From Niveispirillum lacus (GTDB lineage Bacteria; Pseudomonadota; Alphaproteobacteria; Azospirillales; Azospirillaceae), in contig NZ_NOXU01000031.1 of NCBI RefSeq assembly GCF_002251795.1, positions 682,001 to 746,000 of the forward strand: DNA of 64,000 nt, read 5' to 3'. Each line of letters starts with the position of its first letter. Within the stretch, counting starts at the first letter, position 1. Shown here in pieces: positions 1 through 64,000 of this stretch. The notes under the pieces are model-generated. The model had not been told where the DNA came from and made no database searches. It worked only from the letters and a program-made list of their open reading frames with translations. The translations under genes were made by a program, and so were the position numbers.

Positions 1-235
1 CCTTGTTGAACCCGGTGATCAACTGCCCGCCATTGCGCCCAGACGCCCCCCAGCCCACAGACTCGGCCTCCAGAATGGTGACCGACATCCCCTTGTCCGC
101 CAGCTCAATGGCCGTGACAAGGCCCGTATAGCCACCACCGACGATGCAGACATCGGTCGTGACATCCCCCACCAGCGGCGGGCGGGCGGGGGCAGGGTGG
201 GCCGTGGCGGCGTACCAGGAGGGGGCGTGGGGCAT
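1..235 (-). CDS. FAD-dependent oxidoreductase, PuuB/DadA-like (N-terminal part, cut by window edge)
   Basis: Only the first 78 or so residues are in the window; the gene runs off the left edge. The visible N-terminus has the opening of D-amino-acid-oxidase-fold enzymes: a Tyr-Tyr-like lead (SWYAATA), then the FAD-binding dinucleotide motif DVCIVGGGYTGL at about residues 28-39, the acidic end of the second strand (ILEAE), and the GASGRNGGQ loop that contacts the flavin. This order closely matches gamma-glutamylputrescine oxidase (PuuB) and related amine oxidases, which deaminate amines with FAD in the cytoplasm. The exact substrate cannot be fixed from the N-terminus. The ATG start (complement of 233-235) is the first in frame. 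Identity as a DAO-family oxidoreductase is firm; the PuuB assignment is inference. Confidence 0.85.
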   Translation of the reverse strand, partial: MPHAPSWYAATAHPAPARPPLVGDVTTDVCIVGGGYTGLVTAIELADKGMSVTILEAESVGWGASGRNGGQLITGFNK

Positions 236-415
236 TGTCAATCGCGCGCAATGTGAAGGCAATGACCCTTGAAAGGGTAACAGGTTCATTATGTCTAGCA
301 AAGAGTTTAGGGGATATTCGGCTGCGACGATGAAAAACCTTATAGTAAGTTATCTTTATTAATAAAACTTACAAATACTGTTTCTGACTAAATATTGTCA
401 AAGTAAGCTCATTTG

Positions 416-1174
416 TTATGTGAAATTCAATCTAATAACACCGACCAAAAGCCATTGCTCTGGACGACGTGAGTGCGTTCCCATCGCAAAAGCCATTCCA
501 TTTCTCGGGTATTCTTCCCCGAATGTGACTTCCATACTTCTTAGTGCCTCCTGTTCCCCTTTGTCATGTCTTCTGCGATAAAAAGTAGCGGCTGTCTCCC
601 AGTCGTCACAAGTGGCTTTGTGTGATTTTCCGTCAGAATCTTTCCAGTCAAAATGAAAAGCGAATGGGCACGGTTCCAATGCCTCTAAGTCAGGATCCAG
701 GAGGGATTTTTGCCTAGCCGCTTCCTGATATGCGATGCGTTCTCTTTCAATTTGAGTAACACTCTTTCTTTTATAAAAGAACTTTACAGTTTCTGGTCTA
801 ATTAACGCTAACGTCATGCCGTGGCTGGCAGCTTGGTCCGTGGAGTTCATTATTATGCGGTTTAGGAAAATAGCTCGATCCCGCTCAGGCATGATTTCAC
901 ATGATTTGATCGTATCCTCCTGAACCCTTCTACTTTCCTTGCGTCGATCGTCAGGGCCGGGTGCAATCCAATCATATTCGATCCACTGCCATCTTCTGAA
1001 ACCCTCTTGGAGACGGCGAAAGTGTATAGGGTACTGACGACGCCATTCTCCTTGTAGCGTCACACCTGCACAACAAACCGTCTCTCCATGTTTCTGGCCA
1101 ACATGGGGTAGAGCCTTTACTAATATGACAACTCTTTCACGCCCGCTTTTCTGAAATCCATGTACTATGGACAT
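416..1174 (-). CDS. uncharacterised 252-residue protein coupled to DUF488 gene, possible dual OB-like domain
   Basis: I do not recognise a characterised function. The N-terminal segment, about residues 15-55, reads VVILVKALP, then GETVCCAG, then GEWRRQYP. That pattern of a short strand, a Cys-Ala-Gly turn and an aromatic/Arg strand resembles small beta-barrel (dual OB-like) domains predicted to bind nucleic acid; this is a weak inference. The middle is rich in charged helices, and the C-terminus carries HSRRPEQWLLVGVIRL. The gene begins inside the 3' end of the DUF488 gene (38-base overlap, different frame), so the two are very likely translated together. A GTG at residue 15 is an alternative start. 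Base composition is clearly more AT-rich than the surrounding core genes, which suggests acquisition by transfer. Confidence 0.7.
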   Translation of the reverse strand: MSIVHGFQKSGRERVVILVKALPHVGQKHGETVCCAGVTLQGEWRRQYPIHFRRLQEGFRRWQWIEYDWIAPGPDDRRKESRRVQEDTIKSCEIMPERDRAIFLNRIIMNSTDQAASHGMTLALIRPETVKFFYKRKSVTQIERERIAYQEAARQKSLLDPDLEALEPCPFAFHFDWKDSDGKSHKATCDDWETAATFYRRRHDKGEQEALRSMEVTFGEEYPRNGMAFAMGTHSRRPEQWLLVGVIRLNFT

Positions 1175-1646
1175 TCCTTACCTGCCTGCTAAGGCCGTGT
1201 CTGACGCCTAAGTGGAAAATCGGCACGGTAATCTTATCAGAAATAGCTTCAGCGACAATGCTTCTATGGCATTCAGAGTGACTGCGCTCGTAGCACAGCA
1301 AACAAGCACCGCCTTTCTCAACGTGCTGAACTGCAAGCGATAAATCTCTCTGGGCTGCCACTGATTTCATATGTTCATTAAAAATATCTTTAAATTTTTT
1401 ATAGTCACCGGCTCGCGCAGCTTCACGGCCTGCCTTTGGGTCACCTAATCCACGAAGATGAATGTACTCTATGCCTGCGTCAGCTAATGCCTCGGAAAGG
1501 GCCTTTTTTGCGAATCCCTTTCTTCGCGATATGGGAAGTTCTCTAATGTCTATAATGCGCTCCACCGAGGCGGTTTTGAGCGTGGCAATGAAATCCGCTA
1601 TGTCAGCGGATTCATATCCTATCGTCGCTAGTCTGATTTTATCCAT
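1137..1646 (-). CDS. DUF488 family protein
   Basis: This is a DUF488-family protein of 169 residues. The hallmarks are visible: the N-terminal strand RLATIGYES (residues 5-13), the IIDIRELPISRRKGF segment (31-45) and the C-terminal LLCYERSHSECHR motif (116-128), whose Cys118, Glu120, Cys126, His127 and Arg128 are the conserved cluster of the family. The biochemical role of DUF488 is not settled; members often sit in accessory and defence-like gene pairs. I placed the start at the ATG of MDKIRL. A longer version starting at 1703 adds about 19 residues that do not look like the family. It is the first gene of an AT-rich two-gene unit and overlaps the next gene by 38 bases. Confidence 0.8.
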   Translation of the reverse strand: MDKIRLATIGYESADIADFIATLKTASVERIIDIRELPISRRKGFAKKALSEALADAGIEYIHLRGLGDPKAGREAARAGDYKKFKDIFNEHMKSVAAQRDLSLAVQHVEKGGACLLCYERSHSECHRSIVAEAISDKITVPIFHLGVRHGLSRQVRNVHSTWISEKRA

Positions 1647-1944
1647 CATCATTCTGAGAGTTTTGAATGAATCGGTGTCGTCTGTCAATCTACATAAAGT
1701 CATTCATGAGTTGATATTTCTTGCTAAGATGTGCATGAGTAGAAGGATTTTGTCAAAATGGAATTGATAGGTGCTAACCGGCCTCGCTACTTTGTTTATC
1801 AGGTGGTAGCCGCAGTGTTAAAGTACTTCAAAATAGACAGCGGCGAAGCCAGTAGTTCGCCGTGGAATTCAGCATTGGGTAACCAAAATCTTCATATGTT
1901 CAACAACTCATTGATTGTCACTTCGTCCTCCCCCTCCCCCCACC

Positions 1945-2253
1945 TCACGCCCTATCCCGTTCATGCTCCATATAAGCCCGCAGCACCCCGTTCATCCGCG
2001 TCAGATAGCCGCCGCCCTTCGACTTGAAGAACTCCAGCACATCGGCATCCACGCGCAGCGACACGGCAACCTTGTTCCTTGGCTCCACGCGGCGGGCGGC
2101 GTCGAACCATGTCGCGTCGGCCAGGGGGGCGGCGTCGGGGTCTTCGGCGACGGCGCGGGCGATGGCGGCGTCATCCATGTCGCGCAGCGCCGACAGGTCA
2201 GGTAAGGTCCGGTTCGGGTCCGGCAACCGCCGCGTAATAGGCTTTTCGTTCAT
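1945..2253 (-). CDS. brnA: BrnA antitoxin (type II toxin-antitoxin)
   Basis: A 102-residue antitoxin of the BrnA family. The C-terminal third reads NKVAVSLRVDADVLEFFKSKGGGYLTRMNGVLRAYM in effect: a short ribbon strand followed by two helices, the DNA-binding ribbon-helix-helix fold that dimerises, neutralises BrnT and represses the operon. The N-terminal half is an acidic, Asp/Ala-rich linker with DAAIARAVAEDPDAAPL typical of BrnA. It follows the toxin gene and overlaps it by 56 bases, the unusual toxin-first order that is normal for brnTA. Regulation is probably autorepression at the upstream promoter (2598-2628), which carries palindromic sequence. Family assignment is confident; activity is inferred. 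Confidence 0.88.
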   Translation of the reverse strand: MNEKPITRRLPDPNRTLPDLSALRDMDDAAIARAVAEDPDAAPLADATWFDAARRVEPRNKVAVSLRVDADVLEFFKSKGGGYLTRMNGVLRAYMEHERDRA

Positions 2254-2497
2254 CCTCGTTGGCCTTTCTTGCCGAAATCAGGCGAATGGCGTCACCGCGC
2301 GGGGTCCAGACGACCGCCAGGACCAAATCCGCCACCACGCCATAGGTCACGAACCGTTCCTCGCCATAATCCTGCCGCCGGTCGGGGCGGTCGAATGTCG
2401 GCTGGTCCCAGATATACAGCGCCCATGCGAAATCAACCTTGTGCTTGGCGATGTTCGCGGCGCGTTTGTTCTCGTCCCACTCGAACGCTGGCGGCAT
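2198..2497 (-). CDS. brnT: BrnT ribonuclease toxin (type II toxin-antitoxin)
   Basis: A 99-residue BrnT toxin, a RelE-like small ribonuclease that arrests translation until bound by BrnA. The family signature is intact: FEWDENKRAANIAKHKVDF at residues 5-23, the DRRQDYGEERFVTYGVV strand region, and the terminal IRLISARKANEDERKAYY motif with its catalytic and structural Arg/Lys residues. There is no truncation or missing motif, so the toxin could be active. It lies first in the operon, immediately downstream of a clear promoter in the recG-brnT gap, and overlaps brnA. Such pairs usually serve stress response or stabilisation of the local DNA. Confidence 0.9.
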   Translation of the reverse strand: MPPAFEWDENKRAANIAKHKVDFAWALYIWDQPTFDRPDRRQDYGEERFVTYGVVADLVLAVVWTPRGDAIRLISARKANEDERKAYYAAVAGPEPDLT

Positions 2498-2597
2498 GGT
2501 GCTGGCTCCGGATCAACCGGACCAGAATGCCGCTATTCGTATGGGTGGTAAATCAGGGACAGAAAACTATCTAAGTGTTTAGCCAGTGCCTCGGTTA

Positions 2598-2628
2598 TGT
2601 ATATACAATCGAATACACAAACCGTCAA
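2598..2628 (-). promoter_or_regulatory. brnTA promoter with palindromic operator candidate
   Basis: On the minus strand a -35 box TTGACG (2628-2623), a 17-base spacer and a -10 box TATATA (2605-2600) form a near-consensus sigma-70 promoter facing brnT. The -10 lies within a perfect 10-base palindrome TGTATATACA (2598-2607), and TGTAT/ATACA half-sites recur 10 bases apart (2598-2617). That is a plausible BrnA operator, since BrnA autorepresses its promoter. The predicted start near 2593 leaves about a 95-base leader. Confidence 0.6.
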
Positions 2629-2642
2629 GAGCCACACAACCC

Positions 2643-4745
2643 TTACCCCGACCGCAGATACTTCACCGCCGCGTCCCGCTCAAACAAATACAGCAGCGTC
2701 CGTAACGCTTTGCCCCGTTCCGTCTCCAACTCCGGATCGCGGGTGATGATCAGCTTCGCATCATCGCGCGCCACGGCCAGCAGTTCGCCATGCACCGCGA
2801 TATCGGCCAGCCGGAATTCGGGGATGCCGGATTGTTTCGTGCCCAGCATTTCGCCGGCACCGCGCAGTTCCAGGTCTTTTTCGGCGATGATGAAGCCGTC
2901 TTCGGTGTCTTTCATCACCTGTAGCCGCTGTCGCGCCACCTCGCCCAATGGTTGGTAATAGAGCAGCAGGCAGGTGCTGGCCCCGGTGCCGCGCCCGACG
3001 CGGCCACGGAGTTGGTGGAGTTGGGCGAGGCCGAAACGTTCGGCATGTTCGATGACCATGATGGTGGCTTCGGGCACGTTTACGCCCACCTCGATCACCG
3101 TGGTGGCGACCAGGACGTCCAGGCGGCCTTCGGCGAAATCGGCCATGACCTTGTCCTTGTCCGGCCCCTTCATCTTGCCATGGATCAGGCCCACGCGGTC
3201 GCCCAGCCGTTCCACCAGGGTGGCGTGGCGGTGGGTGGCGGCGGCCAGATCGACCTGTTCGCTTTCTTCCACCAACGGGCACACCCAATAGATGCGCTGG
3301 CCCGACGCGATGGCGCGGGAAAGGCCGCCCGCCACCTCCTCCAACCGGTCGGCATGCATGACCACCGTTTTCACCGGCTGCCGACCCGGTGGTTTTTCAT
3401 CCAGGCGCGACACATCCATGTCGCCATAGACGGTCAGGGTCAGGGTGCGGGGGATGGGGGTGGCGGTCATCACCAGCGTGTCGACCCCGCGTCCCTTGGC
3501 CGCCAGTTGCAGGCGCTGGTGCACGCCGAACTTATGCTGTTCATCAATCACGGCGATGGCCAGATCGGCGAACATCACCTCTTCCTGGAACAGAGCGTGG
3601 GTCCCGACCAGAATGTCGATCTCCCCCGCCGCCAGCCGCTCCAGCAAGGCGGCCCGCGCCTTGCCCTTGTCCCGCCCCGTCAGGACGGCCATGCGCACGC
3701 CCGCCGCTTGGCAGAGCGGGGCCAGGGTTTCGGCATGTTGGCGGGCCAGGATTTCGGTGGGGGCCATCAGCGCTGCCTGTGCCCCGGTTTCGACGGCGTT
3801 CAGCATGCACATCAGGGCCACGATGGTCTTGCCGCTGCCCACATCGCCCTGCAACAGGCGCAGCATGCGCGACGGCTCCGCCATGTCGGCGTAAATCTCC
3901 GCGAGCGACCGTTCCTGCGCGCCCGTCAGGCGGTAGGGCAGGGCGGCTGCGACGGCGGCACGCATGCGTCCATCGCCCTGGGTCACCCGGCCCGACAATT
4001 TGCGCTGCTGGGCCCGGACCAGGACCAGCGCCAATTGGTTGGCGAGCAGTTCATCAAAGGCCAGACGTTGGCGCACGGGGCCCAGCGGGTTGATATCCGC
4101 CTCATCCACCGGATGGTGCAGGCGGGTCAAGGCGCTGTGCCAATCCGGCCAGTCCCGCGCCCGCAGCCAGGCCGCATCCTGCCATTCGGGCAACTGCGGC
4201 GCACGGGTCAATGCCGCCTGGATGGCGGTGCGCAGCGGCTTGGGGTTCAACCCGCCCGTCAGGGGATAGGTTGGCTCCGTCGCTGAGGGTGGTGCCCCTT
4301 CATCGGCGGGGGCGGCATGGTCGGGATGGGCGATCTGCAAATGGTTATTGTAATATTCCGCCTTGCCGGAGACGGTGATCTTGCTGCCCACGGGCAGCTT
4401 CTTTTCCAGCCAGTCGCCCTTGATATGGAAATAGACCAGATCCATCGACCCCGTATGGTCGGTACAGCGGATGCGGTAGGGGCGGCTGGGGGTTAGCGAT
4501 GGCATATGCCCATCCACCCGGACCGTCAGCACCACATGCCGCCCGTCCGGCGCCTCGGCAATGCTGGGCACCTGGATACGGTCCACCACGCCCACGGGCT
4601 TGTGCCACAGCAGGTCCACCACATGCGGGCCGGCCAGCTTTTCCGCCAGCTTGCCAAGGCGCGGGCCCAGGCCGGGCAGGCTGGTCACGGGGGCGAACAG
4701 GGGAAACAGGATGGCAGGGCGCAAGGGCTTGACCCTATCTGACAC
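2643..4745 (-). CDS. recG: ATP-dependent DNA helicase RecG
   Basis: RecG is the branch-migration helicase that regresses stalled replication forks and processes Holliday junctions. The 700-residue length matches the family. The N-terminal wedge/OB domain covers about residues 20-150 (SLPGLGPRLGKLAEKL and GSKITVSGKAEYY are recognisable). The helicase core follows, with Walker A GDVGSGKT at 300-307, Walker B in the DEQH form at 401-404, motif III TATPIPRTL, and the C-terminal motifs ATTVIEVGVNVPEA and QLRGRVGRG. The C-terminal RecG wedge-contact helices end at YLRSG. It is divergent from sdhE across a 74-base gap, an arrangement common in alphaproteobacteria. No anomalies. Confidence 0.97.
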   Translation of the reverse strand: MSDRVKPLRPAILFPLFAPVTSLPGLGPRLGKLAEKLAGPHVVDLLWHKPVGVVDRIQVPSIAEAPDGRHVVLTVRVDGHMPSLTPSRPYRIRCTDHTGSMDLVYFHIKGDWLEKKLPVGSKITVSGKAEYYNNHLQIAHPDHAAPADEGAPPSATEPTYPLTGGLNPKPLRTAIQAALTRAPQLPEWQDAAWLRARDWPDWHSALTRLHHPVDEADINPLGPVRQRLAFDELLANQLALVLVRAQQRKLSGRVTQGDGRMRAAVAAALPYRLTGAQERSLAEIYADMAEPSRMLRLLQGDVGSGKTIVALMCMLNAVETGAQAALMAPTEILARQHAETLAPLCQAAGVRMAVLTGRDKGKARAALLERLAAGEIDILVGTHALFQEEVMFADLAIAVIDEQHKFGVHQRLQLAAKGRGVDTLVMTATPIPRTLTLTVYGDMDVSRLDEKPPGRQPVKTVVMHADRLEEVAGGLSRAIASGQRIYWVCPLVEESEQVDLAAATHRHATLVERLGDRVGLIHGKMKGPDKDKVMADFAEGRLDVLVATTVIEVGVNVPEATIMVIEHAERFGLAQLHQLRGRVGRGTGASTCLLLYYQPLGEVARQRLQVMKDTEDGFIIAEKDLELRGAGEMLGTKQSGIPEFRLADIAVHGELLAVARDDAKLIITRDPELETERGKALRTLLYLFERDAAVKYLRSG

Positions 4746-4819
4746 GAACGGGGCAGGGGACGGCTGACAGCCGGTCCACCACGTTCTATATCAAAGCCCA
4801 GCTTCAAACCGGAACCAAG

Positions 4820-5095
4820 ATGATGATCGATCTTCCCGACGCCGACCTGTCCCCCCGCCGCAAGCGCCTGATCTTCCGCAGCGACCATCGCGGGACCAAG
4901 GAGATGGACCTGCTGTTGGGCAGCTTTGCGCGCAAACATATCGCGACGATGGACGAAGCGATGGTCGACCGGTTCGAGGTGCTGTTGGAAATGTCAGACC
5001 CCGATCTCTATCACTGGATCACGGGCCAGGAACCCACCCCGCCCGAATGGGATGACGCGCTGATGGACATGCTGAAGGCGCATCGGTATCGGTGA
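4820..5095 (+). CDS. sdhE: FAD assembly factor SdhE (succinate dehydrogenase assembly factor 2)
   Basis: A 91-residue SdhE/Sdh5 protein (formerly DUF339), the chaperone needed for covalent attachment of FAD to the succinate dehydrogenase flavoprotein. The signature RRKRLIFRSDHRGTKEMDLLLG occupies about residues 13-34 and contains the conserved Arg-Gly patch that contacts the flavoprotein. The second half (LEMSDPDLYHWITGQEPTP) is also typical. It lies between divergent recG and the co-directional mfd, a conserved alphaproteobacterial neighbourhood. The start ATG is doubled (4820 and 4823); either could be used. A palindromic repeat follows the stop. Confidence 0.93.
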   Translation: MMIDLPDADLSPRRKRLIFRSDHRGTKEMDLLLGSFARKHIATMDEAMVDRFEVLLEMSDPDLYHWITGQEPTPPEWDDALMDMLKAHRYR

Positions 5096-5146
5096 GGCTG
5101 TTACGGTAACGAGTGGGCGATAGGGTTTAAGTCGTCTTTAACATGC

Positions 5147-5231
5147 TTTCCCCGCGAATGCGGGGAGCCAGGGGGCCACAGGCCCGACCGTTGGTCCCAT
5201 CGGCCCCTGGACCCCCGCTTTCGCGGGGGAG
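5147..5231. repeat. cloverleaf-type palindromic intergenic repeat
   Basis: Between sdhE and mfd lies a structured element built of three stems. The left small hairpin is CCCCGC-GAAT-GCGGGG (about 5150-5165). The right small hairpin is CCCCCGC-TTTC-GCGGGGG (about 5212-5229). A longer closing stem pairs CCAGGGGGCC (about 5168-5177) with GGCCCCTGG (about 5202-5210). The nested design, with opposite-sense copies of the same GC-rich arm, is that of REP/BIME-like repeats found in many alphaproteobacterial intergenic regions. It may also stop transcription downstream of sdhE. Only one copy is seen in this window. Confidence 0.6.
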
Positions 5232-5341
5232 GCACGTTTTGGCGATTGGAAGCATTGTGCCCTCTGTCGCCTGATCCCCTTTTGTTCCGGTACATCCTGC
5301 GCTATACCCGCCCTGTCGCGCCCAAGCCGAAGTCAGCCCCC

Positions 5342-8300
5342 ATGACCATGATTCCCACGCCCGATATCGCGCTCAACCTGGGCCATCCGCGCCGCCTGCT
5401 GCTGTCCGGCGCGCCGGACGGGCAGGATGCGCGCCTGCTGGCCGCCCTGGCCAAGCGCGGGGGATCGGCGGGGTTGCTGCATATCGCCAGCGATGATGCG
5501 CGCGCCGCACGGCTGGCCGATGTCGTATCGTTCTTCGCGCCGGATGTGGAGGTGCTGCATTTCCCGGCCTGGGACGTGCTGCCCTATGACCGCATCTCCC
5601 CCAATGGGGAAATCGTGGCCCAGCGCATCACCACCATGACCCGGCTGCTGCGCGCCAATGCGGGCAAGCCGTTCCTGGTGCTGACCACCGTCAACGCCGT
5701 GGTGCAGAAACTGCCGCCACGCCTTGCCTTCCGCAATGCCAGCTTTGCCGGCAAGGTGGGCGCCCGCATCAATGTGGCGGAGCTGCAGCGCTTCCTGTCG
5801 CAGAATGGCTATGTCCGGGCGCAGACAGTGCGCGAGCCGGGGGAATTCGCCATCCGGGGCGGTATCATCGACCTGTTCCCGCCCGGCAGTGGCGAGGCGC
5901 TGCGCCTGGACCTGTTTGGCGATGACCTGGACGGGGTGCGCAGCTTTGATCCCATGACCCAGTTGACCGTGGAAAAACGCGACGGGTTCCTGCTGACACC
6001 CATGTCGGAAGTGTTCCTGGACGAAATGTCGATCCAGCGCTTCCGTACTGGTTATCGGGAGCATTTCGGCGCGGTCATGGATGATGATCCGCTGTATGAG
6101 GCGGTCAGTGCAGCACGCAAACATGCGGGCATGGAACATTGGTTGCCCTTGTTCCACAGTTCCATGGAAACCCTGTTCGATTATCTGCCTTATGCGTCGG
6201 TGACGCTGGACCCTAATGTCGAACAGGCCCGCGACGAGCGGTTGGAGCAGATCCAGGATTTCTACAATGCCCGCCGGACCATGGTTGAGGCGGAGAAAAA
6301 ATCCGGCAATCCGGCCTATAAGCCCATACCGCCCTCGCTCCTGTTCCTGGATAGCGACACGTTCGACCGGCATCTGGCCGTGCGCGCCGTGGCGCAGCTT
6401 TCGCCCTTCGCTGCCATCGAAGGGGAAACGTCCAACACGGATATGGTCGATGGCGGCGGTCGCAAGGGCCGCGACTTCGCTGATGCGCGTGTCCAGTCCG
6501 GCGTCAATGTCTATGACGTGCTGCGCGAGCATATTGAGGCGCTGACCCGCGACGGTCGGATGGCGGTGATTGCCGGTTACACGACCGGTTCACGCGACCG
6601 TCTGCTGTCGGTGCTGAAGGAACATGGGCTGACGCGGCTGAAGGCTGTGGATACCTGGGCCGAGCTGGGCACCCTGGACAAGGGCACCACGGCGCTGGCC
6701 GTCCTGCCGCTGGACCATGGGTTCACGGCCCCCGGTCTGGCCGTGATCACCGAACAGGATATTCTGGGCGACCGCCTTGTCCGCGCCGGCTCCAAAAAGA
6801 AGCGCCGCAACGCCAACTTCATTGCCGAGGCGGCGTCCCTGAACCCGGGCGATTTCGTCGTGCATATCGACCATGGCATCGGCAAATATGACGGGCTGGA
6901 AACCCTGACCGTTGGCGGTGCCCCGCATGATTGCCTGCGTATCCTCTATGATGGCGGCGACAAGCTGTATGTGCCGGTAGAGAATATCGAGGTCCTGTCC
7001 CGTTATGGCAGCGAGGAGGCGGGTGCAACGCTGGACAAGTTGGGCGGGGCCGGCTGGCAGTCGCGCAAGGCCCGCGTCAAGCGCCGCTTGAAGGACATGG
7101 CCGACGCCCTGCTGCGCATCGCCGCCGAACGCGCGCTGCGCCAGGCCGATGCCGTGCCGATCCCGGATGGCGCCTGGGACGAATTCTGCGCCCGTTTCCC
7201 CTATGCCGAAACCGACGACCAGCTTCGTGCCATCGATGATGTGATCGAGGATATGGGCTCGGGCAAGCCGATGGATCGCCTGATCTGTGGCGATGTCGGT
7301 TTCGGAAAGACGGAAGTGGCCCTGCGCGCCGCCTTTCTGGCCGTGATGGCGGGCAAACAGGTGGCCGTGGTCGTGCCCACCACCCTGCTGGCACGCCAGC
7401 ATGCCCGCACGTTTGAGGCGCGGTTTGCGGGCCTGCCCGTCCGGATCGGGCAATTGTCGCGCATGGTGACGACCAAGGATACCAACCTGACCAAGCAGGG
7501 GGTGTCCGACGGCACCGTCGATATCGTCATCGGCACCCATGCCCTGCTGGGCAAAAACCTGGATTTCAAGCGCCTGGGCCTGGTCATCGTGGACGAGGAA
7601 CAGCATTTCGGCGTGAAGCAGAAGGAACGGCTGAAGGAATTGCGGGCCGATGTGCATGTGCTGACCCTGTCGGCCACGCCCATCCCGCGTACCCTGCAAC
7701 TGGCCTTGTCGGGCGTGCGCGAATTGTCGGTCATTGCCACGCCGCCTGTGGACCGGCTGGCCGTTCGTACCTTCGTCCTGCCCTTTGATCCCGTGGTGAT
7801 CCGCGAGGCCATCCTGCGCGAACATCACCGGGGTGGGCAGAGTTTCTATGTCTGTCCGCGCGTGGAGGATCTGGACAAGGTGCGGGTGCGGCTGGAAGAG
7901 CTGGTGCCCGAGGTGAAGCTGATCACCGCCCACGGCCAGATGGCGGCGACAGAGTTGGAGGACGTGATGACGGCCTTCGACGATGGCAAGTATGACGTGC
8001 TGCTGGCCACCAACATCATCGAAAGCGGCCTGGACATCCCGCGCGCCAACACCATGATCGTTCACCGCGCCGACCTGTTCGGTCTGGCCCAGCTCTATCA
8101 GATCCGGGGCCGCGTGGGCCGCTCCAAGGTGCGGGGTTATGCCTACCTGACCTATCAGCCCAAGACGGTGCTGTCGGCCACGGCGCAGCAGCGTCTGCAT
8201 GTGCTGGAGACGCTGGACAGCCTGGGGGCGGGTTTCCAACTGGCCAGCCACGACATGGACATCCGTGGTGCGGGTAATCTGCTGGGCGAGGAACAATCCG

Positions 8301-8965
8301 GCCAGATCCGCGAGGTTGGCGTGGAGCTGTACCAGCAGATGCTGGAGGAAGCGGTGGAGGCCGCCAGAGGCGGCCTGTCCGACCTGCAGGTGGCAGAGGA
8401 TGCCTGGTCACCACAGATCGCGCTGGGCATGCCCGTTCTCATCCCTGACAGCTACGTTCCCGACCTGGGCGTGCGCCTGACCCTCTATCGTCGCCTGTCC
8501 GACCTGGACAGCAGGCAAGAGGTCGAGGCGTTTGGTGTGGAACTGATCGACCGGTTCGGCAAGATGCCGCCGGAGGTCGACAATCTGCTGCGTCTGATGG
8601 AGATCAAACGTCTGTGTCGGGAGGCTGGCGTGTCCAACCTGGATGCGGGGCCAAAGGGAGCGACCGTCGGCTTCCGCAATAACAGCTTCAAGAATCCAGC
8701 CAAACTTGTTGAATTCATTCAGAAACAGGCGGGTACGGCCAAACTGCGCCCCACAGACCATAAGCTGGTCTTCCTGCGCCCCTGGGATTCGGAAGAAACC
8801 CGCATGGCGGGCGCCCGCACCCTGATGCAGGCACTGGCCCAGATGGCCGCCGGGGAGCGGGTTACCGCCGACTTAGCGCCGCCCCCGCCACCGCCTCCAC
8901 CCCCGCCGCCGCCAAAGCCACTGGTCAAGCGGCCGCCTTTTGGCGCACCAAAGCGGCGGTGGTGA
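5342..8965 (+). CDS. mfd: transcription-repair coupling factor Mfd
   Basis: Mfd releases RNA polymerase stalled at DNA lesions and recruits UvrA. From the ATG at 5342 the protein is about 1207 residues, usual for the family. Domain order is a UvrB-homology region near the N-terminus (GGIIDLFPPG, LFGDDLDGVRSFDP), the RNA-polymerase-interaction domain with FVVHIDHGIGKYDGLE at about residues 505-520, Walker A GDVGFGKT near 650, the DEEQHFGVKQKE motif near 752, IGTHALLG, TATPIPRTL-type motif III, and the C-terminal TRCF domain. The tail carries 12 consecutive prolines followed by a basic end (KRRW), which is unusual. An upstream in-frame start at 5246 would overlap the repeat and lacks family similarity. 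Confidence 0.97.
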   Translation: MTMIPTPDIALNLGHPRRLLLSGAPDGQDARLLAALAKRGGSAGLLHIASDDARAARLADVVSFFAPDVEVLHFPAWDVLPYDRISPNGEIVAQRITTMTRLLRANAGKPFLVLTTVNAVVQKLPPRLAFRNASFAGKVGARINVAELQRFLSQNGYVRAQTVREPGEFAIRGGIIDLFPPGSGEALRLDLFGDDLDGVRSFDPMTQLTVEKRDGFLLTPMSEVFLDEMSIQRFRTGYREHFGAVMDDDPLYEAVSAARKHAGMEHWLPLFHSSMETLFDYLPYASVTLDPNVEQARDERLEQIQDFYNARRTMVEAEKKSGNPAYKPIPPSLLFLDSDTFDRHLAVRAVAQLSPFAAIEGETSNTDMVDGGGRKGRDFADARVQSGVNVYDVLREHIEALTRDGRMAVIAGYTTGSRDRLLSVLKEHGLTRLKAVDTWAELGTLDKGTTALAVLPLDHGFTAPGLAVITEQDILGDRLVRAGSKKKRRNANFIAEAASLNPGDFVVHIDHGIGKYDGLETLTVGGAPHDCLRILYDGGDKLYVPVENIEVLSRYGSEEAGATLDKLGGAGWQSRKARVKRRLKDMADALLRIAAERALRQADAVPIPDGAWDEFCARFPYAETDDQLRAIDDVIEDMGSGKPMDRLICGDVGFGKTEVALRAAFLAVMAGKQVAVVVPTTLLARQHARTFEARFAGLPVRIGQLSRMVTTKDTNLTKQGVSDGTVDIVIGTHALLGKNLDFKRLGLVIVDEEQHFGVKQKERLKELRADVHVLTLSATPIPRTLQLALSGVRELSVIATPPVDRLAVRTFVLPFDPVVIREAILREHHRGGQSFYVCPRVEDLDKVRVRLEELVPEVKLITAHGQMAATELEDVMTAFDDGKYDVLLATNIIESGLDIPRANTMIVHRADLFGLAQLYQIRGRVGRSKVRGYAYLTYQPKTVLSATAQQRLHVLETLDSLGAGFQLASHDMDIRGAGNLLGEEQSGQIREVGVELYQQMLEEAVEAARGGLSDLQVAEDAWSPQIALGMPVLIPDSYVPDLGVRLTLYRRLSDLDSRQEVEAFGVELIDRFGKMPPEVDNLLRLMEIKRLCREAGVSNLDAGPKGATVGFRNNSFKNPAKLVEFIQKQAGTAKLRPTDHKLVFLRPWDSEETRMAGARTLMQALAQMAAGERVTADLAPPPPPPPPPPPPKPLVKRPPFGAPKRRW

Positions 8966-8983
8966 TACCTTTGGCATAAAGCA

Positions 8984-9013
8984 AAACGGCGCCGGGGTGA
9001 CCCGGCGCCGTTT
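8984..9013. terminator. bidirectional terminator after mfd
   Basis: A perfect 13-bp stem, AAACGGCGCCGGG (8984-8996) with CCCGGCGCCGTTT (9001-9013), and a GTGA loop. The A/T ends on both arms make it suitable for both strands, between mfd and the convergent ispD relic. Confidence 0.85.
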
Positions 9014-9612
9014 CAGACTGCTGACAAACCCCGTCGAAATTTGGCGTGGTTTTGTTTTTGGTGATTGCAGGCGGCGCGGCGATGGGCGGGCAGGATGTCG
9101 GCGAAGCGAAAGCCCTGCGGCGTCAGCGCCCGCCACAGGGCCGTTCGGTCCACCGTCCCGGCACTGACAATGGCACCGCCCGCCACCATCCCGCGCTTCA
9201 ACGTGTCGGTCAGCGGCGTGGCGGCAATGGCGGCGGGGCCATGCGCCAGCGCAGCGATCACATCGCTGATGGCCAGTGCATCAACCAGCGGCCGGGCGGC
9301 ATCATGGATCAACACCAGATCGGGTGGGTGGCCCGCCAGCGCCTCAAACCCGTTCAGCACCGGATCCTGCCGCGTTGGCCCACCCGCGATGGGCGGGGCG
9401 AAGTCCAGCCCCTCCCGCCGCCATGTCATACAGGTCCCGGAAGGCCGGATCGATGATGGCGCGCACGCCCGTCACCGCCGGGTGACGCACAAACGCCTCT
9501 ATCGTGCCGCGCAGGATGGGCTGTCCCGCCAGATGCAGATACTGCTTGGGCAGATAATCCCGAAACGCAGGCCGCGTCCGGCGGCAACGATCAGGGCGGT
9601 GCGGGTGGGCAT
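9013..9612 (-). pseudogene. ispD relic (MEP cytidylyltransferase), frameshifted and 3'-truncated
   Basis: Reading leftward, three frames together spell 2-C-methyl-D-erythritol 4-phosphate cytidylyltransferase. The first frame gives PTRTALIVAAGRGLRF (ATG at 9612). A frame change near 9565 continues as DYLPKQYLHLAGQPILRGTIEAF to about 9425. A second change near 9425-9405 gives LDFAPPIAGGPTRQDPVLNG, LVLIHDAARPLV, TLKRG and VDRTALWRALTPQGFRF. The protein then stops soon after FADILPAHRRAA, without the usual TDDA and KIT segments or a fused IspF domain. Two frameshifts plus a missing C-terminus point to a decayed duplicate rather than a working gene; a functional ispD or ispDF should lie elsewhere because the pathway is essential. 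Sequencing errors could explain the shifts but not the truncation. Confidence 0.75.
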
Positions 9613-9928
9613 GGGGCCAGATCATTTGTCGTGAAAGAGGGAAGCCGACCCTTGCGCGGAACTGTGTGCCAGCCAATCGCCGCGGCGCCCAGGTTGGGTC
9701 TGCGCCCGCGGCAGAGGGCAAAGCCTTGTCCGGCCTTATCACCACCGCCGCTATGGCGCGTGGCCTCGGGATATCTGCCCCAGCGTGTGCTGCATCCCTC
9801 CCGTTGGAGCGACTTCAAAATCGGACAGATGACATGTTGGCGACACCAGTGACATATCTGGGTTGCCTGCAAATAATATCTTAAGTTATCATTAAGAATT
9901 GGCACCTGCAATTAAAGGCCGCATTCTC
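9613..9928. other. non-coding gap with composition change before the methyltransferase
   Basis: No convincing gene is seen here. The left part (to about 9835) is GC-rich like the core chromosome. From about 9850 the sequence turns abruptly AT-rich, marking the likely left border of the imported methyltransferase segment. A short AAAGG element near 9914-9918 could serve as its ribosome-binding site. Confidence 0.5.
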
Positions 9929-10702
9929 ATGTCCAGGAGAACAAGCATCAGCGACATTTCTGATTACCGTAAATTGTGTGCTGAGGCTGCTGAGAAGGAT
10001 AGTATTTTCGCCACTTTCCGTAATCATCCAGTTTACACATCTATCGTTGAGACGGTAAATGGCGAGGCTGGTGCTCAGTATGCTACAGTTGCAATTAATA
10101 GATTTCCTATAATAGCAAAACATTTGGATGAGCTTAGGCGCAATGACCTTCACGGTGGGCCACAAATGTTCCGATATAGTGATATCGGGGCATTCTCGCC
10201 AACGACTCTACGCTATATTAAATTTTCAGTCGACATGCGGGAAATGTTTGGCGACCTCGATGGTATGCGTATTGCGGAAATTGGTATCGGATATGGTGGA
10301 CAATCTCGTATCCTGCGTTCTCTATTCAAGATAAAATCATATGATCTCTTTGATCTACCTGAACCTCTGCTGCTTGCCCGGCGATATTTGGGTATGTTTG
10401 GTTTGGAAAATGCTAATTTCTTCGATATTGATGCTGGGGAATTCGGACCGTATGATCTTGTGATCAGTAATTACGCGATCAGCGAGGTCGAGAAATCGGT
10501 TCAAGATAAATATATTGACAAGGTTATATTAAAATCAGCACGAGGTTTTGTGGTGTGTAATCGGGAATTCTTCAAATACTCTTATCCTGGGTTTTTGTAT
10601 GACCCCGTTGAATTCTGCAGAAAGATCCCAGGAGCAAGCCAATCACCGGACTGGCGCGATGAGATCAGCACTAACCGTTTAATATTCTGGCCACATCCAT
10701 AA
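9929..10702 (+). CDS. putative sugar O-methyltransferase (NanM-like)
   Basis: A 257-residue SAM-dependent methyltransferase. The glycine-rich SAM loop IAEIGIGYGGQSRIL sits at about residues 115-129, followed by an acidic second strand (YDLFDLPE) and a conserved ISNYAISE motif. The N-terminal extension with NHPVY and FSPTTLRYIKF is typical of the putative sugar O-methyltransferase family that decorates surface polysaccharides. The substrate is unknown. I chose the ATG at 9929 rather than an upstream TTG (9899) because the ten extra residues do not resemble the family. The gene is strikingly AT-rich and stands alone between the ispD relic and transketolase, so it is probably horizontally acquired. 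A strong terminator follows. Confidence 0.8.
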   Translation: MSRRTSISDISDYRKLCAEAAEKDSIFATFRNHPVYTSIVETVNGEAGAQYATVAINRFPIIAKHLDELRRNDLHGGPQMFRYSDIGAFSPTTLRYIKFSVDMREMFGDLDGMRIAEIGIGYGGQSRILRSLFKIKSYDLFDLPEPLLLARRYLGMFGLENANFFDIDAGEFGPYDLVISNYAISEVEKSVQDKYIDKVILKSARGFVVCNREFFKYSYPGFLYDPVEFCRKIPGASQSPDWRDEISTNRLIFWPHP

Positions 10703-10714
10703 GAAGTGAAGATA

Positions 10715-10753
10715 ACAACAGCCCCTGGCGGGATATCACCCAGGGGCTGTTGT
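10715..10753. terminator. terminator between methyltransferase and tkt
   Basis: A 14-bp stem, ACAACAGCCCCTGG (10715-10728) with its complement at 10740-10753, and an 11-base loop. It separates two convergent genes and could act in both directions. Confidence 0.8.
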
Positions 10754-10783
10754 CATCACATGCTGCAGCAGGATGAAACAGGC

Positions 10784-12772
10784 TTACAGCCGTTCCTTCG
10801 CCGCCTTGACAATGGCATCGGCAGTGATGCCGAAATGCTGGTACAGTTCCTGGTAAGGCGCGCTCTCGCCGAAGCCGGGCATGCCGATAAACACGCCCTT
10901 CTCTCCGATCCAGCGGTCCCAGCCAAAGCGGACCATGGCTTCCACACCGATGCGCAGCCCATCGCCCAACACGGCCTTCTGATAGGCTTCGGACTGTTCA
11001 GCGAACAGTTCCCAGGACGGCATGGACACCAGCGCCGTGGGGATGCCCTCGGCTTCCAGCTTCTCGCGCGCGTTGAAGGCGATCTCCACCTCCGACCCGG
11101 TGGCCAGCAGGGTCACTTTGCGGGGACCGGATGCTTCCCGCAGGACATAGGCGCCCTTGGCGGACAGGTTCTCGTCCGTGTGCTCCACACGCATGGTAGC
11201 CAAATTCTGACGGGTCAGCGCCAGCACGCTGGGCCGCGTCTTGGCGTCCAGGGCAATTTCCCAGGCTTCTGCCGCTTCCACGGCGTCGGCCGGGCGCAGG
11301 ACCAGCAGGTTGGGGATGCAGCGGAGCGCCGGGATATGTTCCACGGGCTGGTGTGTCGGGCCGTCTTCGCCCAGGCCGATGCTGTCATGGGTCATCACAT
11401 GGATGACCCGCTGCTTCATCAGCGCACCAAGGCGGATGGCCGGGCGGCTATAGTCAGAGAAGGCCAGGAAGGTGCCGGAATAGGGGATCACGCCGCCATG
11501 CAGGGCCATACCGTTCATGATGGCGGCCATGGCATGCTCACGCACGCCGTAATGGACGTAACGGCCATCCCAGCTATTCTTCTGCACGGCCTTGGACAGG
11601 GCCTTGACGCGGGTATTGTTCGACCCGGTCAGGTCGGCCGAGCCGCCCATCATCTCCGGCACCAGCGGGACGATCACGTCCAGCGTGTTGCCCGATGACT
11701 GGCGGGTGGCGATCTTGGGCTTGGTCTCCGACACGGCCTTCTTATGGGCGTGCAGGGCAGAGCGGGCCTCGGCCGGCAGGTCGCCGGCAATGGCGGCCTT
11801 GAAGGCCAGACGGTTGGGCGACCGCGCCAGACGCTTGACCCAGGCATCGACGGTCGGGTGACCGCGGTCGCCGAAATGGCGCCACGCCTGCAGGATGGAT
11901 TCCGGAATCTCAAATGGCGCATGCGGCCAGTTCAGGGCCTTGCGTGCGCCCTCGATCTCGGCAGCACCCAGCGGGCTGCCATGGCTGCCGGCGGTGTTAG
12001 CCTTGGTGGGTGCACCATAGCCGATGGTGGTGCGACACGCGATCAGCGACGGCTTGTCCGTTAGTTTGGCTGCCGCAATGGCCTGGGCAACCGCCACCGG
12101 GTCATGACCGTCCACGGCGGACACGTCCCAGTTATAGGCGGCATAGCGGGCCTTCACGTCCTCGGTAAAGGACAGGTCAGTGGAGCCATCAATGCTGATG
12201 CGGTTGTCATCCCACAGCACGATCAGCTTGGACAGGCCCAGATGGCCGGCCAGCGAGCAGGCTTCATGGCTGATGCCTTCCTGCAGGTCGCCGTCGCCGG
12301 CAATGACATAGGTCGTGTGATCGACCAGATCGTCACCAAAGCGGGCATTCAGGATGCGCTCGGCCATGGCGAAGCCGACAGCGGTGGAGATGCCCTGGCC
12401 CAGCGGACCGGTCGTCATTTCGATGCCGCGGGCCATGCCATATTCGGGGTGGCCGGCAGTCTTCGCACCCATCTGGCGGAAGCGCTTGATCTCGTCCAGC
12501 GTGATGTCTTCATACCCGGTCAGGTACATCAGGCTGTATTGCAGCATGGAGCCGTGACCCGCCGACAGGATGAACCGGTCGCGGTCGGCCCAGTCCGGGC
12601 GCTTGGGATCGAACTTCAGGAACTGCGTGAACAGGACGGTCGCGACGTCGGCCATGCCCATCGGCATGCCGGGATGTCCGGACTTGGCGGCTTCCACCGC
12701 GTCCATGGACAGGGCGCGGATGGCGTTGGCGAGTTCGGCGTGGGAGACGCCAGCGGTCAGATCGGACGACAT
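10784..12772 (-). CDS. tkt: transketolase
   Basis: Transketolase moves two-carbon ketol units between sugar phosphates in the pentose-phosphate and Calvin pathways, using thiamine diphosphate in the cytoplasm. The 662-residue length is standard. Visible landmarks are SGHPGMPMG (31-39), SAGHGSMLQY (70-79), GPLGQGIS (122-129), the ThDP/Mg motif beginning GDGDLQEG at 159 and ending DDNR at 188-191, the pyrimidine-domain segment HDSIGLGEDGPTHQPVEH, and the C-terminal FGESAPYQELYQHFGIT. It is transcribed alone on the minus strand, with a terminator shared with the convergent methyltransferase gene. No anomalies. Confidence 0.97.
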   Translation of the reverse strand: MSSDLTAGVSHAELANAIRALSMDAVEAAKSGHPGMPMGMADVATVLFTQFLKFDPKRPDWADRDRFILSAGHGSMLQYSLMYLTGYEDITLDEIKRFRQMGAKTAGHPEYGMARGIEMTTGPLGQGISTAVGFAMAERILNARFGDDLVDHTTYVIAGDGDLQEGISHEACSLAGHLGLSKLIVLWDDNRISIDGSTDLSFTEDVKARYAAYNWDVSAVDGHDPVAVAQAIAAAKLTDKPSLIACRTTIGYGAPTKANTAGSHGSPLGAAEIEGARKALNWPHAPFEIPESILQAWRHFGDRGHPTVDAWVKRLARSPNRLAFKAAIAGDLPAEARSALHAHKKAVSETKPKIATRQSSGNTLDVIVPLVPEMMGGSADLTGSNNTRVKALSKAVQKNSWDGRYVHYGVREHAMAAIMNGMALHGGVIPYSGTFLAFSDYSRPAIRLGALMKQRVIHVMTHDSIGLGEDGPTHQPVEHIPALRCIPNLLVLRPADAVEAAEAWEIALDAKTRPSVLALTRQNLATMRVEHTDENLSAKGAYVLREASGPRKVTLLATGSEVEIAFNAREKLEAEGIPTALVSMPSWELFAEQSEAYQKAVLGDGLRIGVEAMVRFGWDRWIGEKGVFIGMPGFGESAPYQELYQHFGITADAIVKAAKERL

Positions 12773-13126
12773 TGCGCGAAGGGCCTTTCATGCGGGGCGC
12801 CGGCCTTTGGTGTGGCCGGACATTGCTCTAACGAAGCGCGGTACCGTTATGCTGTGTCGGAACAAGGCAGACGGGTAACTGCGACCGTCCCGGTCCGACG
12901 GCCGATATCCCCCGTATGGTGGCGGCAAATTGGCCAAAAGCGCCGGGGGGGTCAAGCGACAGCCAAGCATGGCGGATGCCCGGCCATGGCGGGGGCTATC
13001 GTGACGGAATCAGCGGTTTTTTTCGGTGGCATTGTTGACGTGGGGGGAGGGCGGCCCCTAAGGTCTCTCGTCTGTGCCGTGCGCGGTGCCGGCACCCGTC
13101 CACCTGCCCCTGAATGAGCCACCGCC
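12773..13126. other. non-coding divergent region between tkt and the zapA operon
   Basis: No gene is supported in these 354 bases. Being divergent, the gap must hold promoters for tkt (leftward) and for the zapA group (rightward). A TTGACG at 13035-13040 with a poor CCTAAG -10 at about 13057-13062 is a weak rightward candidate. No palindrome or riboswitch-like fold stood out. Confidence 0.4.
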
Positions 13127-13381
13127 TTGGACAGCCTGACCGCCGCGCTGGAGCGCCTGGATAAGTCCATCGGTCTGCTGGATCGCGCCTTGACGCGCCG
13201 GCTGGAACGGTTGGATGCCCATGCCGGAACGGCTGGCTGGCTGGCGGAAAAATTGCGGCTGGAGGCGGAACTGGCGGCCGCGCGGCATGCCGAACGACAG
13301 GCACAAGAACAGGCCCGCGTCATGAAGGTTCGTCTGGACGCGGCGATTTCACGCCTGCAGGGCGTGCTTGAGGAAGGTTGA
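13127..13381 (+). CDS. small coiled-coil protein (DUF4164-like) upstream of zapA
   Basis: An 84-residue, almost wholly helical protein with heptad-like spacing of Leu/Ala and alternating Arg/Glu (ALERLDKSIGLLDRAL, LAAARHAERQAQEQA), so a coiled coil is likely. Similar short proteins, sometimes called DUF4164, sit immediately before zapA in alphaproteobacteria; their role is not established, but the position suggests division or Z-ring association. The start appears to be TTG at 13127, as no in-frame ATG is available. The stop lies two bases before the zapA ATG, so the pair is co-translated. Confidence 0.65.
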   Translation: MDSLTAALERLDKSIGLLDRALTRRLERLDAHAGTAGWLAEKLRLEAELAAARHAERQAQEQARVMKVRLDAAISRLQGVLEEG

Positions 13382-13383
13382 AC

Positions 13384-13749
13384 ATGCGTCGTGTCGATTT
13401 CACTCTGAATGGCCGTAACCACTCGCTGAACTGCGAGGATGGGCAGGAAAAGCGTTTGTTGGAACTGGCGGCTTATGTCGATGCCCGCATGCAGGAACTG
13501 ACGGGCGGATCGGCGGGGCATGAGGTGCAGAACCTGATCGCCACCTGTATTGTGCTGGCAGACGAGTTGATGGAGGCGCGGGCCGAGGCCAAGGCCCTGC
13601 GGTCCGGCCAAACTCCCGCGCCGATCATCCATGAACCGTCGCCGCCGGCACCGGCTGCGTCGTCGGCAGATGAGGCAAAGGTGGTTGCCGCTGTCGATAC
13701 GCTGGCAAAACGCATCGAAGACATTGCAGCGCGGCTTGAACGCGCCTAA
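13384..13749 (+). CDS. zapA: cell division protein ZapA
   Basis: ZapA binds FtsZ and bundles protofilaments in the Z-ring. From the ATG at 13384 the protein has 121 residues. The N-terminal beta unit RRVDFTLNGRNHSLNCEDGQEKRLLELAAYVDARM is the ZapA globular head; the C-terminal half is a long helix with a Pro/Ala-rich hinge (SPPAPAAS) before the last coiled coil (VDTLAKRIEDIAARLERA). The order coiled-coil gene, zapA, 6S RNA, fau is a conserved proteobacterial arrangement. A TTG six bases upstream could also initiate, but the ATG fits the family better. The end of the gene overlaps the promoter predicted for 6S RNA. Confidence 0.92.
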   Translation: MRRVDFTLNGRNHSLNCEDGQEKRLLELAAYVDARMQELTGGSAGHEVQNLIATCIVLADELMEARAEAKALRSGQTPAPIIHEPSPPAPAASSADEAKVVAAVDTLAKRIEDIAARLERA

Positions 13750-13752
13750 GTT
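13724..13752 (+). promoter_or_regulatory. predicted 6S RNA promoter inside the zapA 3' end
   Basis: TTGCAG (13724-13729), a 17-base spacer and TAAGTT (13747-13752) lie seven bases before the first base of the 6S RNA closing stem (13760), the expected distance from a -10 box to the start point. The -35 and spacer are within zapA codons. Confidence 0.5.
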
Positions 13753-13759
13753 AGAGTCA

Positions 13760-13930
13760 GGAAGTTGGCTGCCTGGCGCGTCAGGTCGCTTTATCCCCGG
13801 GGCCGATAATCATTCCTCGAGGGGGCTGTCCCTACCGGCGCCGTGGTGTCGGCATATGGCTCCCACCTGTTTGCACAGGTCACGAGGGATAGCATTCACC
13901 AACGGCCAAGGCGGCCATCTTCCGCTTTTT
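13760..13930 (+). ncRNA. ssrS: 6S RNA
   Basis: The gap between zapA and fau folds as alphaproteobacterial 6S RNA, the abundant RNA that mimics an open promoter and sequesters housekeeping RNA polymerase. The closing stem pairs GGAAGTTGGCTGCC (13760-13773) with GGCGGCCATCTTCC (13910-13923). Internal signatures include CCCCGGGGCCGATA, near-identical to the CCCCTGAGCCGATA of the enterobacterial RNA, and GCTGTCCC pairing with GGGATAGC around the central bulge. A run of Ts after 13924 (GCTTTTT) completes a factor-independent end. Location in front of fau is the conserved one. Exact ends are estimated. Confidence 0.85.
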
Positions 13931-13954
13931 CCCGCCACTGCACTTGGTCGACCG

Positions 13955-14554
13955 ATGACCGACCCCGATGTCGATCTGATCGCACAGGCCAAGCAGGCCG
14001 CCCGCGTCCGGGCACGCGAAGCCCGTGCTCTGTGCCATGCTGAACGGGGTGCCACCGCGGCCGCTTTAATCGCCACCCATCTTCTGTCGCTGCTGCCGGA
14101 CCTGCGCCCCGGTCCCCTGACCATTGCGGGCTATCATCCCAAGGGGGATGAGGTCAATGTGCTGCCCGCCCTCTCGGCTATAGCGGCGGCCGGCCATGCC
14201 ACCGCCTTGCCGGTGGTGACGGGCCGTGCCTGGCCTCTGATCTTCCGTCTCTGGCGGCCTGGCCATCCGCTGGTACCCGGTGCTTTCCGCATTATGGAGC
14301 CGATGGATGAGGCACCCCTGGTGCAGCCCGACATCGTGCTGGTGCCGCTACTGGCCTTCGATCAGTCCGGCTTCCGTCTGGGCTATGGCGGTGGTTTCTA
14401 TGACCGCACCTTGGAGGTCTTGCGCGCTGAGGCGCCTGTCCTGGCCGTGGGCATCGGCTATGCGGGGCAGGGGGTGGATAAGCTGCCCATCGACGCCTAC
14501 GATCAAAAACTGGATTGGATTGCAACGGAACAGGGCGCATGGCGTCCGTCCTGA
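13955..14554 (+). CDS. fau: 5-formyltetrahydrofolate cyclo-ligase
   Basis: This enzyme converts 5-formyl-THF to 5,10-methenyl-THF with ATP, returning the storage form of folate to one-carbon metabolism. The 199-residue product from the ATG at 13955 has the family landmarks: the basic N-terminal helix (KQAARVRAREARAL), GYHPKGDEVNVLP, the strand LVPLLAFDQSGFRLGYGGGFYDRTL with the GYGGGFYDR nucleotide/folate loop at about 143-151, and the VGIGYAGQ strand. A longer reading frame from 13631 would cross the 6S RNA and is not credible. It lies downstream of 6S RNA as in many proteobacteria and 19 bases before the next gene. Confidence 0.93.
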   Translation: MTDPDVDLIAQAKQAARVRAREARALCHAERGATAAALIATHLLSLLPDLRPGPLTIAGYHPKGDEVNVLPALSAIAAAGHATALPVVTGRAWPLIFRLWRPGHPLVPGAFRIMEPMDEAPLVQPDIVLVPLLAFDQSGFRLGYGGGFYDRTLEVLRAEAPVLAVGIGYAGQGVDKLPIDAYDQKLDWIATEQGAWRPS

Positions 14555-14573
14555 GCGTTTTTTGGGGTAGAAG

Positions 14574-15416
14574 ATGCGGTTGCTTTTCCTGGGCGATATT
14601 GTGGGGCGCAGCGGACGTGAAGGTGTCTTGCGGCATCTGCCCGACCTGAAAGCCAGGCTGAAGCCCGACTTCATCGTCGTAAACGGGGAGAATGCTGCTG
14701 GCGGTTTCGGCATTACCGAAAAGATCGCGCAGGAACTGTTCGATGCCGGGGTCGATTGCGTGACCCTCGGCAACCATGCCTGGGATCAGAAGGAGTTGCT
14801 GGGCCAGATTGGCCGTCTGCCGCAACTGGTACGCCCTATCAACTATCCTGAGGGCACACCGGGGCGTGGTTTCACGATCCTGCCTGCCAAGAATGGGCGG
14901 CATAAGGTGATGGTGATCAATGCCATGGGACGCGTCTTCATGGACCCGCTGGACGACCCGTTCCCGCCTGTGGAGAAGGTCTTGAATATCCACCGCCTTG
15001 GCGGGCCCCGCATGGGGCCAGCGGGCGTTGATGCCATCATCATGGACATGCATGCCGAAGCCAGCAGCGAAAAGATGATCATGGGCCATGTCCTGGATGG
15101 CCGTGTCAGCCTTGTGGTCGGCACCCATTGCCACGTCCCTACCGCCGATCTTCAGATCCTCAATGGCGGGACTGCCTATCAGACGGATGCCGGCATGTGC
15201 GGTGACTATGACACTGTCATTGGCATGAAAAAGGAAGCAGCCATCCATAAAATGCTGCGTAAGACCCCGGGCGAACGGTATTCACCGGGCGAAAATGATG
15301 CAACCGTTACCGTCTGTGGTGTGTTTGTGGAAACCGATGACCGCACTGGCTTGGCAAGGCGGGCTGAATCCGTTCGGGTTGGTGGCCGTTTGGGGCAGAG
15401 CCTTCCTGTGGTCTGA
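14574..15416 (+). CDS. YmdB-family metallophosphoesterase (TIGR00282)
   Basis: A 280-residue calcineurin-like metallophosphoesterase of the YmdB/TIGR00282 group; characterised members hydrolyse 2',3'-cyclic nucleotides and affect biofilm and stress behaviour. The metal ligands are visible in order: LFLGDIVG with Asp8, VVNGENAAGG with Asn37/Glu39/Asn40, GNHAWD with Asn67/His68, VNAMGR-type strand, and the late GTHCHVPTAD motif near 178. Length matches the family. It follows fau by 19 bases and is likely co-transcribed. The stop is only six bases from the end of a convergent solute-binding-protein gene, leaving no room for a terminator between them. Confidence 0.9.
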   Translation: MRLLFLGDIVGRSGREGVLRHLPDLKARLKPDFIVVNGENAAGGFGITEKIAQELFDAGVDCVTLGNHAWDQKELLGQIGRLPQLVRPINYPEGTPGRGFTILPAKNGRHKVMVINAMGRVFMDPLDDPFPPVEKVLNIHRLGGPRMGPAGVDAIIMDMHAEASSEKMIMGHVLDGRVSLVVGTHCHVPTADLQILNGGTAYQTDAGMCGDYDTVIGMKKEAAIHKMLRKTPGERYSPGENDATVTVCGVFVETDDRTGLARRAESVRVGGRLGQSLPVV

Positions 15417-15422
15417 TGGTTT

Positions 15423-16235
15423 TCAGTTGGTGGTATCGTCAATGTCGCGCAGCGGCAGGACGATCCGTTTGTCCAACCCCAGTTCCCGCGATAATTTTCC
15501 ATAATGCTTTTCCAGCAACTGGGCGTACCGACCATTATCCCGCAGCCGCTCCAAACCTTGTTTCAGGATTGGTGCCAGGTTGGCGGCGGCGGGTGACAGG
15601 TAAAACACACTGTCACGGTTGTAGCGCAGCACAAGGCGTCGCTCTATCTGCAGGTTGGGATTGGCGCGCTGATCATTTTGAACTTCCAAAGCGCCCCGTG
15701 GCAGGTAATCGATGCCTCGGTTACCCACCTCCAGCATTTTGAACAGGCGTCGCCAGTCCGATACGCCGGGGCTGACGGCCAGACCGTTCAGCTCCCAGAT
15801 GTCTTTATCGACCCACTCTCGACCCATGCCGGCAGATAGTCCTTGTTGTCGAAAGTCATCCAGCGAGCGGATGTTATCAAACCGAGCCTGATCGCCTTTG
15901 CGGATAAGCAGGATACGTTGTCCAATCAACCCACCGGTCAACGGAAAATCTACCAGAATATAGGCCTGATCACGCCGTGGCCCCCGGACCATCCACATCA
16001 CATCCAGTTGGCTGGTGCGCAGCATCACTTTGAACCGGTCCATGCCGGGACCGGATACCCCTTGCAGTTGTACTGGTTTGCCCGCCGCAGCAAAGGCCTC
16101 CGTTAGCAATTCATAAAAGAATACATGGTTGCCTTCCGGCGTCTGTAGCACACGCAAGGTGGTGGTTTCCGCCAGCACTGCTGGTGGGGCGCTAAGCAAG
16201 ATCATCAGAAGAAGCAGCAAAACCTTGCGCAGCAA
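15423..16235 (-). CDS. periplasmic solute-binding protein, family 3 type
   Basis: A secreted protein of about 270 residues with the bacterial extracellular solute-binding (family 3) pattern: a leader (LLRKVLLLLLMILLSAPPAVLA, here mentioned for its hydrophobic core), a first lobe with LRVLQTPEGNHVFFYELLTEAF, a hinge region SLDDFRQQGLSAGMG, and a C-terminal helix LERLRDNGRYAQLLEKHYG. Such proteins either deliver amino acids to an ABC importer or act as sensors; no permease gene is adjacent, so it is an orphan. I set the start at TTG (16235), preceded by GGAAG, because it puts the signal peptide at the N-terminus. Starts at 16319 or 16397 would bury it, and the latter overlaps the next gene. Confidence 0.78.
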   Translation of the reverse strand: MLRKVLLLLLMILLSAPPAVLAETTTLRVLQTPEGNHVFFYELLTEAFAAAGKPVQLQGVSGPGMDRFKVMLRTSQLDVMWMVRGPRRDQAYILVDFPLTGGLIGQRILLIRKGDQARFDNIRSLDDFRQQGLSAGMGREWVDKDIWELNGLAVSPGVSDWRRLFKMLEVGNRGIDYLPRGALEVQNDQRANPNLQIERRLVLRYNRDSVFYLSPAAANLAPILKQGLERLRDNGRYAQLLEKHYGKLSRELGLDKRIVLPLRDIDDTTN

Positions 16236-16354
16236 AATTGGCTTCCATGAACACGCCGTGATTAAAAACTGACGATAGCGGAGCGATTGGCAACAATCAC
16301 GCCCTCTCACTATGTACATATGTATGGGTTGAAGGGCCGAGATTGGCGCCCAAT

Positions 16355-17311
16355 TCAGGCGGGCAGTGTGAGGGGCGCCCCTGGGATACGACACCATTCA
16401 TCGCTGGGGATCAGGAAATCAATCCGCTCTGCGCCCGTCGGCAGATCGCTGGTTTTTATACTGAAGCCGCACAGCCCGTCACCCTGTCCGGCAGCAGCGA
16501 CATCACCGCGGTATTCGTCAGCCAGCAGATTTCGGAAGGGGCGGCCGTCAACTTCAATCCGGACGGTAACGGGGGGCCGACCCGGATCATAGGCCCACCC
16601 ATGGATACTGTTGCCGATAATGCCATCAACCCACCCGCGGGTCCGACCGCCAGCGGAGTAAGGTTGGCGATGACCTGCCTGGGTATAGGTGAGAATGCTG
16701 TCCGGACCTTCATGAAAGGCCTGCCATCGCCGCCGCTGCTCGGTGGGCGGCATGTCCGGTGTGATCTGGGCCAGCAATAGAATGTCTGATCGCCGCCTAG
16801 CGGGGCCGCGCCAGGATTGGCTGGGGCGGGGGGGGAACGGCCGGTGTCCATAAAAACATGGTGCGAGTTCACCCACCAGGGACAGCAAACAGGGGAAGGT
16901 CAGTTCATCCAGGCTGCGATGCCCGATCCCTGGCGGAATGTCGAAATATCGGACGGCGAGGATGGGCCCTGCATCGACAGCCGCTGTGGTGATATGGGCC
17001 GTCACCCCAAACCGCTGCGCACCCTCATACAGGGCTAGATGGTTACTGGCGGAACCGGGATAGTCGGGCGTTGCGGGGTGGAAGTTTATGGCCCCCGCGC
17101 TGCACAGATCCAGCATCCAGGCTGGGATGATATGCCCGAACCCAACACTGATCAGCCGGATGGACCGTTGGCCACTGGACTTTAGAACCGTATCCAGTTG
17201 TGAAAGATCGGTAACGACTGTCGCGTCCGGAAAGAGCGGCTTTAAGATTGAAACCAGACCTGCTCCCGTTGCCAGGATCACCTGGTCTGGTGGGGGCAGG
17301 GCCAGATCCAT
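16355..17311 (-). CDS. formyltransferase-fold enzyme with extra C-terminal beta domain
   Basis: Residues 1-150 form a formyl-transferase (Fmt/PurN-like) domain. The catalytic triad is intact: Asn76 and His78 in INFHPATPDYPGSASN, and Asp113 in AAVDAGPIL. The rest differs from methionyl-tRNA formyltransferase: there is no OB-type tRNA domain. A linker leads to a module at about 227-300 (VDGIIGNSIHGWAYDP, VEVDG-like strand, EYRGDVAAAGQGDGLCGFSI) seen attached to glycosyltransferases and other sugar enzymes in Rhodospirillales. It therefore probably formylates, or hydrolyses formyl from, a sugar or small metabolite; the substrate is unknown. It starts eight bases after trpE ends, so it is likely in the ppiD-trpE transcript. 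Confidence 0.75.
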   Translation of the reverse strand: MDLALPPPDQVILATGAGLVSILKPLFPDATVVTDLSQLDTVLKSSGQRSIRLISVGFGHIIPAWMLDLCSAGAINFHPATPDYPGSASNHLALYEGAQRFGVTAHITTAAVDAGPILAVRYFDIPPGIGHRSLDELTFPCLLSLVGELAPCFYGHRPFPPRPSQSWRGPARRRSDILLLAQITPDMPPTEQRRRWQAFHEGPDSILTYTQAGHRQPYSAGGRTRGWVDGIIGNSIHGWAYDPGRPPVTVRIEVDGRPFRNLLADEYRGDVAAAGQGDGLCGFSIKTSDLPTGAERIDFLIPSDEWCRIPGAPLTLPA

Positions 17312-17318
17312 TGCCTGT

Positions 17319-18830
17319 TTACCCCCGGCTTTCCTGGGCGAAACGGACGGCCTCTTCGGCTGCCTTGAACAAGGCCTTGGCTTTGTTCACCGTCTCCTGA
17401 TACTCAGCCTCCGGATCGCTGTCCGCTACAACACCGCCGCCCGCCTGTACATGCATCACCCCATCTTTCAGAACGGCAGTACGCAGGGCAATACAGGTAT
17501 CCATCGTGCCATTGGCAGCGAAATAGCCAATGCAGCCACCATAGATCCCGCGCCGTGTCTTTTCCAACTCGTCAATGATCTCCATCGCCCGCACCTTGGG
17601 AGCGCCAGAGACTGTACCGGCGGGAAAACCCGCGACCAGCGCCTCGATCGGGGTGAATTTGGGGTTCAGCTTTCCTTCCACGTTCGAAACGATATGCATG
17701 ACATGGGAATAATATTCGATCGTAAACTTTTCCGTTACCGTAACGGTTCCCGTCTGCGACACCCGGCCCACATCGTTACGGCCCAAATCCAGCAGCATCA
17801 GATGTTCGGCCAGTTCTTTGGGATCGGACAGAAGGTCGGCGGCGAGGGCCTTGTCTTCCGCCGCATCCTTGCCCCGTTTGCGGGTTCCGGCGATCGGGCG
17901 GATGGTGACAGTGTCGTCACGCAGGCGCACCAGAATTTCCGGACTGGACCCGACAACTGACAGGCCACCGAAGTCCAGAAAAAACAGGAAGGGTGACGGG
18001 TTCAGACGGCGCAATGCCCGATACAGTGCGAACGGTGGCAGGGTGAACGGCACGGAGAAACGCTGGCTGGGCACCACCTGAAAGATGTCGCCAGCGCGAA
18101 TATACTCCTTCGCTTTTTCCACGATGCCGAAATATTCCTGCATCGCCGTGTTGGATTCCGGGGCGGGCAGCGCAGGGATTTCCGTTGTGGTCTCATGAGT
18201 ACCCGGAACCGGTCCTTCCAGATCGGCGACTGACTCAGCCAGACGGTCGCGCGCCGCCTGCAATGCCGCCGTTGCCGACATGCCGGCGGCCGGACGTACC
18301 GGGGTCACAACTGTCACGACATTCTCGATGCCATCGAAAATCGCCATGACCGTGGGGCGGATCATAATGCTGTCGTCGACATCGAGTTGATTGGGATTGC
18401 TGTCGGGCAGCTTCTCCATCAACCGGACCATGTCATAGCCCAGATAACCGAACAGCCCGGCTGACATGGGCGGCAATTCCGCCGGCAGGTCAATCCGGCT
18501 CTCTTCCAGCAGATCGGACAATACCGTCAACGGCGCGCCGGTACAGGGAACAAAGCGACCGGGGTCGGTCTCGGCGTTGCGGTTAATCTCCGACGCCGTA
18601 CCGCGGCAACGCCAAATCAGGTCTGGCTTCAACCCGATCATGGAATAACGTCCGCGCACCGATCCGCCGGTGACCGATTCCAGCAGGAAAGCGTTGGGAC
18701 GTCCGCGTACCAGCTTCAGCATGGCGGAAACGGGCGTATCCAGGTCGCTGACCAACCGGGTCCAGAGCACCTGTGCCGCCCCAGCCTCATAGGTGCGGAT
18801 AAAGGTGCTGTCTTCCGGGAAGGTGCGCAC
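17319..18830 (-). CDS. trpE: anthranilate synthase component I
   Basis: TrpE converts chorismate and ammonia (from TrpG) to anthranilate, the first step of tryptophan synthesis. The 503-residue length is standard. The N-terminal feedback site shows as FLLESVTGG and RYSMIGLKP. The chorismate-binding domain has SPEILVRL, PIAGTRKRGKDAAEDKALAADLLSDPKELAEH (noted only for its PIAGTRKRG core), FPAGTVSGAPKVRAMEII and RGIYGGCIGYFAANG. The C-terminal QAGGGVVADSDPEAEYQETVNKAKAL region is complete in outline. It begins five bases after ppiD ends, an order repeated in alphaproteobacteria. No leader peptide of the attenuator type was seen, because ppiD precedes it directly. Confidence 0.97.
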   Translation of the reverse strand: MRTFPEDSTFIRTYEAGAAQVLWTRLVSDLDTPVSAMLKLVRGRPNAFLLESVTGGSVRGRYSMIGLKPDLIWRCRGTASEINRNAETDPGRFVPCTGAPLTVLSDLLEESRIDLPAELPPMSAGLFGYLGYDMVRLMEKLPDSNPNQLDVDDSIMIRPTVMAIFDGIENVVTVVTPVRPAAGMSATAALQAARDRLAESVADLEGPVPGTHETTTEIPALPAPESNTAMQEYFGIVEKAKEYIRAGDIFQVVPSQRFSVPFTLPPFALYRALRRLNPSPFLFFLDFGGLSVVGSSPEILVRLRDDTVTIRPIAGTRKRGKDAAEDKALAADLLSDPKELAEHLMLLDLGRNDVGRVSQTGTVTVTEKFTIEYYSHVMHIVSNVEGKLNPKFTPIEALVAGFPAGTVSGAPKVRAMEIIDELEKTRRGIYGGCIGYFAANGTMDTCIALRTAVLKDGVMHVQAGGGVVADSDPEAEYQETVNKAKALFKAAEEAVRFAQESRG

Positions 18831-18835
18831 GGGAA

Positions 18836-20728
18836 TTACTCCTGGGTAGTGCGGTAAAGCTGGTTGATCAAATTCTGGTTGATCGTGACCCCGGAATGGG
18901 CACGCAGCGCCGCCAGATATTGCAGGATCAGTTCATCCTGCATTGCTTGGCCGGTCGCATCAGCCAGTTGGGCCAACTGACCCGCCGCCAAGGGGTTGGC
19001 AGGATCGGCCGGGATGATCCCGGTCAGTTTGGCCACAACAACCCCGGTCGGCTTGTCTGCCGTGGTTACATTGCCAATGGCACCGCTGAACAGGGTCTGG
19101 ACGGCGGCGGGCGGGATCAGGGCACTGGGCGCACCAACCCGCATCAGCGGATCAATATTCTGGGCGAGTGCGCCAGGAACCCCAAGAGCGGCATCCTTGG
19201 CGGCGGCACCAGCCTTCATCTTTTCGGCCACTTCTTCGGCTTTTTTGCGCGCTGCGATCTGCTTCTGTTCCGCCTGCCAGTCGCCAAGTACGATTGATTT
19301 AACGTCGTCGAGCGGCTTCAGCGTGGCCGGGATCACCGATTCCACCTGGACAGCGAAGAAGGCATCACTTCCGGCTTCTTCCACGCTGCCAGTCTGGCCG
19401 TCAGCCACAGTGAAGCCCGAGGCCACGATCTTGTCGAAGGCCGGCAGGCCGGTGCCCTGGACAGTGCCCGTCTTGTCAGCGCCACGATTGTCGATGCTGT
19501 CCAGTTTGACGATGCGTGCTCCAACGGTCTGAGCGGCCTCAGCCAGGGGTGTGCCACCGGCCAGCTCATCCTCCAGCTTCGTGGACAGTTCAAACAGCTT
19601 TTCGATGGCCTTGTCCTGCCGCACCTTTGTGGCGACTTCTTCCTTCACCTCTTCCAGCTTGCGTTCACCGCCCGGCTGCACCTTGGTGACGGTGAAGATA
19701 TGGAAGCCAAAGGCACTTTCGACCGGCCCGCCTGACGCGCCTTCCGGTGTGGCAAATGCGGGTTCAGCCAGTTCGGTCGGTAGCCCGTCCTTCAGCACGT
19801 CCTCAAGCGTTACAGCTTCCACGCCAACGGCGCGTGCCACCGCTTCTACCGCCTGTCCGGCAGTCACGTCAGCCAGCGCCTTCTCTGCGGCTTCCTTGTT
19901 GGGGAACACGGCCTGGGTGATCGACCGCTTTTCCGGCGTGATATAGTCCCCGGCATGGGCGTCGTAATATTCCTTCAGCAACTCTTCCGTGACCTCGATA
20001 TCCTTGGTCAGGTTTGCCGCTTCGATCAGGGCCACGTTCAGCGTGCGATATTCCGGTGCGGTGTAACGGATGGCCTTTTCCTTGTGGAATGCCTCCAAGG
20101 TGGCCTGGTCCGGAGAGGGGGCGGCCGGCATGGCATTGTAGGGAATGGTGACAATTTCGAATGTCCGCCCTTCAAACCGATAGCGGTAAAGCGCTTCGGC
20201 CAGGGTTTTGGAGGCATTGGCACCGGCAGTCACGGCGCCAATCATGTCACTGCGCGCCATGTCGTTACGCACATCTTCGACAAAGCCCGCCTCTGTCAGG
20301 CCATTCTGCTGCAAAAGTGCGCGCATCAGATTGGCGTCAAAATTGCCGAAACTGTCCTTGAACGCCGGAACCTTCAGGACTTCCTGGCGCACCGTCTCAT
20401 CTGCGACCCGGAGGCCCAGATCTTCTGCGGCCAACGCCAGCAATTCCTTTTGCACAAGCTGTTCCAGGGCGCGGTCGCGCAGACCGAACTGATTGGCCTG
20501 CTCTTCGCTGAATTCCGGACCGATCATCTGCCGCATCCGGTTGAATTCGGTACGGTAGGCCTGATCCAGCTCTAGGGGTGTGATGCTGCGGTCACCGACC
20601 TTGGCGACGCCAGTCTGCACCCCCTTGGTGACATCGCCGATGCCCCAGACAGCGAAGCTGATGATCAGGGCCACGAACAGGATCTTGACGACCCAGGAGC
20701 CAGCGGTGCTGCGGATGATCTGAAGCAT
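18836..20728 (-). CDS. ppiD: peptidyl-prolyl cis-trans isomerase / SurA-N domain chaperone PpiD
   Basis: A membrane-anchored periplasmic folding factor of 630 residues. One N-terminal membrane helix lies at about 13-33 (VVKILFVALIISFAVWGIGD) after a short cytoplasmic tip, followed by the SurA_N-like helical arm (YRTEFNRMRQMIGPEFSEEQ), a parvulin-like PPIase segment around 265-355 (RSITQAVFPNKEAAEKA to FGFHIFTVTKVQPG) and a second arm. The start ATG at 20728 places the helix at the N-terminus; an upstream start at 20878 adds 50 residues unlike the family. PpiD helps outer-membrane and secreted proteins leaving the Sec translocon. It is divergent from tpiA across 276 bases. Confidence 0.92.
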   Translation of the reverse strand: MLQIIRSTAGSWVVKILFVALIISFAVWGIGDVTKGVQTGVAKVGDRSITPLELDQAYRTEFNRMRQMIGPEFSEEQANQFGLRDRALEQLVQKELLALAAEDLGLRVADETVRQEVLKVPAFKDSFGNFDANLMRALLQQNGLTEAGFVEDVRNDMARSDMIGAVTAGANASKTLAEALYRYRFEGRTFEIVTIPYNAMPAAPSPDQATLEAFHKEKAIRYTAPEYRTLNVALIEAANLTKDIEVTEELLKEYYDAHAGDYITPEKRSITQAVFPNKEAAEKALADVTAGQAVEAVARAVGVEAVTLEDVLKDGLPTELAEPAFATPEGASGGPVESAFGFHIFTVTKVQPGGERKLEEVKEEVATKVRQDKAIEKLFELSTKLEDELAGGTPLAEAAQTVGARIVKLDSIDNRGADKTGTVQGTGLPAFDKIVASGFTVADGQTGSVEEAGSDAFFAVQVESVIPATLKPLDDVKSIVLGDWQAEQKQIAARKKAEEVAEKMKAGAAAKDAALGVPGALAQNIDPLMRVGAPSALIPPAAVQTLFSGAIGNVTTADKPTGVVVAKLTGIIPADPANPLAAGQLAQLADATGQAMQDELILQYLAALRAHSGVTINQNLINQLYRTTQE

Positions 20729-20903
20729 GGGGACGCTTGAAGTTCCATCAAATGGGTGCGGCACAATCCGCGGGACTGCGGATGGCACCGCCGGGCCACA
20801 GCCCGGAAAGCGCGGCATCATAGGGAAGCTGCAACCGTGGGGCAAGTCCGGGGGGCGGGCAGGGGCCATGTGTTGCACTTGGGCCCATGACAGCGTTGAC
20901 CTT

Positions 20904-20932
20904 TTGGACAGGACTGGGCTGTCCGCATAATG
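20904..20932 (+). promoter_or_regulatory. predicted tpiA promoter
   Basis: TTGGAC (20904-20909) and ATAATG (20927-20932) with a 17-base spacer lie about 70 bases before tpiA in the tpiA/ppiD divergent gap. Both boxes match sigma-70 consensus at four or more positions. Confidence 0.45.
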
Positions 20933-21004
20933 TTTGTGTCACATAAGGCCGGCAGACCGGGATCAACCTGGCGGACATGGCCGAAAAGAAGAGTAGAGGA
21001 TAAA

Positions 21005-21760
21005 ATGACCGTTCGCCGTTACCTGATTGCCGGCAATTGGAAGATGCATTGTCGGCGCAGCGATGGTGCCGCACTGGCTGCCGATCTGGCTGCCCGTGTC
21101 GGTCCCGTTGCCGATAGACGATTCGACCTGTTGGTCTGTCCGCCCGCTACCATCATCGGCGCCATCGCCCAGACCGTCGCCGGTCAGGCTGTTGCAGTCG
21201 GCGGACAGGATTGCCATGCCCAGGCCCAAGGCGCCCATACCGGTGACATTGCCGCTGAAATGCTGGCCGATGTCGGTGCTGGCTGGGTGATTGTGGGCCA
21301 TTCGGAACGCCGCACCAACCACGCAGAAACCAGCGCCCTGATTAAGGCTAAGGCTGCTGCTGCCCTCCGTGCCGGACTGACCGCGATCATCTGTGTGGGG
21401 GAAACAGAGGCTGAACGGGATGCAGGTCATGCCGAAGCTGTCGTAGCGGCGCAGCTTGCCGGCTCGATTCCCGAGGGTGCGACCGCCGCCAACACCGTCG
21501 TGGCCTATGAACCGGTCTGGGCGATCGGCACCGGCCGGACGCCGACCCTGGCGGACATTGCTGCCATGCATGGCATGATCCGCGCACGCCTGTCCGGTTT
21601 GGTCGCCGACCCGGATGCCGTCCGCATCCTTTATGGCGGATCGGTGAAGCCGTCCAATGCCGCCGAAATCCTCGGGCTGCTCGATGTCGATGGCGCCCTC
21701 GTAGGGGGTGCCAGCCTGAAAGCGGATGATTTCTGGGCCATCGCGCAAGCCTGCCCTTGA
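21005..21760 (+). CDS. tpiA: triose-phosphate isomerase
   Basis: TpiA interconverts dihydroxyacetone phosphate and glyceraldehyde 3-phosphate. From the ATG at 21005 the protein has 251 residues. Active-site residues are all present: Asn11 and Lys13 in GNWKMH, His99 in VIVGHSERR, Glu169 in [11 protein letters not shown], and the phosphate loops at [11 protein letters not shown] and GALVGGASL. The region from the ATG outward starts the first beta strand exactly; an upstream start at 20930 adds residues unlike the family. A good GAGGATAAA-type ribosome site (AGTAGAGGAT) precedes the ATG. It leads a plus-strand run with secG and pyrG. Confidence 0.97.
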
Positions 21761-21949
21761 GACTTCGCTGTGGCGTGCCGACGCGGGACCGGATAAGAAG
21801 CGTGACGGTTACATGACGCGGGTGCATCCCGTTTCCCCTGCATGGGGAAGCGGGCGGCCTTGCGTTTGGGCGCGTGATGCGCCATTTGCTTATGGTCAGG
21901 TATCGTGGGGTCCCACGATCCGTTTCAATTGGTTGCAGGGATTGTTGGG

Positions 21950-22276
21950 ATGCAAGAGGTAGTCCTGGTCGTGCATCTGCTGATCACGTTGGCGTTGATC
22001 GGCGTGGTTCTGGTGCAGAAGTCGGAAGGCGGCGGCCTGGGCGTAGGGGGCGGCACGATGGGTGGTTTCATGACCGCTCGCGGCAGCGCCAATCTACTGA
22101 CCCGCACGACGGCCATCCTGGCGGCCCTGTTCTTCTGCACCAGTCTGATTCTGGCCATCTTGGCCGGCACGGATGGTAACCAGAAGAGCATTTTTGATCA
22201 GGTGCCGGCCCCCGGCACCCAGGCGCCGGCAACCCCTGCCGAGCCTGCCAAACCGGCGGTTCCCGTCGGCCAGTAA
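21950..22276 (+). CDS. secG: preprotein translocase subunit SecG
   Basis: SecG is the small membrane partner of SecYE in the Sec translocon. The 108-residue product has two membrane helices (about residues 3-22, VVLVVHLLITLALIGVVLVQ, and 53-73, TAILAALFFCTSLILAILAG) joined by the conserved glycine-rich loop KSEGGGLGVGGG with GGFMTARGSANLLTR. The C-terminus has a Pro/Ala tail common in alphaproteobacteria. The ATG at 21950 is preferred because it sits just before the first helix; a start at 21905 would add a non-conserved stretch. It follows tpiA, as in many relatives, and is closed by a strong hairpin. Confidence 0.93.
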   Translation: MQEVVLVVHLLITLALIGVVLVQKSEGGGLGVGGGTMGGFMTARGSANLLTRTTAILAALFFCTSLILAILAGTDGNQKSIFDQVPAPGTQAPATPAEPAKPAVPVGQ

Positions 22277-22309
22277 GGTCCGGTGGCGAAACGGCCCGTT
22301 GAACAGGGG

Positions 22310-22336
22310 AGAGGCGGCAGACATGCCGCCTCTTTC
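22310..22336 (+). terminator. terminator after secG
   Basis: Stem AGAGGCGGCA (22310-22319), loop GACA and its complement TGCCGCCTCT (22324-22333), followed by TTTCC. Confidence 0.8.
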
Positions 22337-22438
22337 CGTTAGGGCGTGAATAGGGTGACGTGGGCTTTTTGCCTCGGTTTAATCTCAAGTGCTTGGGCCG
22401 TATGGGCCCAACCTGTTGGCATGTTTGGCGAAGGTTAG

Positions 22439-24073
<1,635 letters not shown>

Positions 24074-24088
24074 TTGAACAGGATATGA

Positions 24089-24130
24089 AAGGCCGGGGTG
24101 GGTGCTCACCTTCCCCGGCCTTCTTTATTT
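24089..24130 (+). terminator. terminator after pyrG
   Basis: Stem AAGGCCGGGG (24089-24098) with CCCCGGCCTT (24113-24122), extended inward by a partial GGTG/CACC pairing, followed by CTTTATTTT. Confidence 0.85.
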
Positions 24131-24172
24131 TCTGCGCCCGCCGCCCCATATGGCGGCATGAAGGAGCAAGCC

Positions 24173-25009
24173 ATGACCCGCACTGTCACTGTCGGCCCGC
24201 TGTCGATCGCCAATGACCGTCCCTTTGTGCTGATCGCGGGCCCCTGTCAGTTGGAGAGCCGTGATCATGCCTTTGCCATGGCGGGAGCCTTATCGGAACT
24301 GACGAAGAAGCTGGGTATCGGCCTGATCTACAAGACCAGCTTCGACAAGGCCAATCGCACCTCGGTCAGTGCGCAGCGCGGTCTGGGCATGGATCAGTCG
24401 CTGCCCATCCTGGCCGATATCCGGGCGACCTTCGGCTGTCCCGTGCTGACCGACATCCACACGGCCGAACAATGCGCGCCCGTGGCGGAAGTGGTGGATG
24501 TGCTGCAGATCCCCGCCTTCCTGTGCCGGCAGACCGACCTGCTGCTGGCAGCGGGTGAAACGGGCAAGCCCATCAATCTGAAGAAGGGGCAGTTCCTGGC
24601 GCCCTGGGACATGAAGAATGTCGCCGCCAAGATCGTATCCACCGGCAACCACAACATCCTTCTGTGCGAACGTGGGGCCAGTTTCGGCTACAACACATTG
24701 GTCAGCGACATGCGGTCCCTGCCAATCATGGCGCAGACCGGATATCCCGTCGTCTATGACGCCACCCATTCGGTACAGCAACCGGGCGGGCAGGGGACCA
24801 GCAGCGGCGGGCAACGGGAGTTCGTGCCCGTTCTGGCCCGTGCCGCCATCGCCATTGGCGTGGCGGCTGTGTTCATGGAAACGCATGAGAACCCCGACTG
24901 TGCCCCCAGCGATGGCCCCAATATGGTGCCGCTGGATCAGATGGAAGGCGTGCTGGGCACGTTGCTGGCTCTGGACCGCATCGCCAAGGCGAACCCGGTG
25001 GTTATGTAG
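24173..25009 (+). CDS. kdsA: 3-deoxy-8-phosphooctulonate synthase (KDO 8-P synthase)
   Basis: KdsA condenses phosphoenolpyruvate with arabinose 5-phosphate to make KDO 8-phosphate for the lipopolysaccharide core. The 278-residue length is typical. Recognisable segments are [12 protein letters not shown] (17-28), [20 protein letters not shown]-like strand, [61 protein letters not shown] and [11 protein letters not shown]. The ATG at 24173 is preceded by AAGGAG at ideal distance; earlier ATGs are not needed. Two small AT-rich genes follow it before the acyltransferase, interrupting the usual kdsA-eno neighbourhood. Confidence 0.97.
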
Positions 25010-25122
25010 GATTGTAGTTTTTTATATTCAGCTCTTGAGATTTAGTCTACGTAATATTATCTTTTTGAGTACAGGCTAAGAAAAGTTAATCTTTACTATA
25101 ATTTTTACTATTGGAGGTCGCA

Positions 25123-25293
25123 ATGAGTAACGTTAAGCAGTCTGCTCTTGATGAGATATATAATATTGCTCTGGACGCCAAAAGTAAAATTGGTGACCAA
25201 GATTTTATCGCGAACGCATTAGATAAAATCATTTCAGCCGCACGGTATGCTCAACCGGTAAATAATTATAAAAAAGTTAATCAAGATGGTTGA
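25123..25293 (+). CDS. small AT-rich hypothetical protein (first of a coupled pair)
   Basis: A 56-residue protein with no recognised family. The ATG is preceded by a strong GGAGG ribosome site (25114-25118), supporting real translation. The sequence is amphipathic helical (ALDEIYNIALDAKSKIG, FIANALDKIISAARYA) with a polar C-terminal tail; there is no signal peptide or membrane segment. Its last codons overlap the start of the next gene by eight bases (ATGGTTGA), indicating coupling. Base composition is much more AT-rich than kdsA or the acyltransferase, a sign of foreign origin. Function unknown. Confidence 0.6.
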   Translation: MSNVKQSALDEIYNIALDAKSKIGDQDFIANALDKIISAARYAQPVNNYKKVNQDG

Positions 25294-25537
25294 TGCTATT
25301 GTGGTTGAGGTCGCGTCATCTGGTTCTAAAAATGGTATTGGTTTATATAGATTTGTTTCGCTCCCGAGAGTCGGGGAGATGATTACGATTGCTGGAAAAT
25401 TGGATTTAGAGCATTATTTGGTAAGCACTGTCGAACACTTAGGTGTGGATGTGAGGCCTACGACTGTAGCTGCGTCTGTTGCCCTTGAGGAGGGTGCTAA
25501 AGTTATAATTTATGTATCCGTTTGTTCTGCTATTTAG
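25286..25537 (+). CDS. small AT-rich hypothetical protein (second of a coupled pair)
   Basis: An 83-residue protein of unknown function, probably all beta strand: AIVVEVASSG, the YRFVSLPRVGEMITI segment, YLVSTVEHLGV and AKVIIYVSV alternate with turns. The SLPRVGE-then-VEH pattern occurs in small uncharacterised proteins that may form a compact barrel; this is inference. It starts within the end of the preceding gene (eight-base overlap), has similar AT-rich composition, and ends just before an apparently ordinary core region. No catalytic residues, signal peptide or membrane helix are evident. Confidence 0.6.
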   Translation: MVDAIVVEVASSGSKNGIGLYRFVSLPRVGEMITIAGKLDLEHYLVSTVEHLGVDVRPTTVAASVALEEGAKVIIYVSVCSAI

Positions 25538-25670
25538 CGGGGGCGATTTCGTTTCCTCGTAAATCCTATTCGTTCAGTAGTTTGACAAATTCTCCCCATT
25601 TCCTCACCATCGGCGTATAACGAAAGGTGGGGTCACCAATCCCGCTGGTGGTGTGAGGAAGACGCAATCC

Positions 25671-26315
25671 ATGTCCGTTCCGTCCCTGGGCCCCCGCAAT
25701 GACCGGCGGGGCGGCCCAATTTCCCGTTTTATTGGTCGGATGGGCCTTCGCCTCCTGGGGTGGCGCATTACGGGTGCCTTCCCGAACCTGGAAAAATTCG
25801 TCGTTATCGGCGCCCCGCATACGTCCAACTACGATTTCTTTGTCGCCATGGCCACCATCCTGGCCACCGACCTGCGTATCCATATCCTGGGTAAGCACAC
25901 TTTGTTCTGGGGACCACTGGGTCCAATCATGCGCTGGTGTGATATCCTGCCCGTGGACCGTCGTTCGGCACATGGTGTTGTCGGTGATTGCGTGGCTGCC
26001 TTGAACGCCGCCGAACGGATGGTGGTCGGTATCGCCCCAGAGGGCACACGTAATCCGAAGCCGGGCGCCGGATGGAAGACGGGCTTCTGGCATGTTGCCC
26101 GACAGGCCGGCGTTCCGATCATACCTGTCGCGCTGGATTATGCGGCGCACACGATCCGCATTGGGGAGCCGCTGGCGACAACAGAGAGTATCGAGGCGGA
26201 TTTTGCCTTGCTTTCCGCCTTCTATGCAGGCGTGCAGGGGGCGAAGCGTCAGCTTCCCGACATCATACCGGTGGGCAATGGGCGGCCTGCCGACCCTGTG
26301 GGCACGGCGGGGTAG
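25671..26315 (+). CDS. 1-acyl-sn-glycerol-3-phosphate acyltransferase-like protein
   Basis: A 214-residue glycerolipid acyltransferase of the PlsC superfamily, acting at the inner membrane. The catalytic HX4D motif is APHTSNYDFF with His50 and Asp55. The acceptor-binding motif is APEGTRNP near 127-134, and the later strand VPIIPVALDY is also typical. It is shorter than PlsC proper and lacks strong membrane helices, closer to the small soluble-looking acyltransferases of alphaproteobacteria, so the acceptor (lysophosphatidate or another lipid) is uncertain. The ATG at 25671 is preceded by a GAGGAAG-like site; a GTG at 25653 is less likely. Confidence 0.85.
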   Translation: MSVPSLGPRNDRRGGPISRFIGRMGLRLLGWRITGAFPNLEKFVVIGAPHTSNYDFFVAMATILATDLRIHILGKHTLFWGPLGPIMRWCDILPVDRRSAHGVVGDCVAALNAAERMVVGIAPEGTRNPKPGAGWKTGFWHVARQAGVPIIPVALDYAAHTIRIGEPLATTESIEADFALLSAFYAGVQGAKRQLPDIIPVGNGRPADPVGTAG

Positions 26316-26372
26316 CGAAACCGTCCCTTGTCGGCGCTTGTCTCTGGCGTTATCCCCTTCATCCCGTATTAA

Positions 26373-27704
<1,332 letters not shown>

Positions 27705-27747
27705 CCCCGCAGGGGTGCCGGACCCCAACACGCCCGTTTTGTTTGTG

Positions 27748-27785
27748 AAAAGTCCACCCAGCATGGCGCCGGGTGGACTTTTCTG
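27748..27785 (+). terminator. terminator after eno
   Basis: A perfect 12-bp stem AAAAGTCCACCC (27748-27759) with GGGTGGACTTTT (27771-27782), an 11-base loop and a T-rich tail. Confidence 0.88.
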
Positions 27786-27965
27786 TTCGAGTTGAACAAT
27801 ATTCGCGCCAGGGTAAGGTCAAAGCTGTTCTTTCATTCTTTAGCACCAAGAAAATCTATTGGAATTATACAATCAAGAATGTGCAAAAAATTTGTTTTAT
27901 CTTAAAAATCATGTTTATTTTTGGAGCGGTTATTTGCGTTCCCTTTGTTAGGCTGGATTTCCGCA

Positions 27966-30094
<2,129 letters not shown>

Positions 30095-30158
30095 TCAGGG
30101 GAACGCAGATGGATGCTACGCCTCCCCAACCACCGGCGGCAACAGGAAGCCCACAGCA

Positions 30159-30848
30159 TTAAAGCCCCAGGAACTCATGCACCGCATAGAGCATGATTTT
30201 GACCGTCAACGCGATGAAACCGAAGGCGATGACGGTGCTGGCCACCGCACTGATATAGCCGGCAATCAGGGCGATTCCATCTCGTTCCATCAATGCCAGC
30301 GCAATCAGGGCGATGGCGATGGACGGAAAGATGTTGCCCATGAAGATCGGTAGAATCAGGACAATGGATAGGAAAAAAACGATGAAGCCGGCCAGCCGCT
30401 CCATACGCCCATCCATCAGATGTGTGAACCGCGGTATGGTAATGTTCTCCACCTTGCGCAGCCAGGGTTCCGCCTTCACCAGGACCGCCATCAGGTCCGC
30501 CCGCAGAATGCTGCGGCGGCGCAGGAAACTGGGTAACCAGGGATGCGGATGGCCAACCATCAACTGCAAGGAAAACACCACAATGGGCATTCCCGTAACA
30601 GCCGACATACCGGGTGGGGCCGGTAGGATGGTTGGCAGCGCAAAAAGCAGCATCAAAATGCCGTAAGCCCGTTCGCCCAGGCCATCGATCATCTCGCCAA
30701 TGCTGATCCGCTCACCTTCGACCCTGGCGATTGTATCCAGCAGAACATCGGTTGTGCGCTTGGTTTCAATCGACGCCGGCTGTTCCGGGGGAACTTTACT
30801 GGCGTGGCCGGGCAAATCATCGGGTTCGGGCGGCAATTGTGTGTCCAC
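30159..30848 (-). CDS. exoD: ExoD family exopolysaccharide-synthesis protein
   Basis: A 229-residue integral membrane protein of the ExoD family, named from Sinorhizobium mutants defective in exopolysaccharide and alkali tolerance; its biochemical activity is unknown. After a polar N-terminus of about 45 residues come several hydrophobic segments: AYGILMLLFALPTILPAPPG and MPIVVFSLQLMVGH near 60-100, then FIVFFLSIVLILPIFMG and IALIALALMERDGIALIAGY near 153-195, and a last one FGFIALTVKIMLYAV. The PTILPAPPG and ERLAG patches are typical of the family. It lies between hemB and the Hpt protein gene. Confidence 0.88.
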   Translation of the reverse strand: MDTQLPPEPDDLPGHASKVPPEQPASIETKRTTDVLLDTIARVEGERISIGEMIDGLGERAYGILMLLFALPTILPAPPGMSAVTGMPIVVFSLQLMVGHPHPWLPSFLRRRSILRADLMAVLVKAEPWLRKVENITIPRFTHLMDGRMERLAGFIVFFLSIVLILPIFMGNIFPSIAIALIALALMERDGIALIAGYISAVASTVIAFGFIALTVKIMLYAVHEFLGL

Positions 30849-30976
30849 GGATCAACCTTCATCCCGACGGAACGCTATGTCCGCCAGCCCCTCATATATC
30901 CCGCGTGGGTTACCGGATCATGAAGGGACGTCCGCGGCCGAACGTCCCACCCTAACAACGCGGGATATGGGGATGC

Positions 30977-31744
30977 TCATCCCAGATTGAAACGGGTAAT
31001 GGTCGCCGCAATGTCGTCACCGAATGTTGCACCCAGTCGAATGACACCCGCATCGGCGGGAACCCCCTTCAACTGGTCAGCGCCCATACTGGTCATCAGT
31101 GCGGCCGGCACGTGCTGGGTTACGGACATGGCGCGCAGGCCACGGATCAGGTCGATGCCGCCCAACCCTTCCATGACGGCGGATGCGATCAGCAGGTCCG
31201 GGGGCATCCGCACGGCAATTGAAATTGCTTCGATCGGATCGGACACAATATTGACGCGGAAGCCGCAGGCCGCCAACTCACCGGCAGCCTTGCGTGCCAC
31301 CAGCTTGTTTGGCGTTACCAGCATGATTTCAACATCCCGCACCTCGACATCAGTAATGTCGAATTCAAACCGGGCGGGCAGGCGGCGGATAATCTGGTTG
31401 GTCGCCGCGATGTCGGGCTGTTCCTCCAACTCTGCCATTTCCGCGATACGGTCGGCAAAGATCTGAATTTCGGCGATCTGCTTCTCATCCAGGTCTTTTA
31501 GGTCGGAGCAATAGGTCTCCAGGCGCTGGGCAATCAGGGACACGATCGGATAGCCGAAGGTTGACCCGGACCCTTTCAGGGAATGGATTTCGCGGCGCAA
31601 CTCGCGCAGCCCATCCGCCCCCTTGGCGGTACCCGACTTCACCTGATCGAGCGTGCCGTAGATGGAGGAAAGACGGTCACTGATATAGTCGCTGAATTCC
31701 GACTTGAGCTGTTCAAGCAGCTCGTCCATATCGACTTCGGCCAT
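30977..31744 (-). CDS. Hpt domain protein with degenerate receiver domain
   Basis: A 255-residue phosphorelay-type protein. The N-terminal histidine phosphotransfer (Hpt) domain has its phosphorylatable His54 in EIHSLKGSGSTFG. The C-terminal half has the alpha/beta pattern of a response-regulator receiver (VEIMLVTPNKLVARKAAGEL, ACGFRVNIVSDPIEAISI, PPDLLIASAVMEGLGGIDLI, VPAALMTSM), but Ser188 occupies the position of the phospho-accepting Asp, and the first acidic pocket is missing, so this receiver is probably not phosphorylated. It may therefore act as a regulatory lobe on the Hpt. The kinase partner is not in the window. It sits 166 bases downstream of hemA, beyond the hemA terminator. Confidence 0.78.
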   Translation of the reverse strand: MAEVDMDELLEQLKSEFSDYISDRLSSIYGTLDQVKSGTAKGADGLRELRREIHSLKGSGSTFGYPIVSLIAQRLETYCSDLKDLDEKQIAEIQIFADRIAEMAELEEQPDIAATNQIIRRLPARFEFDITDVEVRDVEIMLVTPNKLVARKAAGELAACGFRVNIVSDPIEAISIAVRMPPDLLIASAVMEGLGGIDLIRGLRAMSVTQHVPAALMTSMGADQLKGVPADAGVIRLGATFGDDIAATITRFNLG

Positions 31745-31851
31745 CCTGATATTCCTCCTGTCCGCAAGACTTATCCCTGTACCCCGCCGACGGGTCCGCC
31801 ATCAAGAGCGCCGGGGTAACCGATGGGTTACAGCGGGCATGCGGAAATGAA

Positions 31852-31890
31852 CAAGGCCTGGATGCAGGGTCGCATCCAGGCCTTGCCCCT
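31852..31890 (-). terminator. terminator after hemA
   Basis: A 14-bp stem CAAGGCCTGGATGC (31852-31865) with its complement at 31872-31885 and a 6-base loop. Read from the minus strand it follows the hemA stop and is trailed by a T-containing stretch. Confidence 0.75.
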
Positions 31891-31910
31891 GTGCGTCAGT
31901 GGCCCTGTGA

Positions 31911-33125
31911 TCAGGCCGCGCGCTTCAGTTCCAGGGTCTTCCACACCGACAACAAGGCATCGACCAGATGGTCCATCTTGCGGTCATCATGGAAGGGGGT
32001 GGGGGTCAGGCGCAGCCGTTCGGTGCCGCGTGGCACGGTCGGGTAATTGATTGGCTGCACATAAATGTCGTGGTGGCGCAGCAGGTCGTCGCTGGCTTGT
32101 TTGCACAAATGCGCGTCGCCGACCAGCAGTGGCACGATATGGCTGACTGATGGCATCACCGGAAGACCGGCCTGGGCCAGACGTCGCTTCAGCGTCGCCG
32201 CGCGTTCCTGATGCCGGATACGGATTTCGTTGTGTTCCTTCAGGAACATGACCGACGCTAGTGCGCCGGCCGCCAATACCGGGGCCAGTGACGTGGTGAA
32301 GATGAAGGACGGCGCGAAGCTGCGCACGCAATCAACCAGCGCCGTGGAGCCGGTAATATACCCCCCCATGACGCCAAACGCCTTGCCCAGCGTGCCCTCA
32401 ATCACCGTCAGGCGATCCATCACGCCTTCGCGCTCCGCCACGCCAGCGCCGCGCGGGCCGTACATGCCTACGGCATGCACTTCGTCCAGATAGGTCATGG
32501 CACCGTGCTTGTCGGCGACATCGCACAGTTCCTTGATGGGGGCGATGTCGCCATCCATCGAATAAACACTCTCAAAGGCCACCAGCTTGGGCTGGTTTTT
32601 CGGATAGCGCGACAGCAGGGCATCCAAATGGGCCACGTCATTATGGCGGAAAATATGCTTTTCGGCCCCTGAATGACGGATACCCTCAATCATCGAGTTG
32701 TGGTTCAGCGCATCGGAGAAGACCACACAGTTGGGCAGGATGCGCGGCAGGGTCGAAAGCGTGGCCTCGTTACTGATATAGCCCGAGGTGAACAGCAGCG
32801 CGGCTTCCTTGCCATGCAGATCGGCCAGCTCCTTCTCCAGCATCACGTGATAGTGATTGGTGCCGGAAATGTTGCGTGTACCGCCGGCGCCAGCCCCGCA
32901 TTTATGCAGGCTGTCGACCATAGAGCCGATGACCACAGGGTGTTGACCCATGCCCAGGTAATCGTTGGAGCACCAGACGGTGACATCCTTCGGGGGGGCA
33001 TCCTCCCCGTGAAATGTGGCGGTCGGAAATTCACCCACACGGCGTTCCAGATCAGCGAAAACGCGGTAACGGCCCTCACGCTTCAGGCCGTCGATCTGGC
33101 TCTTGAAAAAATTCTCGTAATCCAT
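31911..33125 (-). CDS. hemA: 5-aminolevulinate synthase (C4 pathway)
   Basis: ALAS condenses succinyl-CoA and glycine with pyridoxal phosphate, committing carbon to heme and bacteriochlorin synthesis; the C4 route is an alphaproteobacterial trait. The 404-residue protein has the expected signatures: [37 protein letters not shown] (GTRNISG core), [26 protein letters not shown], the strand [12 protein letters not shown], and the PLP lysine in [13 protein letters not shown]. The N-terminal [26 protein letters not shown] is also standard. It is followed by a terminator, then by genes on the same strand ending with hemB. Confidence 0.97.
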
Positions 33126-33571
33126 GGGCCGTTGTCCCGTTCACGCCACTGATGGAAATGTCACGCCGGTCGTGCCGTTTGTCCACCCTTGTTTATTACT
33201 GCAAAGGTGTCGTCGGCAAAACCCCACGCGACCGCTTGTCGCGCCATTCCAAGATAGGTCGAAACGGGCGACTGTCAGCCAGCTTGCCGAAGAACCATGA
33301 AGACCGCGTTGATTTCGGTCAATTCATCATTGGCTATGCGAGGCATCCGGCGCGTAGCGATGATCCGGGCATGCTCGCCCATCCGCCGCCACACGCCGAT
33401 CGATACAACGCTGTGCACCAACAGCCAGGCTGATCGTTCACGCACGCAGACAGTGGATTTAGCCAGGATGATCGCAGCGAACCTGGTGGACGCATCTGTC
33501 GCATCAAAAAACAGATCCCGGCCTGGAGGACCCACGGTCGATGCTGACGGGGGACTGAGGCGAAGTACGCA
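33126..33571. other. 446-base gap upstream of hemA without a convincing gene
   Basis: Two overlapping open frames exist (33275-33535 on the minus strand, opening with GTG, and 33297-33575 on the plus strand, opening with ATG). Neither has a recognisable domain or a strong ribosome site, and they mostly mirror each other. The stretch should contain the hemA promoter on its left side. I see no hairpin or regulatory motif that I can defend. Confidence 0.4.
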
Positions 33572-34960
33572 TTAGCCCACCTTTACTCCTTCCCGCACCA
33601 GCCAGTCCGCCGTATCGGCCAGCGATTTCTCAAATCGGAACAGCAGCGTTTCGATTTCCTGTTCGGTGATGATCAGGGGCGGGGAGAAGCCAATACTGTC
33701 GCCGATGGGACGCAGAATGGCGCCATGCTGGTGGCTGAAGGAGACCAGCTTCGCCCCCACCCCCAGGGACGGGTCAAAGGGTCGCTTCGTCATCTTGTCG
33801 GCCACCAGTTCGACCCCGCCGATCAAGCCGATGCCACGCACTTCGCCGACTAACGGGTGGTCACGGAAGGCGCGCAGCCCTGGTTGCAGGTGCTGCGCCA
33901 TGGCGCGGACATGGCCGACAATATCACGCTCCTCATAAATCTTGAGGGTCTCCAGGGCGACGGCGCAACTCACCGGGTGGCCGGAATAGGTGTAGCCGTG
34001 GCCGAACGTCCCGATCTTGGCGCTTTCCGCCACGCAGGCCTGATAGATCGGTTCCGACACCAGTACCGCAGACAGGGGCAGATAGGCCGATGTCAGGGCC
34101 TTGGCCGATGTCAGGATATCCGGCTTCATGCCATAGGTCTGGCTGCCCCACATATTGCCGGTGCGGCCATAACCGCAGATCACTTCGTCAGCGACCAGCA
34201 GCACGTCATACTTTTTCAGCACTGCCTGGATTTTCTCGAAATAGGTGGCCGGCGGCAGGATGACGCCGCCGGCCCCCATGACCGGCTCAGCAAAGAAGGC
34301 GGCCACGGTGTCCGGGCCTTCTTGCAGGATCAGGGCCTCCAGATTGCCGGCCAGCCGGGTGGCGAAATCCGCCTCGCTCTCTCCTGGCTGTCCGAACCGG
34401 TAATAATGCGGGCAGTCGGTATGCAGGATACCTTGCAGGGGCAGATCGAAATCCCGATGACAGTTCGGCAGGCCCGTCAGGCTGGCTGCCGCAACCGTGA
34501 CGCCGTGATAGGCCTTTTGCCGAGCGATGATTTTTTTCTTCTGCGGTCGGCCAAGGGCATTGTTGTAGTACCAGATCAGTTTCACCGCCGTATCGTTGGC
34601 CTCCGACCCCGAGCAGGCGAAGAACACCTTGCTCATCGGCACGGGTGCCAGAGCAATCAATCGTTCAGCCAGATTGATGGCTGGTTCATGCGATTTATGG
34701 GCAAAGGCATGGTAAAAGGGCAGGGTCCGCATCTGCCGGATGGCGGCGTCGATCAGACGCGGCTCATCAAAGCCCAGGCTGGTACACCAGAGACCGGCCA
34801 CCCCCTCGATATAGTCCTTGCCCGTCTCATCTGTGACGGTGACACCCTTGCCCGAGGCGATGACCAGTGGCCCGGTCGTCTCATGCGCCTTCAGGTTGGT
34901 ATAGGGGTGCAGGTGATAGGCGATGTCACGGCTGCCGGCGGAGTTTCCCAGATGCGTCAT
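33572..34960 (-). CDS. class III PLP aminotransferase (putrescine/omega-amino acid type)
   Basis: A 462-residue class III aminotransferase that moves an amino group from an omega-amine (for example putrescine or beta-alanine) to a keto acid. Visible motifs are HPYTNLKAHETTGPL, GKDYIEGVAGLWCTSLG, FFACSGSEANDTAVKL, the AYHGVTVAAASLTG substrate loop, EPVMGAGGVILPP, the VADEVICGYGRTGNMWG metal/PLP segment, the Schiff-base lysine in TSAKALTSAYLPL, and TFGHGYTYSGHP. I took the ATG at 34960 (MTHLGNS) rather than 35104, whose extra 48 residues are unlike the family. The regulator and hydrolase upstream are on the same strand, so it is probably in a common catabolic unit. Confidence 0.9.
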   Translation of the reverse strand: MTHLGNSAGSRDIAYHLHPYTNLKAHETTGPLVIASGKGVTVTDETGKDYIEGVAGLWCTSLGFDEPRLIDAAIRQMRTLPFYHAFAHKSHEPAINLAERLIALAPVPMSKVFFACSGSEANDTAVKLIWYYNNALGRPQKKKIIARQKAYHGVTVAAASLTGLPNCHRDFDLPLQGILHTDCPHYYRFGQPGESEADFATRLAGNLEALILQEGPDTVAAFFAEPVMGAGGVILPPATYFEKIQAVLKKYDVLLVADEVICGYGRTGNMWGSQTYGMKPDILTSAKALTSAYLPLSAVLVSEPIYQACVAESAKIGTFGHGYTYSGHPVSCAVALETLKIYEERDIVGHVRAMAQHLQPGLRAFRDHPLVGEVRGIGLIGGVELVADKMTKRPFDPSLGVGAKLVSFSHQHGAILRPIGDSIGFSPPLIITEQEIETLLFRFEKSLADTADWLVREGVKVG

Positions 34961-35024
34961 GATGGTGGCGTCCTGTTGCAGGTTGCTGCCATGGTGAAGC
35001 GGGCAGGTGCCGGAACGCAACCCC

Positions 35025-36035
35025 CTAGCCCACCCGTCGAGCGGTGCTGGGTGGGGCATCGTGCAGCCGGCCCCAGGCACGGCGCAACTGCCGGGTTGAA
35101 CCAAAGCCAGCCCGTTCAGCCACCGCCTCCATGTCCAGACGCGAATTTTCGATCATGCGCCGGGCCAGACCGACCCGCAGCCGGTTAACATAATCGGGTA
35201 TTGTCATGCCTGCATGTTCCCGGAACAGCCGTGACAAATGGCGCGGGCTGGCATGAGCGATGTTTGCCAGGGCCGTCAGGGACCAATCGTGCGCGGGATC
35301 ATTGGCGATGGCGTCTTGGACCCGGTGAATGGCGGGATGCAGGTGGTTACGCCCCTCAAGCCAAGGGGACAGTTGCGGATCGGCCCCGGCCCGGCGCATG
35401 TAGACAACCAGGTACCGCGCGACGGCAGCCGCGACACCGGCGCCGCAGCGACGGGAGACGAAATGCAGGGCCAGATCAATGCCGGCGGTAATCCCGGCAC
35501 TGCTCCAGCAATTGCCATCCTCCACAAACAGGCGATTCTCCAGCACCCGGCAGCCATTTTCGGCCCGACGCAGATCATCATAGGAACTATGGTGCGTGGT
35601 GCAGGCCTTTCCTGCCATCAGGCCGGCACGGGCCGCAATAACAGAGCCAGAGCAGATACATAAAAGCAGATGGTCAGGACGCACGCTCCGGCGCAACCAG
35701 TCCACGATCACTTGTTCATACTCATCATCAACGCGCACATCCTGGCCGGGCAGCGGGTCAATATTGCCAGACAGCAGGATCACGGCATCGGGCGGCAAAT
35801 GGTCAGGCAGGGGGGCAATGCCGGAGAGGAGCAGACCCACAGAACTCGACATCTCCGACATCGGCCCCACAAAGGTCAAGGTGAAGGCGATCCTGTCTTG
35901 CTCCACCCCCGCGCGGCGCAGCACTTCTGTCGGTCCGGCGACGTCCAGCAGCATGGCCCTTGGTGGCAGGACAACATAAACGGGGATCATCTGCTGCCCG
36001 CTTGTCTCCTGTCCCCGGTGGTTACCGGCGCGCAT
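35025..36035 (-). CDS. GlxA-type transcriptional regulator (DJ-1/PfpI + AraC HTH)
   Basis: A two-domain regulator of about 336 residues. The N-terminal DJ-1/PfpI-like domain starts with IPVYVVLPPRAMLLDVAGPTEVL and has the LLLCICSGSVIAARAGLMAGK nucleophile-elbow region, here with the CSGS form. The C-terminal AraC/XylS DNA-binding part has the two helix-turn-helix units SLTALANIAHASPRHLSRLF and MEAVAERAGFGSTRQLRRAW. Such proteins usually activate catabolic genes for amines or amino acids. The start overlaps the isochorismatase stop as TGATG (one shared base), which favours 36035; MIPVYV at 35990 is the alternative. It is likely to control the neighbouring aminotransferase unit. Confidence 0.85.
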   Translation of the reverse strand: MRAGNHRGQETSGQQMIPVYVVLPPRAMLLDVAGPTEVLRRAGVEQDRIAFTLTFVGPMSEMSSSVGLLLSGIAPLPDHLPPDAVILLSGNIDPLPGQDVRVDDEYEQVIVDWLRRSVRPDHLLLCICSGSVIAARAGLMAGKACTTHHSSYDDLRRAENGCRVLENRLFVEDGNCWSSAGITAGIDLALHFVSRRCGAGVAAAVARYLVVYMRRAGADPQLSPWLEGRNHLHPAIHRVQDAIANDPAHDWSLTALANIAHASPRHLSRLFREHAGMTIPDYVNRLRVGLARRMIENSRLDMEAVAERAGFGSTRQLRRAWGRLHDAPPSTARRVG

Positions 36036-36613
36036 CAGGCTGCCTCCCGCCCCGTTCTGCCTTGAATGGCGCGGGAGAGGGCCTGTTCCACGCCAGTGAT
36101 CGTAGCAAAGCGATCCGCCAGGACCAGTTCCGTCCGCGCCTTGATCTCGGCGGCTGGCCAGCAGCGGCCCGCCCTGTCCGTCATGTCGAAGGTCAAGGTG
36201 GCCTCGGTGACGTAATCGACCGCATAGCCCAGATCGCTGGCATGGCGTGTTGTTGTCTCGCAACATTGTTCGGTGCGGATGCCGCAGATGATCACGCGCT
36301 GGATTCCTTTGGCGACCAGCCAGACATCCAGGCCGCTGCCGACCAGGGCGCTGTGGCGTGATTTTTCAAAACATGCATCGGGCGCGATACGGATGGGCGA
36401 TAGCAGGCGGACATGGCCGGACGCTTTCGAAAATGGCCCATCCGGATCAACATGGAAAATCTGGGCGATGGGCAGACCTGCCTGTGCGGCGCCATCTATC
36501 AGGGCCTGAAGGCGCTCAAAGAACGGTATCGCCACGGCTTCCTGCCAGTAGGGGCGCTGACGGAAACTCTCCTGGACATCAATAACCAGCAGGGCCGTAT
36601 CATGTGCGGACAT
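36035..36613 (-). CDS. isochorismatase-family cysteine hydrolase
   Basis: A 192-residue cysteine hydrolase of the isochorismatase/nicotinamidase superfamily, cleaving amide or enol-ether substrates in the cytoplasm. The catalytic triad is recognisable: Asp12 in ALLVIDVQESF, Lys84 in CFEKSRHSAL, and the nucleophile Cys in VIICGIRTEQCCETT; the non-proline segment IRTEQC replaces the more common cis-peptide form but keeps the Cys. The substrate cannot be fixed. It is directly followed, with a TGATG junction, by the GlxA-type regulator, so the two are translationally coupled. It heads the amine-catabolism-like group. Confidence 0.88.
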   Translation of the reverse strand: MSAHDTALLVIDVQESFRQRPYWQEAVAIPFFERLQALIDGAAQAGLPIAQIFHVDPDGPFSKASGHVRLLSPIRIAPDACFEKSRHSALVGSGLDVWLVAKGIQRVIICGIRTEQCCETTTRHASDLGYAVDYVTEATLTFDMTDRAGRCWPAAEIKARTELVLADRFATITGVEQALSRAIQGRTGREAA

Positions 36614-36922
36614 TTTATGCTCCGGTGCTTGTCGTGACGCGTCGGAGGCTAATCAGATTTCACCCTATCCGAAAGGCATTGGCCGGACCAGAAGCGGACG
36701 AAAAAAGACATCAGTGTTGGGGTGCAGGTCGCGCCTGACGGCGGGAGAAGACCGGGCTTTGCGACGAATTATGCGGAATTCCTTCCTGTGCCCCTGCAAA
36801 TCCGTGGAAAGCGCTGAATCGGCTTGGTATCATTCCGGTTCGACAGCGATGCTGGATTCTCCTGGGGTCAACCCCGATGGAGTTTCAGTGGGCGTGTGTC
36901 GGTTCTGGGACGTGTCGGGGTG
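36614..36922. other. divergent gap between the isochorismatase gene and fliL
   Basis: These 309 bases separate the leftward amine group from the rightward flagellar operon, so both must start here. I found no gene, and no clean sigma-54 or sigma-28 flagellar promoter; a TGGCC-AAGC arrangement near 36681-36695 has the wrong spacing for sigma-54. Confidence 0.4.
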
Positions 36923-37465
36923 ATGTCAATGGAGACCGATGGCGGCGGGTCAACCGATGCCGAAGTGCCGCGCAAGAAGTTGAGCGGCAAGAAGATCGTC
37001 CTGTTCATTGTGTTGCCCGTTGTGCTGATCGTGGCGGGCGCTGCGGCAGCGTTTTTTACTGGTGCGCTGGATGGGCTTCTGGGCAAGAAGCCGGCAGGTG
37101 AAGGCGAGCATGTGGAGGAAGAGCAAAAAGAACCGGAGTTGCCGCCCTATAATGGGCCGCCGGTCTATGCCGACATTCCCGACATGCTGGTCAATCTGAA
37201 CACAGGCGAGCGCCGGGCCACGCTGCTGAAGCTGGGGATCTCGCTTGAATTGAACCGCCCGGAGGAGAAGGCTGCCGTTGATCTTGCCATGCCGCGCATC
37301 ACCGATGCGTTCCAGGTCTATCTGCGCGAGTTGAAGGTGGATGATCTGCGCGGGTCGGCGGGCATGTACCGGCTGCGGGAGGAGCTGCAGCTGCGGGTGA
37401 ACACGGCGGTCGCCCCGATCAAGGTCAAGGACGTGTTGATCAAGGAATTCCTGGTCCAGCAATGA
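36923..37465 (+). CDS. fliL: flagellar basal-body protein FliL
   Basis: FliL surrounds the stator units at the inner membrane and tunes motor torque. From the ATG at 36923 the protein has 180 residues. After a polar basic start come a single membrane helix at about 25-46 (IVLFIVLPVVLIVAGAAAAFF), an acidic periplasmic linker (GEGEHVEEEQKEPELPPYNGPP) and the stomatin-like FliL domain ending in LIKEFLVQQ. A longer frame from 36824 adds residues before the membrane helix that look non-coding. It opens a flagellar operon in which successive genes overlap or nearly abut, and is directly followed by fliM. Confidence 0.93.
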   Translation: MSMETDGGGSTDAEVPRKKLSGKKIVLFIVLPVVLIVAGAAAAFFTGALDGLLGKKPAGEGEHVEEEQKEPELPPYNGPPVYADIPDMLVNLNTGERRATLLKLGISLELNRPEEKAAVDLAMPRITDAFQVYLRELKVDDLRGSAGMYRLREELQLRVNTAVAPIKVKDVLIKEFLVQQ

Positions 37466-37481
37466 TGCAAGGGGAAGCGTG

Positions 37482-38567
37482 ATGGCCGGGCCCGAGGAAC
37501 TGAGCGAAGAAGAACGCATGGCGGCCGAATGGGCTGCCATGGCCGATGAAGGGGCTGGCGACGCCTTTGGCGACATGGGCGGCGGCGGTGGTGGCGGTGC
37601 CACGCGCGTTCTTAATCAGGACGAAATCGACAGTCTGCTGGGTTTCGACAAGGACGGAGCCGGCGACGGCGACAATACTGGCGTTATGGCGCTGGTAAAC
37701 TCGGCGCTGGTGAATTACGAACGTCTGCCGATGCTGGAGGTGGTGTTTGACCGCCTCGTTCGCATGATGTCGACAAGCCTGCGTAACTTCACCTCCGACA
37801 ATGTCGAAGTCTCACTGGACCAGATCAGTTCGGTGCGTTTCGGCGATTACCTGAATTCTATTCCGCTGCCGGCCATGCTTGCCGTATTCAAAGCGGAAGA
37901 ATGGGATAATTACGGGCTGATGGTCATCGACTCGGCCCTGATCTATTCTATCGTGGACGTGCTGCTGGGCGGTCGGCGTGGTACCGCGGCGATGCGTATT
38001 GAAGGCCGCCCCTATACGACCATCGAACGTAACCTGGTTGAACGTATGGTGCATGTGGTCCTGTCGGACCTGTCGGCGGCGTTTGACCCACTATCGCCGG
38101 TCACCTTCCGTTTTGACCGGCTGGAAACCAACCCCCGCTTTGCCACCATCGCACGACAAGCCAATGCCGCCGTGCTGGTCAAGCTGCGCATCGACATGGA
38201 AGATCGTGGCGGGCGTCTGGAACTGCTGATCCCCTACGCAACGCTGGAACCTGTGCGCGAACTGCTGTTGCAGATGTTCATGGGTGAAAAATTCGGTCGC
38301 GACAGCATTTGGGAAACCCACCTGGCATCCGAACTCTGGATGACGGATGTGCATCTGTCCGCCGTCCTGGACGAGATCGTGCTGCCGCTGAGCGAGGTGA
38401 TGGCCTGGCGGGTTGGCAGCCGGGTGCTGCTGAACGTGGCCCCGGACGAGACGATCGAACTGCGCTGCGGTGATGTGCCGATGTTCCTGGGCCGAATGGG
38501 CCGTAAGGGTGGTAACATCGCTGTCCGTATCGACAAGGAATCCCCGAAACCGGAGACGCAGCCATGA
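37482..38567 (+). CDS. fliM: flagellar motor switch protein FliM
   Basis: FliM forms the C-ring middle and binds phosphorylated CheY. The 361-residue product has the CheY-binding peptide LNQDEIDSLLGF, but at residues 44-55 rather than at the very N-terminus, behind an acidic and glycine-rich extension (GEE/GGGGGGG) of about 40 residues. The middle domain shows YERLPMLEVVFDRLVRMM and LRNFTSDNVEVSL, and the C-terminal SpoA/FliN-like domain has LNVAPDETIELRCGDVPMFLGRMGRKGGNIAV. A GGGGAAG ribosome site precedes the ATG. It overlaps the next gene by four bases (ATGA). Confidence 0.95.
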   Translation: MAGPEELSEEERMAAEWAAMADEGAGDAFGDMGGGGGGGATRVLNQDEIDSLLGFDKDGAGDGDNTGVMALVNSALVNYERLPMLEVVFDRLVRMMSTSLRNFTSDNVEVSLDQISSVRFGDYLNSIPLPAMLAVFKAEEWDNYGLMVIDSALIYSIVDVLLGGRRGTAAMRIEGRPYTTIERNLVERMVHVVLSDLSAAFDPLSPVTFRFDRLETNPRFATIARQANAAVLVKLRIDMEDRGGRLELLIPYATLEPVRELLLQMFMGEKFGRDSIWETHLASELWMTDVHLSAVLDEIVLPLSEVMAWRVGSRVLLNVAPDETIELRCGDVPMFLGRMGRKGGNIAVRIDKESPKPETQP

Positions 38568-39103
38568 TCGCCTCCATCCTGTCCCTGTTGCTGGATGTGG
38601 CCATCGTCGGCCTTCTGGTGGCCACCATCATTTATGCCCTGCGCTTGAACCGGCAATTATCCGCGGTCAAGGAAAGCCGGGCCGAGCTGGAAGAACTGGT
38701 TAAAGGCTTCGCCGAGGCTACGGCCCAGGCCGACAGCTCTGTGAAAGGCATGCGTAAAACTGCGCAGGAGTCGGGGGAAAACCTGTCCGCTCTGATCAAT
38801 CGTGCCCAGACCTTAAAAGAGGAAATGGAGCTGATTGTTCAGGCGGCTGATGGGTTGGCTAACCGACTGGAGGCCGCGTCGGGCAAGGCGCGGGCTGCCG
38901 TGATGAATGCGGCCCCGGCCGCCCCGGTGGCGCCCGCCCCTTTGGCGGCGCGTCCAGCCGGAGCCCCTGCGCCGTCGGCCCCGCGACCGGCGGCGGCAGC
39001 ATCGGCGCCGTCGGCGCCGCCCGCTCCAACGACGGCCGGGGCTGAACCCCGATCGCGCGCGGAGAAGGAGTTGTTGCAGGCGCTGGAGAATCTGCGGCAA
39101 TGA
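38564..39103 (+). CDS. DUF6468 flagellar-operon membrane protein
   Basis: A 179-residue protein of the DUF6468 type, found in flagellar operons of Rhodospirillales; function unknown. It has one N-terminal membrane helix at about 3-24 (ASILSLLLDVAIVGLLVATIIY), then a long charged helical region with coiled-coil spacing (LRLNRQLSAVKESRAELEELVKGFAEATAQ, KTAQESGENLSALINRAQTLKEEMELIVQAADGL), and a Pro/Ala-rich C-terminal tail of about 60 residues. Start and stop overlap fliM and the motE-like gene by four bases (ATGA), so it is translated in step with both. A coupling or anchoring part of the motor is plausible. Confidence 0.75.
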   Translation: MIASILSLLLDVAIVGLLVATIIYALRLNRQLSAVKESRAELEELVKGFAEATAQADSSVKGMRKTAQESGENLSALINRAQTLKEEMELIVQAADGLANRLEAASGKARAAVMNAAPAAPVAPAPLAARPAGAPAPSAPRPAAAASAPSAPPAPTTAGAEPRSRAEKELLQALENLRQ

Positions 39104-40041
39104 CCGACACGTCCAGCCCGTCCGCCGCCAAACCAGTGGTCAAGCCCGTTACCGGCGCAAAACCGGCAGCAAAACCCGCCGCACGCCCTGTAGCTCGCAA
39201 GGTGCCGCCAAAGCCGGCAAAGCCGCGTCGTGCGCTGATGCGTCCTGGGCTGCTGCCGGCTACGATCTTCGTGGCGACTCTGGTCTTGGGGTTCAAGGTT
39301 GGTGATATCTGGCTGACGATCTCCACCGGCAAGGGCCTGTCGTTGATCCCGTCATCGGTGGCGGAGGAAACGGTCCCACAGGGCCTGCCTGCGGCGACAG
39401 CAGCGTCGGCCAGCGCGACGCCGCCCCCTGTTGCGCCGGGTCCCACAACCACTCTCGCCGTCCCGCCTGCCCCCGCGCCCGCCATACCCGTTCCGACGCA
39501 GGTGGCTCAGGCACCACAGACACAGCCGTCCACCGCCCCGGCGCAGGCACCACCCGCGACGGAGCCGGCATCACAACCGGCCGATGCCCCGAGCCCCGCC
39601 CCTTCCGGCACGCCGGGCCAGGGTTTCACCCCCACGGAGGTGGAACTGCTCCAACGCCTGCAGGAGCGGCGGGAGCAACTGGACAGCCGGGCACGCGAGC
39701 TGGACCAGCGCGAAGCCATGCTGACCGCCGCCGAGACACGATTCGACCAGAAAATCACTGAACTTCAGAACCTGAAGAAGGAAATCCAGGGGCTTCTGAC
39801 ACAGGCAAATGCTGAACAGCAGGCCCAGTTGGACAGTCTTGTGAAGATTTATGAGACGATGAAACCGGCGGATGCTGCAAAAATCTTCAACAACCTGGAA
39901 AATGATGTGTTGCTGAACGTGATCAGCCGCATGAAGGAAGCCAAGGTCGCCCCTGTCTTTGCCGCCATGGACGAAAAGCGGGCGCAGGAGGTTACCATCC
40001 TTCTGGCTGCACGGAAGAGACTGCCCACCGTGCCAGAATGA
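39100..40041 (+). CDS. motE: MotE-like flagellar motility protein
   Basis: A 313-residue protein resembling MotE of Sinorhizobium, a periplasmic or membrane-linked chaperone for the MotC stator partner. A short basic N-terminal stretch precedes a membrane helix near 47-67 (PGLLPATIFVATLVLGFKVGDIW), a long Pro/Ala/Thr-rich linker, and a coiled coil at about 190-255 (ELLQRLQERREQLDSRAREL and following). The end has the MgtE-N-like repeat LVKIYETMKPADAAKIFNNL, VLLNVISRMKEAKVAPVFAAM and RAQEVTILLAARKRLP, the diagnostic part. It overlaps DUF6468 by four bases. The similarity is to domain type; the exact role in this organism is inferred. Confidence 0.82.
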   Translation: MTDTSSPSAAKPVVKPVTGAKPAAKPAARPVARKVPPKPAKPRRALMRPGLLPATIFVATLVLGFKVGDIWLTISTGKGLSLIPSSVAEETVPQGLPAATAASASATPPPVAPGPTTTLAVPPAPAPAIPVPTQVAQAPQTQPSTAPAQAPPATEPASQPADAPSPAPSGTPGQGFTPTEVELLQRLQERREQLDSRARELDQREAMLTAAETRFDQKITELQNLKKEIQGLLTQANAEQQAQLDSLVKIYETMKPADAAKIFNNLENDVLLNVISRMKEAKVAPVFAAMDEKRAQEVTILLAARKRLPTVPE

Positions 40042-40124
40042 TTGTATGAAGGGCGGGGGGAGCCTGTCCCCCCGTTATCCGGCGCCCCGCCAGCCCCGCA
40101 TTATCGCGCTTCGAAGGTGTTCTG

Positions 40125-40775
40125 ATGTTCCGCACCGCCACTGCCACCGACCCCGTTCTTCAGGAACGGCTGGACAATGCCCGTTCCGAAGCGCGCCAGC
40201 CGCTGTCACGTGAAGAGGTGGCGACCATTGTCGCGTCGGTTCTGTCCTCCATGGGCGGCGACATGGGGCAGCATGACCTCCATCTTTATGCCGAACTGGA
40301 AGGACTGGCGCGGTTTATCAACAACGCGAAGAAGGAGATCGCCAGCATCCAGCCGGCCGATATCCATTCCGAGCATATCCCATTAGCGACCGATGAACTG
40401 GACGCGGTGGTCGGCGCCACGGAAGATGCGACCAACCGTATCATGGATGCCTGTGACCAGATGATGGCATTGGCCGGCGATGTGCCGGCAGAAGTGTCCA
40501 ACAAGCTGATGGACATCACCACCGGCATCTATGAGGCCTGCAATTTTCAGGACATTACCGGCCAGCGTATCACCAAGGTGGTCCGCGCCCTGAAACATAT
40601 CGAACAGAAGGTCGAAGCCTTGCTGGTGGCCCTTGGTGAGGAAGTGCAGCGCCGCCACCCGACCATGGAGACCGCCGCCACGCCCGACACGCCGTCCGAT
40701 GCCAAGCTGTTGAATGGTCCGTCCATGCCCGGCGCGGGTATCGACCAGGCCTTCATCGACAGTCTGTTTGATTGA
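40125..40775 (+). CDS. cheZ: protein phosphatase CheZ
   Basis: CheZ speeds dephosphorylation of CheY-P, resetting the flagellar switch. The 216-residue protein is nearly all helix with the long hairpin of the family. The catalytic motif is NFQDITGQRITKVV at about 140-153, equivalent to the FQDLTGQ of enterobacterial CheZ, whose Gln reaches into the CheY active site. The C-terminal peptide IDQAFIDSLFD matches the CheY-tethering tail. Its presence in the flagellar operon beside fliM is common in alphaproteobacteria that use CheZ. The start ATG (MFRTATATDP) is preceded by GGTGTTCTG, a modest ribosome site. Confidence 0.9.
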   Translation: MFRTATATDPVLQERLDNARSEARQPLSREEVATIVASVLSSMGGDMGQHDLHLYAELEGLARFINNAKKEIASIQPADIHSEHIPLATDELDAVVGATEDATNRIMDACDQMMALAGDVPAEVSNKLMDITTGIYEACNFQDITGQRITKVVRALKHIEQKVEALLVALGEEVQRRHPTMETAATPDTPSDAKLLNGPSMPGAGIDQAFIDSLFD

Positions 40776-40781
40776 GGTTGA

Positions 40782-41462
40782 ATGCCCGAGACGCACACAT
40801 CCGGCAGCACCGATCCTGACTCGGCGGTTCCCCTGCGGTTCGGCGCGTCCGCAAACCGACAGGAGGGCGGGGATGGGGCGACCATGCTCTATCTCGGTGT
40901 GTTTATCCTGCTGCTGGCCTTCTTCATCCTGTTGAACAGCATCTCGCATTTCCATGACGAGAAGGTGGGCGCGGTTATCCGCAGCGTTGATGAGGCCTTT
41001 TCCACCCAGGCTCTGTTGACAGGCTCTCCTGGCGACCGGCAGCAGGCCCGGCGTGAGGCGGCGCGTGCCATCCAGGATCTGGGTGACCTGATCCGGGCGG
41101 ATCTGCCGCTTGCCAAGGTTGAGGCAGGGGATCAGACGGGGACATTGGTGGTGTCGCTGCCGGTTGATAACCTGTTCCTCGCCGATGGCAGTGCCATCCG
41201 GCCCAGTCATCAGGCACTGATGGAACGGATGGCGCGGGCGTTGGAGCCGCGCCGGCACGGCGTATCGGTGCGGGCGGAGTTTTTGTTTGCCACCACAGGG
41301 GCGGCCGACCGGGCGGCCCTGGTAACCCGCGCCGGTGTGCTGGCCCGGTCTGTCACGGCGTTGGGGGCCGATCCCGCTTCCTTGTCGGTCGGAATGGAAC
41401 CTGGTACGCAAACAGGTCAGGTGCGCCTGCTGTTCACCCTTCAGACGGGGGAGGGGCCATGA
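40782..41462 (+). CDS. MotB-like protein without the proton-binding Asp
   Basis: A 226-residue protein with one membrane helix at about 35-54 (MLYLGVFILLLAFFILLNSI) followed by a periplasmic region that resembles an OmpA/MotB module in outline (VSLPVDNLFLADGSAIRPSHQALMERMARALEP). Aligning its helix to MotB places Gly39 where MotB carries the essential aspartate, so it probably cannot conduct ions. The peptidoglycan-binding part is also degenerate. It may be a structural subunit of the stator or of the adjacent MotB-like protein. It overlaps the next gene by four bases (ATGA). Confidence 0.72.
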   Translation: MPETHTSGSTDPDSAVPLRFGASANRQEGGDGATMLYLGVFILLLAFFILLNSISHFHDEKVGAVIRSVDEAFSTQALLTGSPGDRQQARREAARAIQDLGDLIRADLPLAKVEAGDQTGTLVVSLPVDNLFLADGSAIRPSHQALMERMARALEPRRHGVSVRAEFLFATTGAADRAALVTRAGVLARSVTALGADPASLSVGMEPGTQTGQVRLLFTLQTGEGP

Positions 41463-42160
41463 TGACGCCACCCCGGTCCCCTCATTCCCCGTTCAGCTTT
41501 GCCACACCAGCCACCCCGTCGGCCAAGGCCTGGCTGGTTACCTTTTCCGATCTGATCTGTCTGCTACTGACCTTTTTTGTGATGCTTTATGCCATGTCGG
41601 AGCCTGACCCCGCCCGGTACAAGGCCCTGGCGGCCGGCGTGCCGGGGGCGGACCCGATGCAGGTCGGAGAGCAGCGGGCAGAGGCGGCCTTTTCTGCTGC
41701 CAGCCTGGATCGTGGCAAGGCTATCGATTTGGGTTATTTGGGCCGTGTCTTTGAAAGCCAGATGGCGGCAAACCCGGAATTGGCCGATATGCGCATTGCC
41801 CGTATTGATGGCAGCCTTGTCCTGTCCATGCCGTCCGACCTGCTGTTTGCGCCGGGTGACGCTGCCCTGTCGGCGGGGGGCAAACGCATCCTGTTCCTGA
41901 TGGGAGGTGTTGCTGCCAATATTGGCAATGCGTTAGACGTGGTCGGCCATGCAGATGCATCACCAGCCGGTGCGCGGTGGACCAGCAATTGGGAGTTATC
42001 GCTGGCCCGTGCGCAATCGGTCGCTGATGCGCTGCGGGAGGCAGGATATCTGCGGGATATCACCCTTCGCGGCCATGGTGACGGTCAGTCGGGTGGGATG
42101 GTTCGGGCTGAGGCACGGCGGGTTGATCTGGTTGTTCGTGAACATGGGGACGGGTCATGA
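41459..42160 (+). CDS. MotB-family flagellar stator protein
   Basis: A 233-residue MotB-type protein. The single membrane helix is at about 26-46 (LVTFSDLICLLLTFFVMLYAM), and Asp31 in TFSDL sits exactly where MotB has its proton-binding aspartate. The C-terminal OmpA-like domain has VVGHADASPAGARWTSNWELSLARAQSVADAL and the RRVDLVV end, the peptidoglycan-anchoring motif. It would act with a MotA partner not present in the window. It is coupled by ATGA overlaps to the genes on both sides. The acronym motB is avoided because a second MotB-like gene precedes it. Confidence 0.82.
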   Translation: MMTPPRSPHSPFSFATPATPSAKAWLVTFSDLICLLLTFFVMLYAMSEPDPARYKALAAGVPGADPMQVGEQRAEAAFSAASLDRGKAIDLGYLGRVFESQMAANPELADMRIARIDGSLVLSMPSDLLFAPGDAALSAGGKRILFLMGGVAANIGNALDVVGHADASPAGARWTSNWELSLARAQSVADALREAGYLRDITLRGHGDGQSGGMVRAEARRVDLVVREHGDGS

Positions 42161-45100
42161 AGACTTCCCGCCTTCTGAACACGACACTAGCCCTGTCGGT
42201 TGCCGCGGTGGCGCTGCTGTCCGTTCCGGCAGGGGCGCAGCAACCCGCACCGACGGCCGCCAACGCTGCGCCGGCAGCCCCCCGCGTTCCAGTTCGCAGT
42301 GGGGTCCATCCCGACTATAGCCGCCTTGTGTTCGACTGGCCACGGGAGGTCGCCTACACTGTAGAACAGGCCGGTGCATCGGTCAGCGTGCGGTTCCCCG
42401 TGGCCGCACAGATCGACCTTGCTGGCGTGTTGCGGGCCCGGCCCAGCCGTATCAACGGTCTGACACAGGCATCGGCCGATGGTGCGGTGACGGTGCGCTT
42501 CGACATTCCGGCCGGTGCCGGTATCCGACATAGCCGTGCAGGCAACCGGATTGTGCTGGATGTCCTGGACAGGCCGCCCACCGGAACCCAAGCCGCCCCG
42601 GCCGCTACGCCGCCGTCGACGACCCAGACTGCCAGCAGCACCGCTGCGCCGGCATCGGCACCGGCACAAGGCCAGCAGACGGGCTCCCGACCTGTCGATC
42701 CCCGATCCGCACGGGAAGGGGCGCCGCTTTACCAGCTTCGCGGCAATGGCATCCCGGCTGCTGCGGGGGGAACGGCGGCGCCCGCTCCTTCGGTTGCCGC
42801 CGCCTCGGGAGCGCCCACACCGTTGGTGCCGCCACCGGCTGCTACACCGCTTGCCCCTCCGCCGCCCGTCGCGGCAACACCCGTGCCGCAACAGCCGGTC
42901 ACTGCACCACCAGCAGTGGCACCTGCGGCCGCTGCGCCACCCGTACCGGCACCGACTGTTGCGGCAGCCTCGGTCCCTGCGGCCCCGTCCGAGCCGGTCT
43001 CGGCACCAGTCATGCTAACGTTTGATCCAAAGGTTGCGCGGACAGCCGCAATTTTTGAACGCGCTGGTTTTCTTTATGTGCTGTTCGGGGAACCGGTTCC
43101 GGCAGACACGGCACCGGCCATACCGCCAGAACTCCAGGTCGCTGTAGAACCGGTGGCAGTGGACGGTGGCGGCGGTTATCGCCTGCCAATGCCTGCTGTG
43201 GTGCAGGCCGCAGTCAAACGCGATGGCACTGCCTGGCAGGTGGTTCTGTCGCGCACCAGCGAGATGGACGATGCAGCCGTTTCCAGCAGCAGCATCCAGC
43301 CAAAGCCCGATCCGGATTTTGCCCTTGGTTCCCGGCTGGTTATTCCGGCGGCCGAGGCGGAGCGGGTGATCCCGTTCAAGGATCCTGTGGTCGGCGACAC
43401 CCTGTTTGTAATCCCGCTTCCCCTGCCGGGCCAGCATGTACAGGCGCCGCTGCGCTATACCGAAGCACAGTTTCTGCCGACATTGCAGGGCGTGGTGGTC
43501 CGCGCCCTGGACGACCGGCTTTCGGTGCAGCCGGTGCGTGAAGGGGTGGAAGTGACGGTGCCTGGCGGCCTGCGCCTGTCGCCGCCGGCCGATGTGGCGG
43601 CGGCAATCCCACCGCCCCCGCCGCCGGTCGAGCAGGAGAAATTGTTCGATTTCAAGCGTTGGGGTCAGGTGCCGGTTAAGGATTATATCAAGACCCGACA
43701 GGCCCGCTGGGACCGTCTGGCCGACCTTCCGGAAGCGGAGAAAACCCGCGGCCGGCTTGATATTGCCCGTTTCTATCTGGCCAACGGCATGGGGTACGAG
43801 GCACTCGGCATGTTGAGCCGCGTGCAGACCCTGCAGCCTGATGTCGATCGGCGGGCGGAGTTCCTCGCGATCCGCGGCATCGGACGGGTCTTGACCGGCG
43901 ATTTTGCCGGCGGTCTGGCTGATCTGTCGAACCGGCAACTCGCCGATGAACCGGATGCTGCACTCTGGCGGGCCGCTTCCTTGGCAGGGCAAGGTGATTA
44001 TGCCGGTGCGCATGCAGGTTTCCAGGCGTCAAAAGACCTTTTGGATCGCTATCCGGAGCCGTTTTACACCGGTCTTGCCCTGGCGGCGGCCGATGCGGCC
44101 TTGCGTGTGAACCAGCCGGAAGCCGCAGCCCTGACTATGGATCGGGTGGCCAAACGCGGCGGCGAAACCGGGAACCAGGCAGCGGCAGTGCAGTATTTCC
44201 GTGGCGCCGTGTTCCGCGCGCTAGGCGATCATGATAAGGCCCTGTCTTACTTTAAGCAGGCACGGGACGGCCGTGATCGGCTGTATGCGATGCGGGCCAA
44301 GCGGGATTACATCGATACGGCCCTGGCTGCCGGTAAGATGGACCCGAAGGTCGCGGCCAAGCAGATGGAGGAAATGCGGTTTGCCTGGCGCGGTGATGCC
44401 CTTGAACTGTCCAACCTGCGCCGGATCGGGGAGGTCCATGCCCTGGCCGGAGATTACCCGCAGGCGTTTGACACCATGCGCCAGACCATTTCCGCCTTTC
44501 CCGACACGGCCGAGGCCAAGGAGATCGCGGCCGACATGACGCGGACCTTCACGGACCTGTTCGCCAAGGACGGGGCCGCGAAGATGACGCCGCTGGAGGC
44601 AATGGGGCTTTATGAGCAATATCGCGAACTGACCCCGCCCGGCCCTGAAGGCGACCTGATTATTCGCAGACTGGCGGAACGGCTGGTGGAAATCGACCTG
44701 CTGGACCGTGCGGCACAATTGCTGGATCATCAGGTTCAATATCGCCTGGCCGGCGCGGAAAAGGCGCAGGTCGGGACGCGGCTGGCCGGTATTCGGTTGC
44801 TGGACGGCAAACCAGAAGAGGCCGTGGCCGCGCTGGATAAAAGCACCGTGCCGGAAATTACCCCGGAACTGGCAGAAGAGCGGAAGTTACTGCGTGCCCG
44901 GGCTCTTTCGCAGATCGACAAGGGGGCGGAGGCGGTGCAACTGCTGGCCGCAGATCAGTCCCGCCTTGCCAATTTGCTGCGGATTGATATCGCCATGCGG
45001 GACAAGCAATGGAAAGCCGCTGCCCAGGCTCTGGCTGATGTCATTGGCCCGCCCCCGGCGCCTGGCACCACCCTGGACCCGCAGGTTTCAAGTCTGGTCG

Positions 45101-45384
45101 TGAACCGGGCGACGGCACTGTCGCTGGCGGGGGACAATGCCGGGCTGGACACGCTTCGCCGGGATTTCGGGCCGGCGATGGAAAAGACCAAGGATGCGAC
45201 CTTCTTCCGCCTGCTGACCCGGCCGGAGGAGTCGGCGGGGCTGGCCGATGCCAATACCATCCGTCAGCGTATCACTGAGATCGACCTGTTCCGCAGTTTC
45301 CTGGACAATTACCGCACCGCCCGCCAGGAAGCAGCCACTCCGCCGCCGGCAACGCCCGCCGGACCGGCACAGCCGCCGTCGTGA
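42157..45384 (+). CDS. large secreted TPR protein of the flagellar operon
   Basis: A 1075-residue protein with a signal peptide (about residues 1-28, TLALSVAAVALLSVPAGAQQ). A beta-rich N-terminal part (residues 45-145, SRLVFDWPREVAYTVEQ, AGASVSVRFP, NRIVLDVLD) resembles AMIN-type cell-envelope domains. A long Pro/Ala-rich linker follows to about 290, then another beta region with strand repeats, and from about 500 onward helical TPR-type repeats (AEKTRGRLDIARFYLANGMGYEALGML, GDYAGAHAGF, QRALGDHDKALSYFKQA in spirit). It ends in a Pro-rich tail. It is the last gene of the flagellar operon (ATGA overlap with the MotB gene). The function is unknown; position and secretion suggest a periplasmic scaffold for stators, perhaps analogous to MotC. 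Confidence 0.72.
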   Translation: MKTSRLLNTTLALSVAAVALLSVPAGAQQPAPTAANAAPAAPRVPVRSGVHPDYSRLVFDWPREVAYTVEQAGASVSVRFPVAAQIDLAGVLRARPSRINGLTQASADGAVTVRFDIPAGAGIRHSRAGNRIVLDVLDRPPTGTQAAPAATPPSTTQTASSTAAPASAPAQGQQTGSRPVDPRSAREGAPLYQLRGNGIPAAAGGTAAPAPSVAAASGAPTPLVPPPAATPLAPPPPVAATPVPQQPVTAPPAVAPAAAAPPVPAPTVAAASVPAAPSEPVSAPVMLTFDPKVARTAAIFERAGFLYVLFGEPVPADTAPAIPPELQVAVEPVAVDGGGGYRLPMPAVVQAAVKRDGTAWQVVLSRTSEMDDAAVSSSSIQPKPDPDFALGSRLVIPAAEAERVIPFKDPVVGDTLFVIPLPLPGQHVQAPLRYTEAQFLPTLQGVVVRALDDRLSVQPVREGVEVTVPGGLRLSPPADVAAAIPPPPPPVEQEKLFDFKRWGQVPVKDYIKTRQARWDRLADLPEAEKTRGRLDIARFYLANGMGYEALGMLSRVQTLQPDVDRRAEFLAIRGIGRVLTGDFAGGLADLSNRQLADEPDAALWRAASLAGQGDYAGAHAGFQASKDLLDRYPEPFYTGLALAAADAALRVNQPEAAALTMDRVAKRGGETGNQAAAVQYFRGAVFRALGDHDKALSYFKQARDGRDRLYAMRAKRDYIDTALAAGKMDPKVAAKQMEEMRFAWRGDALELSNLRRIGEVHALAGDYPQAFDTMRQTISAFPDTAEAKEIAADMTRTFTDLFAKDGAAKMTPLEAMGLYEQYRELTPPGPEGDLIIRRLAERLVEIDLLDRAAQLLDHQVQYRLAGAEKAQVGTRLAGIRLLDGKPEEAVAALDKSTVPEITPELAEERKLLRARALSQIDKGAEAVQLLAADQSRLANLLRIDIAMRDKQWKAAAQALADVIGPPPAPGTTLDPQVSSLVVNRATALSLAGDNAGLDTLRRDFGPAMEKTKDATFFRLLTRPEESAGLADANTIRQRITEIDLFRSFLDNYRTARQEAATPPPATPAGPAQPPS

Positions 45385-45461
45385 CCTTGAACATTGCGCC
45401 GCGCCGTGCCCATCTGAAATAGTGGGAACGGAACGGGATCGGCTGTGCGGGGATTTACCAG

Positions 45462-46754
45462 GTGTCGGGTTTGTTTGAAGCACAGGCGCCACGGCCGCTA
45501 GCCGACCGGCTGCGGCCGCAAAGCCTGGATCAGATGGTTGGCCAGGATCACCTTCTGCGCCCTGATGGTCCGATCGGCCGCATGATCGGATCGCGGCGCT
45601 TGGTCTCCATGATCCTTTGGGGACCGCCCGGCTGTGGCAAGACTACCCTGGCCCGGCTGCTGGCGCAGACAACCGACCTGCATTTTGAACCCCTCTCCGC
45701 CATTTTCAGTGGCGTGGCCGATCTGCGCAAAGTGTTTGAAGCGGCGAAATCCCGCCGGCAGGCGGGTCAGGGCACGCTGCTTTTCATTGATGAAATTCAT
45801 CGTTTCAACCGCTCACAACAGGACGGGTTCCTGCCCTATGTGGAGGATGGGACCGTTACGCTGGTGGGGGCAACGACGGAAAATCCCAGCTTCGAACTGA
45901 ACGCCGCCTTGTTGTCGCGGGCACAGGTGTTTGTGTTGAACAGGTTGGATGATGCGGCCCTTGAGAAGCTGCTGCAACGGGCGGAAGCTGAGGAGGAGCG
46001 GCCCTTGCCGCTGGACGCGGATGCCCGCGCCTCGGTCAAGGCCTTGGCCGATGGTGACGGGCGCTATTGCCTGAACCTGTGCGAGGAACTGTTTGCGCTG
46101 CCGGCAGACACGATGCTGGACACCAATGCCCTGGCCAGTGCGGTTCAGCGGCGGATGCCTCTCTATGACAAGGCGCAGGAGGGCCATTACAATCTGATTT
46201 CTGCGCTGCATAAATCCCTGCGCGGATCGGACACGGATGCGGCACTCTACTGGTATGCCCGCATGCTGGCCGGGGGCGAGGATCCGCGTTACATCGCACG
46301 GCGCCTGACAAGGTTCGCGGTAGAGGATATCGGCATGGCCGACCCGGCGGCCCTGACCCAGGCGACAGCGGCGTGGGAAGCCTACGAACGGCTGGGCAGC
46401 CCGGAGGGGGAACTGGCGATCGCACAACTGGTCATCTATCTGGGCACGGCGCCCAAATCGAATGCCGCCTATACCGCCTATAAGGAGGCTGTGCGGGCCG
46501 CCAAGGAGACGGGCAGCCTTTCGCCGCCCAAGCACATCCTGAACGCGCCTACCAAGCTGATGAAACAGCTTGGCTATGGTCACGGCTATCATTACGACCA
46601 TGACATGGCGGAAGGTTTCAGCGGCCAGAACTATTTCCCCGAGGAGATGGGGCGGCGCGCATTCTACCGCCCTGTCGAACGCGGTTTTGAGCGCGAGATC
46701 AAGAAACGCCAGGATTACTGGGCGCGGCTTCGGGTGGAGAAGGGTGGGGAGTGA
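45462..46754 (+). CDS. rarA: replication-associated recombination protein A (RarA/MgsA AAA ATPase)
   Basis: RarA is a tetrameric clamp-loader-like AAA+ ATPase acting at stalled forks. The 430-residue length is typical. It opens with PLADRLRPQSLDQMVGQDHLL, then Walker A GPPGCGKT at 54-61, sensor region DEIHRF at 110-115, GATTENPSFELNAALLSRAQVF, the FAVEDIGMADP segment and the C-terminal tetramerisation region ending in GYHYDHDMAEGFSGQNYFPEEMGRRAFYRP. The initiation codon is GTG (45462), giving MSGLF; no better start exists. It stands alone between the flagellar operon and a secreted DUF6250 gene. Confidence 0.95.
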   Translation: MSGLFEAQAPRPLADRLRPQSLDQMVGQDHLLRPDGPIGRMIGSRRLVSMILWGPPGCGKTTLARLLAQTTDLHFEPLSAIFSGVADLRKVFEAAKSRRQAGQGTLLFIDEIHRFNRSQQDGFLPYVEDGTVTLVGATTENPSFELNAALLSRAQVFVLNRLDDAALEKLLQRAEAEEERPLPLDADARASVKALADGDGRYCLNLCEELFALPADTMLDTNALASAVQRRMPLYDKAQEGHYNLISALHKSLRGSDTDAALYWYARMLAGGEDPRYIARRLTRFAVEDIGMADPAALTQATAAWEAYERLGSPEGELAIAQLVIYLGTAPKSNAAYTAYKEAVRAAKETGSLSPPKHILNAPTKLMKQLGYGHGYHYDHDMAEGFSGQNYFPEEMGRRAFYRPVERGFEREIKKRQDYWARLRVEKGGE

Positions 46755-46778
46755 GTTTTTTAGGAGTTTGCCAGTCGC

Positions 46779-47498
46779 ATGAAAATCCACCGTCGTACCT
46801 TCCTTGCCTCTGCCGCCGCCCTGTTAGCCGTCGGTCCGGCCAGTGCCGCACCTTCGGGTTTGTCGTTGGGTGAGTTGCTCCATGCCGACCATTTCTGGGA
46901 TGGGCTGGGCCAATGGCTGTTGCAGGCCCACCGGCCGGGCAGGGTGACGGCAGCCGGTGGTGTGCTCGATATTGATGTGCCCGCCGGGACCAGCCTATGG
47001 TTCCGGCCCCGGTTGTCGGGGCCGGTCGCCATTCGGTATGAGGTGTTGATGGTGGCGGAAGGCGGACCGAACGACCGGTTGTCGGACATGAATGCCTTCT
47101 GGATGGCCAATGATCCGGCGGCACCGGATGGCGATGCGCTGGCCCGGGATCGTTCGGGCAGGTTCGAGGATTATGACGATCTGGTGCTCTATTACGTGGG
47201 CCAGGGCGGCAATTCCAACAGCACCACACGGTTCCGTCGTTACACAGGCCGGGTGGGGGATCGTCCCTTGCTGCCGGAGAATGACCGGCGGCTGCCGGCG
47301 GACATGCTGGTCGGTAATGTCTGGCAGACAGTGACCCTGGCGGCGGTCGGGTCGCGCATCCGCTATTGGCGTGATAACCGACTGTTGTTCGATTTCGAGG
47401 ACCCGGCCCCCCTGACTGCTGGCCATTTTGCGCTGCGTACAACGCAAAGCCACCTGCGGGTTCGGAATTTCCGGGTGCATCGCGCGGGTTACATCTGA
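46779..47498 (+). CDS. secreted DUF6250 domain protein
   Basis: A 239-residue exported protein. The N-terminus MKIHRRTFLASAAALLAVGPASA has a twin-arginine (RRTFL) Tat-type signal, so it should be exported folded. The mature part is a beta-sandwich-like DUF6250 domain (WFRPRLSGPVAIRYEVLMVAEGG, DRLSDMNAFWMANDP, RVGDRPLLPEN, WQTVTLAAVGSRIRYWRDNRLLFDFEDPAPLTAGHFALRT). Members of this domain are associated with carbohydrate-active enzymes and PULs, where a sugar-binding or hydrolytic role is suspected. The substrate is unknown. It follows rarA by 24 bases but is unlikely to share its function. Confidence 0.8.
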   Translation: MKIHRRTFLASAAALLAVGPASAAPSGLSLGELLHADHFWDGLGQWLLQAHRPGRVTAAGGVLDIDVPAGTSLWFRPRLSGPVAIRYEVLMVAEGGPNDRLSDMNAFWMANDPAAPDGDALARDRSGRFEDYDDLVLYYVGQGGNSNSTTRFRRYTGRVGDRPLLPENDRRLPADMLVGNVWQTVTLAAVGSRIRYWRDNRLLFDFEDPAPLTAGHFALRTTQSHLRVRNFRVHRAGYI

Positions 47499-47589
47499 TT
47501 TGCTCAGGCCACGCTTGCGTTAACCGGTACTTGCGCCGACCGGATTGCCGCCCCACTCTTAAGGCGCCCGATGCCGGAGAGCCCACCTC

Positions 47590-48756
47590 TTGACCGCCTT
47601 CCTGTCCGACCGCGTTCGTGCGATTACCGACTGGCTGTTGCTGGAAGGCAACCAGCTTGTCGATATCGACCAACTGTTCGCACAGTTGGTCGATCGTGTG
47701 GCGCAATCGGGCATCCCGATTGGCCGGGTGTCGCTGAACCTGGAAATATTACATCCCGAAGTGGTGGGGGAAGGACGGGTCTGGCTCTGTGGCCAGGCCA
47801 CCGGCACGCACCGGCTGAACCGTGTCGATACTGACATGGCCGAATATCTGCGTTCACCTGTTCATCGTGTGGATGAAACAGGTATGCCTTTTCGTGTGCG
47901 CCTGACCGACGAGGTCACGGATATGCCGCTGTTGGGCCGCCTGACGCGGGAAGGGTTTCTCGATTACTTTATTGCCCCTATTCAGGTGCAGGATAAGCAC
48001 CGGTCAGCGGCCATGTCATTCGCATCCAAACGCAGCCATTTCAATGATGACGATATCCGCGACCTGACCCATATCGTGGCCGCCGTGTCGCCCATTCTGG
48101 AGGCCCGCGTGGTGCGCAACATCGCGCGCGACCTACTGGCCACATATCTCGGGGCTGGCGCTGGTGACCGCGTCTATGCCGGGCAGATTTCGCGCGGCGA
48201 CGCGGATAACATCTTTGCTGCCATCCTGTTCGCCGACCTGCGCAGCTTCACCCGTTTCACGGCGGACAATCTGTCGACCACCGTCATGGAGCGGTTGAAC
48301 CATTGGTTCGACCTGGCGGTCGATGCGGTGGAGGCGCATGGCGGTGAGGTACTGAAATTTATGGGCGATGGCATGCTGGCTATCTTTCCGGCCGACATGC
48401 TGAACCCGCGGGAGGCCTGCGGACAGGCATTGGCCGCCGCCGCCACCCTCCACCAGGCGGTCATCACCTGGAACGACGCCTGCCCCCACGGTCAGACCCC
48501 TATCGATTATGGCCTGTCGCTGCATCTGGGCCATGTTGCATTCGGCAATATTGGCGGTAAGCGCCGACTGGATTTCACGGTGGTCGGTCCCGCCGTCAAT
48601 CTGGCGAGCCGCCTGCTGGAAGTCGCCAAGGAGCTGGATAGCCATTTTGTCGTCTCCACTGCCTTTGCCGGCTGCTCCGGTCGGGCCATGCGATCGGTGG
48701 GGGTGCATCCCGTGCGCGGATTGGACCATCCGGAAGAGATTTTCGTGCCCTGTTGA
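47590..48756 (+). CDS. class III adenylate/guanylate cyclase with N-terminal GAF-like domain
   Basis: A 388-residue cytoplasmic nucleotide cyclase. The catalytic domain (about 205-385) has the metal aspartates Asp216 in AAILFADLRSFTRF and Asp260 in GEVLKFMGDGMLAIF, and the late transition-state motif DFTVVGPAVNLASRLLE. The N-terminal 180 residues (LVDIDQLFAQLVDRVAQSGIPIGRVSLNL, FLDYFIAPIQVQDKHRSAAMSFASK) look like a GAF-type sensor joined by a helical linker. It would make cAMP or cGMP from NTP in response to an unknown ligand. The frame opens with TTG (47590); there is no in-frame ATG near it. Confidence 0.87.
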   Translation: MTAFLSDRVRAITDWLLLEGNQLVDIDQLFAQLVDRVAQSGIPIGRVSLNLEILHPEVVGEGRVWLCGQATGTHRLNRVDTDMAEYLRSPVHRVDETGMPFRVRLTDEVTDMPLLGRLTREGFLDYFIAPIQVQDKHRSAAMSFASKRSHFNDDDIRDLTHIVAAVSPILEARVVRNIARDLLATYLGAGAGDRVYAGQISRGDADNIFAAILFADLRSFTRFTADNLSTTVMERLNHWFDLAVDAVEAHGGEVLKFMGDGMLAIFPADMLNPREACGQALAAAATLHQAVITWNDACPHGQTPIDYGLSLHLGHVAFGNIGGKRRLDFTVVGPAVNLASRLLEVAKELDSHFVVSTAFAGCSGRAMRSVGVHPVRGLDHPEEIFVPC

Positions 48757-48812
48757 TGGGGTCCATGCTATCGCTGGCCACCGTTTTCATCCTCTTTGTC
48801 TGATCCCGGAAA

Positions 48813-50171
48813 ATGACCGTCGCCGTCCGCTTCGCGCCCAGCCCGACTGGCCACCTGCATATTGGCAATATCCGCACCGCCATAGTGAACTGGCTGTTCG
48901 CGGCGCGCCATGGTGGCAGTTTTATGTTCCGTCTGGATGACACGGACGAGGAGCGGTCAACGCAGGCCTTTGCCGATGCCATTGCAGAGGATTTAACCTG
49001 GCTGGGGCTGACCTGGGACCGGTATGCGCGCGAATCCGACCGCTATGCCCGCTATGCGGACGCGGCAGAGGCGCTGAGGACGGCCGGTCGCCTTTACCCC
49101 TGCTATGAGACGCCGGATGAATTGGGGCTGAAGCGCAAGGCCATGTTGGCCCAGCATCGCCCGCCTATCTATGACCGCGCCGCCCTACGCCTGACCGATA
49201 CCGACCGTGCACGTCTGGAAGCGGAGGGCCGCCGGCCGCATTGGCGCTTCAAGCTGAACCATAGCGACATCGTCTGGGACGATCTGGTTCAGGGGCACAA
49301 ACATTTCCGGGGTGCCGACCTGTCAGACCCGGTGCTGATCCGGGAAGACGGGCGCCCGCTCTATACTCTGACCTCCGTTGTCGATGATCTGGACTTTGCC
49401 ATCACCCACATTGTCCGCGGCGAGGACCATGTGACCAATACGGCGGTGCAGGTACAGTTGTTTGAGGCGCTGATCGGCATTATGGGCCAGGGCATCGTGC
49501 CCACCTTCGCCCACCTGCCGCTGATTGCCGGGTCTGAAGGCGAGGGGCTGTCCAAACGGTTGGGTTCGCTCTCCGTCCGTTCCCTGCGCCAGGATGAGGG
49601 GGTGGAGCCGCTGGCCCTGATCGCCTATCTGGCGCGGCTGGGCACATCGGATGCCATCACTGCGGCTGGCAGCATGGCCGAGCTGGCTGAAGGTTTTGAT
49701 TTTGGCAAGTTTGGACGCGGTACGCCTAAGTTCGATTCTGACGAACTCATGCGCCTGAACACCCAGGTGCTGCACAATGCCGCTTTTGCCGACGTCGCTG
49801 ACCGCCTGACCGCGATGGGTATGGTGGGGGTGGAAGAGGCCTTCTGGCTGGCCGTGCGCCCCAACCTGACGCGCCTGTCGGACGCGAAGGAATGGTGGGC
49901 CGTGACCAAGCAGGCGGTGACGCCAATGGTTGATGACGCTGCCTTTCTGGCCACAGCGGCGGGATTGCTTCCCGCCGCCCCGTGGGATGACACGACCTGG
50001 GGTGTCTGGACAAAGGCAGTGTCGGCGGCCACGGGGGCCAAGGGCAAGGCCCTGTTCCTGCCGCTGCGCCGGGCATTGACCGCCCATGATCACGGGCCAG
50101 AGTTGAAGACCCTGCTGCCGCTGATCGGGCGGGAGCGGGCGCTGGCGCGGCTGTCGGGTTGTACGGCCTGA
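48813..50171 (+). CDS. gltX: glutamyl-tRNA synthetase
   Basis: GltX charges tRNA-Glu (or tRNA-Gln in organisms with GatCAB). The 452-residue product has the HIGH-class motif in [17 protein letters not shown], the KMSKS counterpart in [12 protein letters not shown], the RFRLDD-type segment [12 protein letters not shown], and the tRNA-binding domain at the end. It lacks the long N-terminal extras of some archaeal forms and is ordinary in size. It precedes cysS by 54 bases on the same strand, so the two may be transcribed together. No anomalies; alphaproteobacteria often carry two GltX copies and which one this is cannot be told. Confidence 0.95.
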
Positions 50172-50225
50172 CCGACGCCCGTTCTTTCTGATGACGATCT
50201 TTCTGCAAACGGAAAGCCTGCTCCC

Positions 50226-51638
50226 ATGACCCTGTCGCTTTACAACACGCTGCTGCGCACCAAGGAAGCGTTCGCGCCCATCGACCGGACCCATGTGAAG
50301 CTCTATGTCTGCGGGCCTACCGTCTATGACTATGCCCATATCGGCAACGCCCGGACCTTCAGCGCCTTTGACCTTCTGGCCCGGCTGCTGAAGCATCTGT
50401 ATCCGAAGGTCACCTACGCCCGGAACATCACGGACGTGGATGACAAGATCATTGAGCGGTCGAACCAGTCCGGCGAGCCCATCGACAGCGTGACGGCGCG
50501 CACCACGGCACAGTTCCATGCCGATATGGATGATTTAGGGCTGCTGCGCCCCGATATTGAACCGCGCGCCACCCGGCATATCGGCGATATGATCGCCATG
50601 ATCGAGGCGTTGATCGCGAAGGGTTTTGCCTACGCGGCAGAGGGCCATGCCCTGTTCAATGTGCCATCCATGTCCGATTATGGAAAGCTGTCACGCCGCA
50701 GCCAGGATGAACTGATCGCTGGCGCGCGGGTGGAGGTGGCGCCCTACAAGAAGTCGCCCGCTGACTTTGTGCTGTGGAAGCCGGCCAAGGAAGGGGAGCC
50801 CGGCTGGGACAGTCCGTGGGGCAAGGGGCGCCCCGGCTGGCATATCGAATGCTCTGCCATGACGGCGGCGCATTTGGGGCAGGTGTTCGATATCCATGGC
50901 GGCGGGCTGGACCTGATCTTCCCGCACCATGAAAACGAGATTGCGCAAAGCCGCTGCGCCCATGGCACGCAGGTCATGGCCAATGTCTGGATGCATTCCG
51001 GCTTCCTGACCATCGCCGGCGACAAGATGTCCAAGTCGTTGGGCAACTTCTATACGGTGCGCGAACTGCTGGATGAATTTCCGGGCGAGGCGCTGCGTCT
51101 GGCCATCCTGTCGGCCCATTACCGGCAGCCGCTGGATTTCACCAAGGACAAGGTTGAGCTATCCAAGAAGAAGCTGGATCGCTGGTACCGTTTGTTCAAG
51201 GAGAATTCCGGCGTCTTTAATTTTGCAAACTCTGCTGTTTTGGATAAGCATGATGGTAAGGATTTAGATCCGGATTTTCTGAATGCACTGTGCGATGATT
51301 TGAACACGCCAGAGGCTATAAAGGAAATTGACCGCCTGGTTAACGAAGCGTACGCGGAAAACAGTTCGACAACAGCCCTTGCATTAGCCATGCGGAAAGT
51401 AAAGGTCGCCGCCAACCTGATGGGTTTCCTGACCCAGGAGCCGGAAGCCTGGTTCAAATGGCAGCCGGCGGGTGCATCCGGTCTGGATGATGCGGCCGTT
51501 GAACAGGCCATTGCTGACCGTCTGGCGGCCCGGAAGGCCAAGAACTTCGCTGAGGCGGATCGCATCCGCAACGATCTGGCTGCCCAGGGCATCATTCTGG
51601 AGGATGGGCCGAAGGGCACGACCTGGAAGCGAGGGTAA
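50226..51638 (+). CDS. cysS: cysteinyl-tRNA synthetase
   Basis: CysS activates cysteine and loads it on tRNA-Cys. The 470-residue length is standard. Class I motifs are visible: LYVCGPTVYDYAHIGNARTF with HIGN, the zinc-binding set beginning with Cys in VCGP and ending in the HHENEIAQSRCAHGTQ region, GGGLDLIFPHHENE, and KMSKS in GDKMSKSLGNFYTV. The C-terminal anticodon domain ends LAAQGIILEDGPKGTTWKRG. The central part from about 51200 to 51360 is somewhat more AT-rich than the rest but the protein is intact. A terminator follows. Confidence 0.97.
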   Translation: MTLSLYNTLLRTKEAFAPIDRTHVKLYVCGPTVYDYAHIGNARTFSAFDLLARLLKHLYPKVTYARNITDVDDKIIERSNQSGEPIDSVTARTTAQFHADMDDLGLLRPDIEPRATRHIGDMIAMIEALIAKGFAYAAEGHALFNVPSMSDYGKLSRRSQDELIAGARVEVAPYKKSPADFVLWKPAKEGEPGWDSPWGKGRPGWHIECSAMTAAHLGQVFDIHGGGLDLIFPHHENEIAQSRCAHGTQVMANVWMHSGFLTIAGDKMSKSLGNFYTVRELLDEFPGEALRLAILSAHYRQPLDFTKDKVELSKKKLDRWYRLFKENSGVFNFANSAVLDKHDGKDLDPDFLNALCDDLNTPEAIKEIDRLVNEAYAENSSTTALALAMRKVKVAANLMGFLTQEPEAWFKWQPAGASGLDDAAVEQAIADRLAARKAKNFAEADRIRNDLAAQGIILEDGPKGTTWKRG

Positions 51639-51653
51639 CAGGCAACGCCTCGT

Positions 51654-51690
51654 GTCAGGTCTTGGGCTTTGCCGTCGACCTGACTTTCTT
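51654..51690 (+). terminator. terminator after cysS
   Basis: Stem GTCAGGTC (51654-51661) with GACCTGAC (51677-51684), followed by TTTCTT. It lies between cysS and convergent ppx. Confidence 0.65.
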
Positions 51691-51698
51691 ATGCAAAA

Positions 51699-53228
51699 TC
51701 AGCGTGCCAGGCGGGGCCCGGCCTGGACGCTGATCTCGCCGGTGCGGTTCAAGGCCTTGGCCAGGGCGTCCAGGCGGCGCTGAACACTGTCGCCGGTTAA
51801 CATGGCGGCATCTTCCGGCAGGACCAGGGTCAGCTTCTGATCGCCCAGGCGCAACAGCGTCCGTTGCAGCAGGGTCGCGGCACCGCCGGTCAGCGTGTGG
51901 GCCAGACGCAGGGCCAGCCCGACAATATAGGCGCGGGCCAGCGCCCCTTCCTTCAGCAGGCCACGGGCAGGCGCCAGGATGGGGCTGTCCATGGTGCCGG
52001 CATAGCGCACATGGACGGATGTTGCCAAAAAGGCGCGTTCGGCATGGTCGACACCGGCGAACGGCATGCGCAGGATGCGAAGGAAGGCATGTTCGGCGCG
52101 GTAATCGGGGTGTTCGGCCCACCCTAGATCCGACAGAAGACAGGCCGCCTGCCGCAGCCTTCTGGCCGTCGGGTCCTCGCCCACGAACAGGGGGGCGGTC
52201 CAACCGGTCAGGATTTCGGCATGGCCGAAACGGCCGATCCGTTCAGCGACATCCTCGCAGGCGGTGATCAACGGATCTTGCCGTTTCTCCGTCGCGTCCA
52301 GCAGGTCATACAAGTGCCCTTCACGCAGCCCATAGGCAGAGAAAGTGACACGGGCTGGCTGTACCGCCTTTAACACCCGTTCCATGACCAGGGCCGCCAG
52401 CGGCAGCGTGTCCAGGCGCCGTTTTGATACACCCTGCATCTTTTCCAGATTGCTGCGGCCAGCGCGGGCCACCGCGCCGGCAAACTCTGTCATGGCGGCG
52501 CCATCCACACTGTACTGATGGATGATATGCAGTGGATGGTTGACCTGTTCCAGATGCATCTTGGCCAAGGCACGCCAAGCGCCGCCCACCGGGTAATAGG
52601 TGCGGCCCCTGCCACGCGACAGCCAGTCCAGTTTGGCCAGATGTTGGTCGATCAGTTTGGCAGCCGGTCCTGGCTTGCCCTCCGTTGCCTCCAACAGGCG
52701 CAGCGGGCCCAGCGGCGTTGTGACCTGTGCCCCGATCTCACCCTTCTCTAACAGCACCAGTTCGAGGCTGCCACCGCCGAGATCGCCCGCCAAGCCTTCG
52801 GCATTGGGCGACCCGGACAGCACACCCAGTGCCGCCAGCCGCGCCTCTTCCTCTCCCGACAGAACATCGACATGAAAGCCGGTACGGCGCGTGATTTCTG
52901 CCACGAAGTCGGCCCCATCGGCGGCATCCCGTACTGCCGCCGTGGCCAGGACGTCGATCCGGCGGACCTGCATACCTTCCAGCAGGCGTCGGAAGCGGAC
53001 CAGATTATCCAGCGCCACCATCACCCCGTCGGGGTTCAGCCGACCCGTCCGTTCGACTGTTTTGCCCAGACTGGGCAGCACCTTTTCATTGAACAGGGCG
53101 ACGGGCGACCGTGTCAGTTTCTCATAAACGACGCAGCGCATCGAATTGGAACCAACATCGATGACCGCCAAGCGGTCGTCGGCATGGGCGTGATCCACGT
53201 TGGGGTGATCCGCTTTTAGTGACAACAT
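51699..53228 (-). CDS. ppx: exopolyphosphatase (Ppx/GppA family)
   Basis: Ppx shortens inorganic polyphosphate and may also hydrolyse pppGpp. The 509-residue protein has the two ASKHA-type phosphate-binding loops: LAVIDVGSNSMRCVVYE at about 20-36 and GLAGDLGGGSLELVLLEKG near 140-158, plus LATAAVRDA and the catalytic Glu neighbourhood LSGEEEARLAALG. The C-terminal HD-like region follows (GWAEHPDYRAEHAFLRILRM, GVDHAERAFLA). The start ATG (MLSLKADHPNVD) is unusual in sitting close to the ppk stop (16 bases), so both are probably one operon. Confidence 0.93.
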   Translation of the reverse strand: MLSLKADHPNVDHAHADDRLAVIDVGSNSMRCVVYEKLTRSPVALFNEKVLPSLGKTVERTGRLNPDGVMVALDNLVRFRRLLEGMQVRRIDVLATAAVRDAADGADFVAEITRRTGFHVDVLSGEEEARLAALGVLSGSPNAEGLAGDLGGGSLELVLLEKGEIGAQVTTPLGPLRLLEATEGKPGPAAKLIDQHLAKLDWLSRGRGRTYYPVGGAWRALAKMHLEQVNHPLHIIHQYSVDGAAMTEFAGAVARAGRSNLEKMQGVSKRRLDTLPLAALVMERVLKAVQPARVTFSAYGLREGHLYDLLDATEKRQDPLITACEDVAERIGRFGHAEILTGWTAPLFVGEDPTARRLRQAACLLSDLGWAEHPDYRAEHAFLRILRMPFAGVDHAERAFLATSVHVRYAGTMDSPILAPARGLLKEGALARAYIVGLALRLAHTLTGGAATLLQRTLLRLGDQKLTLVLPEDAAMLTGDSVQRRLDALAKALNRTGEISVQAGPRLAR

Positions 53229-53244
53229 CGGGGAGAATGCCGGG

Positions 53245-55581
53245 TTACGGGAAATTGCTCAATACCAGTTTCGGTGGCAACCGCGCCTCCGTTGTGGCAC
53301 TGCCCCGACCGGACAGGCTGGGGTTTGTCATGAAGTAGGTATGAGCATTAAAGCTCTCCAGGCAAGGCTCCACGCGGCGGTATGTCGCGTCAGGCTGCAA
53401 GACCCAGCTTTGCGTATTATCCTTCAGGTTGGCGACCATGATCTGGTCCAGAACCTGTTGGTGTACGGTCGGGTTCTCAATGGGCACCAGGGTTTCGATG
53501 CGGCGATCCAGGTTGCGCGGCATCCAGTCGGCGGAGGAGACAAAGATCTTGGCCTGACGCGCAGGCAGGCCATGACCATTGCCGAAACAGATCACGCGGC
53601 CATGTTCCAGGAAGCGCCCCACAATCGACTTCACATGGATATTGTCCGACAGGCCGGGGACACCCGGCCGCAGACAGCAGATACCGCGAATGACCAGTTC
53701 GATCTTCACCCCGTTCTGCGACGCTTCATACAGTTTGTCGATCAACTTTGCATCGACAAGGCTGTTCAGCTTCACCCAGATCTGGGCCGGACGCCCGGCA
53801 TGGGCATGCGCGATCTCCGCATCAATCAGGTCGACCAGCCGCTGACGCAGGGTGATCGGGGCGATCGAAATCTTTTCCAACGCCTTCGGCGTGGCGTATC
53901 CCGTCATGTAATTGAACATATGGGCCGCGTCATGACCCAACGCCACATCGCAGGTGAAGAAAGAGAGATCCGTATAAACCTTGGCCGTGATCGGGTGGTA
54001 ATTGCCGGTACCGAAATGCACATAGGTACGCAGCCCGTGACTTTCTCGGCGGACGACCAGCGATACCTTCGCATGGGTCTTCAGGTCCACGAAGCCATAG
54101 ACCACCTGCACACCGGCGCGTTCCATGTCGCGGGCCCAGCGGATATTGGCTTCCTCATCGAAGCGGGCCTTCAGTTCGACCAGCGCCGTCACCGACTTGC
54201 CCTGTTCGGCAGCGTCGATCAGGGCGGCGACGATGGGACTGTTCTTTGATGTCCGGTACAGGGTCTGCTTGATGGCCAGCACATTGGGGTCGGCCGCAGC
54301 CTGGCGCAGAAACTGCACCACAACATCAAAACTTTCAAACGGGTGATGGACAACAATGTCCTTCTGCCGGATCGCGGCAAAACAATCCCCACCAAAATCG
54401 CGGATACGCTCGGGGAAGCGGGCATTATAGGGGGAGAACAACAGGTCCGGGCGGTCATCGCCGATGATCTGCTTGGTATCCGCCAGCCCGATCAGACCGT
54501 CCAGAACAAAGACATCATCGTTGGAGACGCTGAGTTCGTCGACCAGAAAGGCCCGCAATTCCTTTGACATGCCGGCGTTCACGGCCAGTCGGATCACACT
54601 GCCGCGCTTGCGCCGCTTCAGGGCGGACTCAAACGTGCGGACCAGATCCTCTGCCTCCTCCTCGATTTCCATTTCGCTGTCGCGCAGCACCCGGAACACC
54701 CCATGACCTTTCAGAACAAAGGGGGGGAACAGGCGGGAAATGAAGGTCAGGACCACCTGTTCCAGCAGGATGTAGCGTGTCTCCACGCCCGGCAGCCGGA
54801 TGAAACGTTCCAACTGCTGTGGCAGCAGCACCAGCGCATCCAGGTTGGCGCTTTTCTGCGGGTCAAACAATTGCAGGGCCAGCGCAAAGCCGCTGGACGG
54901 TACAAAGGGGAACGGGTGAGCCGGATCGACCGCGATGGGCGTGAGGACGGGGAAGATCTCGTCAATGAAGCGCGCTTCCAGCCAATCATGCTCTGACGCC
55001 GTCAATTCATCGGGATCGACGACAGCAATACCGTGGGCCCGCAACTGTTTGCGCAGCATCAGCCAGCAGACCTGCTGGTCGCGCATCACCTCCGTCACCC
55101 GGTAGTTGATCGCTGCCAATTGCTGGGCCGGGGTCAGATTGTCATCTGACGGGGTGGCCACTTTGGCCGCCACCTGTGCCTTCAGGCCAGCGACACGCAC
55201 TGTGTAGAATTCATCCAGGTTACTGGCCGAAATGGACAGGAAGCGCAGCCGTTCAAGCAGCGGGTGCTGGTTGTTATAGGCTTCTTCCAGGACGCGCTGA
55301 TTAAAGGCCAGCCAGGACAGTTCGCGGTTGATAAACCGCTCCGGGCTGTCGGCGGCGATACCGGCCTTGGGACCTGTCGCCGCACCGGGCAGCAAATCCG
55401 GTGTAGGCGCGTCGGCGGGCAGCATGTCGGGGGCGGCGGTCACGGTGGTATCGTCCTTCTGGTCCTCACGGGCCGGGGAAGTATATGTTGCTTCTGTGAC
55501 GGTTTCGGGTACGCGGGTCCCGCGCGGGCGGCGACGCTGCCCTGCTGTTGCGGTTCCGCTTTCCTTGCCATGGGTCGTCAT
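53245..55581 (-). CDS. ppk: polyphosphate kinase 1
   Basis: Ppk1 polymerises the gamma phosphate of ATP into polyphosphate. The 778-residue frame has a disordered 80-residue N-terminal extension rich in Thr, Pro and Arg, then the canonical [21 protein letters not shown] (from about 82), [20 protein letters not shown], the autophosphorylation/phospholipase-D-type region with [22 protein letters not shown], and [19 protein letters not shown]. The family is membrane-associated but soluble here. The start at 55581 shares its CATG with the divergent sixA start; a downstream in-frame start (M53) would still leave the catalytic part whole. It precedes ppx by 16 bases. Confidence 0.95.
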
Positions 55582-56116
55582 GAAGACACTCTATCTGCTG
55601 CGGCACGCCAAATCGGACTGGGATGATCCCCGTTTGGCCGATCATGATCGGCCATTAAGCGCGCGGGGCCACCGCGCCGCCGCGACGATGGCGAATTATT
55701 GGGCCGCGCGCAAGGGTGGGCCGCCGCGACCGGAGCTTGTTGTCTGTTCCACGGCGGTGCGCGCCCGTGCCACGCTGGATATTGTGGCGGCATCCTGGGG
55801 ACCTGACCTGCCACCCATCACTTTCGACCGCGGTCTTTATCTGTGTGGAGAGGAATTGCTGCTGGACCGGGTGAAGGCCGTGCCCGATGCAGTGGCCGGG
55901 GTGCTGTTTGTCGGCCACAACCCCGATTTCCAGTTGCTGGCCCGTGACCTGTGCGGCCGGGGCGACGCGGGGTTGCGCCAGTCATTGGTCGCCAAGCTGC
56001 CGACCTGTTCTTTTGTAGAAATTACGGTGCCGGATGGCGTGACCTGGCGGGACCTGACCTGGGGCAGTTGCACCTTGTCGGGCTTCATCCGGCCGCGTGA
56101 TCTGGAAGAACGGTAA
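55580..56116 (+). CDS. SixA-type histidine phosphatase
   Basis: A 178-residue phosphohistidine phosphatase of the phosphoglycerate mutase-like superfamily; SixA removes phosphate from histidine phosphotransfer domains. Motifs are [16 protein letters not shown] with catalytic His9 and Arg8, the LSARGHRAA segment with the second conserved Arg, [16 protein letters not shown], and the distal catalytic His in [16 protein letters not shown]. The target is not known; the Hpt protein at 30977-31744 is one candidate. The ATG overlaps the ppk start on the other strand (CATG). No clear ribosome site precedes it, so a leaderless or weakly led message is possible. Confidence 0.88.
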
Positions 56117-56200
56117 CCGGGGGTCATTGCCCCTTCCGTCTTATGACGCACTGCGGTATGTGAAGGGAAATCCTATGTCGGAACCAAGGCGCGAGCCCCC

Positions 56201-57742
56201 TTGAACGCCAAGCCCAAGGCCCCCCGCATTCCCCGCCCGCAGCGGGAAGTGGAAATCAAACTGCTGGCTGACCCGGCGGACCTGCCGCGTATCGCAGCCC
56301 TTTCCCTGGTCCGGGAACGGCTTGTCGCGCAGGCTGAGCCGGTGCGTCAGCACACAAGCTACTACGACACGCCTGGTCTGGCATTGGCTAAGCGGGGCTT
56401 GGCGCTTCGTCTACGCCGCCAGGGGATGAAGCGTGAACAGTCAGTGAAGACCATGTCATCCGGCGAGGGTGGCGATGGGGCCGGTATTGCTGTGCGCCGG
56501 GAATGGCGTTGGGATGTGGCGGGTGATGGGCTGGATACCAGCCTGCTGCGCCTGGGGGATCTGTCAGAACTGATCCCGCCTGATGCGCTCGACTGCCTGT
56601 CCCCCTTGTTTACCACCGATGTGCAGCGCACGATCTTGATGTTGCGCGCCGGGGATGAGGGGCGGGTGGAACTGGCGCTTGACCTGGGGCAGGCGCTGGT
56701 TCTGTCGCCCGACGGACAGCCTTCTGCCCGGCACACCATCAGCGAAGTGGAATTGGAATTGCGCCAGGGTGAGGTGGCGGATCTGTTTCGCCTGGCCGCC
56801 GATATCCATGCGCGTGTGCCGCTGCGCCTGTCGACGCGCAGCAAAGCCGATCTGGGACTGGCTTTGCTGACAGGGGCGCAGCCGCGCGCCCACGCTGTAC
56901 GCCCCCTGGGTATCACCCCCATCACCACGGTGATGGAGGCGTTCCGGCATATCGGTCGTAACGGTTTGGCCCATCTTCTCGACAATCAACCCGCCTTCAC
57001 TGAAGCCATGGGCGATCCGGCGGCCCTGCGTGAAATGGCGTCGGCGGTGCGGCGGCTGATCACGGCGTACAGCCTGTTCGCTGACCTGATCCACACTGAT
57101 CAGGGCGATGCGTTGCGCGACCAGTTGAAGGTGCTGGGGCGTAAACTGGAAAAGGCACGCGATTGGCAGAAGCTGGCCGTGGCCCTGACCGACCTGCCAC
57201 AGGATGCCCGCAAGGGGGCTGTTGGGCCGGTTTCGTCGGCGCGGGCCAGGGCATTGAATAAAGCCATGCGCCTGTTGGCCTCTCCGGCATGGACCGGGTG
57301 GCAGCTTGAGTTTGCCGCTTGGCTGGAAGCCGGCGACTGGGCGCAGCAGCCCCATGGCTGTCCTTTCGGGACCACGCTTTCAGAAATTGCCGGCGACATG
57401 CTGCGCCAGCGCCTGGATGCCCTGCGCGCCGTTGGTCTGCCGACGGATGTGTCCACTGCCATCAAGGCGCATAAGCGCCTGCGCAAGCTGCGCTATGACC
57501 TGGATTTCTGCCGGGCTGTGTGGCCCGCCGAGCGGGTAGATCCGTTGCAGCGCGCCGTTGATGCGCTGCGGGTGCCGTTAAAGCAGGTGGCCGACGATAT
57601 GACCGCTGCCGGCCTGCTGGACAAGATCGAGCAACCGGTTGCCGCAGACGCGCTGCGTCAACGCGCGGCGGCCGCCCTGAAGCCGCTGCCGGCTTTGTGG
57701 ACGGCGTTCCTGGCGGCGGATGTGGCGGCAGTGGCCGCGTAA
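56201..57742 (+). CDS. CYTH-CHAD domain protein
   Basis: A 513-residue protein with an N-terminal CYTH (triphosphate-tunnel) domain, marked by the ExExK motif REVEIKLL (Glu16, Glu18, Lys20), the HTSYYDTPGLALAKRGLALRLRR strand and the late STRSKADLGLALL, and a C-terminal CHAD domain. CHAD helices bind polyphosphate; here the second half keeps IKAHKRLRKLRYDLDF, but the first half AVRRLITAYSLFADLI lacks the usual His and Arg, so it is partly degenerate. Beside ppk and ppx this fits a polyphosphate-binding role; CYTH may hydrolyse triphosphate. The start is TTG (56201), just after a 9-codon ATG leader. Confidence 0.82.
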   Translation: MNAKPKAPRIPRPQREVEIKLLADPADLPRIAALSLVRERLVAQAEPVRQHTSYYDTPGLALAKRGLALRLRRQGMKREQSVKTMSSGEGGDGAGIAVRREWRWDVAGDGLDTSLLRLGDLSELIPPDALDCLSPLFTTDVQRTILMLRAGDEGRVELALDLGQALVLSPDGQPSARHTISEVELELRQGEVADLFRLAADIHARVPLRLSTRSKADLGLALLTGAQPRAHAVRPLGITPITTVMEAFRHIGRNGLAHLLDNQPAFTEAMGDPAALREMASAVRRLITAYSLFADLIHTDQGDALRDQLKVLGRKLEKARDWQKLAVALTDLPQDARKGAVGPVSSARARALNKAMRLLASPAWTGWQLEFAAWLEAGDWAQQPHGCPFGTTLSEIAGDMLRQRLDALRAVGLPTDVSTAIKAHKRLRKLRYDLDFCRAVWPAERVDPLQRAVDALRVPLKQVADDMTAAGLLDKIEQPVAADALRQRAAAALKPLPALWTAFLAADVAAVAA

Positions 57743-57851
57743 GCTGGCTGCGCGCTGTGAGTGTTCAGTTGATGCCGGAAGAGCTGTGTGGCGCGTCGGG
57801 GGCTGATCTTTCACCGGCCACTGTCATCTGGCACCTGATGTGGCGCCACGG

Positions 57852-58985
57852 TCACGCAATCCCAAAGCGATATTCACTGCGTGACCGGAAATGCTCCCCT
57901 GGACGCAGGATAGTCGTCGGGAAACCCGGTTGATTGGGGCTGTTCTGGAAGTGCTGGGGCTCCAGGCAGACGCCGCAATGCGGTTTATAGGCGGCACCGC
58001 CGCGACCGATCATGTCGATACTGTTGGCGGTGAAAAGCTGCACGCCGGGTTCGGTTGTCCAGAGTTCCATGGTGCGGCCGCTGCCGGGATGATGCAGCCG
58101 GGCTGCCTTGCGGGGTCTGCCACCATAGGGGCCACGTATCACGAAGCAATGATCGTAGCCGCCGCCGATACGCATCTGTTCCTCAGGTGACGCAATATCG
58201 CGGCCAATCGGCTTGGGCGTGCGGAAATCCAGTGCCGTGCCGTCGACAGGCCGGATCTCCCCCGTCACCATCTTATCAGGAGCAAAAGCCGTGAACCCAT
58301 CGGCCTCCAAGGTCAACAGGTGGTCATGGATCAGTGACCCTGGTACGCCGGACAGGTTGAAGTACCCATGATGCGTGGGGTTCAGGACGGTGGGCCGGGT
58401 GGTCAGCGCTGCGATATCCAGACAGAAGCGGTTATCCGGTGTCAGACTGTAGGTCACACTGATGGCCAACTCCCCCGGAAAACCCTGGTCCCCATCGGCA
58501 GATAGCAAGGTCATGCGAACGGCGGCACCGTCCAGGATCATGCCATGCCAGTTACGCTTGGCAAAACCCACTGGCCCGCCATGGGAGGAATGTTTTGATC
58601 CTCCCGTCTCTAACATCACCTCGCGCCCCTCCAGGGGAAAGCGGCCATTGCCAATGCGTCCGGCATAGCGACCGACCAGCGTACCGAAGTTCCGCGACCT
58701 GGTTCGGTAACTCTCGAAATCATCCAGCCCCAGGACGATATCGGCGAAACCGCCGCTCTTGTCCGGCATGATCAGATTGGTGACGGCGGCGCCATAGGTC
58801 ATGACCCGCAGACTGGCCCCGGTACCATTGCTCAGGGTGTAGAGCGTCACCGGCGACCCGTCCGGCATCCGCCCGAAGACCTGTTCTGTCACGCCCCGCC
58901 GCCCGGATATCCGCGTGGAACAGGCGGCCAGTGGCAATGCCGATAATGCGGAAAGAAGCGTGCGGCGGGACAGGATCATGGTCAT
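57852..58985 (-). CDS. aldose 1-epimerase (galactose mutarotase), exported lipoprotein form
   Basis: A 377-residue mutarotase that interconverts sugar anomers. Unlike the usual cytoplasmic enzyme it has a lipoprotein-type leader, MTMILSRRTLLSALSALPLAACST, with lipobox LAAC and Cys22, so it should be anchored in the periplasm or outer membrane. The fold motifs are present: LRVMTYGAAVTNLIMPDKSG, VGRYAGRIGNGRF, NPTHHGYFNLSG with the acid His, GYDHCFV, and the base Glu in GVCLEPQHFQNSPN. The start ATG at 58985 puts the leader first; 58979 also possible. It follows the TonB receptor gene (same strand) behind a hairpin, and probably processes sugars of the uptake locus. Confidence 0.88.
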   Translation of the reverse strand: MTMILSRRTLLSALSALPLAACSTRISGRRGVTEQVFGRMPDGSPVTLYTLSNGTGASLRVMTYGAAVTNLIMPDKSGGFADIVLGLDDFESYRTRSRNFGTLVGRYAGRIGNGRFPLEGREVMLETGGSKHSSHGGPVGFAKRNWHGMILDGAAVRMTLLSADGDQGFPGELAISVTYSLTPDNRFCLDIAALTTRPTVLNPTHHGYFNLSGVPGSLIHDHLLTLEADGFTAFAPDKMVTGEIRPVDGTALDFRTPKPIGRDIASPEEQMRIGGGYDHCFVIRGPYGGRPRKAARLHHPGSGRTMELWTTEPGVQLFTANSIDMIGRGGAAYKPHCGVCLEPQHFQNSPNQPGFPTTILRPGEHFRSRSEYRFGIA

Positions 58986-59010
58986 GGGCGGCAATTTCCC
59001 CAGCATCAAC

Positions 59011-59045
59011 AAAAAAGGGCCGGGACGCGGCATGCATCCCGGCCC
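59011..59045 (-). terminator. terminator after the TonB-dependent receptor gene
   Basis: On the minus strand, GGGCCGGGA and TCCCGGCCC (59037-59045 and 59017-59025) form a 9-bp stem with an 11-base loop, followed by TTTTTT. It lies between the receptor and the downstream mutarotase gene. Confidence 0.8.
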
Positions 59046-59062
59046 CCGTTTCTCGGTGTCAC

Positions 59063-61933
59063 TTACAGCTTGTACCGGGCCCCCAGGAAGAACTGACGAC
59101 CGGTCTTGTGATAGACGTAAGTGGAGTTACGCACCCCATCAAGCTCGCCATGATACTGGCGGTTGGCTTCATTGGTAAGGTTCAGCGCCTCGAACGAGAT
59201 GGTGAAATTCTCCGTCACATTGTAAGAGGCTGAGGCGTCAAAGGTGGTGGTGGCGGATTTGCCATTAGCCACAATACCACGGGTGCCGGCATTGGCGGCC
59301 GGGACCTGCTGATAATAGCCGGAACGGTAGGCAACAGAGACGCGGGCATTAAACTTTTCCCCATCATCATAATAAAGCGTGCCGTTCCAGGCGTCGGGCG
59401 ACAGGTTGACCAGATCCGCTGTGACAAAGACTGAACAGGCCGCCGTCGTACAATAGTCGATCTTCGACGACACATGGGTATAGTTGGCCTGGACACCCAG
59501 GTTGTTGAACCCTTCCGGCAGGAAGCTGAACGGCGCCTGGAAGCTGATTTCAAAGCCCTTCAGCGGCCCACCCGGTGTATTGGTCGGTGTGCTGAACACG
59601 TAGGTCAGGTTGGGGTCACGCCCGCCGCCGGCCGGGAACGCTTCGGCATTCATGGCTGTCAGTTGGGCATAGGTCATCGTCTGCTGCGTGGTCTGCACAA
59701 AGGTTGAGATGTCCTTGTAGAACCAGGCAAAAGAGATCAACGACTCCTTGGCAAAGTACCATTCCAGCGACAGGTCTACTGTATCAGCGCGATAGGGTTC
59801 CAGCGTGACATTGCCCAAGGACGCGCTGGGGTTCGGCGCATTCAAGGCGGTCAGGGTGAAGACCGGCGTCAGATTGGTGACCGGCGGCCGCGACATCACC
59901 TTGGCGGCGGCGGCGCGCAGGATCACATCATCTACCGGTTCCAGCGACAGGTTGATGGACGGCAGTGTGTCCTTGTAGCTGTTCTTGCCGGTGACGGGAC
60001 GGGTGGCCCCATTCACAAAAGAATAACCCGTGGCGGTCACATCCGTCTCGACCTGACGGACGCCGACATTGCCGCGGAACGGCATGTCGCCCAGTTCGGC
60101 GTTCCAGTCAACCTGGGCCCAGAAGCCCAATGATTCTTCCTCGACATTGCGCCAGTTGGCCACGGTAGCGCTGTTTTCCAGACCCTGGCGGCGGAAATCG
60201 CCGCCGGGTACACCCGTGTCGCAGTTACAATTGATATTGAACAAGCGCTCGAACGCCGCGAGATCCGGGACCAGCCAACTGGTCACCGAACCGCTGGGCA
60301 GGTTCAGTCCCTTGCCAAAGCCGGTCAGAAGCTGGGTGACGCTGGCCAGAGTGGTGCCAGCGGGCAGGGCCGGGGAAACATTGCTGGTCGCTGACGGGCG
60401 GGCGAAGGCCTGGGCATCAGACTTGAACCGTTTCCAGTTGACGCCACCCTTGGCGCTGAACGTGTCATTGATATCCCAGGCCAAGTCACCCTGGGCGGTA
60501 TCATAGACATTGGTCTGGAAGGTCGGATTCATGCGGATTTCCGACCGGGGGTTGGCGCCGGTGGGACCGGTAATCACCCAACTGGACGGGCTGGTGACAT
60601 CAAACCCATAACTGATCAGGGGCAGGTTCCGGTTCTGGCGGAAATCCCAGCTATAACCGTCGGTATCCTGACGATCCATCAGGACCGTGGTCTGTACTGG
60701 ATTGTCGAACTTCGACTTGGCACGGCCACCGGTGACGCTGCCGCGCACCGTTTCGCTGAAATCATGGTCGACATTCAACGTATACTGAGTGAATTCGGTT
60801 TGCAGCACATCGAAACGCTGTTCGGACCGGATATCCATGTCATCAAGGCGGGCGAACAGCATTTCGCCGGTCTGCGAGTCAATTTCCGTCTGAACGATAT
60901 CGACCTGCGGCTTGCCGCCTTGTGTGGCATTGCGGCTCAGCGACCAGGCTTCCAGGAAGTTTTCCTGACGTGTGCTGTCCAGTTTTGAATACAGCACGTC
61001 AAAGCTGACGGTGGTGTTGCCCTCTGCCGGGCGGGCCTGCAAGGACAGGGTGGCGCCTGTACGTTCCTGGTCATGGACCAGACGGCCATAGCGCGGGATG
61101 CGCGGATGGAAGATACCGCCGGCGGCCGCCGCACCGCCGGGGAGGGCGGCCGGGTTCTGGAAGCCGTTATCGCCATTGGCGGGGCCCCAGCGCACAGAGC
61201 TGAACCCTTCCTCCAGCAGGTCACGCTCGGAGTAAGCGACCGACAGCAGCGCGCCGATCTGATCGTCCAGCCAGGTGTTGGACAGCAGCACCGCACCGCG
61301 CGGGTTTACCTTTTCCGACAGATCATTGTACCCGGCCTGACCGGAAGCAGCCGCGGTAAAGCCGCTGAAATCAAAGGGGCGGGAGGTTTTCAGGTCGACA
61401 GTGGCGCCCAGTGACCCTTCCTCAACCTCGGCCGAGGCGGTCTTGCGCACCGTGATATTGTTGAACAGTTCAGAGGCGAAAACATTGAAGTCAAAGCCAC
61501 GGCCGCGGTTGGTGCCACCAGAACTGTCGGTGGCGCCAGTGGTCGCCTGCGCCTCGATCCCGTTGATGCGGGTACGGGTGAATTCCGATGACAGGCCGCG
61601 CACTGTCAGTGACCGGCCTTCGCCTGCGTCGCGGTCGATGGAAACGCCGGGAATGCGCTGAATGCTCTCGGCCAGATTGGTATCGGGGAAGTCCGCGATA
61701 TCCTCGGCGCTGATGGCATCAACGACGCCGGCCTCATTGCGCTTGATGTTCAGGGAGTTGGCCAGGCTGGCGCGGAAACCGGTGACAATGATTTCCTCAA
61801 GCACGGCACCACTGTCGGTCTGGGCTGGTGCTTCCTGCGCCTGCACAGCGCCGGTTCCAAAGGCCAGGGACATGGCGATGGCCGAGACACCAACGGGAAA
61901 AAAGCGGCCAGAGCCGCGATGGCTGCGGGACAT
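59063..61933 (-). CDS. TonB-dependent receptor (TIGR01782-type, carbohydrate related)
   Basis: A 956-residue outer-membrane active-transport barrel. A signal peptide (about residues 1-32, VSAIAMSLAFGTGAVQA) precedes the TonB-box region EEIIVTGF (46-53), a plug domain (DFPDTNLAESIQRIPGVSIDRD, SLTVRGLSSEFTRTRINGIEA, NNITVRKTASAEVEEGSLGATVDLKTSRPF) and a long beta-barrel ending in the C-terminal aromatic RQFFLGARYKL. This style of receptor is typical of glycan or oligosaccharide uptake in alphaproteobacteria and Xanthomonas-type bacteria. The start ATG (61933) follows an AGGAGG ribosome site. The substrate is not readable. A longer frame reaching 62389 crosses the divergent promoter region and is wrong. 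Confidence 0.93.
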   Translation of the reverse strand: MSRSHRGSGRFFPVGVSAIAMSLAFGTGAVQAQEAPAQTDSGAVLEEIIVTGFRASLANSLNIKRNEAGVVDAISAEDIADFPDTNLAESIQRIPGVSIDRDAGEGRSLTVRGLSSEFTRTRINGIEAQATTGATDSSGGTNRGRGFDFNVFASELFNNITVRKTASAEVEEGSLGATVDLKTSRPFDFSGFTAAASGQAGYNDLSEKVNPRGAVLLSNTWLDDQIGALLSVAYSERDLLEEGFSSVRWGPANGDNGFQNPAALPGGAAAAGGIFHPRIPRYGRLVHDQERTGATLSLQARPAEGNTTVSFDVLYSKLDSTRQENFLEAWSLSRNATQGGKPQVDIVQTEIDSQTGEMLFARLDDMDIRSEQRFDVLQTEFTQYTLNVDHDFSETVRGSVTGGRAKSKFDNPVQTTVLMDRQDTDGYSWDFRQNRNLPLISYGFDVTSPSSWVITGPTGANPRSEIRMNPTFQTNVYDTAQGDLAWDINDTFSAKGGVNWKRFKSDAQAFARPSATSNVSPALPAGTTLASVTQLLTGFGKGLNLPSGSVTSWLVPDLAAFERLFNINCNCDTGVPGGDFRRQGLENSATVANWRNVEEESLGFWAQVDWNAELGDMPFRGNVGVRQVETDVTATGYSFVNGATRPVTGKNSYKDTLPSINLSLEPVDDVILRAAAAKVMSRPPVTNLTPVFTLTALNAPNPSASLGNVTLEPYRADTVDLSLEWYFAKESLISFAWFYKDISTFVQTTQQTMTYAQLTAMNAEAFPAGGGRDPNLTYVFSTPTNTPGGPLKGFEISFQAPFSFLPEGFNNLGVQANYTHVSSKIDYCTTAACSVFVTADLVNLSPDAWNGTLYYDDGEKFNARVSVAYRSGYYQQVPAANAGTRGIVANGKSATTTFDASASYNVTENFTISFEALNLTNEANRQYHGELDGVRNSTYVYHKTGRQFFLGARYKL

Positions 61934-61989
61934 GGGGTTCCTCCTCCTGTTCGGGACGTCGATGCTGTACCGCATCGTTTGTCCCATTT

Positions 61990-62036
61990 TTACACCGATG
62001 ACTGGCGATTTTACTTGCCAATTGTCACCGGTGTCA
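61990..62036. promoter_or_regulatory. candidate LacI-type operator pair between TonB receptor and LamG gene
   Basis: TGTCACCGGTGTCA (62023-62036) is a near-perfect 14-base inverted repeat with central CCGG, a pattern seen in LacI-family operators of carbohydrate-utilisation genes. A weaker partly matching copy (TTACACCGATGACT) lies at 61990-62003, 33 bases centre to centre, about three helical turns. The pair lies in the divergent gap that should control both genes. No LacI regulator gene is in the window. Confidence 0.45.
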
Positions 62037-62186
62037 TATGAAACTATGCACGGTTTAGGCTGGAACGCAAGCGGTGGAAACAGCAAGTCGAAACTTCTTC
62101 GGCCCTGTGGCGCAGACGCGTTTTGACAACCGGCAAAAGCAAGGCAGGCGGTTAAACCGCCGCCATGGCCAGGGAAGGAAACCAGA

Positions 62187-64000
62187 ATGGCGCACGCGAA
62201 ACGGTTGCTGGCAGGGGTCGCCTTGCTTGCCTTGAGTGTTGGAGCCTTTCCGGCGATGGGCGCGGATACGCCTGATGGGCTGCTGTTCCAGGTCACGGGT
62301 GACCGGGGGCTGGCCGCTGACAGGGCCGTCGGTGATACCCACCCGACCTTCGCCGACAAGGTGGCTGTGGTGGCCAAGGGTGGGGCCAATGGTGCCTATC
62401 TTCAGGCGGCTGATGATCAGGTCCTGGCCTGGTCTGCGCCTGGCAATATCCGGGCGCAGCGCGGAACCCTCAGCTTCTTCTGGCGCTCCCGCTATCCCGT
62501 TGGCAGCAATCAGTTTCCCCTGTTCCGCGTGTCCTTCGCCAACCACAGTAGTTGGGACATGGTGTTCTTGCGGCTGGACTGGAATGGCAAGGGCTTCGAC
62601 GGCTTTGTGACCGATACCAATCTTGCCCGTGTGCGCGTTTCTTGGGAAATGCCCACGGCCCTGGCACCTGATGCCTGGACTCATATCGCCTTTGCTTGGG
62701 ATGAGGCGGTGGGGGTGCAGCTTTATGTGAATGGGGCCCTGGTGGCCCGCAAGGATCAGCCTGCCTCACTGGATGCCAGTCTCGACCAGTTTGGACCTCA
62801 TAGCCGGATCATCAGCCCGATCCAGGTTCAAAGCCGGTATAACTTCCTGCGTGGTGGCGACCTGGATGATATTCGTATCCATGATCGCGCCCTGGATGCG
62901 GCCGCGGTCAAAATGCTCGCCCAGGGGGGAAAACCTGCATCGATACCATCGGTACCCGATGGCGCAGCCGTTTGGATGCACCGTCACGGCTTTGACCGGG
63001 CCGATGATCCGCCTCCCTATCTGGCCGATGCCAGCACCCGCATTCGGAAGGTGGAATTCACTGAACAGCGCGATATTGCGCAACGGATGTGGAAGGGCAA
63101 TGACGGTATCCGGGAGACTACCTGGCCGGGCGTTTACAACCGCTCCCGACTGGCTGGCCGCCATGATTATTTCACCTTGCCGGACTGGAACGTCTATTCA
63201 ATGGGGGGCAAGTCCGGGACGTGGTTCCTGCCGGAAGAACCGTTCAATCAGGTGGAAATTCAGGGTGCCGCACATGGAAAGCTGGGCTGGCTGAAGGCGG
63301 TGACGGTTCCAGAAGGAAACGCCCAGATCACCAGCGATGGTGATCTTCTGGCCCGGCGCCGGGTAGGGACGGAACGCAGTACAACCCGCCTGCCACAGAC
63401 CGTGGCCGGTGGCGCCCTGCGTTTTGTGAATGAGGTTCAGGAGACCCCGATCCAGGAGATTGCAGCCTATCATGTCGGCCCCGGCACAGCGCCGGTTGGC
63501 CTGGGTGATTTCCATTTCAACCTGCGCTTGGCGGTAGAGCCGGATTTTGTCGCAATCCAACCTCTGCGTCGTTTCATCAACGGACGTTATCCAGAGGGGG
63601 AACGCGATGTGATCGTCGCCTTACCAGATGGCAGCGTTCCCACCCGCCAGCGTGTGACAGCCCCGGTCAGCGCTGGCCGGCCCGTCGCCCACATCGCTAT
63701 CCCGATGGATTTCCGCCGTCAGCAGCCCGGACTGCCGCTTTATCGTGCCAGCACGGAAGGGTTTGAGAATGTCGGTGGCCTGGATGGGATCGAGTTGGAG
63801 ATCCCTGCGCTTGACGTGAAACCAACCCATAAGGGCGGGTTGGTCGCCCTCAATATAAGAGTGAAGGACCCGCTGACGCCCGAACGGGATTTGCTGGATG
63901 TGAATGTCGCTGTCAAACCGGGTGAGGCGCGGACCTTGTGGCTGGACACACGCGACCGCATCCTGCCGTCAGATAAGCCGCTCTATCTGACCATCGCGGC
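62187..64000 (+). CDS. secreted LamG-like (concanavalin-fold) protein, 3'-incomplete
   Basis: The open frame runs from ATG 62187 off the right edge without a stop, giving at least 604 residues. The first 26 or so residues are a signal peptide (RLLAGVALLALSVGAFPAMGA). Residues about 35-240 have the LamG / concanavalin-like fold pattern: GTLSFFWRSRYP, LFRVSFANHSSWDMVFLRLDWNGKG, the long helix-free WTHIAFAWDEAVGVQLYVNGALVARK and RGGDLDDIRIHDRALDAA. The rest, up to the edge, is beta-rich with no recognised catalytic motif. In carbohydrate loci such domains bind or trim glycans at the cell surface. It is divergent from the TonB receptor, suggesting the two act on one substrate. Confidence 0.75.
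   Translation, partial: MAHAKRLLAGVALLALSVGAFPAMGADTPDGLLFQVTGDRGLAADRAVGDTHPTFADKVAVVAKGGANGAYLQAADDQVLAWSAPGNIRAQRGTLSFFWRSRYPVGSNQFPLFRVSFANHSSWDMVFLRLDWNGKGFDGFVTDTNLARVRVSWEMPTALAPDAWTHIAFAWDEAVGVQLYVNGALVARKDQPASLDASLDQFGPHSRIISPIQVQSRYNFLRGGDLDDIRIHDRALDAAAVKMLAQGGKPASIPSVPDGAAVWMHRHGFDRADDPPPYLADASTRIRKVEFTEQRDIAQRMWKGNDGIRETTWPGVYNRSRLAGRHDYFTLPDWNVYSMGGKSGTWFLPEEPFNQVEIQGAAHGKLGWLKAVTVPEGNAQITSDGDLLARRRVGTERSTTRLPQTVAGGALRFVNEVQETPIQEIAAYHVGPGTAPVGLGDFHFNLRLAVEPDFVAIQPLRRFINGRYPEGERDVIVALPDGSVPTRQRVTAPVSAGRPVAHIAIPMDFRRQQPGLPLYRASTEGFENVGGLDGIELEIPALDVKPTHKGGLVALNIRVKDPLTPERDLLDVNVAVKPGEARTLWLDTRDRILPSDKPLYLTIA

Follow-up and report, generated by a model that had tools for sequence, protein, structure and literature searches.

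The two overlapping genes analysed here, one encoding a DUF488 protein and the other a 252-residue partner, are an added member of PDC-M19, a candidate system that is catalogued in PADLOC but unexplained. Both proteins match profiles of this one system and their genes are adjacent, so the pair is not new, and since it is already among the candidate systems it is not a new kind of system either; the assignment rests on profile matches and adjacency. A survey of 168 distinct places established the partner as a conserved, nearly obligate companion of one DUF488 subclade, and evidence from phages, plasmids and chromosomes supports the pair being accessory and mobile. We give an even chance to its being a mobile conflict module of the phage-defence type, with the OB-fold partner as the putative binder of nucleic acid and the DUF488 protein as the putative enzyme. 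In the available text of PMC11514479, the PDC entries of PADLOC are 'phage defence candidate' genes; the 2022 article on the PADLOC server (PMC9252829) does not use the term PDC in its main text. The literature searched contained no occurrence of the term PDC-M19 and no experiment, anti-phage or other, on a pair of this type.

Results

The gene pair in its locus

The window, that is, the whole 64-kb stretch of Niveispirillum lacus DNA that was analysed, contains the features listed in Table 1. The two minus-strand ORFs overlap in different frames as originally described; an alternative in-frame ATG at position 1703 would lengthen the DUF488 protein to 188 aa. Both genes have a GC content of 46-47% and a GC3 of 0.42-0.44, against 66% and 0.82 for the nearby recG, and most 1-kb steps of the window have a GC of 0.57-0.67, which bears out the AT-richness reported for the pair. 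To the left lies a gene that, from its translation, we take to encode an FAD-dependent oxidoreductase, and to the right, past the BrnA and BrnT genes, lie presumably recG and mfd, also named from their translations. The toxin-antitoxin pair that had been seen alongside was identified by Pfam as BrnA/BrnT, though its GC3 (0.82 and 0.73, respectively) is host-like and the AT-rich patch is not shared by it. Because of this difference in composition from the AT-rich pair, BrnT/BrnA was probably inserted independently into the interval from the oxidoreductase gene to recG.

Table 1. Features of the locus (positions in the window)
Feature	Position	Strand	Description
Partner gene	416-1174	-	ATG start, 252 aa, PDC-M19B family
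DUF488 gene	1137-1646	-	169 aa, PDC-M19A-type, DUF488-N3a subclade
DUF488/partner gene overlap	1137-1174	-	38 bases, different frames
AT-rich patch with the pair	301-1950	none	150-base bins 0.30-0.51 GC
BrnA antitoxin gene	1945-2253	-	Pfam BrnA_antitoxin, E 4.8e-16; neighbour, outside the module
BrnT toxin gene	2198-2497	-	Pfam BrnT_toxin, E 1.5e-25; neighbour, outside the module
Partner D76-x-R78-x-E80-S81 motif	932-949	-	Invariant in 82 aligned sequences
Partner D191-W192-E193 motif	596-604	-	Among 82 sequences, D191 and E193 without exception and W192 in 90% or more
DUF488 C118-Y-E120-R-...-C126-H127-R128 motif	1263-1295	-	Candidate active site

Scans of the locus for promoters and terminators gave nothing above shuffled sequences, no flanking repeats of note were found around the pair, and no phage-like ORF was recognised by eye beside it. 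There are no tRNA genes in the window, so no integration site could be defined. Two further low-GC stretches, at 10001-11000 (GC 0.475) and 25001-26000 (GC 0.466), are possibly other accessory inserts.

The partner is a predicted OB-fold protein

The partner matched PADLOC profile PDLC04508 (PDC-M19B) over residues 12-247 of 252 (E 4e-35) and had no match at E 1 in Pfam or NCBIfam. Its vague OB-like pattern, noticed in the original prediction, took a clearer form in an AlphaFold2 model built on an 82-sequence alignment (pLDDT 94.2, pTM 0.89), which predicts an N-terminal OB fold at residues ~10-94; the protein is thus a predicted OB-fold member of PDC-M19B and not an unrelated common enzyme. 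The modelled barrel matches RecO, PriB, Rim1 and bacterial SSBs with Z scores of 7.2-8.2, which is at the edge of what the comparison tool calls common arrangements, and polymerases and other chains are among the rows listed. Most of the structural matches listed are, to our understanding, proteins with OB domains. The second half is predicted to be beta-rich with additional helices. Weaker, tandem-OB matches were to HIN DNA-sensor domains: three HIN rows align to the partner over 145-161 residues (Z 7.3-7.5, rmsd 5.6-6.8) and the remaining HIN rows over only about 90, which makes a second OB in the C-terminal half likely.

For the partner, Foldseek gave a single PDB match below 0.001, the telomere complex CST (E 3.2e-4), together with further telomere and ssDNA-binding proteins with low TM-scores, and among viral proteins it matched baculovirus LEF-3 (E 1.4e-4). 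Searches of the PDB with the window's partner and DUF488 protein found nothing by sequence and nothing significant by profile (best E 0.23 and 0.62 for the two proteins). Residues P23, E31, C34, A36, R46, P49, D76, R78, E80, S81, D191 and E193 are invariant among the 82 partner sequences.

The DUF488 protein has a conserved candidate active site

The DUF488 protein of the window matched Pfam DUF488 (E 3.3e-28; 99.2 bits, cut-off 22.2), the 'active DUF488-N3' subclade DUF488-N3a (37.7 bits, cut-off 27) and PADLOC profile PDLC04505 (PDC-M19A; E 7.2e-28). The M19A profiles are matched only in their C-terminal DUF488 half (positions 148-285 of 294 and 88-223 of 234); the extra N-terminal region of ~150 residues is present in the DUF488 proteins of loci L003 and L004 and missing from that of the window. 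In a subgroup of loci (L003-L005 and L170-L180), the DUF488 frame has about 160 or more residues ahead of the domain. The extensions of L003 and L004, the two that were scanned, had no Pfam match above the cut-off, and in PADLOC the L003 protein shows similarity to a profile for type I specificity subunits (E 1.5e-8).

The Cys/Glu/Cys-His-Arg cluster, described at the outset as intact, is so in the window, and its residues C118, E120, C126, H127 and R128 are invariant among 80 aligned DUF488 sequences. The predicted structure (pLDDT 91.1) is Rossmannoid, with C118 modelled at a strand end and R128 at the start of the next helix. Its best structural matches were CbiL (Z 9.7; 122 residues aligned, rmsd 3.4), laforin (Z 8.9; 116 aligned, rmsd 2.8), PH0725, which we take to be diphthine synthase (Z 8.7), and SsoPTP (Z 8.7). 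As CbiL ties with the laforin scores, phosphatase-like and methylase-like folds are not separable for DUF488. By Foldseek, the best PDB match of the model had a non-significant E of 7.2e-3. Membership of DUF488 in the rhodanese-phosphatase superfamily was considered and not confirmed; it is DUF4326 that the available text of PMC9503650 assigns there. The literature searched yielded no activity for DUF488.

The two genes are linked nearly everywhere

With the partner as bait, class genomes (385), plasmids, phages, named genomes and viral contigs were searched. Once identical partner sequences were removed, 168 distinct places were left, counting the window; among the material that went into this count were 12 fetched plasmid and phage records, 80 loci retained from 264 in named genomes, and 41, 22, 1 and 12 loci on viral contigs. 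The contig searches ran on smaller partner alignment sets (A3-A6), the 21-partner set A1 being too divergent. A DUF488 gene adjoins the partner in 160 of the 168 places, far more often than chance would give, so the arrangement is far from private to this locus. The DUF488 gene is upstream and co-directional in 131 of the 160, convergent in 28, and downstream and co-directional in one; the linkage thus survives rearrangement, whether the genes are co-directional, convergent or reversed. Of the eight places without an adjoining DUF488 gene, five lie where a contig ends; the remainder comprise Sulfolobus plasmid pSOG2, a truncated copy among transposases, and locus L031, where transposase-like ORFs were seen by eye upstream.

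Divergence of the two proteins is correlated. Their pairwise distances over 156 pairs gave an r of 0.80, compared with 0.11 or less in 1000 permutations, a result that rests on distance correlation, the tree being of the partner only. On that tree, made of 93 of the 156 rows (of which the Saccharolobus row was added by hand) after thinning by identity, gene order needs three changes, and at least two of them are forced by well-supported branches.

Coupled translation of the two genes had been claimed from their overlap. In the window such coupling may occur, and a purine-rich stretch lies 5' of the partner ATG; elsewhere, 112 of 140 co-directional pairs overlap when the start codon closest to the DUF488 stop is taken, the 140 rows including a few near-duplicate viral contigs. 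The claim does not extend to the family as a whole: the 28 convergent pairs mean that coupling cannot be essential.

Two small, overlapping, mobile genes that occur on plasmids and, in the window, adjoin BrnT/BrnA might alternatively form a toxin-antitoxin-like addiction pair, one protein being harmful and the other neutralising it; one Gordonia record even calls the DUF488 product 'HipA toxin', to which its note adds a question mark. We regard this as improbable. Pfam and NCBIfam, searched at E 1, gave no toxin or antitoxin domain for either protein, and convergent gene order, as in those 28 pairs, is unusual for toxin-antitoxin modules. Moreover, among 15 class genomes with a DUF488 match (58 searched), the partner was present within ~1.5 kb on either side in only five and not found in ten, although several of the latter loci sit near contig ends. 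DUF488, often found like this without a nearby partner, is therefore broader than the pair.

The pair is patchily distributed and mobile

Carriers of the pair range from bacteria (proteobacteria, actinobacteria and cyanobacteria) to the archaeon Saccharolobus. Counting N. lacus itself, the partner was matched in 11 of the 385 class genomes and the pair in 2 of 11 genus genomes; further partner matches came from 26 plasmid records and 7 phage records, all of Gordonia. Another Niveispirillum record (L026) has a partner 82% identical to that of the window, and the two loci have the pair in common and no flank. In a congener (L247) the oxidoreductase gene and recG occur in the same order with nothing like the window's 2.4 kb between them, and nine other relatives show no similarity to the window's locus over the 3-6 kb that follow downstream of recG, apart from recG itself. 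The GC content of the pair is below that of its flanks in 61 of 65 genome loci (mean difference -8.5 points), the 65 being those of 80 with enough flank and a DUF488 gene. The original description of the pair as an accessory module is borne out by these observations.

A function in general nucleic-acid repair or nucleotide metabolism, with the pair merely often transferred, would fit the likeness of the predicted OB fold to RecO and PriB, and DUF488, present in 6 of 14 control genomes, is indeed broader than the pair. Such a function is nonetheless improbable in view of the pronounced patchiness just described and of the repeated carriage on phages and plasmids.

On Massilia and Pseudomonas plasmids (L017 and L024), metal- or copper-resistance genes surround the pair. 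A locus from an assembly titled as an Exiguobacterium profundum MAG (L052) has a partner that groups with those of alphaproteobacteria on the tree; because of this, the assembly is probably mislabelled or chimeric.

Defence and mobility genes beside the pair

Neighbouring genes, two per side and called by a simple composition rule, were scanned at 34 of the 80 genome loci, picked for their long contigs, and compared with control stretches of the same contigs at a distance of about 80 kb, or 50 kb in a single instance. The matches listed for the 136 neighbour proteins included N6_N4 methylase (4), resolvase (3), phage integrase (3), ResIII (3), DUF559 (2) and one CBASS cyclase; for the 133 control proteins there was one methylase and no integrase or resolvase among the matches listed, which are the best 25 families by frequency per scan, so single control integrases may be missed. 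The number of PADLOC families matched was 121 for the neighbours and 80 for the control, these being counts of overlapping profiles, not of proteins. The control matches listed comprised mad3 (5), mad8 (3) and single cases of a methyltransferase, DpdJ, a BrxHI-type protein, a type II nuclease and PycC, and the Pfam families listed beside the pair were mostly metabolic or transport genes. The excess of defence and mobility genes beside the pair over the matched control is modest.

For the defence or nucleic-acid role that had been suggested, the PDC-M19 candidate listing and the predicted OB fold are favourable; the enrichment in defence islands that was to accompany it came out as a small excess at the 34 loci, with PADLOC matches in the control as well.

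At locus L157 an HsdR gene lies directly upstream of the pair. Three type III cases (L052, L059 and L085) are probably one cassette, because their ORF sizes and places are nearly equal. The large neighbours of L148, L166 and L059 gave nothing in the PDB at E 0.001.

ParB-methyltransferases, phages and archaeal plasmids

A ParB-methyltransferase gene lies within 2.5 kb of the pair in 23 of 40 alphaproteobacterial viral loci, and in 21 of the 23 it is upstream on the same strand; the 40 include near-duplicates and the counts come from pair-carrying contigs only. In three of the 23 (L110, L115 and L118), of which two (L110 and L115) supplied the search HMM, an ORF that we take to be terminase-like is found close downstream of the pair. 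Among the viral neighbours, PHROGs matches included DNA methyltransferase (15 of 128) and ParB (12 of 128); the 128 are drawn from 150 listed proteins, without L108, L123, L132, L133 and six small ORFs, and the list itself is without the last eight of its 46 loci. Where the pair sits between the ParB-methyltransferase fusion gene and the presumed terminase-like ORF (L110, L115, L118 and L063), the position has the appearance of an accessory phage slot.

These arrangements bear on the main rival to the conflict module, namely that the pair serves the mobile element itself and, with the phage ParB-methyltransferases, modifies, reads or protects the element's own DNA in an anti-restriction or packaging-linked role. 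The abundance of the pair on plasmids and viral contigs and a ParB-DUF488 fusion in Saccharolobus agree with such a service. Elsewhere, however, a ParB-methyltransferase neighbour is rare: it is present at 5 of 78 genome loci and, in the convergent group, at 1 of 21 viral loci. None of the 11 N-extended loci has one, and none of the 23 remaining loci, which include three copies of the window's own locus. The window has none either, and no phage-like ORF was recognised by eye beside its pair. With the redundancy and selection of the 40 viral loci also weighing against it, service to the element is possible but somewhat unlikely. Against the conflict module itself, the ParB-methyltransferase and terminase-like neighbours suggest that the pair is expressed in the lytic phase or at packaging and not for defence by lysogens.

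The immunity repressor gene of Gordonia phage Nymphadora is followed, on the same strand, by the partner gene, which shares a single base with the repressor gene's end. No test of the Nymphadora genes concerned, 42/43, was found in the literature searched.

On Saccharolobus plasmid pBEU9E1 (L241), which comes in addition to the 168 places, the ParB-DUF488 fusion gene stands directly before the partner frame. The order there (2933-3985 and 4855-5352) is ParB-DUF488 fusion, partner and then a 166-aa ORF, in which an E-x-D...E-x-K pattern was seen by eye; this ORF, possibly a PD-(D/E)XK nuclease, found nothing in the PDB. Sulfolobus plasmid pSOG2 carries relatives of the partner and of the 166-aa ORF only, with no DUF488 gene detected. 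An archaeal ParB-fold protein with a DUF488-HTH fusion binds CTP, according to the available text of PMC12704722.

Discussion

The reading of the pair as a mobile conflict module, evenly balanced in our judgement, would have the partner use its predicted OB fold to bind an invader's nucleic acid in single-stranded, unwound or modified form and, perhaps within a physical complex, either present the bound nucleic acid to the DUF488 protein or license that protein. DUF488 would then be a Rossmannoid enzyme that depends on cysteine and works on nucleotides or on the ends or modifications of nucleic acids; as the effector, it would thereby block the invader or the infected cell. Counted in favour are the PADLOC matches, the linkage, the correlated divergence, the predicted OB fold, the likeness to DuOB described below, the ParB fusion, the position next to a phage repressor, the HsdR case, the neighbours and the low GC. 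Counted against are the small size of the defence-gene excess, a control that has PADLOC matches too, the occurrence of the partner without a detected DUF488 on pSOG2, and a phosphatase likeness of DUF488 that is tied with the likeness to CbiL.

That one DUF488 subclade almost always travels with an OB-fold partner turns the function of DUF488 into a concrete question about a partnership. The outcome is a handful of residues, complexes and phages to examine, among them the Nymphadora pair; the laboratory host of that phage, Gordonia terrae 3612, already serves in prophage-defence assays, as described in the available text of PMC6426606.

Comparison with known systems

The DUF488 model resembles protein-tyrosine and dual-specificity phosphatases such as laforin and SsoPTP (Z 8.5-8.9), with a cysteine at a strand end and an arginine at a helix start. 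The catalytic signature of protein-tyrosine phosphatases is C-X5-R. This loop is missing from DUF488, which has C118-X9-R128 instead, both residues being invariant among the 80 sequences.

Like the Nymphadora copy, CarolAnn 43/44 and lambda RexAB are next to an immunity repressor, but their proteins are unrelated by the descriptions given in the available text of PMC6426606. There, CarolAnn 43/44, cotranscribed with the repressor, are shown to defend against other phages, and a role as an ion channel in the membrane is proposed for gp43.

PDC-M45 is the PADLOC candidate system that has Pfam DuOB as M45A and DUF488 as M45B and M45C. The window's partner had no match to Pfam DuOB at E 1, and this profile matched 7 of the 82 partners weakly (best E 0.0021), that of Sulfolobus scoring 18.7 bits, under the cut-off of 27; nor were DuOB proteins picked up by the partner profile in a plain HMM search. 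Profile-profile comparison aligned the two families colinearly with a probability of 90.9 and E 1.1e-6 for 21 partners, and with 75.6 and E 2.4e-5 for 82 partners, the DuOB set comprising nine sequences only. The partner is therefore probably a distant relative of DuOB, to judge by these alignments, and is not filed here as a DuOB member.

Seven plasmid loci with DuOB genes were fetched. Two of the DuOB proteins were tested and matched PDC-M45A, the DUF488 proteins next to them matching PDC-M45B/C. DuOB is followed by two DUF488 genes in the Agrobacterium, Rhodovastum and Allochromatium loci and by DUF488 and DUF4326 in two Citrobacter loci and one from Acinetobacter; in the seventh, from Moraxella, the neighbours carry no product names. 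The DUF4326 protein of these loci had no match in PADLOC; in the available text of PMC9503650, DUF4326 is proposed to process phosphates of ADP-ribose. Among loci L187, L189 and L190, the Allochromatium one is near Csm6 and Csx16, a Citrobacter one is near CcdAB, and the Acinetobacter one is near a RelE/ParE toxin.

A reading wider than the conflict module, and one that we consider unlikely, would unite PDC-M19 and PDC-M45 in a single nucleic-acid-surveillance superfamily. A tandem-OB sensor, shaped like the HIN DNA sensors of animals, would hand foreign or aberrant nucleic acid to DUF488, whose cysteine chemistry would act on phosphates or modifications of nucleic acids. The sequence or methylation context would come from ParB-type modules, which are fused in archaea and, as ParB-methyltransferases, lie upstream in phages.

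Both PDC-M45 and the pair of the window consist of an OB-type protein and an adjoining DUF488 gene, and their partner and DuOB profiles align; the PDC-M45 loci fetched differ in having a third gene, either a second DUF488 or DUF4326, and the window's partner falls under the DuOB cut-off. PDC-M19 and PDC-M45, two separately listed candidate defence systems around which ParB-type domains recur, are thus probably one kind of system.
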